Source of the DNA: an uncultured delta proteobacterium
GTDB lineage: Bacteria > Myxococcota_A > UBA9160 > JAFDET01
Direction of reading: 5' to 3'
Length of the DNA: 34,614 bases
Assembly: GCA_947260035.1 (NCBI GenBank)
Contig: CAMYOO010000058.1
Location: 1-34,614, forward strand
In this document: in pieces, positions 1-34,614 of the stretch
Position numbering within the stretch: position 1 is the stretch's first letter
Layout of the letters: the number at the start of each line of letters is the position of its first letter
The notes under the pieces: model-generated
The model's input: the letters and a program-made list of their open reading frames with translations, nothing else
What the model was told of the DNA's origin: nothing
The model's database searches: none
Translations under genes and position numbers: made by a program

Positions 1-1106
1 AGGCCGGACGCCGCCTCGGAAATGCGCGGCACCCCGATGAGAGCCCCGGCGCCCAGCAGTACGGCGAGGATGTTGTAGGACGCCGTCGCGCTCAGTAGAC
101 GGTCGATGTCGAAGAGATTGAAGCGAAGAACCGAGATGACGATCGCCAGCGGCAGCAGCGGCGCGACCCAGTAGCTCGCCCACCAGAGCCAGCCGAGACG
201 GGGATCGAGGCTGGAGAGAAGCGCGGCCGTCGCGGGGGGAATCGCGACGCAGTAGATCCCGAAGACGAACCACTTCATCTGCCGGCGCGCGACCTGATCT
301 GCAGCGCGGTACTTGCGCGTGACGATCACGAGCATCGTTACGACACCGACGACTACGGTTCCGAAGAACCCGGCCGCCCCGACCAGTTGGCGACCCAGGA
401 ACATCATTGACATGAACACGCCGAGGACGGCGAAGCACCAGGGCCAGATGTGATCCCAGCGGCCCTGAGGCGCGCGGTCGTCCGGGAAGCGGAACAGGAA
501 GCCGACGACCAAGGGAAAGTACATCCCAAGTGAAGTCCAGAAGACGACGAGATACGCATAGAACTGCAGCCCGGGTCCGGGGAATTGGCTGCGAAGGAAG
601 CCCGTGCACATCGCGGCGTAGAAGTAGGCGCGCACGCTGGGAGTCGGCCGCGCGCGAAGAATGAGGAACAGCGCCGCCGCGACGGAGGCTAGCGCACTGA
701 GCAACGAGGAACGGAAAAGGGAAACAGGGGCGAGAGCGAGGGAAGCCTCGCCCCGCGCACCATTCCTCTCGAAGATCAGCGCAACACTCGGGTCCCGCCC
801 CGCTTCTCCGACGGCGCGCGCGTAGAAGCCGATGTTCCCGACGCCGAGGAGGTCGGCTTCGCCCACGCGCACCAAGGAGTCGCCCGCCCGCAGGCCTGCC
901 TCCGCGAGTGGGTCATGGTCCGGGTAGAACTCGGTCAGGTAGCGACCCGTGAGGACGGGGTAGCTCGCCGCGTCTGCGAGCGACAACTCCACGGGAGGGA
1001 TGCCCCCGCATACGACTTGTGTCCTGATTGCAAGGGCGAAGCAGACCAACCAGAGCGGCACCAGGATCAGGACCAGAGCCTTGTCGAGCGGTGCGAGGCG
1101 GCTCAA
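1..1106 (-). CDS. Partial membrane protein with PDZ-like N-terminal segment and multiple TM helices, N-terminal part of a probable sensor (histidine kinase/cyclase-type); runs off left edge
   Basis: Manual reverse-strand translation gives a continuous frame ..LSRLAPLDKALVLILVPLWLVCFALAIRTQVVC..LAEAGLRAGDSLVRVGEADLLGVG..(hydrophobic helices)..LAIVISVLRFNLFDIDRLLSATASYNILAVLLGAGALIGVPRISEAASG. Absent from the ORF track because it has no stop in the window and probably a TTG start (about 1106). FNLFDIDRLLSxT is typical of the membrane part of sensor kinases. Confidence 0.7.
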   Translation of the reverse strand, partial: MSRLAPLDKALVLILVPLWLVCFALAIRTQVVCGGIPPVELSLADAASYPVLTGRYLTEFYPDHDPLAEAGLRAGDSLVRVGEADLLGVGNIGFYARAVGEAGRDPSVALIFERNGARGEASLALAPVSLFRSSLLSALASVAAALFLILRARPTPSVRAYFYAAMCTGFLRSQFPGPGLQFYAYLVVFWTSLGMYFPLVVGFLFRFPDDRAPQGRWDHIWPWCFAVLGVFMSMMFLGRQLVGAAGFFGTVVVGVVTMLVIVTRKYRAADQVARRQMKWFVFGIYCVAIPPATAALLSSLDPRLGWLWWASYWVAPLLPLAIVISVLRFNLFDIDRLLSATASYNILAVLLGAGALIGVPRISEAASG

Positions 1107-1207
1107 GCAGCGGTCTCCCTGCGGCTGGGGCTGGCGAAACCGAGCCGTGTGCCATGGTATATCGCCGCTGCCCTGAGCGGCCGCCCTACTTGGCGCCGCC
1201 GGCAGAG

Positions 1208-1879
1208 CTATCCCGACGCCGGAACCTCGTCCAGCCGCACCAGCCCGTGCCGCCGCCAGCCCAGGCCCAACAACCAGGTGTGCGCCCGCGCCACCGCTGG
1301 CGGATCTCGGGCCGGCTCGACCCCTCCGCGCCAGCCGTCGAACCAGCGCCCGGATGAGCCAGGGTCAACCATTCCCAGCCTCTTCGCGGCGCTCTGAGCA
1401 TGACGCCGGGCGTTGAGCAGCACATAGGCCAACGCATTCCGAACCTCCCGCGGCGTCCTCAACGCCCGCAGATGATACCGATCCGCCAACACCGGCCCCC
1501 GCCGCCGAAACACCCGGTTCGCCGCCCGCGCCAGCCGCGCCCCAACGGACTTCATCCCTCGCCCCAGCGCGTCGGGCCCGGCGGCCTCCACCAGCATGTG
1601 CACGTGGTTGCCCTGGATCGAATAGTGGACCACGCGGCAGCCCGGACGGCTGCGGATCTGGCGGAGGGAGCGCTCGAACTCGCGCACGAAGCGCACCGAC
1701 CGAAGGGACGGGACGTCCTCGCGAACCCGGAAGGTGACGTGACAAGGATGGCGGGAAGCAAAGCGCTCGCGGGAAAGATGCGGCATTCCCGAATCGGGAC
1801 TCGGCCTGCGCCCTGCGCCCTCACGGCGCCCGCCCCGACCCGAAGGAAAGCGAGGCTTCTCTTGCCTGGAATTACGCAT
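1208..1879 (-). CDS. REP-associated tyrosine transposase-like (Y1_Tnp / IS200-type fold) protein
   Basis: MRNSRQEKPRFPSGRGGRREGAGRRP...RHPCHVTFRVREDVPSLR...VVHYSIQGNHVHMLVEA...LGRGMKSVGARLARAANRVFRRRGPVLADRYHLRALRTPREVRNALAYVLLNARRH; HVH motif and Y1 transposase signature. Start moved to the internal Met, downstream of a promoter-like sequence. Confidence 0.82.
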   Translation of the reverse strand: MRNSRQEKPRFPSGRGGRREGAGRRPSPDSGMPHLSRERFASRHPCHVTFRVREDVPSLRSVRFVREFERSLRQIRSRPGCRVVHYSIQGNHVHMLVEAAGPDALGRGMKSVGARLARAANRVFRRRGPVLADRYHLRALRTPREVRNALAYVLLNARRHAQSAAKRLGMVDPGSSGRWFDGWRGGVEPARDPPAVARAHTWLLGLGWRRHGLVRLDEVPASG

Positions 1880-1889
1880 GAATAGGTTG

Positions 1890-1917
1890 AATATAGCGAT
1901 GTTTTGAGTTCTGTCAA
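1890..1917 (-). promoter_or_regulatory. Consensus sigma70-like promoter for the Y1 transposase
   Basis: Minus strand TTGACA-N16-TATATT (-35 at 1917-1912, -10 at 1895-1890) in a locally AT-rich patch just upstream of the ATG at 1879. Confidence 0.6.
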
Positions 1918-2084
1918 CAACGACGAGGGGGAACACACATTCAGCCGCCCGCAACGGCGCGCGACGCAGCAATCCGCCCACCTTCACGTCGCGCCCGACC
2001 ATGCACCGCTGCTCGGCCCGGGACTACGCGCCCTCCCCCTCATCCCCACCTCTTGTTCGTAGGCCGCGGTTGGGAAGGGGCCCG

Positions 2085-2999
2085 TCAGTCGACCTCGAGC
2101 GCTCCAATCAGGTCCGCCACGCGCGCGAAGCCATGGCGCTCGGCATACGCCGCGACCCCCTCGGCCACCTCGGCCGCGGCCATGGGGTTGGTGTAGTTGG
2201 CGGTGCCCACCTGCACCGCGCTGGCGCCGCAGAGCAGGAACTTGACGGCGTCGTCGCCGGTGGCGATGCCGCCGATGCCGCAGATGGGGATCGAGGCGGC
2301 GCCGGCGGCCTGGAAGACCATGCGCAGGGCGACGGGGCGGATGGCCGGGCCGGAGAGGCCCCCCAGTACGTTGCGCAGGGTCGGGCGGCGCGTCTCGAGA
2401 TCCACCTCGAGGGCCTGAAGGGTGTTGATGAGGGCGATGCCGTCGGCGCCCTCGCCTTCGCAGACCCGCGCCATCTCGGCGATGGAGGTGACGTTGGGGG
2501 AGAGCTTGATGATGAGCGGCAGGGAGCTGGCGCTGCGTACCGTGCGCACCAGGTCGGCCAGCAGGTGCGGATTCTGGCCGAACTCGATTCCGCCCGCCTT
2601 GACGTGGGGGCAGGACGCGTTGATCTCCAGACCCACCACCTTCTCGGCACCGGCCAGCCGCTTGCAGACCTCGGCGTACTCGTCGGGCGCGGTGCCGAAA
2701 ACGCTGGCGATCACGGGCACAGCGTCGGGTAGAGCCGGAAGCTTCTCCGCGATGAAGGCTTCGACGCCCACGTTCTCCAGGCCGATGGCGTTGAGCATGC
2801 CGGCCGGCGTCTCGACGATGCGCTTGGGCAGGTTTCCGGTGCGCGGCTGCGCGGTCAGGCTCTTGGCTACGAAGCCGCCGATGCGGCGCAGGTCCATGAA
2901 GGGCGCGAACTCGGTGCCGTAGCCGAAGGTGCCCGAGGCCGTCAGCACCGGATTGCGCAATGCGATGCCGGCGAAGTTGACGCGCGCATCCACGCTCAC
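2085..2999 (-). CDS. pyrD: Dihydroorotate dehydrogenase B, catalytic subunit
   Basis: VNFAGIALRNPVLTASGTFGYG..GLEINASCPHVKAGG..LIIKLSPNVTSIAEMA..GLSGPAIRPVALRMV..GIGGIATGDDAVKFLLCGASAVQVGTA. Likely GTG start at 2999, overlapping the pyrK stop. Confidence 0.95.
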   Translation of the reverse strand: MSVDARVNFAGIALRNPVLTASGTFGYGTEFAPFMDLRRIGGFVAKSLTAQPRTGNLPKRIVETPAGMLNAIGLENVGVEAFIAEKLPALPDAVPVIASVFGTAPDEYAEVCKRLAGAEKVVGLEINASCPHVKAGGIEFGQNPHLLADLVRTVRSASSLPLIIKLSPNVTSIAEMARVCEGEGADGIALINTLQALEVDLETRRPTLRNVLGGLSGPAIRPVALRMVFQAAGAASIPICGIGGIATGDDAVKFLLCGASAVQVGTANYTNPMAAAEVAEGVAAYAERHGFARVADLIGALEVD

Positions 3000-3796
3000 G
3001 CCAGGTTCTCCCAATCTACCTGCGCCGCGTCGAAGACGGGGCCGTCGCGGCACACCAAGCCGAAGCCTCCGCCCGCCAGCGGCGCCGCGCAGCCCAGGCA
3101 GACACCGAAGCCGCAGGCCATGGGGTTCTCCAGCGACACCAGAGCGGGAACGCCGGCGTCGGCCGCCAGCTGGGCTGCGGCGCGCATCATCGGCGTCGGG
3201 CCGCAGGCGTAGACGCGGGCGGGTCCGGCCTCGGCCAGCGCCTGGCGCAGCAGCTCGGTCACCAGCCCGCGCGCGCCCTCGCTGCCATCCTCGGTGGCCA
3301 GTCGCAGGTCCACGCCCAACCTTGCGAAGTCATCGTGGCCCATCAGATCATCGGCGCTGCGCGCGCCCAGCAGCACGCTCACGGAACCGCTGCCAACGGC
3401 GCGCGCCGCAAGCTCGTACAACGAGGCGATTCCCGTGCCGCCGCCCACCAGCAGCGCGCGCTCGCCCGCCTCCGGGAGCGGAAAGGCCCGGCCCAGGGGC
3501 CCGACCACGCGCACGCGCTGGCCGGGCTGGGCCTCGGCCAGCAGCGCCGTGCCACGGCCGTGCACCTTGTAGAGCACCTCGATCTGCGAGCCGTGGTGCT
3601 GGCGGTAGACCGCCATGGGCCGCGGCAGCAGCGGGTCGTCGCGCTCGGCCGCGCCACGCGCACCGGGCGAGAGCATCACGAATTGGCCGGGCTCGAAGCC
3701 GGGCCAATCTGGAATTGCCACGCGCAGGCGGTGGTTCACGCCGCCCTCGGCCGCGTTCTCCAGTACCTCGGCATCGACACGCAGGGGCGTGTTCAC
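2996..3796 (-). CDS. pyrK: Dihydroorotate dehydrogenase electron transfer subunit
   Basis: FAD/NAD reductase motifs RPMAVYR, GPLGRAFPL, LLVGGGTGIASLYELA, CGPTPMM; Cys-rich C-terminus CGFGVCLGCAAPL...LVCRDGPVF (2Fe-2S). Confidence 0.95.
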   Translation of the reverse strand: MNTPLRVDAEVLENAAEGGVNHRLRVAIPDWPGFEPGQFVMLSPGARGAAERDDPLLPRPMAVYRQHHGSQIEVLYKVHGRGTALLAEAQPGQRVRVVGPLGRAFPLPEAGERALLVGGGTGIASLYELAARAVGSGSVSVLLGARSADDLMGHDDFARLGVDLRLATEDGSEGARGLVTELLRQALAEAGPARVYACGPTPMMRAAAQLAADAGVPALVSLENPMACGFGVCLGCAAPLAGGGFGLVCRDGPVFDAAQVDWENLA

Positions 3797-4201
3797 GCGG
3801 CGGCCCGGGTCAGCAGCACGGCGTCGTCACCGTCGGAGTAGTAGCGCGCGCGCAGGCCCACCTCGTCGAAGCCCAGACCCGCGTACAGGCGCCGGGCCGC
3901 GGCGTTCGAGGCGCGCACCTCCAGGTGCACCAGCGATGCCCGAGCCAGGCACTCCCGCACCAGCGCCGTGGCCACGCCGCAGCGGCGCCAGGCCGGATCG
4001 ACGCCCACACCCAGCACGTACAGCTCCGACGCCACGCGACGCTCCTCCAGCCAGCCGATCACGCGACCCTCTGCGTCGCGGGCGACCCACGTCTCGCTCA
4101 GGCGCGGCTCGCCGGCGCCGGGCAGGATCGCTCGCGCCAGCTCCCGCACCCGGAGCGCGTCCTCGAACCGCGCGCGGCCGATGGCTCCGGCGATGTGCGC
4201 G

Positions 4202-4209
<8 letters not shown>
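3793..4209 (-). CDS. rimI: GNAT N-acetyltransferase, RimI-like
   Basis: YVLGVGVDPAWRRCGVATALVRECLARA...LEVRASNAAARRLYAGLGFDEVGLRARYYSDGDDAVLL; overlaps pyrK by 4 nt. Confidence 0.85.
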
Positions 4210-5563
<1,354 letters not shown>

Positions 5564-7852
5564 CTAGGCCCCCCGGACCGGCAGCTCGACGATGAAACGC
5601 GAGCCCTGCGGCTTGTTGTCGTGCACGCGGATGTAGCCGCGATGGTCCGCCACGATGCGCGAGACGATGGCCAGGCCCAGGCCGGTGCCGTGGGTCTTGG
5701 TCGAGAAGTAGGGTTCGAAGATCCGGCGCCGATCCTCCGGCCGGATGCCGACGCCCTGGTCCCCCACCTCCACCCGAACCGTCTCCAGGGGCGCGTCGTG
5801 CACGGTGCGCACCTCGATGCGGGCCGGATCGGCGCCAGCGCCGCGCTCGCCGCAGGCGGCGATGGCATTGTCGATCAGGTTGGTCAGCACGCGTCGGGTC
5901 TGCTCCGCATCCAGCTCCACCATGGGCAGGGCCGGATCCAGGGCCGTGGCGAAGCGCACGCCCTGGGTTCCCTGGTAGCTCGCGACGCACTCTGCCACCA
6001 GCGCATTCAGGTCGTTGGGCCGCAAGTGGGCGGCGGGCAGCCGTGCGAAGTTCGAGAACTCGTCCACCAACCGCTTCAACGTCTCGACCTGGCCGGTGAT
6101 CGCGCCGACGCACTCGTCGAAGACCTTCTGGTCGGCCGGGTCGTCGGCCAGGCGCCCTCGAAAGCGACGCCCCAGCCGCTGCGCGGAGAGCTGAATGGGT
6201 GTGAGCGGGTTCTTGATCTCGTGGGCGATGCGGCGGGCGACCTCGCGCCAGGCCTCCATGCGCTGGACCTTGACCACCTGGGAGTAGTCGTCGAACACCA
6301 TCACGATTCCGACGCGCCCCCCCTCTTCGTCCTGAAGCAGGGTCATGGTCACCAGCAGGGTGGCCACCTCGTCGGCCACGGGCAGCTGCACCTGGCGACG
6401 CAGGCTCTCGCGCATGCCCGGCACCAGCTGCGCCTGGAGGTCCTGCACCAGATCCAGGTGCTCGGGCCGTGTGATCACCTCCTCCAGCTTGCGGCCCACC
6501 ACACCCACGCCCGGAGGCACGCCCAGCAGGCGCTGCGCCGAAGGATTGATCGTGCCGATGCGCCCCTCGCCGTCCACCGAGACCACGCCGGCGCCCACGT
6601 TGCGCAGCACGATCTCCATGTAGCTGCGACGCTGATCGAGCTCGGCGTTGGAGGCCTCGAGGCCCTGGCGCGCGTCCTTGATGTCGCGGGTCATGCGGTT
6701 GAACGACGCGACCAGGAAACCAACCTCGTCGTCGGAAGTGGGCTCCACCACCACGTCCAGGTTGCCCCGCGCCACCTCCGCGGTGCCCTCGGCCAGGGCG
6801 CGAATGGGTGTGGTCACGCCCCGGGCCAGGCGAAAGCCCATCCAGGTGGCCAGCAGCAGCACCACGAAGAAGGCCAACGTCAGCTCCAGCAGATAGGCGG
6901 CGCGAATCTGCCCCGTCTTGGGCTGTAGCTGCCGGTAATCGGCCAGGGTCTCGTGGATGGTGGCGATCTTGCCGGCCAGGGGGACCGGAACGAAGCGGCT
7001 CACCACCACCGCTCCCAGGGTCTTCCCGTCGTGGAATCCGGAGCGGATGGGAACCGCGCCGCGCACCAGGTCGCCAACGTCCCCCGGCTCGACGCGCGTG
7101 GCGGACGTGCCCTCGAGGGCCGAGCGTACGAAGTCGCTCTCCGGCCGCGCGAAGCTGGAGCTGGGTATCTCGGGATTCACGGCCACGACCAGCTCGCGGC
7201 CCGTAGCGCTGAAGACCTCCACCACGCCCAGGTTGTACTCGCGCTGCTTGCGCATCACGAAGTCTTCCAGGGCGGACAGGTCATCCTCGCGCAGCATGTT
7301 GGCCGCGGTGATCTGCTCGGCGATCAAGGCGCCGAAATGGACTGCGTTGTCTCCCTCGACGGTGTAGGCGATGTCGGCCACGTCACGAGATTCTTCGAGG
7401 GCGCGCTCCATGCGCAGACCGAACCAGCTGTCGATGGACGATGCGATGAAGTAGCTCGACACGACCAGCAGCCCGGTGGTGGGCAGGAAGGCGATCAGCA
7501 CGAAGGCGGCGACGAACTTGAGGTTGAGGTGGGAGCCCAGGATGCCCCGGCGCCGTTCGGCCAGGATCTTCCAGAAGTTGCGGGTGATGAAGAACACCAG
7601 GACCACGATCAGCATGACCGTGACCGCGTTCAGGAACAGGAACAGCGCCGAGTCGCCCAGTGCACTGGTCGCGCCCGACAGGGACGGCAGGGTGATCAGC
7701 GTGATGATCATCCCCACCAGCAGGATGCCGATGATGGTCTCCCGACGGCGGCGCTTGACCTCCGCCACGGGCAACGGCGGCCGGGTAGGCCGCTCGACGG
7801 GGCGCGCCGAGTGCTCGGACGCGCTCCGGTCGGGCGTGCGGGTCTGGACCAT
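5564..7852 (-). CDS. ntrY: NtrY-like membrane sensor histidine kinase (TM, HAMP, PAS, HisKA, HATPase)
   Basis: N-terminal TM helices, HAMP region, VARRIAHEIKNPLTPIQLSAQRLGRRF, N-box NLIDNAIAA, VGDQGVGI, GTGLGLAIV; abuts ntrX. Confidence 0.92.
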   Translation of the reverse strand: MVQTRTPDRSASEHSARPVERPTRPPLPVAEVKRRRRETIIGILLVGMIITLITLPSLSGATSALGDSALFLFLNAVTVMLIVVLVFFITRNFWKILAERRRGILGSHLNLKFVAAFVLIAFLPTTGLLVVSSYFIASSIDSWFGLRMERALEESRDVADIAYTVEGDNAVHFGALIAEQITAANMLREDDLSALEDFVMRKQREYNLGVVEVFSATGRELVVAVNPEIPSSSFARPESDFVRSALEGTSATRVEPGDVGDLVRGAVPIRSGFHDGKTLGAVVVSRFVPVPLAGKIATIHETLADYRQLQPKTGQIRAAYLLELTLAFFVVLLLATWMGFRLARGVTTPIRALAEGTAEVARGNLDVVVEPTSDDEVGFLVASFNRMTRDIKDARQGLEASNAELDQRRSYMEIVLRNVGAGVVSVDGEGRIGTINPSAQRLLGVPPGVGVVGRKLEEVITRPEHLDLVQDLQAQLVPGMRESLRRQVQLPVADEVATLLVTMTLLQDEEGGRVGIVMVFDDYSQVVKVQRMEAWREVARRIAHEIKNPLTPIQLSAQRLGRRFRGRLADDPADQKVFDECVGAITGQVETLKRLVDEFSNFARLPAAHLRPNDLNALVAECVASYQGTQGVRFATALDPALPMVELDAEQTRRVLTNLIDNAIAACGERGAGADPARIEVRTVHDAPLETVRVEVGDQGVGIRPEDRRRIFEPYFSTKTHGTGLGLAIVSRIVADHRGYIRVHDNKPQGSRFIVELPVRGA

Positions 7853-8043
7853 GCAGGGGACCTCGCCGGGGGCTCTCAGCGGGCGTTGGGGCCCGCGGGC
7901 GCCTCGCCCTTCGGACCTGTAACTCGCTGAAAATCCTATTCAAACCGCCAATCGGGCGCAAGCGATTCAATTAAAGACCGACACCCGACGCGTCGATGGT
8001 AGGAACGCCCCCCGCCACCGCCAGCGGAAGGAGACGTGCGCCC

Positions 8044-11000
8044 GTGAACCCGGCTCTCGAGCGCCAGCGACAGCAATTCGAGGCGGACCCCAGCGATGTC
8101 CCGGCGTTCGAGGCCCTCGAGGAGCACCACTTCCTCGGCGGCGAGTGGGATGCCCTGGTCGCGCTGTACGAGCGACGCCTCAGCGCACCCGATCTGGAAG
8201 CCCGACCGGCCGTCGGAGCCCGGCTGCTCTTCCGCCTGGCCCAGGTGCTGGAGGAGCGCTCCGAGCGGCCCGGCGACGCGCGCGAGCGCTACGAGCAGGC
8301 GGCCCGCCTGGCGCCCGACTTCCAGCCGGTGCTGCGCCGGCTCCGCGAACTCTACACCGAGAGCGAACAATGGGAGCTGGCCCTCCAGATCGGGGAGCTC
8401 GAGGCATCCACCCCCATGCGCCCCATCGAGCGCGCCGCCTTCCAGGTGGAAATGGGTCGCATCTGGCTCGATCGGCTGGGTGAGGCGGAGCAGGCCCTGC
8501 AGCTCTTCGACCGCGCACTGCGCGATGACGTGCGCTCCCAGGACGCCCTGCGCGGGCGGGCCCGGGCGTTGGGCGAATTGGAGCGGGTCCCCGAGGCGGT
8601 GGAGAGCCTGGAGCGCATCCTCACCACCACGCCGGCGGGCCCGGAGCAGGCCATCGTGCTCATGGAGATGGCGCGGCTGTCGGAAGACCACGCCGAGCGC
8701 TCGGCCGACCTCTATGCCCGCGCGCTGCAGCTCGGCCCCGACGACCCCGAGGTGGTGGAGGCGGCGGCGCAAGCCGCCGTGCGTGCCGAGCAGTGGGACA
8801 AGGCCATCGATCTGGCAGAGCGGCGCTTTGCGCTGACCGCCGGCGCGGAGCGGCGGGCACACATCGCTCTCGAGACCGCGGGCCTGTTGCTGGAGCACCG
8901 CGGCGAAGCCGCAACCGCGCGCAGCTGGCTGGAGCGTGCGGCGGAGCTGGCCCCCGACGACTGCCGCGTCCATCTGGCGCTGGCCGACGCCAACGCCCTG
9001 CTGGGCGACGACGCGGCGCACCTGGCCGCGCTGGAGCGCGCAGTGACCCTGGCGCCGGACCAGCTTCCCGTCGACGCGCTGCTCGAGCTGGGGGAGGCGC
9101 GTCTGGCCGGCGGCGACGCCGACGAAGCCCTCGTACCCCTGCGCCTGGCCATCCAGCGCGCGCCCGCGCGCAGCGAGATCCTGGACGCCCTGGTCGAGGC
9201 CCATCGCGCCCGGGGCAGCCACGACGAGCTGATCGAGCTGCTCGAGACCCGGGCCGCCACAGCCGAAGGACGCGCGCGCGCCGAGGCGCTGTCCCAGATG
9301 GCTGCCATCCATGAGCGCCACGGCGATGAGGAGGACGCGGCGCGCGAAACCCTGCTGCGCGCCTTCGATGCCGACCCGACGACGCCGGGCGTCGCTGTCT
9401 CGCTGGAGCGCCTGTACCGCAAGGCGGAGGAGTGGGACGAGCTGCGGCGCATCCTGGAGCGCGCGCGCGACGTCGCTCCGGAGGACGAGCGCCCCGCCCT
9501 GCTGTGCAGCCTGGGCGAGCTGTTCGCCGGCCCTCTCCGCGAGGCCGACGGTGCGCAGGAGCGCGCCCGCGGCTGCTTCGAAGAAGTGCTGGACGTGGAT
9601 CCGGCCGCCGAGAGGGCGCTGCGCGGGCTGGCCGAGCTGGCTGCAGCAGGCGGCGACCAGGCCACACTGCTGGCCGCCTGGGACCGGGAGGTCGAAGCCA
9701 CCGGCGATGCGGCGCGCCGCCTGGAGCTGTGTCGTCAGCTGGCCCAGAGCCACGAGGAGCAGGGCGACAGCGCGCGCGCCGCTCGCTACGCGGAGCGGGC
9801 CGCCTCCGAAGCCCCCGACGACCCCGACGCCCTGGCCGGCTGCGCCGAGCAGCTGGAGCGACTGGAGTGCGACGACGCCCTGACCAGCGTGCTGGAGCGC
9901 CTGGCCCCTCACCGGGTGGGAGCCCCCCGCGCGGCGCTGGAGAAGCGCCTGGCCGCACTGCACGCGGCCGGCGGCCGCAGCGAGGAGGTCGTGGAACGGC
10001 TCGAGGCCGCCGTGGAAGCCGACCCCGACGACGTCGACGCGCTGCGCGAGCTGGCCGGCCGCCTGCGCGAGACGAATCGCCCGGATGCCCTGGCGCGCAC
10101 GTGGCGAAACCTGGCGGCGCGCGTCGACCCTGCGGAGCGCGCGCAGACGCTATCGGACCTGGCCGCCCTGCTGGTGGATGAGCTGAACGATCCCGACGCT
10201 GCGGTGGTGGTGCTGTGGCAGCTGGTGGAAGACCCGGACGCCCCTGCGGACGTGGACGACCGGCTGGAGAGGGCACTGGAGTGCACCAGTCGCTTCGGCG
10301 AGCTGGCCCAGCGGCTCTCCGAGCGCCGACAGACCGTCGAGGACGGCAGCCCGGAAGCGCTGGAGCTGGATCTGCGCCGCGCTCGCGTGCTGCGCAGCCG
10401 ACTGGGCCAGAACGAGCAGGCAGCCCCTCTGTATCGCGCGGCCTACGAGAGGTTGGGCCCCGACGACCCGCGCTCGATCGAGCCCCTGGACGGGCTGGAG
10501 GAGTGTGCACGCGGGGCCGGCGACGACGCGGCCCTGGCCTGGGCTCTGGGAGAACGCGCACGCCACGCCCAGGACGGCGAGCAGTGGGCGCGGGCGCAGC
10601 TCGAACGCGCCACGCTCCTGGAGGAGCGCCTGGGCGAACTGGAAGATGCCCGCCGCGTGTACGCGAACCTGGTCGAAGCGGGGGGACCGGTCGCAGGCGA
10701 GGCGGACACGCGCCTGATCCGGCTGCTGGAGCGCCTGCGCGCCTGGCCGCCGCTGCGTGAGCGGCTGGAGGCGCAGGCGGCTCAGGCCGACGCCGGCGAA
10801 GCCGTCGCACTGCACGAACGCATCGCCGAGCTGTGTCTACGACGCCTCGAGGACCCCGACGGTGCAACCCGGGCGCTGTCGGCCGCGGTCGAGCTTGCGC
10901 CCCAGCGCATCGAGCTGTGCGAAAGCCTGGCGCGGCTGCACGAGGATGCGGACCGCCCGGGCGACGCGCGACGCGCGCTGGGGCGCGCCCTGGAGAACGA

Positions 11001-14000
11001 TCTCGACGCCAGCCGCGAGGTCGCACTGCACTGTTCCGCCGCGCGCCTGGCGAGGATGGAGAACGAAGAAGACGCGGCGCGCGCCCATCTGGAGCGCGTG
11101 CTGGAGCTTCAGCCGGGCCATGCCGATGCCGTCGCCCTGCTGGCGGATCACTACCGCAGCCACGGGCGCACCGAGGAGTTGGTCGACCTGCTCATCTCGC
11201 GGCTCGGGGTGCTCGAAGCGGGACAACCGCCGGATCCGGCCGGCGCCGCCAGCCTGCGGGTGCGCATCGCAGAGCTGCAGGATCAGAGCCTGGGCGACGC
11301 CGACGCCGCAGTGCGAACCCTGGCTCCCGCGGCCGCGCGCGTGGACACGTCCGCCGAGGACGGGCTGGGCGCCGCGGCCGAGGCCGCCACCCCACTGGCG
11401 GACCTGCTGGCCCGGGAAGGACGCCGAGACGACCTGGTCGAGCTTGCGACACGCATGCGCGAGGCGGCCCGCGATCCGGCCGCATGCGCAGACTGGGGTG
11501 TGCGCCTGGGCGCGGCACTGCGCGAGACCGGCGCGGCCGGGCGTGCCATCGCCTGCTACCGCGACGTGCTGGGCCGGAGGCCGGGCGACGCGTCGGCGCA
11601 ACAGGCCCTGCGCGAGCTCTATCGCGAGGAAGCCGAGTGGGAGCCGCTAGCGCGGCTGCTGGAGGCGCAGCTTCGCACCCTGGCGGGTGAGGAGGAGGTG
11701 CCGCTGCGGATCGAGCTGGCGGACGCACTCGCCGAGCACCTGGGACGACCTGCGGAGGCGCTGGCGCACCTGCGCCGGGTCCTGGAAGTGGTGCCCGGAC
11801 ACGCGCAGGCGGCCGACGCCGCACTCTTGCTGGCGGAGGAGCTGGGCGCCTCGGACGTGCTGCTGGAACTGGTGGATGCGGCGATCACGCACGCCACGGA
11901 CCGCCCGCGCCGCGCCACCCTGCTGGTGCGACGAGGCCGGCTGCTGTGCGGCGCGCTGGAGCGCGCGGGCGAAGGCGTTGCGGCTTTCCGCGAGGCGCTG
12001 GCGCTGGTGCCCGACGATCCCGATGCGCGCGCCGCCCTGCGCGCCGCCCTCGAGCAGACGGGGGACTGGCACGCCTACCTGGACGAGCTTCACGTGCAGC
12101 TGCAGGCCAGCTCCAGCGACGAACGCGCCGCGCTGCTGGAGCGCGCGGTTGCGATCGCCGAAGAGCACCTTTCGCCCGACGCGACGCTTCCCTGGCTGGA
12201 GCGGCTGCGTTTGGAGCGCTCCGACGACGCCGATGTAGTCAAGCGGATTGCCGAAGTCCACCGCCGCGCCGGACGCCCCGAGGCGCTGCTGCGCGCCTTG
12301 GAGGCGCAAGCCGCGCTCACCTCGGACAGCGACCAGCGCCGCGAGTTGGAGCTGGAGGTGGCCCAGGTCCTGGAACGCGACCTGGGCTCGCCCGCGCGCG
12401 CGCTGGCGGCCTTGGAAGCCGCACACGACGCGGATCCCCAACACCTGAGCGTGCTGGCCGAGCTGGACCGGCTCTACGAAGCGGGCGAGCGCCCCCGCGA
12501 CCGCGCCGAAATCCTGGAGAAGCGGCTGGCCGCCGTGCCCGGAGCAGGGAGCGGCTCGCTGCATCGCGCATTGGCGGAGCTGTACCGGGGACCGCTGGTC
12601 GACTCCGCCCGCGCGGCGGAGCACCTGGCGGCCGCGCTCGAGCACGAAGCCAGCGGGCCCGCCGGCCTGCTCCAGGCCCGCGGTCAAGCCCTGCGTGAGG
12701 CGGGTCGCCTGTTGGCCTGGGCCGAGGTGGCGGAAGCCGAGCTCGAAGCCCTGGACCCCGAAGACCCGGTCTTCCGCGAGCGCCGCCGCGAGCTGCACCG
12801 CACCCTGGCCGATGCCTATCGACGCGACCTCGGCGATCCCGACGCCGGCCTGCGCCACCTGCGCGCGCTGCTCGACGCGCCCGAACCGGAAGCCGACGAC
12901 GACCTTGCGCTCGCCGAACGCCGGGCCTGCGAGACAGCGCTGCTGGCCGCCCTGCGCCGAGACGGCGCCCACGCCGAACTGGCCACGCGCCTGGCGCAGC
13001 GCCTGAAGCGCGACCCCGAAGCGCGCGGCTGGCTCGAGCTGGGCCGGCTGCGCGAGGAGCGGCTGCACGCTCCGGCCGCCGCGGGCAGGGCCTACGCGGC
13101 AGCCCTGGACGCGAACCCCGAAGACCTGGACGCGCTGCGCGGCCTGCGCCGCACCGCCGAACGGCAGGCGGACTTCGAAGCCGTGGCGCAGTGCCTGGAG
13201 CGCGAGCTCGAGCTGCGCGGTGAAGCCTCCGCGCACGAGCGCGCGGGGCTGCTGCGCGCCCTGGGCAACGTGTGCCGGCGCCAGCTGGGAGCCACCACGC
13301 GCGCAAGCCGCGCCTTCGCCGAAGCCCTGGAGGCCCTGCCCGGCGACCTGGGCGCCGTACGTGCCCTGGAGGAGCTCTTCGAAGCCATGGAGGACTGGCA
13401 AGGCGCCGCCGACCTGTTTGGCAGCGAGATCGAGCTGCTGGGCGACAGCGAGCCGGAGCGCCGCCGCAGCCTGTACCTGCGCGTGGCGGACCTGGCCTCG
13501 CAGCGACTGAGTGATCCGGCGCGCGCGGTGGAAAACCTGCGCGGCGCAGACCAGCTCGCCGAGCTGGAAGCGCCACGGCGGCGGCTGCTGGCCGGCCTGC
13601 TGCGCGAGTCCGGCGACCTCGAGGGCGCCGCGGCCGAGATGACGCGCTGGTGCGACGCCGAGGGAGTGCCGGCGTCCGGCGCCGACCACCTGGAGCTGGC
13701 CGAGGTGATCCAGGAGCTGGGCCGGGACGAGGACGCACTGGCGCGCGTCGAACGCGGCCTGGAGATCGAGCCCGGCAGCGGCGCCCTGTGGTGCGCCTGC
13801 GCGCGGCTGCACGAGACCTTGGAGGCGCCCGAGCGCGCGGCGGAAGCCTGGGCGGCGGCCGCGGACGTCAGCGGAAATTCGAACGCGGCCTGCTACCTGC
13901 TGCGGGCTGCGGAGCTGGTGGAGGCTGCCGAGCCCCAATGCGCCCTGGACTGGCTGCGCCGCGGCAGCGAGCGCGACCCCGGCGCCCCGGAAGTCCACGC

Positions 14001-15938
14001 CGCGCGCGCCACTCTGGCCCAACGCTGCGGCGAGGCGGACGAAGCGGAGGCCGCGGCCGCACGCAGCCTCGATCTGGCGGCGGCCGGATCTCAGCTCACT
14101 CCGGAAGCCATGCTGGAGGCGGCCCTGGTTGGAGCGCGAGCGGCGCAAGCCCGCGGCGATCTCGAGGCGGCGGCCCGGTTCTCCACCACGGCACGAGCCA
14201 TCGATCCGGACTCGCTGGAAGCACTGGCCGTCGAGGCACGCGTGCTGTTCGCCATGGGCGAGATCCAGGGTGCACGACGGGCATTGGAACGGCGCCTGGA
14301 AGCGGCCGGCGAGGCCGGCTACGACGAGCGCGCCGAGCACCTGGCGCTGCTCGGTGCGGCGCTGGAAGCGGCGGGCGAGCTGGACCCGGCCCTGACCCGC
14401 TACCACGAAGCCCTGGAGCTGGAGGCCGAATGCGACGACGCGCACGCGGGCGTGGTCCGCTTGCACGAGCGGGCCGGGCGCTTCGACGATGCTCTGGAGG
14501 CGCGCCTCGCCTGGGCCGAGCACGCCGCAGCGCCCATCCGCGCACGGCAGCTGGTCCGCGTGGCCGAGCTGGAGCTGGCCCGCGGTGGCAGCGAAGAGGA
14601 CGCCGAAGCCCACGTGCGCCGAGCACTCGAGGCCGACCCGGCCAGCGCCGAAGCTCACTTGCTGCTCACCACGCGGATGGCCGAGAGCGGCCGGCACCAG
14701 GAAGCCCTGGAGCTCTGCACGGCCGGACTCGAACACGCCAGCGCAAGCGACGTGCGCGCCGCGCTCGCCTGGCTTCCCTGCGAGCCCAGCTTCTGGAGCT
14801 GCGCGGCGAGCGCAGCAGCGCCGCCGAGGCGTGGGGCAGCGCCGCGCAGGCGGATCCCAGGAGCGGCGGCGCCGCACTGTCCCAGGCCCGCATCCTGCGT
14901 GCGCAGGGCGAGTGGGAGGCCGCCGCCGAGGCCCTGACGCGTTTCGTCGAACGGCATCCCGACCCCGGCGCTCCGGGCCTGGCGCCCGTGCAATTCCAGC
15001 GGGGAAGACTGCTGGCCGGCCCTCTCGAAAGAGTGGACGAGGCACTGGATGCGTACCGGGCGGCAATCGCGGCCAACCCGCGCTTCCGCGAAGCGCACGC
15101 TGCCCTGGCGGGTCTGCTGGTGCACCAGCCCGAGAGCTGGGACGAGGCCCTGGCGCGGCTGCGCGACCTGCTCGAGGCGAAGCCCACCGAGGCGTCGCAC
15201 CTGCGCGGCGCTCTGAGCATCGCCGAGGGGCGCGAGCGCGCACCCGCAGTGCGCCTGGGACGCATGATCCTCAGCGCGTTGGGCTCCGCCACGGCGCAAG
15301 AACGCGAGTACGAAGCGGCGCGCAGCGAGTCGAGCTTCCCGACCGCCGGCGGCCTGGAGAACCCGGTCTGGGAATGCGCACGTCGCCTCGCCGTTTCCGC
15401 GGGCGAGGAAATCGGACGCGCCCTGGGCGCGCCCGCAGAGTCAGCGGCGGTCGGGGACCCCGGCGACCCGCTGGCGGCCTACCGCACGGCCGCACTGGCC
15501 GCAGAGGGGGAGCTGGCCGCGCCTGGCCTCGTGCCCCTGGAAGACGGCGAGGTGGCCGAGGTGCTGCGCATCGTCGCCGAGTTGGCCTGCGACGCCGAAC
15601 AGGTCCACGGCGACGGCCACCGCGTGAACCGACTCTCCAGTGAGCTGGGTCGCCGTGCCCGGCGCCGGCTGCGCCGCGAGCTGGGCTCGGTAGCCGCCCG
15701 CGAGATCGCGGAGATCGACTTCGCGGCCTGGCGCTGCGAGCTGCGCACCCTGGCCCACTTCCAGGCGCTGGCGCAGAGCGCGAGCGATCTGCGCACGGCG
15801 CTGCTTGCGTTGCTGGAAGGCGACGCCGGATGCGAGCGACCGGGGCCGAACGCGGACCTGGCGGCAGCCCTGGAAGGCGCGCCGGTAGCGCTGGCGCTGC
15901 TGCGGCGCGTGGTCCTGTCCTGGATCGACGGGATCTGA
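8044..15938 (+). CDS. Giant tetratricopeptide-repeat protein (~2,630 aa), interrupted by an apparent -1 frameshift near 14752-14767
   Basis: Frame of ORF 7996..14937 encodes uninterrupted TPR-like repeats up to ..LCTAGLEHASASDVRA; the same repeat pattern resumes in the frame of ORF 13650..15938 as ..RLASLRAQLLELRGERSSAAEAWGSAAQADP.. to SWIDGI*. GTG start at 8044 preceded by GGAAGGAG. Confidence 0.85.
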
Positions 15939-15942
15939 GCCG

Positions 15943-16311
15943 GTGAGCCGGGCCAGCGCCCTGCGCCAGCAACGCCGCTACCGCCGCCTCACCGTCCGCC
16001 TGGACGTGAGCTGGCTCGTCGAAGACGACGGTCGGGTCGGCACGGCCGTCGCCACGACCCTGGGTGCAGGGGGGTTGTTCATCGCCACGGAAGCACCGCT
16101 CGCACCCGGCACCCAGCTCCGAGTGCGCCTGCGGCTGCCGGGCGACGGCGACAGCCACGAGCTGGCGGGGCGGGTGGTGTGGGCCAACTCAGCGTCGACG
16201 CCGGGCGTCCCGCCTTCAGGCCGCGGCATGGGAATCAGCTTCAGCGAGCGCAACGCCCAAGCCCGCCTCGCCGTCGACCTGGAACGCTACGCCGTCTCAA
16301 CAGACGCGTAG
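15943..16311 (+). CDS. PilZ domain protein
   Basis: RQQRRYRRLTVRLDVSWLVED..ATTLGAGGLFIATEAPLAPGTQLRVRLRLP..ELAGRVVWAN..GMGISF; RxxxR and D/NxSxxG-like PilZ layout; GTG start. Confidence 0.82.
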   Translation: MSRASALRQQRRYRRLTVRLDVSWLVEDDGRVGTAVATTLGAGGLFIATEAPLAPGTQLRVRLRLPGDGDSHELAGRVVWANSASTPGVPPSGRGMGISFSERNAQARLAVDLERYAVSTDA

Positions 16312-16329
16312 CCCCACCCGTAGGTTTCC

Positions 16330-17241
16330 TTACGCGGTGGCGGTGCGGAGGTTTCCGTAGGAGATGGGCTCGGCGTAGCTGTCGGCGACGCTGGTCGGCT
16401 CGCTCCAGGCCATGGCCCGTCGGGCCAGCTCGGCCACCATGCGCTGATGCAGTGCGTGACCGCCGCGCTCGACGATCACGTGGCCCTGCACGGGCATGCC
16501 GAGGAGCGCCAGGTCACCCACCAGGTCCAGCACCTTGTGGCGCACGAACTCGTCGCCCCAGCGCAGGCCTTCCGGGTTCATCACCCCGACTTCGTCGAGG
16601 ACGATGGTGTTCTCCAGCGACCCACCCCGCGCCAGACCGGCGCGCCACAGGGCCTCGACCTCGTGCAGGAAGCCGAACGTACGCGCCCGGGCCAGCTCCG
16701 CCTCGAAGCTGCCATTGACCAGCTCCAGGCCGTTCAGGGACTGACGACCGATGCTCGGATGCGCGAAGTCGACCGAGTAGCTCACCCGCAGGGTCCGGGC
16801 GGGCTCGATCCGGATGCGCTTCTTGCCGTCCCGGATCTCCAGAGGCGAACGCACGCGCAGGATCCGCCGAGGGGCGTCCTGCTCGAAGATGCCGGCCTGG
16901 CGCACCAGGAACACGAACGGCGCAGCGCTGCCGTCCATGACGGGAATCTCCGGTCCATGGATCTCGACGCGAACGTTGTCGATGCCGAGGCCGTACAGCG
17001 CGGCGAGCAGATGCTCCACGGTCCCTACGCTGGTGCCGGCGCGGCCCAGCGTGGTGGCGTTGAGTGTCGCCGTCACGCTCTCCGAAGCAGCAGGAACCTC
17101 CACCGGCACCCCGACGTCGGTCCGCTCGAAAACGACCCCGGTGCCGGCACGAGCCGGATGGAGCGTCAGCTCTACCGGTGAGCCGCTGTGCAGCCCGATC
17201 CCGGTGCAGCTGACCTTCTCCGCGATGGTCCGTTGAAACAC
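16330..17241 (-). CDS. lpxC: UDP-3-O-acyl-N-acetylglucosamine deacetylase
   Basis: QRTIAEKVSCTGIGLHSGSPVELTLHPA..VEHLLAALYGLGIDNVRVEIHGPEIPVMDGSA..ARTFGFLHEVEAL..NTIVLDE..RHKVLDLVGDLALLG..GHALHQRM. GTG at 17241 fits other LpxC N-termini; an upstream ATG at 17256 is the alternative. Confidence 0.95.
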   Translation of the reverse strand: MFQRTIAEKVSCTGIGLHSGSPVELTLHPARAGTGVVFERTDVGVPVEVPAASESVTATLNATTLGRAGTSVGTVEHLLAALYGLGIDNVRVEIHGPEIPVMDGSAAPFVFLVRQAGIFEQDAPRRILRVRSPLEIRDGKKRIRIEPARTLRVSYSVDFAHPSIGRQSLNGLELVNGSFEAELARARTFGFLHEVEALWRAGLARGGSLENTIVLDEVGVMNPEGLRWGDEFVRHKVLDLVGDLALLGMPVQGHVIVERGGHALHQRMVAELARRAMAWSEPTSVADSYAEPISYGNLRTATA

Positions 17242-17327
17242 GCTCGCCCCCCCCATACCCAGCGATGCTATGCCGTCACCCTAGCCGGGCCCCTTCCATG
17301 AAGGAGCCATGAAGCTGCCGCTTGGTG

Positions 17328-17345
17328 TAGCAATGTCCGTGCCGC
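17328..17345 (-). promoter_or_regulatory. Putative sigma54 (-24/-12) promoter upstream of lpxC
   Basis: Minus strand GCGGCACGGACATTGCTA: GG-N10-GC spacing and close match to YTGGCACGRNNNTTGCW; about 85 nt upstream of the lpxC coding start. Confidence 0.55.
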
Positions 17346-17510
17346 ATGAAAGCTAGCCAACCCCTCGCGTTACGGAAGTTTTAATCCCTCGTTAATCAAG
17401 AGAAAATCCCAGGAGAAGTTGCCGGTGAAAGTGTGCCCCGTGGGGACATTTCGATTCGGGAGTGATGCTTGGGTTACGGCCGTGATCGATCGGTCACGCA
17501 GTTCGGCCTG

Positions 17511-17527
17511 AAAACGCCCCTCGGGGC
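17511..17527 (-). terminator. Possible rho-independent terminator of the Ser/Thr kinase gene
   Basis: Minus strand GCCCCGAGGGGCGTTTT just after the stop at 17544: short GC stem plus T-run. Stem is only 4-5 bp. Confidence 0.35.
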
Positions 17528-17543
17528 TCCTGCGCTCCAGTCT

Positions 17544-20123
17544 CTAGCGCTTGGCCCGTGCGACCTTGAGCTCCGCGAGGATCTCCCGTGCGTTGGCGTA
17601 GCGGGCGTCCGGATCCTTCTGCATGCAGCGCCGCACCACGTTGGCCAGGACCTCGGGAATACGGGGGTTCACCGAGGTGGGGTCCGGCGGCGGCGTGTGC
17701 ACGTGGTGGTAGGGGATGTTCCCCTCCATGAAGGGCAGCCGCCCGGTGCACAGCTCGAAGACCGTGACCCCCAGCGAGTAGATGTCGGTGCGGTGGTCGA
17801 TGTTCTTGCCCAAGGTCTGCTCGGGGCTCATGTAGTAGGGCGTGCCGGAGACCAGCGTGGTGTGGTTCCGCACCTCCTCCAGAACCTTGGCCAGGCCGAA
17901 GTCCATGATCTTCGCCTGCTTGTCGCGGGTCCACATGGTGTTCGCCGTCTTCACGTCGCGGTGGACGATCTTCTTCTCGTGGGCGTAGGCCAGCGCCTCG
18001 CACATCTGGATCAGCACGTGCATCACACCGCCGGGCGCAATCGGGCCGCGCCGCTTCAGGATCTCCTTGAGCGTGGTGCCGTCTACGTACTCCATCGCGA
18101 TGTAGTAGCGGCCGTCCTGCTCGCCGGCGTCGTAGACGGTAACGATGTTGGGGTGATTCAGCTGGGCGGCGCTCTTCGCCTCGCGCAGGAAGTTCTTGAG
18201 GGCCTGCGGGTTCTCCTTCAGCGTGTCGGGCAGGACCTTGTAGGCCACCACCCGATCCAGCACGGTGTCCTGCGCCTTGTAGACGATGCCCATCCCACCG
18301 CGGCCGAGCTCGGCGACGATCTGGTAGCGGGCGTTGCCCGTCGGAGTGAGCGAAGAGCCGCTGGCCGTCCCGCCCTGGGTCGAGGGCCCCTCCTTCAGCT
18401 CCTGGAGCCGCAGCTTCTCGCGACCCGCCTCGAGACGATCCTCCACGTCGCTGTAGTGGTAGTCGCAGGCGAGGATCTTCTCGTACAGGTCCACCGCGTC
18501 GCGGAACTGACGGTTGGCGTCGTAGACCAGCGCCAACTCGTAGAACGCCGCGATGTTCTGGGCCTCGAGATCGGAGTCGCCCAGAGCCTGGCGCAGCTTC
18601 TTGATGGAGAGGGAGTACATCCCCTTGTTCTTGAAGATGCGACCCAGGATTGCCGACGCCCCGGCCAGGTCCGCATGCCCCGGCTCGATCTTCTGCAGGA
18701 CCTTGATGGCCTGGTCCTCGTCGCCTTCGCGCTGGAAGATCTCACCGGCGGCCAGGTAATGCTCGGCCCGCGCCAGGAGCTCGGCCTGCTTGAGCAGGTC
18801 TCCCCCTTCGGCGTAGCAATCGGCTGCCTCGACGAAGCGCTGGGCGTCCTCGTAGCAGGCCGCGGCGCGCACCGGCTCGCCGGCCAGGCGGAACATCTCC
18901 GCAGCTTGGACGGAGTCGTGATTGGCCTGGAAGCACGCACCGGCCTTCGCGAACTCCTGCAGCTTGCGGTAGAGGTCGCCGGCCGCGAGCGTGTCGCCCG
19001 CCGCCTCGAAGGCCCGGGCCGCTTCCTCGTCGTCGCCCCGATCGCGGTGGTACTCGCCCAGGAGCTGCTCGGCGGCCTTGTCCTCACCCAGGCGGCGCAG
19101 CGCATCAGCCGCCTTCAAGGGCTCGTTCGAGCGCTGGTAGAGCTCGGCGGCCTTGCCGAAGCGCTCCAGGCGAACATTGACCTCCGCGGCGGCCGACAAG
19201 ACGCCGCCGCGCTCGAGAATGCGCGCCGCCTTGTCGAGATCATCGGCCTGCTCCCAGAGCTTGCCGCACTGGAGAACGAGCTTGCGGACCTCCTGATCCT
19301 TGCGCGTGTCTCCAATGCCGGTCTTGGCGCCCTCCTCGGCGATCACCTCCTCCAGGCAGGTGGCCGCATTGCGCCAGCTCTGGCAGCGAACCCAGGCCTG
19401 AGCGGCGTGGCGCGCGAAACCGGACTCCTGGAAGCACTCCGCCGCCTTCGCGTCCTGACCCGCCTTCTCGTACGCCTCGGCGGCCATGCTCTTGCGGCCC
19501 GCCTGCACGAACATGTCGGCCGCCTTGGCGTGATCCCCCTGGTCCGCGTAGAGCGTTGCCGCGGACTCGTGACGTCCGGCCTGGGCGAAGAACTCCGCCG
19601 ATTCTTCGAAGCGGTTCTGGTCGTGACGGATCTCGGCGGCGCGCTGCAGCTCGCCGCATTGGACGTAGAGCTCGACGGCCTTGTCGAGCTGTTCGGTGGT
19701 CAGGTAGAGCTCGGCCGCTTCACGGACGTCGCCCTTCTTGACCAGCTCCTTGACCTGCTTCTCCGCACGCCGCCGAGCCGAGCGGTCGAGCTTGGGGGTA
19801 TCGTCCTCGGCGGCGACCTCGCCTTCCTCGCCTTCCTCGTTGTGCTTGTTGCGCCGCGGCCAGACACCGGCCAGGATCAGAACCAGGCCCAGAGCGGGAA
19901 CGACCCAGTGCACCACCTGCGCAGACAGGTTGTGAGCGAGCTCGTCACCGGAAACTCCCAGGGCCAGCAGCTGGTCGGCCACACCCACCAGGCTCACGAA
20001 AACCCCGTGGACGATCTGCGTGGCAGAGGACTCGGGCGCGTACGCGTGGCCCAGGCCCACGGTGCCCGCCAGGAGCACCGGAAGGCCCATGGCGAGCAGC
20101 AGGACGCGGAGGATCAATCGCAC
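17544..20123 (-). CDS. Membrane-anchored Hanks-type Ser/Thr protein kinase with N-terminal TM helices, long TPR/alpha-solenoid region and C-terminal kinase
   Basis: Kinase motifs ELGRGGMGIVYKAQD, VVAYKVL, HRDVKTAN, IMDFGLAK, SGTPYYMSPEQ, TDIYSLGVTVFEL; repeats such as AGRHESAATLYADQGDHAKAADMFVQAGRKSMAAEAYEKAGQDAKAAECF; TM segments LILRVLLLAMGLPVLLAG and VVPALGLVLILAGVW. GTG start at 20123 chosen over the longer ORF. Confidence 0.9.
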   Translation of the reverse strand: MRLILRVLLLAMGLPVLLAGTVGLGHAYAPESSATQIVHGVFVSLVGVADQLLALGVSGDELAHNLSAQVVHWVVPALGLVLILAGVWPRRNKHNEEGEEGEVAAEDDTPKLDRSARRRAEKQVKELVKKGDVREAAELYLTTEQLDKAVELYVQCGELQRAAEIRHDQNRFEESAEFFAQAGRHESAATLYADQGDHAKAADMFVQAGRKSMAAEAYEKAGQDAKAAECFQESGFARHAAQAWVRCQSWRNAATCLEEVIAEEGAKTGIGDTRKDQEVRKLVLQCGKLWEQADDLDKAARILERGGVLSAAAEVNVRLERFGKAAELYQRSNEPLKAADALRRLGEDKAAEQLLGEYHRDRGDDEEAARAFEAAGDTLAAGDLYRKLQEFAKAGACFQANHDSVQAAEMFRLAGEPVRAAACYEDAQRFVEAADCYAEGGDLLKQAELLARAEHYLAAGEIFQREGDEDQAIKVLQKIEPGHADLAGASAILGRIFKNKGMYSLSIKKLRQALGDSDLEAQNIAAFYELALVYDANRQFRDAVDLYEKILACDYHYSDVEDRLEAGREKLRLQELKEGPSTQGGTASGSSLTPTGNARYQIVAELGRGGMGIVYKAQDTVLDRVVAYKVLPDTLKENPQALKNFLREAKSAAQLNHPNIVTVYDAGEQDGRYYIAMEYVDGTTLKEILKRRGPIAPGGVMHVLIQMCEALAYAHEKKIVHRDVKTANTMWTRDKQAKIMDFGLAKVLEEVRNHTTLVSGTPYYMSPEQTLGKNIDHRTDIYSLGVTVFELCTGRLPFMEGNIPYHHVHTPPPDPTSVNPRIPEVLANVVRRCMQKDPDARYANAREILAELKVARAKR

Positions 20124-20266
20124 GGCTGGCACGTCTCCATCTGGTCGGGCCCACCCGGCGCAGCCATCCAAAGGCACCGGATTTCGCCCCTGTCCCCTAT
20201 CGGTTGCCTGCACCCGCTTGTTGAGTAGGAGAAACCCTGGCTGCGAACCTGTCGTAGACTGCCGGT

Positions 20267-21832
20267 GTGCAGGCGGGGCGATCGATGCTGGAGGGGACCG
20301 GACGCCCCGCGGGTATCGTGGCCATCCTGGCCGTCTTCTGCGCATTGGCCTCCGGGCCCGCGGGAGCCCGCGACGAGGCCCCGTTCGAGGCGGTGGCCCT
20401 GCGGGCCCGCGGCCGCGCGCTGGCGGTGCTACCGGTGGCCACCGCTTCCGGCTCTGCAGCCCCGGACCTGATGGTGATCTACGTGGAGGGCAGCCCACCC
20501 GACGAGCGTCGCCGCCTGGACCTGTTCCGTCTGGAGCCCGGCGCCACGGAGCTTTCGCCGCGGCTCTCGCTGAAGATGCCGGCGCAGGCCGTTGCCTTCG
20601 ACGTGGGCGACGTGCACCCGGCGCCCGGAGACGAGCTGCTGCTGCTGTCTCGGCGGACGCTGGAAATCCGCAGCCTGGCCGCCGGGGCCCCGGTCCTGCA
20701 ACGGCTGGAGCTCGACCCGCCGGCCCCGCTGCCTCCGCGCATGCGCTCCTTCTCGCGCATGTCTCTGGTGGGCGACTGGAGCGGGAACGGCAGCCGCGAG
20801 CTTCTCCTGCCCAGCCTGGACGGGGCCCAGCTCCAGGCGCTGAAGCCCGGCGCAGCGCCGCGCACCCTGCACATGCCCATCCTCACCGAGTACTTCACGC
20901 CGACCGCCGGGCCGCCCCCCTACGACGGGATCCTCGAAGCCACCTTCGAGTGGCCCGCGCTGACCCTGGGCGACGACGACGGCGATGGGCGCGCCGATCT
21001 CTTCGCCCTGGGTCGCTACGGGGTGGATGTCTTCCGCTCCAACGGCGACGGCCCGCCCGCCGAGCCCACGCGCAGCATGCCCCTGCGGCCCTTCCGCGCC
21101 GATGAGGAGCTGCGCTACGAGACCACCCGCGCGCGCCTCTTTGCCCGAGACTTGGACGGCGACGGACTGACGGATCTGGTGGTGCACCGCTCGTCGGGGC
21201 GGCTGTTCGGAAGTCACGCCACGACCGAGATCCACCACAACCCCGGCACCGGCGCCAGCATCGCCCGCACCGCAAACGCCAGCCTCACTGTGGACGCCGG
21301 CGTCGCCGACCTGGAGCTTGTGGACCTGGACGGCGACGGCCGCGTCGAGGTGTTCCACTCGATGATGCGCATGGGCCTGGTCCAGGTGCTGCGCTTCCTC
21401 ACCACGCGCCGCGCCGAGGTCGAGCTGCGGGTCTTCTCTCTGCAAGCGCCGGGCATCCAGGGCGCGCAAGAGGTGTGGCACGGCGAGGTCGCCCTGGCCT
21501 TCAACCTGGAGGAGGGCCGCGTGGCCGGGCTGCTACCCAACACCGACGGAGACTGGAACGGCGACGGTATCCGCGACCTGCTGTACGGGACCGGGCGCGA
21601 CGCCCTGGCCCTCCACCTGGGCCGCGCCGGCGAGCACGGACCCGGCTTCGACGACCGCGTCGCGAGCCAGAAGATCCCGTCCGCGAGCTGGATGGCGGTG
21701 GTCGACGCCGACGGCGACGGCCTTCAGGACATGGTGATCTACGACGACTGGCTCGCCGAAGACGGCGCCCACCTGCTCCGCAACCGCGGCCTCCTCCCCG
21801 GCACCAACCCCAGCCTCCGCCCCACCAACTGA
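20267..21832 (+). CDS. Secreted FG-GAP/VCBS-repeat beta-propeller-like protein
   Basis: Signal peptide-like N-terminus (GIVAILAVFCALASGPAGA) and repeated Ca-binding-like DxDGDG loops: DDDGDGRADL, DLDGDGLTDL, DLDGDGRVEV, NGDGIRDL, DADGDGLQDM. GTG at 20267 or ATG at 20285. Confidence 0.8.
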   Translation: MQAGRSMLEGTGRPAGIVAILAVFCALASGPAGARDEAPFEAVALRARGRALAVLPVATASGSAAPDLMVIYVEGSPPDERRRLDLFRLEPGATELSPRLSLKMPAQAVAFDVGDVHPAPGDELLLLSRRTLEIRSLAAGAPVLQRLELDPPAPLPPRMRSFSRMSLVGDWSGNGSRELLLPSLDGAQLQALKPGAAPRTLHMPILTEYFTPTAGPPPYDGILEATFEWPALTLGDDDGDGRADLFALGRYGVDVFRSNGDGPPAEPTRSMPLRPFRADEELRYETTRARLFARDLDGDGLTDLVVHRSSGRLFGSHATTEIHHNPGTGASIARTANASLTVDAGVADLELVDLDGDGRVEVFHSMMRMGLVQVLRFLTTRRAEVELRVFSLQAPGIQGAQEVWHGEVALAFNLEEGRVAGLLPNTDGDWNGDGIRDLLYGTGRDALALHLGRAGEHGPGFDDRVASQKIPSASWMAVVDADGDGLQDMVIYDDWLAEDGAHLLRNRGLLPGTNPSLRPTN

Positions 21833-21836
21833 CGAA

Positions 21837-21958
21837 GCGGAAGCCAAGGGGGAAACTAAGGGGACAGTCCCTTTAGTTGCAGACTGCTGGTGACGTGACA
21901 CGAACGGCCTTGCTGCAACTAAAGGGACTGTCCCCTTAGTTTCCCCCTTGGTTTCCGC
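21837..21958. repeat. Long inverted repeat: 46-nt arms, 1 mismatch, 30-nt spacer, filling a convergent intergenic region
   Basis: Left arm 21837-21882 gcggaagccaagggggaaactaaggggacagtccctttagttgcag; reverse complement of right arm 21913-21958 is gcggaaaccaagggggaaactaaggggacagtccctttagttgcag. Confidence 0.95.
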
Positions 21959-21969
21959 GAGGCTTGGGG

Positions 21970-23007
21970 CTAGAAGAGGCGGGTTTGGCCGAGGCGGCGG
22001 GGTGGGGGGGTGATGCCGAAGTGGCGGCAGGCGTGGGACGTGGCCACGCGGCCGCGCGGCGTCCGCTCCAGAAATCCCTGCTGGATCAGGAACGGCTCCA
22101 CCAGGTCCTCGATGGTGCCCTTGTCCTCGCCCAGGGCGGCGGCCAGGGTGTCGAGCCCGACCGGGCCGCCGTCGAACTTCTCCAGGATCGTCATCAGGAT
22201 CGCGCGGTCCAGCTTGTCGAAGCCCGCCTCGTCCACCTCGAGCCGCTCGAGGGCGAAGCGCGCCAGCTCTCGGCTCACGGATCCTTCGTTGCTCGTCTCC
22301 ACCTCGGCGAAGTCGCGCACCCGGCGCACCAGGCGATTGGCGATGCGCGGCGTTCCGCGCGAACGGCGCGCGATCTCGCCCGCGGCCTCGCGGTCCAGGT
22401 CGATCCCCAGCAATGCGGCCGAGCGCTGCAGGATGCGCTCGAGATCTTCGGCCGGGTAGTAGTCCAGGCGCGCCGCCCAGCCGAAGCGGTCGCGCAACGG
22501 TGCGGTCAGCAGCCCCGCGCGCGTGGTCGCACCGACCAGGGTAAAGCGCGCAACGTCCAGCCGGATCGAACGCGAAGCGGGCCCCTGCCCCACCATGAGG
22601 TCCATCTTGAAGTCCTCCATGGCCGGATAGAGGATCTCCTCGACAGCGGGGTTGAGGCGGTGGATCTCATCGATGAAGAGCACGTCGCCCGGCTCCAGGT
22701 TCGAGAGCAGCGCGGCCAGGTCGCCCTGGCGCTCGATGACGGGTCCACTGGTGATCCGCAGCTCCGCGCCCATCTCCCGGGCCACCACGTGGGCCAGAGC
22801 GGTCTTGCCCAGGCCCGGCGGCCCGTAGAAGAGCAGGTGATCCACCGGCTCTCCGCGCTCACGCGCGGCGCGGATGAAGACGTCCAGGTTGTCCACCAGC
22901 CGCTGCTGACCCACGAACTCCGCCAGCTGGCGGGGCCGCAGCCGATCCTCGAGGCCACGCTCTTCCGGCAGGCGCTCGGCCGACAGCTCGTCGTGCGTCG
23001 CGCTCAT
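21970..23007 (-). CDS. ruvB: Holliday junction branch migration DNA helicase RuvB
   Basis: [102 protein letters not shown]. Confidence 0.98.
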
Positions 23008-23612
23008 CGCACCCTCCGCAGCGCCACCCGGATCAGCTCTTCGAGGGGCGCGTCCTCATCCAGCTCGTCGAGCGCCAGACCCACGGCGCGCTCGGCAGGC
23101 CCACGACCGTACCCCAGATTGAGCAGCGCCGACGCCGCCTCTTCGACGCGCGCATCGCCGGACGCCGTCGGCGCCGGCGCGGCGTCGGTCGTCTCGTCGG
23201 GCTCCAGCAGCCCACCCACCCGATCTCGCAGGTCGATCACGATCCGCTCGGCGGTCTTCTGCCCCACGCCGGGAACCGCGCGCAGCACGGCCGCCTCTCC
23301 GCCGGCGATGGCCGACAACAGCTCCGCCGGCGAGATCCCGGAAAGGATCGCCTGGGCCAGCTTCGGGCCCACCCCACTGGTGCGCAGCAGCAGCTCGAAG
23401 ACCACCCGCTCCCGCTCGCTGCGGAAGCCGAAGAGCTGAAGCGCATCCTCGCGCACGTGGGTGTGGACGCGCAGGGCGACGGTCTTGCCCTCGTCGGGCA
23501 ACTCGTAGAACGTGGACAGCGGAATCAGCACTTCGTAGCCGACGCCCGAGACGTCGAGCACCACGCGCGTGGGCTGCTTCTCGCGCAGCACGCCTTCCAG
23601 GTAGGCGATCAT
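23004..23612 (-). CDS. ruvA: Holliday junction branch migration protein RuvA
   Basis: [78 protein letters not shown]; overlaps ruvB. Confidence 0.97.
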
Positions 23613-24154
23613 CGCGCTCGCCTCACGTCCCAGCTGCGCCGCGCCGCACCGCGCGAACCGCCGCGACTCCGCACGCCCAGCTCCGCCAGCCGACCCGCGC
23701 TGGCGTGGCAGATGGCCAGGGCCAGCGCATCCGCGGCATCGGCTCGGGGTGTTCGCTCCAGGCTCAATGCAGCGCGCACCATGCGCTGCACCTGGCGCTT
23801 GTCCGCAGACCCGCTGCCCGTCAGGGCCTGCTTGACCGCCGTGGTGCCGTACTCCTGCACGCGCAGCCCGGCCTCGCCGAGCGCGGCCAGGACCGCGCCG
23901 CGGGCCTGGCCCAGAACCAGCGCCGAGCGCGGGCTGGCCGCCACGAAGACCTGCTCCACCGACGCCACGTCGGGGCCGTGAGCTGCCACCACCGCGGCCA
24001 CCTCACGGCACAGCCGGGCCAGGCGCTCGGCCAGCGGCGCGCTGGGCGGCGGACGCAGGGTGCCGTGCGCAACGTGGACCACACGGCCGTCCACGCGGTC
24101 TACCACGCCGTAGCCCGTCGCTTTGGATCCGGGATCGATGCCCAGGATGCGCAT
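23609..24154 (-). CDS. ruvC: Crossover junction endodeoxyribonuclease RuvC
   Basis: MRILGIDPGSKATGYGVVD..VASVEQVFVAASPRSALVLGQARGAVLAAL..VQEYGTTAVKQALTGSGSADKRQVQRMV..ADAADALALAICH. Confidence 0.97.
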   Translation of the reverse strand: MRILGIDPGSKATGYGVVDRVDGRVVHVAHGTLRPPPSAPLAERLARLCREVAAVVAAHGPDVASVEQVFVAASPRSALVLGQARGAVLAALGEAGLRVQEYGTTAVKQALTGSGSADKRQVQRMVRAALSLERTPRADAADALALAICHASAGRLAELGVRSRGGSRGAARRSWDVRRAR

Positions 24155-24231
24155 GGCCCTCCGCCCTGCTCGAGAGGGGTTTGGAGGAGTCGCACGCGGC
24201 ATCGGGGGGAGGACCTGCCGCAGGGACCAGT

Positions 24232-24978
24232 CTAGACCAGGTTGGCCATCTCCTCCTCGGAGATGTCGAAATTCGCGAAGACCCCCTGGACGTCGTCCAG
24301 GTCGTCGAGGGCGTCCGAGAGCTTGAGCATGCTGGCCGCCTGATCCCCCTCCAGGGCCACCGTGGTGGAGGGCTGCATGGTGATCTCGGCGTGGGACGCC
24401 TGGAACCCGGCAGCGTCGAGCGCCTGGCGGACGCCCTCGAAGCTGGCGGGGTCCGTCACCACCTCGATGGCGTCGTCGCTCTCCACCACGTCTTCGGCCC
24501 CGGCCTCCAGAGCCGCCTCCATGACCGCATCGGGATCCACGGAGCCGCGCTCCACGACGATCAGCCCCCGCTTGTCGAACAGGTACGAGACACAGCCGCT
24601 GGCGCCCAGATTGCCACCGAACTTCGTCAGCACGTGGCGGACTTCACCGACGGTGCGGTTGCGGTTGTCGGTCAGGGTTTCCAGCAGGATCGCCACGCCG
24701 CCGGGCCCGTAGCCCTCGTAGACGACCTCTTCGAAGCTTTCGCCCTCGCCCCCGCCGATGCCCTTCTGGATGCCGCGCTCGATGTTGTCCTTGGGCATGT
24801 TGGCCGCCCGGGCCTTGTCGATCACCAGGCGTAGCCTCGGATTGGCCCCGGGGTCGCCTCCACCCAGGCGGGCCGCCGTGGAGAGCTCGCGGATCAGCTT
24901 GGTGAAGATCTTGCCGCGCTTGGCGTCCGCAGCGCCCTTCTTGCGCTTGATCGTCGACCATTTGGAGTGACCCGACAT
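24232..24978 (-). CDS. yebC: YebC/PmpR family DNA-binding regulatory protein
   Basis: [75 protein letters not shown]; located upstream of ruvCAB as is common. Confidence 0.96.
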
Positions 24979-25128
24979 GCGGAATTCCCCTTTTCGCCGG
25001 CCTGGATAGCACTCGGCCGGGTTGCGCGGCAAACCGCCGTCCCCAGGGGAAAACGCTCAGGAAACCAGCCGACTTGCCGATACGGGGGCAGGCAGGGCGC
25101 CCTGCGCTCGGGCTCGGAGGGAGGGCCC

Positions 25129-27150
25129 ATGGCCGAAGTCGCCATCGGAATCGATCTGGGAACCAGCAACTCCTGCGTCTCCATCGCGCGAGGCGGGTCG
25201 GTGGAGGTGATCCCGAACGCCTACGGCGAGGCGACGTCCGCCAGCGTCGTCGCGTTCCGGGAGGACGGCGAGATCACGGTGGGCAATGCGGCCAAGGCCA
25301 ACATCATCCACGCCCCGTCCGAGACCGTCTACTCGTCCAAGCGGCTGATCGGCCGCTACTTCTTCTCCGAAGAGGTGAAGAAGGCGCGCGCCATCTGCTC
25401 CTACCGCATCGTCGAGGGGCCCAACCACAGCGTCCGCATCCAGGTCCGGGACGACCAGTACTCACTGCCCGAAGTCTCGGCCATGGTGCTGAAGGAGATG
25501 AAGGCGATCGCCGAGGCCCACCTGGGCCAGAAGGTGACCAAGGCCGTGGTGACGGTCCCCGCCTACTTCAACGACAACCAGCGCCAGGCCACCAAGGATG
25601 CCGCGCGCATCGCCGGCCTCGACGTGCTGCGCATTCTCAACGAGCCCACGGCGGCCGCCCTGGCCTACGGCTTCGGACAGGGGCTGACCCAGAAGGTGGC
25701 CGTGTACGACCTGGGCGGCGGCACCTTCGACATCTCGGTCCTGGAGATCGGGACCGACGTCTTCGAGGTGCTCTCCACCTCGGGCGACACGTTCCTGGGC
25801 GGCGACGACTTCGACGATCGGGTCATCGACCTGCTGGCCGACGAGTTCTCTGCGAGCCACGGGATCAACCTGCGCAAGGACCCCTACGCCTTCGAGAAGC
25901 TCAAGGTCGCCGCCGAAAACGCCAAGAAGAACTTTTCGGTGGATGACACGGTGGAGATCCGGATCCCCGGGATCATCAACTCCGAGTCCGGCGAAGCACT
26001 GTCGGTCGAGCGGCACATCGACCAGGCTGAGTTCTCGAGCCTGGTCATGGACCTGGTGATGCGAACCTTCAAGGTCTGCGACGAGGCGCTCCAGAGCGCC
26101 AATCTCACCGTGCGCGACCTGGACGGCGTGATCCTGGTGGGTGGGCCGACGCGCCTGCCGATGATCCGCCAGGCCGTAGGCGACTACTTCCAGAAGCCGC
26201 CGCAGACCGACATCGACCCGGACGAGGTGGTGGCCAAGGGCGCCGCGATCCATGCGGCCTCGCTGACCGACGTGGAACAGGGAGCCTACCTGCTGGATGT
26301 GACGCCTCTGTCCCTGCGCATCGGCGTGGCCGGCGGCCTGGCCGAGACGGTGATCGAGCGCAACACCCCGGTCCCCATCGAGCAGACGCGAACCTTCACC
26401 ACCTTCCAGGACTTCCAGGAGCGCGTGAAGATCCGGGTCTTCCAGGGCGAGTCGCGTCAGGCGGACGGAAACGAGATGCTCGGTCAGTTCGAGTTCGCGA
26501 GCTTCCGCAAGGCGCGCCGCGGCGAAGTGGAGATCGACGTCACCTTCTCCATCGACAGCGACGGACTGGTCCTGGTGACCGCCTGCGACCGGGCCACCGG
26601 ACAGCAGGCCTCCACGGAGATCACGCTCTCGTCCGGCCTGTCCGAGTCCGAAATCGAGGACATCCTGGAGCGGGGCGACACCGACCGCGTGCACACCGCC
26701 AGCCCCGAGGACGCGAGCTCGGCTTCCAGCGCCGACGCCGTCCCGGAGCCGGGTGCGACCCTGGAGCCGGATGCGGAGGAAGACCTGCTGCCGGACGACG
26801 GCGATGAGGAGGTCGAAGATCTCGAACTCGATGAGAGCGACGACATCGAGCTGATGGACGGGGTCGAGACGCCTCCCGCCGAGCTGCGCGGCAACGCGCT
26901 GGACATGGACGGACCGGAGGGGGCGCCCGACGATCCGGTGCCGCTGGAAACGCCGGCCGCTTCGGCCGGCGCAGCCAGCGCAAGCGACGCAGCCAGCGCT
27001 AGCGACGCAGCCGGCGCAAGCGACGCAGCCGGCGCAGCCGGCGCAGCCGGCGCAGCCGAAGACGATGCCACGGCCCGGGACGCGTACCTGGGCGATGCGG
27101 GATCAGATCTGGCGTCCTATGTGGACGGCGACAAACCGGAGTCGAAGTAG
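25129..27150 (+). CDS. Hsp70-family chaperone with intact ATPase and beta substrate-binding domains, no recognisable alpha-helical lid, acidic/Ala-rich C-terminal tail
   Basis: [105 protein letters not shown]; after [15 protein letters not shown] the sequence becomes acidic and low-complexity. Confidence 0.93.
26968..27057 (+). repeat. In-frame tandem repeats (gcagccRgcgcWagcgac 18-mers, then gcagccggc 9-mers) in the Hsp70 tail
   Basis: Encodes ..[27 protein letters not shown]..; repeated units visible by eye. Confidence 0.85.
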
Positions 27151-27168
27151 CGCGCGAGGGTGACGCAG

Positions 27169-27714
27169 ATGTCTGACGTTCTCGCGCCCACAGAAATCCT
27201 GGCCCTGGCCAAGATCCTCGACGAGCTGGACTACTACAAGGTCCTGCACATCGGGACCGGCGCCAGTGCCACCGACGTACGCCAGGCTTTCCACGCCAGC
27301 TCCCGCGCGTTCCACCCGGACGCCAACCGCCACCTGGATGCGGACCATCGCGAGGCCATCGCGCGGATCGCAACCCGCGTGACCGAGGCGTACACGGTGC
27401 TGCGCGATCCGAAGCGGCGCCGCGCCTACGACGATGCGCTGCGCGATGGCCAGAACCGCATGCAGATTGCCGAGGCCGAGGCCCGGGCCGAGAAACAGGC
27501 CACGGTGGAGCTGGATGGCGCCACGCCCAACGGGCGCCGCTACTCGGCCTTGGCGCGCCAGGACGAGGCCCGGGGCGACTTCACCGCGGCGATTCGCAAC
27601 CTCCAGACGGCCGCGACCTTCGAGCCCGGCAACGTCCACTTCAAGAACAAGCTGCAGCAACTCCGCGCCGCCCAGGAAGCGAAGCGCCAGGGCAAGAGGG
27701 GCTCCCGGATCTAG
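27169..27714 (+). CDS. J-domain protein with C-terminal TPR-like segment
   Basis: YYKVLHIGTGASATDVRQAFHASSRAFHPDANR...VTEAYTVLRDPKRRRAYDDAL (HPD present), then RRYSALARQDEARGDFTAAIRNLQTAATFEPGN; 18 nt after the Hsp70 stop. Confidence 0.88.
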   Translation: MSDVLAPTEILALAKILDELDYYKVLHIGTGASATDVRQAFHASSRAFHPDANRHLDADHREAIARIATRVTEAYTVLRDPKRRRAYDDALRDGQNRMQIAEAEARAEKQATVELDGATPNGRRYSALARQDEARGDFTAAIRNLQTAATFEPGNVHFKNKLQQLRAAQEAKRQGKRGSRI

Positions 27715-27740
27715 GAGAGTCAGGGTCCCGGCTTCTCGCT

Positions 27741-29669
27741 ATGCTGCGGGCCGTGCGCACGCCCGCCTCGTGGCTCCTGTTGATCTGGCTCCCCCTCTTC
27801 CTCGCCTGCGAGCGCAGCGCCGAGGCGCCGGCGCCCTCGCCTGCCGACGCATCCGCGCCCGCCGCGACGGCGACTTCGCCGGCCACCGACCCGGAGCCGG
27901 CGGCCAAGCCGGTCGCGGCGCGCGGCGCCAACGAGCGGCCGCTGCCAGCGTTCGGGGGAACCACGTTCGAGGGCAAGTCGGTCACGGTTTCGGACTTCCT
28001 GGGCCGCCGGCTGCTGATCTTCTTCTTCCGCCCGGACGAAGAGGCGGCCCGCCCGGCCGCCCAGGCCATGGCGACCATCGCGAGGCTCCAGGGCAAGCAC
28101 AACTTCGCCATCCTCGGTGTCGCCAGCGGCGCGCCCACACCCGACGCCCGTGCTTTCGTGGCTGCCGAGGGCCTGGACTTCACCGTGCTCAACGACGCCG
28201 GCGAGTCGATCGCACGCCGTTTCGGGGTGAAGGTGGCGGCCGCCATGCTCTTCGCCGACGCCGAGGGCTATCTCACCGGCGCCATGGGCGCGATGGCCGA
28301 GCGGGTCGACGACCCGGCCGCAACCATCGAGGGTCAGGTCCGCGAGCAAATGCGCCTTCCCGCAGCCGCGCCCCCGCTCCTCGAGCCCGGACTTGGGGAA
28401 TACCCACTGGCGCCGGACTTCACGGCGGGAACCCTGGAGGGCGAGACGGTCAAGCTGTCGGACCTGCGCGGGCGCCCCGTGGTGCTGGCCTTCTTCCTGT
28501 ACACCTGCCCCCACTGTCACCACGCGCTGCAGTTCCTGCGCTCGCACCTGGCTACCATCCCGGAAGCCGAGCGACCCGCGCTGCTGGGCGTATCGGTGTC
28601 GGGCAGCCCGTCGGCCGTGCGCGACGAGCTCAAGAGCAAGGCGCTGGACTTCTTCCCCGTCGCGATCGACCCGGACGGCTCCCTGGCCAAGCGCTACGCG
28701 GTGGCCGGCGGCGTTCCGGACATCCTGCTCCTGGATACCGAGGGCCGGATTCGAGCGCGGACCCAGGGCTGGCGCGACGCCATGGACCCGCCCCTGATGA
28801 AGATGCGCCTGGCGCGGATTGCAGGCGCCAAGCCGCCGATGCTGCTGCACGCCACGGGCTACAGCGGGAACGAGGTGTGCGGCGTCTGTCACGAGAGCCA
28901 GGCCGAGACCTGGCGCTTCACCAAGCACGCCACGGCGTTCGACACCCTGGTGCGCCATTCCGCCGAGCGCGACGGCGAGTGCGTGAGCTGCCACGTGGTC
29001 GGTTTCGACCAGAAGGGCGGCTACAGCATCGACTATGCGACTTTCGCGCCGCGGGTCTCCCATGCCGCCAACGCGCACCTGCTGGCGCTGTCTCCGGCCG
29101 AGAAGCGAGCGCGCCTGGCCGAGGTGGGCTCGACGCGCAAGCCGCTCTTCCGCGACGCGGCCTACGTGGGCTCCAACGCCTGCCAGGGCTGCCATCCGTC
29201 GGAGTTCGCCACCTGGGAGGCGAGCCCCCACGGGCGCGCCATGGACTCGCTGGCCGGCAAGGGCAAGGCGCGCGACAGCGACTGCCAGGTCTGCCACACC
29301 ACCGCCCACGGCAAGCCCGGCGGCTTCCCCAGCGGCGCCGATCCGGTGGCGCATGCGGACCTGGCGCGGGTGGGCTGCGAGACCTGCCACGGACCCGGTG
29401 GAGATCACGTCGGCGAGGACGCGCGGCGCGACGGGACCATCCTGTCCCTGACCGACAAGTGCGACTCCTGCGTCATCCTGCAGATCTGCGGCGGCTGCCA
29501 CGACGACGCCAACGATCCCGGCTTCGAGTTCCACGTGGAGGCGAAGATCGAGGCGCAGCGGCACGGCACCATCGAACCCTCGGCCACCAAGACTCCGCAG
29601 GCACGCCTGGAGGCGCTGCCCGAGCAGATCGGCGCCGTGGAGCACGCGCTGGCCGCCGGAGGACGCTGA
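27741..29669 (+). CDS. Predicted lipoprotein: degenerate redoxin + TlpA/thioredoxin-like domain (CPHC) + hexaheme cytochrome c (c554-like) module
   Basis: LLLIWLPLFLAC lipobox-like; FRPDEEAARPA (no CxxC); FFLYTCPHCHHALQFL; six C-terminal CxxCH motifs: CGVCH, CVSCH, CQGCH, CQVCH, CETCH, CGGCH. Confidence 0.9.
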   Translation: MLRAVRTPASWLLLIWLPLFLACERSAEAPAPSPADASAPAATATSPATDPEPAAKPVAARGANERPLPAFGGTTFEGKSVTVSDFLGRRLLIFFFRPDEEAARPAAQAMATIARLQGKHNFAILGVASGAPTPDARAFVAAEGLDFTVLNDAGESIARRFGVKVAAAMLFADAEGYLTGAMGAMAERVDDPAATIEGQVREQMRLPAAAPPLLEPGLGEYPLAPDFTAGTLEGETVKLSDLRGRPVVLAFFLYTCPHCHHALQFLRSHLATIPEAERPALLGVSVSGSPSAVRDELKSKALDFFPVAIDPDGSLAKRYAVAGGVPDILLLDTEGRIRARTQGWRDAMDPPLMKMRLARIAGAKPPMLLHATGYSGNEVCGVCHESQAETWRFTKHATAFDTLVRHSAERDGECVSCHVVGFDQKGGYSIDYATFAPRVSHAANAHLLALSPAEKRARLAEVGSTRKPLFRDAAYVGSNACQGCHPSEFATWEASPHGRAMDSLAGKGKARDSDCQVCHTTAHGKPGGFPSGADPVAHADLARVGCETCHGPGGDHVGEDARRDGTILSLTDKCDSCVILQICGGCHDDANDPGFEFHVEAKIEAQRHGTIEPSATKTPQARLEALPEQIGAVEHALAAGGR

Positions 29670-30449
29670 GTGGCCCAGGTGCGCGTGGAGAACCGGGGGC
29701 CCGTCCGCACCCTGGTGATCGACCGCGAAGACCGCCGCAACGCCCTGGATCGCGCCACCCTGGATGAGCTGGAGGCAAGCCTGGACCAGGCCGGCGGGGA
29801 CGCCTCGGTGCGCGCGCTGGTGCTGCGCGGAGCCGGGGAGAAGGCCTTCTGCGCCGGCGCGGACCTCTCCGAGCTGGAGGGCCACGCGTCCATCGAAGAG
29901 AGCCGCCGCCACTTCGACGGCGTGGCGCGCGTGATGCTGGCCATGCACCGTGTACCCCAGCCGGTGATCAGCCGGGTGCAGGGCTACGCCCTGGCCGGCG
30001 GCTGCGGGCTGGCGGTGGCCGCCGACCTGACCCTGGCCGCCGAGAGCGCGGTGCTCGGGCTGCCGGAGATCGGCATTGGACTGCTGCCCATGATGGTTTC
30101 GGCACCGATCCTGCGGGCCGTGGGTAGCCGCAAGGTGGTGCTCGACCTGGTGCTCTCCGGTCGCCGCGTGCGTGCCGACGAGGCGCTGCGGCTGGGACTG
30201 GTGAGCCGGGTGGTGCCCGACGGGGCGCTGGACGGCGCCATCGACGCATTGGCGGACCACCTGGCGGGCCTTTCCCCGGCGGCGTTGCGCATGGGGAAGG
30301 AGGCCGTGTACGGCATGGCCGAGATGGAGTACCAGGCGGCGCTGCGCTACCTGCGCGAGGTGGTGGTGCTGACCTCGCGCACCGAGGACGCCCAGGAAGG
30401 GATCCGCGCGTTCTTCGAGAAGCGCGATCCCGTCTGGAAGGGACGCTAG
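29670..30449 (+). CDS. Enoyl-CoA hydratase/isomerase family protein
   Basis: VLRGAGEKAFCAGADLSELEG..VQGYALAGGCGLAVAADLTLAAESAVLGLPEIGIGLLP crotonase signature; GTG start immediately after preceding stop. Confidence 0.92.
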   Translation: MAQVRVENRGPVRTLVIDREDRRNALDRATLDELEASLDQAGGDASVRALVLRGAGEKAFCAGADLSELEGHASIEESRRHFDGVARVMLAMHRVPQPVISRVQGYALAGGCGLAVAADLTLAAESAVLGLPEIGIGLLPMMVSAPILRAVGSRKVVLDLVLSGRRVRADEALRLGLVSRVVPDGALDGAIDALADHLAGLSPAALRMGKEAVYGMAEMEYQAALRYLREVVVLTSRTEDAQEGIRAFFEKRDPVWKGR

Positions 30450-31247
30450 ATGCCGGACCCGAGCGCAGATCTTCGCGACGCCCTGGGCGCAGCGCGCGCA
30501 TGGCTGGGTGAGTGGGTCGAGGAGGGTCTGGAGACCCGGCTGGTCCCGCCGGCTCCGGCGCCAACGCGCGCGCAGCCGCGGCCCTCGCCGCCAGCCCCCG
30601 AGCAACCGCAACCGCAACCGACTCCGGCCCCGGCCAGCGAAGTGCTGCCGATGGGCGACGAGACTCCGCTGTGGCCGGCCGAGCCCAGCTTGGAGCAGGT
30701 GCGCGAGGCGCTGGGCGAGTGCACGCGCTGCGGCCTGTCCGAGGGCCGCACCCAGATCGTGTTCGGCGACGGCAACCCGGAGGCCGACCTGATGTTCGTG
30801 GGCGAGGGGCCGGGCGAGCAGGAGGACCTGCGCGGGATTCCCTTCTGCGGGCGAGCCGGCGAGCTGCTGACGCGGATGATCGAGGGCGGTCTGGAGATCC
30901 AGCGCAGCTCGGTCTACATCTGCAACATCGTCAAGTGCCGGCCGCCGCGGAACCGCACGCCCCTGGCCGACGAAGTGTCGGCATGCCGGCGCTTCCTGGA
31001 CGGACAGATCGACGCCGTGCGCCCCCGCACCATCGTGGCCCTGGGCAAGCCCGCCACCAGCCTGCTGCTGGGCCGCGACGTGGCGATCAGCCGCGTGCGC
31101 GGGCAGTGGCATGAGTACCGGGGCATCCCGGTCATGCCCACCTTCCATCCCGCCTTCATCCTGCGCCAGTACACCGCCGAGAACCGGCGGCTGGTGTGGG
31201 AGGACTTGAAGGCGGCGTTGGCGAAGTCCCGGGAGAGCCATCCTTAG
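30450..31247 (+). CDS. Uracil-DNA glycosylase, family 4 (Fe-S type)
   Basis: CTRCGLSEGRTQIVFGDGNPEADLMFVGEGPGEQEDLRGIPFCGRAGELL..VYICNIVKCRPPRNRTP..VALGKPATSLLLG..VMPTFHPAFILR; Pro-rich linker before the domain. Confidence 0.93.
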   Translation: MPDPSADLRDALGAARAWLGEWVEEGLETRLVPPAPAPTRAQPRPSPPAPEQPQPQPTPAPASEVLPMGDETPLWPAEPSLEQVREALGECTRCGLSEGRTQIVFGDGNPEADLMFVGEGPGEQEDLRGIPFCGRAGELLTRMIEGGLEIQRSSVYICNIVKCRPPRNRTPLADEVSACRRFLDGQIDAVRPRTIVALGKPATSLLLGRDVAISRVRGQWHEYRGIPVMPTFHPAFILRQYTAENRRLVWEDLKAALAKSRESHP

Positions 31248-31341
31248 GCGGCCGAGCCCCTACGCTCGCCTTCGGCTCACTGCGCGCCCTCGAAGGGGGC
31301 CCGGGGCCAGGGCGACCTCCATTGCCTCGGGCTTGCGGGCC
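31239..31341. repeat. Dispersed intergenic repeat, copy 1
   Basis: Shares identical 41-nt core ccctacgctcgccttcggctcactgcgcgccctcgaagggg (31258-31298) with 32788-32828, plus similar flanks including ctcgggcttgcgggcc. Confidence 0.92.
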
Positions 31342-31376
31342 GCAAGCTCGTTGGCCGCTGCGCAGTCCGGTGGGGC

Positions 31377-31877
31377 TTAGCCCGTTGCGATCGGTTCCGT
31401 GGGGATGGCGGCGGCTTGCTCTTCGCGGAACTTGGCGATGCGCTCGCCGAGCTCGGGGTCGGCGAGAGCGAGGCAGGCGGCGGCCAGCAGCGCGGCGTTC
31501 TTGGCGCCGGCCTTGCCGATGGCCAGCGTGCCCACCGGGATGCCCCCGGGCATCTGCACCGTGGCGAGCAGCGCATCCATGCCGTCCAGGTCCGAGCTGG
31601 GAATGGGAACGCCCAGCACCGGACGCAACGTGTGGGCGGCCACGACGCCCGCCAGGTGAGCGGCGCCCCCTGCGCCGCAGATGAAGGCGCGAATTCCCTC
31701 AGACTCGGCTTCGGTCACGAACCCCACCAGCCGGTCGGGCGTTCGGTGCGCCGAGAGCACGCGGGCCTCGTAGCCGATCCCCAGCTGCTCCAGGGTGTCG
31801 GCGGCCGGCTTCATGACCTCCCAGTCGTTCTTGCTTCCCATCAGAATTGCCACGCGAGCTCGAGTCGACACGTTCAT
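31377..31877 (-). CDS. purE: N5-carboxyaminoimidazole ribonucleotide mutase
   Basis: [111 protein letters not shown]. The longer track ORF runs antisense into aroE. Confidence 0.97.
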
Positions 31878-31916
31878 CCCCCTGCTTGGTGAAGGGGATC
31901 GTAGTACGCTCGGCGC

Positions 31917-32744
31917 GTGTCCGCGTCCGCCCCGATCACACCCCGAACCGGCTTGTGCGGGATCGTGCTGCATCCCGCCGGCCACACCCGCTCGCCCGCC
32001 ATCCACAATGCCGCTTTCCGGGCCCTGGCCCTGGACGCCGTATACCTGGCGTTCGACGTGGTTCCCGAGGCGCTCGGGGCGGCCATCGCCGGCGCGCGGG
32101 CCCTGGGGATCCGGCAGCTCGCGGTATCGCTTCCCCACAAGCAGGCCGTGATGCAGCACCTGGACGAGGTGGACGAGACCGCGCGTGCGATCGGCGCCGT
32201 CAACACCGTCACCCGGGGCGCCGACGGTCGGCTGCTGGGAGCCAATACCGACTGGCTGGGCATCGTGCGCTCCCTCGAGGATCAGCGGCCGCTGTCGGGA
32301 GCCCACGCGGTGGTCCTCGGCGCGGGCGGTACGGCGCGCGCCGCGGTGCATGGCCTGGTGGCGCGCGGTGCGCGGGTCACCGTGCTGAACCGCACCGAGA
32401 GCCGCGGGGCGGCCCTGGCGGCGGAGCTGGGCGCGGCCGCGTCGGGCACCCTGGACGAGCTGGCCGGCCTGGAGCACGACGTACTGGTCAACACCACGTC
32501 CGCGGGACTGGCCGAGGACGCGTCACCCGTGGCGGCGGATGCACTGCGGGCCGACACCCTGGTGCTCGACGCCGTCTACGAACCCGAACGCACGCGCCTG
32601 CTCCGCGACGCCGAAGCGCGGGGCGCCGTGCCGATCTCGGGTCGCTGGATGCTCATCCACCAGGCCGCCGAACAGCTCCGCCTCTGGACCGGCAAGGACG
32701 CCCCGATCGAAGTCATGTACGAGGCGTTCGACAGCAGCACGTAG
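31917..32744 (+). CDS. aroE: Shikimate dehydrogenase
   Basis: HPAGHTRSPAIHNAAFRAL..LAVSLPHKQAVMQHLDEVDETARAIGAVNTV..NTDWLGIVRSL..VVLGAGGTARAAVHGL..LNRTESRG..DAVYEPERTRLL; GTG start. Confidence 0.93.
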   Translation: MSASAPITPRTGLCGIVLHPAGHTRSPAIHNAAFRALALDAVYLAFDVVPEALGAAIAGARALGIRQLAVSLPHKQAVMQHLDEVDETARAIGAVNTVTRGADGRLLGANTDWLGIVRSLEDQRPLSGAHAVVLGAGGTARAAVHGLVARGARVTVLNRTESRGAALAAELGAAASGTLDELAGLEHDVLVNTTSAGLAEDASPVAADALRADTLVLDAVYEPERTRLLRDAEARGAVPISGRWMLIHQAAEQLRLWTGKDAPIEVMYEAFDSST

Positions 32745-32768
32745 CGCCGCGGAGGCGGCGCGCTCAGC

Positions 32769-32871
32769 AATCCTTAGCAGGACAATGCCCTACGCTCGCC
32801 TTCGGCTCACTGCGCGCCCTCGAAGGGGCCCCGGGGCAAAGGCGACTTCCGTCGGCTCGGGCTTGCGGGCC
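32769..32871. repeat. Dispersed intergenic repeat, copy 2
   Basis: Direct-orientation copy of 31239-31341, 1,530 bp away; identical 41-nt core at 32788-32828. Confidence 0.92.
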
Positions 32872-32915
32872 CTAGGCCGGGAGCCCATGAGAACCTGGGT
32901 AGGGCCGCGGGCCTT

Positions 32916-33269
32916 TTAGCCCGTGTAGCCCCACTTCTCCTTGTTGTCGGAGATCTGCTGGGGCGTCGGTGTGGACTTCTCGAGGTGCTCGGGCACCTGC
33001 CGGTCGTCGGCGGCGTCCACGATGTTCGCATTGAGCGGCGTGTCATCGGTGAAGACGTCCGGAACCTGCTCGTCCTCGAAGATGGCCTCCCAGGGGCACT
33101 CCGGCTCGCACACGCCGCAGTTGATGCACTCCTCGGGATCGATGTAGAGCTGATTCGGAAAGGCGTCCGAGGCTTCGCCCGTGTGCTCGTAGATACAATC
33201 CACGGGGCAGACGTCCACGCAGGACTGATCCACGCAATCGCGGCAAAGACGGGTGATCACCCAGGCCAT
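32916..33269 (-). CDS. Ferredoxin, 7Fe/8Fe bacterial type
   Basis: [53 protein letters not shown]: two Fe-S cluster motifs. Confidence 0.94.
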
Positions 33270-33347
33270 CTTCGTCTCCTATTGGGCGCGCTGATCGAAC
33301 CAGTGGCTTCGGCGATCTGCCGGGCCGCCGCAAGGTCCGTGTCGCTC

Positions 33348-33518
33348 CTACTTCAGCTTCGTCTCTTTGTAGACGACGTGCTTCCGCACGACCGGATCGT
33401 ACTTCTTCAACTCGATCTTGTTGGGCGTCGTCTGCTTGTTCTTGACCGTGGTGTAGAAATGCCCGGTCCCGGCCGACGACTCCAGCTTGATCTTCTCTCG
33501 CTTGCCTTTCTTGGCCAC
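33348..33518 (-). CDS. rpmG: 50S ribosomal protein L33 (Cys-free form)
   Basis: Manual translation: (V/M)[55 protein letters not shown], 56 aa, GTG start; below the ORF track length cutoff. Confidence 0.93.
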
Positions 33519-33528
33519 GCGCTACTCC

Positions 33529-33858
33529 TCAGCCCGCCGGCTCGGGGGCCGCTTTGCCGCTCTTGGCGAACACCCGGCGACGCTCATCCCCGTCCACCTC
33601 GATGCGGGTGCGCGCGGGGGCGTTGGTGTCCGGATCGACCAGCATGACGTTGGAGATGTCCAGGTAGGCCTCCTGCTCCAGGATGCCTCCGGTGCGGAGC
33701 GCCTTGCGGCCCGGCTTCAGGTGCCGCTTCTGCATGCGCACCTTCTCCACCCGGACCCGGCCGCGCTCGCGGTCCACGGCGATCACGCGGCCCTGCTTGC
33801 CGCGATCGGCCCCGGTGACGACCTGGACCAGGTCTCCTTTGCGAATCCGAAACGCCAT
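33529..33858 (-). CDS. rplX: 50S ribosomal protein L24
   Basis: IRKGDLVQVVTGADRGKQGRVIAVDRERGRVRVEKVRMQKRHLKP..GGILEQEAYLDISNVMLVDP: KOW motif and L24 signature. Confidence 0.93.
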   Translation of the reverse strand: MAFRIRKGDLVQVVTGADRGKQGRVIAVDRERGRVRVEKVRMQKRHLKPGRKALRTGGILEQEAYLDISNVMLVDPDTNAPARTRIEVDGDERRRVFAKSGKAAPEPAG

Positions 33859-34003
33859 CGATGAAAGCCTCGCCTCCGGGACGTCGGAGGGGGCATATCA
33901 GTGCGACACCGTTTACGTTTCGTCAACCCTCCCCGCGGGAAAATGGCCTGTTTCCGGCTCATCGGGGCCCTTTGGGGGCTATCTTTGGCCCTTGGAGGGG
34001 GTG

Positions 34004-34614
34004 ATGCCCAGATTTCTCGTGGTTCTCGCCGTGGCCGTGGCGCTGGGGGTGGGTGCCTGCGCCATCTGGCCCGAGCGTTGGGCCTTCAACGCCCCCATGG
34101 GCAACGCCCTGTTCGGGTGGGAGGAGAACCCGCCGGCAGCCGGCGTCGTGAAGGCGCGCATCCAGGTGCCCGAGGGATTCTCCATCTCCCTCTACGCCAG
34201 CGGGCTGCGCCGGGCCCGAGCACTCCGCTTCACGCCTTCCGGAGACCTGGTGGTGAGCCAGCCCCGCCAGGGACTCGTGACCCTGCTGGCGCGGGATGAC
34301 GACGGGGACGGCGAGCCGGATGGCCGGCGCACCCTGCTGTCCGGCTTGAACCGCGCCTACGGCATCGACTTTCACGAGGGCTGGCTGTACGTGGCCGAGA
34401 CGAACGCCGTCGGCCGGATCCGCTACGACGCCGAGGCGCGCGACGTCTCCGGCGAGTTCGAGCGCGTGGTGACCGGCCTGCCCGGCGGAGGCAATCACTG
34501 GACCCGCAGCCTGCGCTTCGGCCCCGACGGCTGGATGTACGTCTCGATCGGCTCGAGCTGCAACGTCTGCGAGGAGCAGGACGAACGCCGCGCCAGCCTG
34601 ATGCGCTTCCGGCC
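34004..34614 (+). CDS. Partial lipoprotein, L-sorbosone/PQQ-type sugar dehydrogenase-like beta-propeller; runs off right edge
   Basis: Manual translation MPRFLVVLAVAVALGVGACAIWPERW..VPEGFSISLYASGLRRARALRFTPSGDLVVSQPRQGLVTLLARDDDGDGEPD..YGIDFHEGWLYVAETNAVGRIRYD..LPGGGNHWTRSLRFGPDGWMYVSIGSSCNVCEEQDERRASLMRF; lipobox VGAC; GGAGGGGG upstream. Confidence 0.85.
   Translation, partial: MPRFLVVLAVAVALGVGACAIWPERWAFNAPMGNALFGWEENPPAAGVVKARIQVPEGFSISLYASGLRRARALRFTPSGDLVVSQPRQGLVTLLARDDDGDGEPDGRRTLLSGLNRAYGIDFHEGWLYVAETNAVGRIRYDAEARDVSGEFERVVTGLPGGGNHWTRSLRFGPDGWMYVSIGSSCNVCEEQDERRASLMRFR

Follow-up and report, generated by a model that had tools for sequence, protein, structure and literature searches.

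The window analysed here, a stretch of DNA of 34,614 nucleotides from an uncultured Myxococcota bacterium, carries a gene for a single polypeptide in which a pair of thioredoxin-fold domains is fused to cytochrome c554-like haem modules. We tentatively regard its product as an envelope thiol:cytochrome electron-transfer protein, in which a CPHC site, a second CxxC (CDSC) and the haem chain may act together, with oxidation of thiols as the likelier direction. The domains are known, while their combination appears to be undescribed. The following features were located in the gene, all on the forward strand:

27741..29669 (+): thioredoxin-multihaem cytochrome fusion gene, complete, 642 aa from ATG to TGA, hexahaem deletion form
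27741..27809 (+): signal peptide with a lipobox-like LFLAC end, C23 being the candidate lipidated cysteine (from sequence)
27933..28355 (+): redoxin domain 1, aa 65-205, without cysteines (PF00578, 4.7e-12)
28404..28820 (+): ResA/TlpA-like redoxin domain 2, aa 222-360 (PF00578, 2.2e-17; best Foldseek matches ResA and DsbE)
28506..28517 (+): CPHC active site, C256-C259
28713..28718 (+): V325-P326 at the cis-proline position of thioredoxin folds, the cis state being presumed from the family
28878..28994 (+): haem motifs CGVCH (28878-28892) and CVSCH (28980-28994), haems 1 and 2 of c554-like module 1 (PF13435, 6.6e-9)
~29025..29029 (+): point at which 153 nt were deleted in frame, taking haem motifs 3 and 4 out (DNA alignment with the ortholog L006)
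29181..29390 (+): haem motifs CQGCH (29181-29195), CQVCH (29283-29297) and CETCH (29376-29390), the first three of module 2 (PF13435, 5e-12)
29460..29471 (+): extra non-haem CxxC, CDSC (C574, C577), five residues ahead of the final CxxCH
29487..29501 (+): last haem motif, CGGCH (invariant CxxCH)

Pfam analysis of the reading frame returned two AhpC-TSA/Redoxin and two Cytochrome_C554 matches, each above its gathering score when scanned singly: 46.4 bits for domain 1 and 63.6 bits for domain 2 against 26, and 37 and 47 bits for the PF13435 modules against 20.8, which places the haem part in Cytochrome_C554. AlphaFold2 models built from 28-29 sequences reached a pLDDT of ~95 in both redoxin domains and ~30-80 in the haem part, a confidence at which the distances from CDSC to the haems or to CPHC are not readable from the model. 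Low AlphaFold2 confidence is frequent for haem proteins modelled without haem. Profile, structure prediction and fold search thus agree on the fusion that the preliminary description had proposed, and the domain matches, the invariant Cys and His residues in 37 orthologs and the conserved gene order rule out a chance arrangement. That description had also recognised no characterised protein of this kind, in line with our comparison with NCBIfam profiles (0 equivalogs at cut-off, all scoring below) and with a literature search, outside which most subscription journals lay, that found neither a paper on the architecture nor a thioredoxin-multihaem fusion of such kind. The lipoprotein-like N-terminus was likewise recovered: C23 is conserved in at least 97% of the aligned orthologs, and most of these look lipobox-like, while the members L046-L048 from another order have no clear lipobox. 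Acylation at C23 is accordingly a prediction from the LFLAC end and the conserved cysteine.

Domain 1 is similar to Bcp/PrxQ and to thioredoxin-like proteins, and it aligns with PRK09437/PF00578. The stretch FRPDEEAARPA, previously read as lacking active-site cysteines, indeed has none, and the active-site position is Cys-free in every ortholog. As the peroxidatic cysteine (PxxxTxxC) that marks Bcp/PrxQ peroxiredoxins is absent from the window copy and all aligned orthologs, a peroxidase or peroxide sensor acting through domain 1 was rejected; with domain 2 being ResA-like, the peroxide sensing suggested at first is unlikely for the protein.

The second domain is ResA/TlpA-like by profile and by fold (TMt ~0.8-0.9 to ResA/DsbE chains) and contains CPHC, as had been described. 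It scored 58.5 bits against the ResA subfamily profile NF002854 (cut-off 170), and it differs from the ResA/TlpA/CcmG thiol-disulfide oxidoreductases in having CPHC with V-P instead of CEPC, and in its fusion to multihaem modules. We considered CPHCH as a seventh haem motif and rejected it: some orthologs have Q or R in place of its last His, whereas CxHC does not vary among 37 in-class and 17 further sequences, which identifies CPHC as a thioredoxin site. V-P occupies the cis-proline position in nearly all in-class orthologs, and T-P does so in distant members. CPHC with V-P or T-P before the strand is a combination known from DsbA-type oxidases.

The window protein has six CxxCH motifs (CGVCH, CVSCH, CQGCH, CQVCH, CETCH and CGGCH), so that the six-haem module described earlier holds for this copy. 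It does not hold for the family, which is octahaem: all full-length in-class orthologs read, except L109, carry eight CxxCH as two tetrahaem c554-like modules (PF13435). A further seven to eight non-motif His residues are conserved, which we count in favour of an electron-transfer role, since they would be enough to ligate most haems from both sides. Haem loading is predicted from the CxxCH motifs together with the cytochrome c assembly genes present in the window genome. Another multihaem protein of this genome (L117, G000:C4:8621-8752) has eight CxxCH followed by apparent TPR repeats.

The haem modules resemble the Nitrosomonas tetrahaem cytochrome c554 (PF13435; NF043010; PDB 1bvb) in motif spacing and sequence, and the module 2 region aligns with it (phmmer, single domain, 3e-7). 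Unlike c554, the fusion family has tandem modules, thioredoxin domains and an extra CxxC, and the profile for c554 sensu stricto, with HAO as partner (NF043010), gave 69.8 bits for the window protein and 92.1 bits for L006 against a cut-off of 400. The nearest partial match was the UshA-like PCGU (seleno)protein NF041198 (138.7 bits, cut-off 275, C-terminal module only). Common to both families is a c554-like tetrahaem module at the C-terminus, linked in each case to a possible thiol/selenol redox motif, whereas the N-terminal half of NF041198 is a UshA-like phosphoesterase, its haem module is single and it has no CDSC. One such UshA-like selenoprotein was encountered at L052 (G093:C32), with an in-frame TGA within PCGU and a C-terminus of the tetrahaem c554-like type. 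The homology of the modules to c554, together with a redoxin fold retained without cysteines in domain 1, would also suit a multihaem carrier or reductase for another substrate, for instance a nitrogen or sulfur compound, in which the redoxin domains would serve for docking or as structural modules. We consider this very unlikely, as CxHC is invariant in all sequences read, near and far, and would be needless in a purely structural domain.

A thioredoxin-octahaem protein, defined by a CxHC domain, eight CxxCH and a CxxC before the last haem, is not what the window copy encodes, as it has six of the eight CxxCH; by synteny and its 89-92% identity to L006, it is best described as an ortholog that lost two haems. 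L006, from the same genus, retains the block and is 92% identical to the window protein over the N-terminal two thirds, the protein match being split at 428/479 of L006. The missing block comprises 51 aa between GGYS and IDYATF, carries CETCH and CATCH in L006, and also held conserved putative distal His residues (H450 and H475 of L006). A search of the window's own assembly did not find the block elsewhere, returning one weak cross-match to the gene's own module 2.

Damage to this copy or an assembly artefact, meaning a non-functional protein or an unreal deletion, would be compatible with any functional reading and is suggested by the window copy being the sole ortholog without haems 3 and 4, the Cys and His residues of the block being at least 98% conserved elsewhere. 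Nevertheless, we judge it somewhat unlikely. The deletion is exactly in frame and its ends in L006 share just 5 bp (GCTTC), which makes repeat collapse unlikely. Branch-specific changes gave no sign of relaxed selection after the deletion, replacements not being in excess on the branch of the window copy. Besides, L109 (G020:C12:44000-47500), from the same order, has independently lost haem 6 and keeps seven CxxCH besides the CPHC site; as this is a different haem from those missing in the window copy, haem loss occurred more than once. Judged from these alignments, the deletion is probably real and recent.

The extra CxxC is present in 37 of 37 in-class sequences, in the context K-C-D-S-C-V-I-L-x-I-C-x-x-C-H. 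Distant homologs have C-P-[VE]-C at this position in 15 of 16 cases, in the context C-P-[VE]-C-[VI]-x-E-x-[IVL]-C-T-x-C-H, so the motif occurs in the one-thioredoxin and two-redoxin branches alike, and it is missing from the first haem module and from the UshA-like relative. This second CxxC is our best candidate for a link between disulfide and haem chemistry.

Scanning of genome contigs yielded 16 loci. The gene was found in 74 of 79 other genomes of the order, all with E <=1e-66 (the remaining five gave weak thioredoxin-type matches only), and in 7 of 11 genomes of another order of the same class. A single-sequence search added homologs in 18 genomes spread over six other Myxococcota families; at the threshold used, these matched the haem part, either by itself or together with the second thioredoxin domain, and nothing else. 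The 16 homologs read from such families all have one CxHC thioredoxin domain and eight CxxCH, and among the Myxococcota sequences read, the Cys-free redoxin domain was seen only in the window's class, probably UBA9160 of GTDB; the in-depth survey covered Myxococcota. One genome of the other order holds two divergent fusion paralogs (L107, G085:C497, and G085:C303). A plasmid search retrieved ordinary TlpA proteins only. In the window, the neighbouring genes are:

25129..27150 (+): dnaK (Hsp70), upstream (ORF list, synteny)
27160..27714 (+): J-domain (HPD) protein, upstream (ORF list, synteny)
29670..31247 (+): enoyl-CoA hydratase (29670-30449) and uracil-DNA glycosylase (30450-31247), gapless, downstream (synteny)

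The order-wide arrangement, yebC/ruvC - dnaK - dnaJ-like - cytochrome - enoyl-CoA hydratase - UDG - (purE) - aroE - ferredoxin, is kept across families, so the gene was probably inherited vertically. Being housekeeping genes, these neighbours gave no clue to a partner within the order. In place of the usual DnaK tail, the Hsp70 in the window (26950-27100) ends with an acidic stretch and a low-complexity repeat rich in Ala, Ser and Asp. In distant families, the surroundings comprise PMT-like or unassigned membrane proteins and NadE-like genes, with no clear partner among them. A gene for a membrane protein of 780-870 aa lies immediately upstream of the one-thioredoxin octahaem gene in three genomes, which belong to two other Myxococcota families (L105:2430-4763, L106:2436-4898, L092:6576-9191); two of these membrane proteins gave no match in Pfam, the third matched GH127/GH88 weakly, and a partner role is possible for them.

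The thiol-related genes of the window genome bear on what the fusion might do. They include three DsbD/CcdA-type genes, among them a CcdA adjoining a TlpA-like lipoprotein with CPPC, as well as a DsbA-like lipoprotein with CPFC, while DsbB or VKOR was not detected in this genome. A further TlpA-like match (L003, G000:C51:9844-10269) contains an in-frame TGA and is a selenoprotein, a frameshift or an error. DsbA-type thioredoxins occur in 61 of 61 sampled genomes of the order; DsbB was detectable in 17, VKOR scored above cut-off in 5 others, and neither was seen in 39, the window genome included, although divergence or incomplete MAGs may hide genes in these counts. A patchy DsbB/VKOR (22/61) beside a universal DsbA leaves room for another thiol electron acceptor, without thereby showing that the fusion is that acceptor, and many orthologs co-occur with DsbB.

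Under the reading that we tentatively prefer, the CPHC thioredoxin domain would swap electrons with envelope protein thiols, and CDSC beside the last haem would pass them on, converting two-electron into one-electron steps, into the c554-like haem chain, which would unload onto other cytochromes. Net flow would run mostly from thiols to haems, serving disulfide formation or the re-oxidation of DsbA-type proteins, and the Cys-free redoxin domain could be a binding or spacer domain. Thiol-disulfide/multihaem coupling had been raised before; it is plausible and gains from the second conserved CxxC, whereas the coupling itself, the direction of flow and the partners are what we infer from sequence. 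The strong constraint on domain 2 also speaks for this reading (0 amino-acid changes specific to the window or L006 against 13 third-position changes). Oxidation is the likelier direction given the DsbA-like CPHC/V-P site and the patchy DsbB/VKOR. Caution is nonetheless due, as the fold match, ResA, is a reductase, and as the potentials published for CPHC thioredoxins span -32 to -221 mV, so that CPHC alone does not set the potential (PMC4395160).

The ResA-type fold would equally suit electrons running the other way, from the haem chain to the thioredoxin domain, so as to reduce oxidised envelope proteins or extracellular disulfides. Haems of the c554 type can have low potential, and a lipoprotein gene 3' of dnaK could be stress-responsive. 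We nevertheless hold such a reversal to be unlikely, as reductant is already supplied by the CcdA/DsbD route and the active-site motif is DsbA-like. An aid to maturation is about equally improbable. Here the ResA/CcmG-like domain would reduce the protein's own CxxCH disulfides (16 haem-binding cysteines in the octahaem form) for haem attachment and lie idle afterwards, which fits a fusion to a Cys-rich apocytochrome and the nearest folds, ResA and DsbE, both active in cytochrome c maturation. However, the genome has a separate pair of CcdA and CPPC TlpA-like lipoprotein, CPHC with V-P or T-P is unlike the usual reductase site, and the conserved extra CxxC would be left unexplained.

In its proposed role, electron removal from an oxidising CPHC dithiol, our preferred reading of the fusion is analogous to DsbA-DsbB/VKOR, with haems replacing the quinone and the DsbA helical domain missing. 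Carried further, it would amount to quinone-independent disulfide formation in Myxococcota, the DsbA-like domain being re-oxidised intramolecularly by the haem wire via the second CxxC and replacing DsbB/VKOR where these are lacking, a proposal that we regard as quite unlikely.

Among the main electron carriers of the bacterial envelope are thiol-disulfide relays and multihaem wires, two systems that tend to be investigated separately. With both carriers in a single chain found class-wide, and a conserved CxxC next to its last haem, electron transfer straight from thiol to haem can be tested within one molecule. As the window copy and L109 show, single events can remove haems from such a chain, and, if thiol oxidation is true, the family would explain how DsbA-type proteins are recharged in bacteria that lack DsbB or VKOR.
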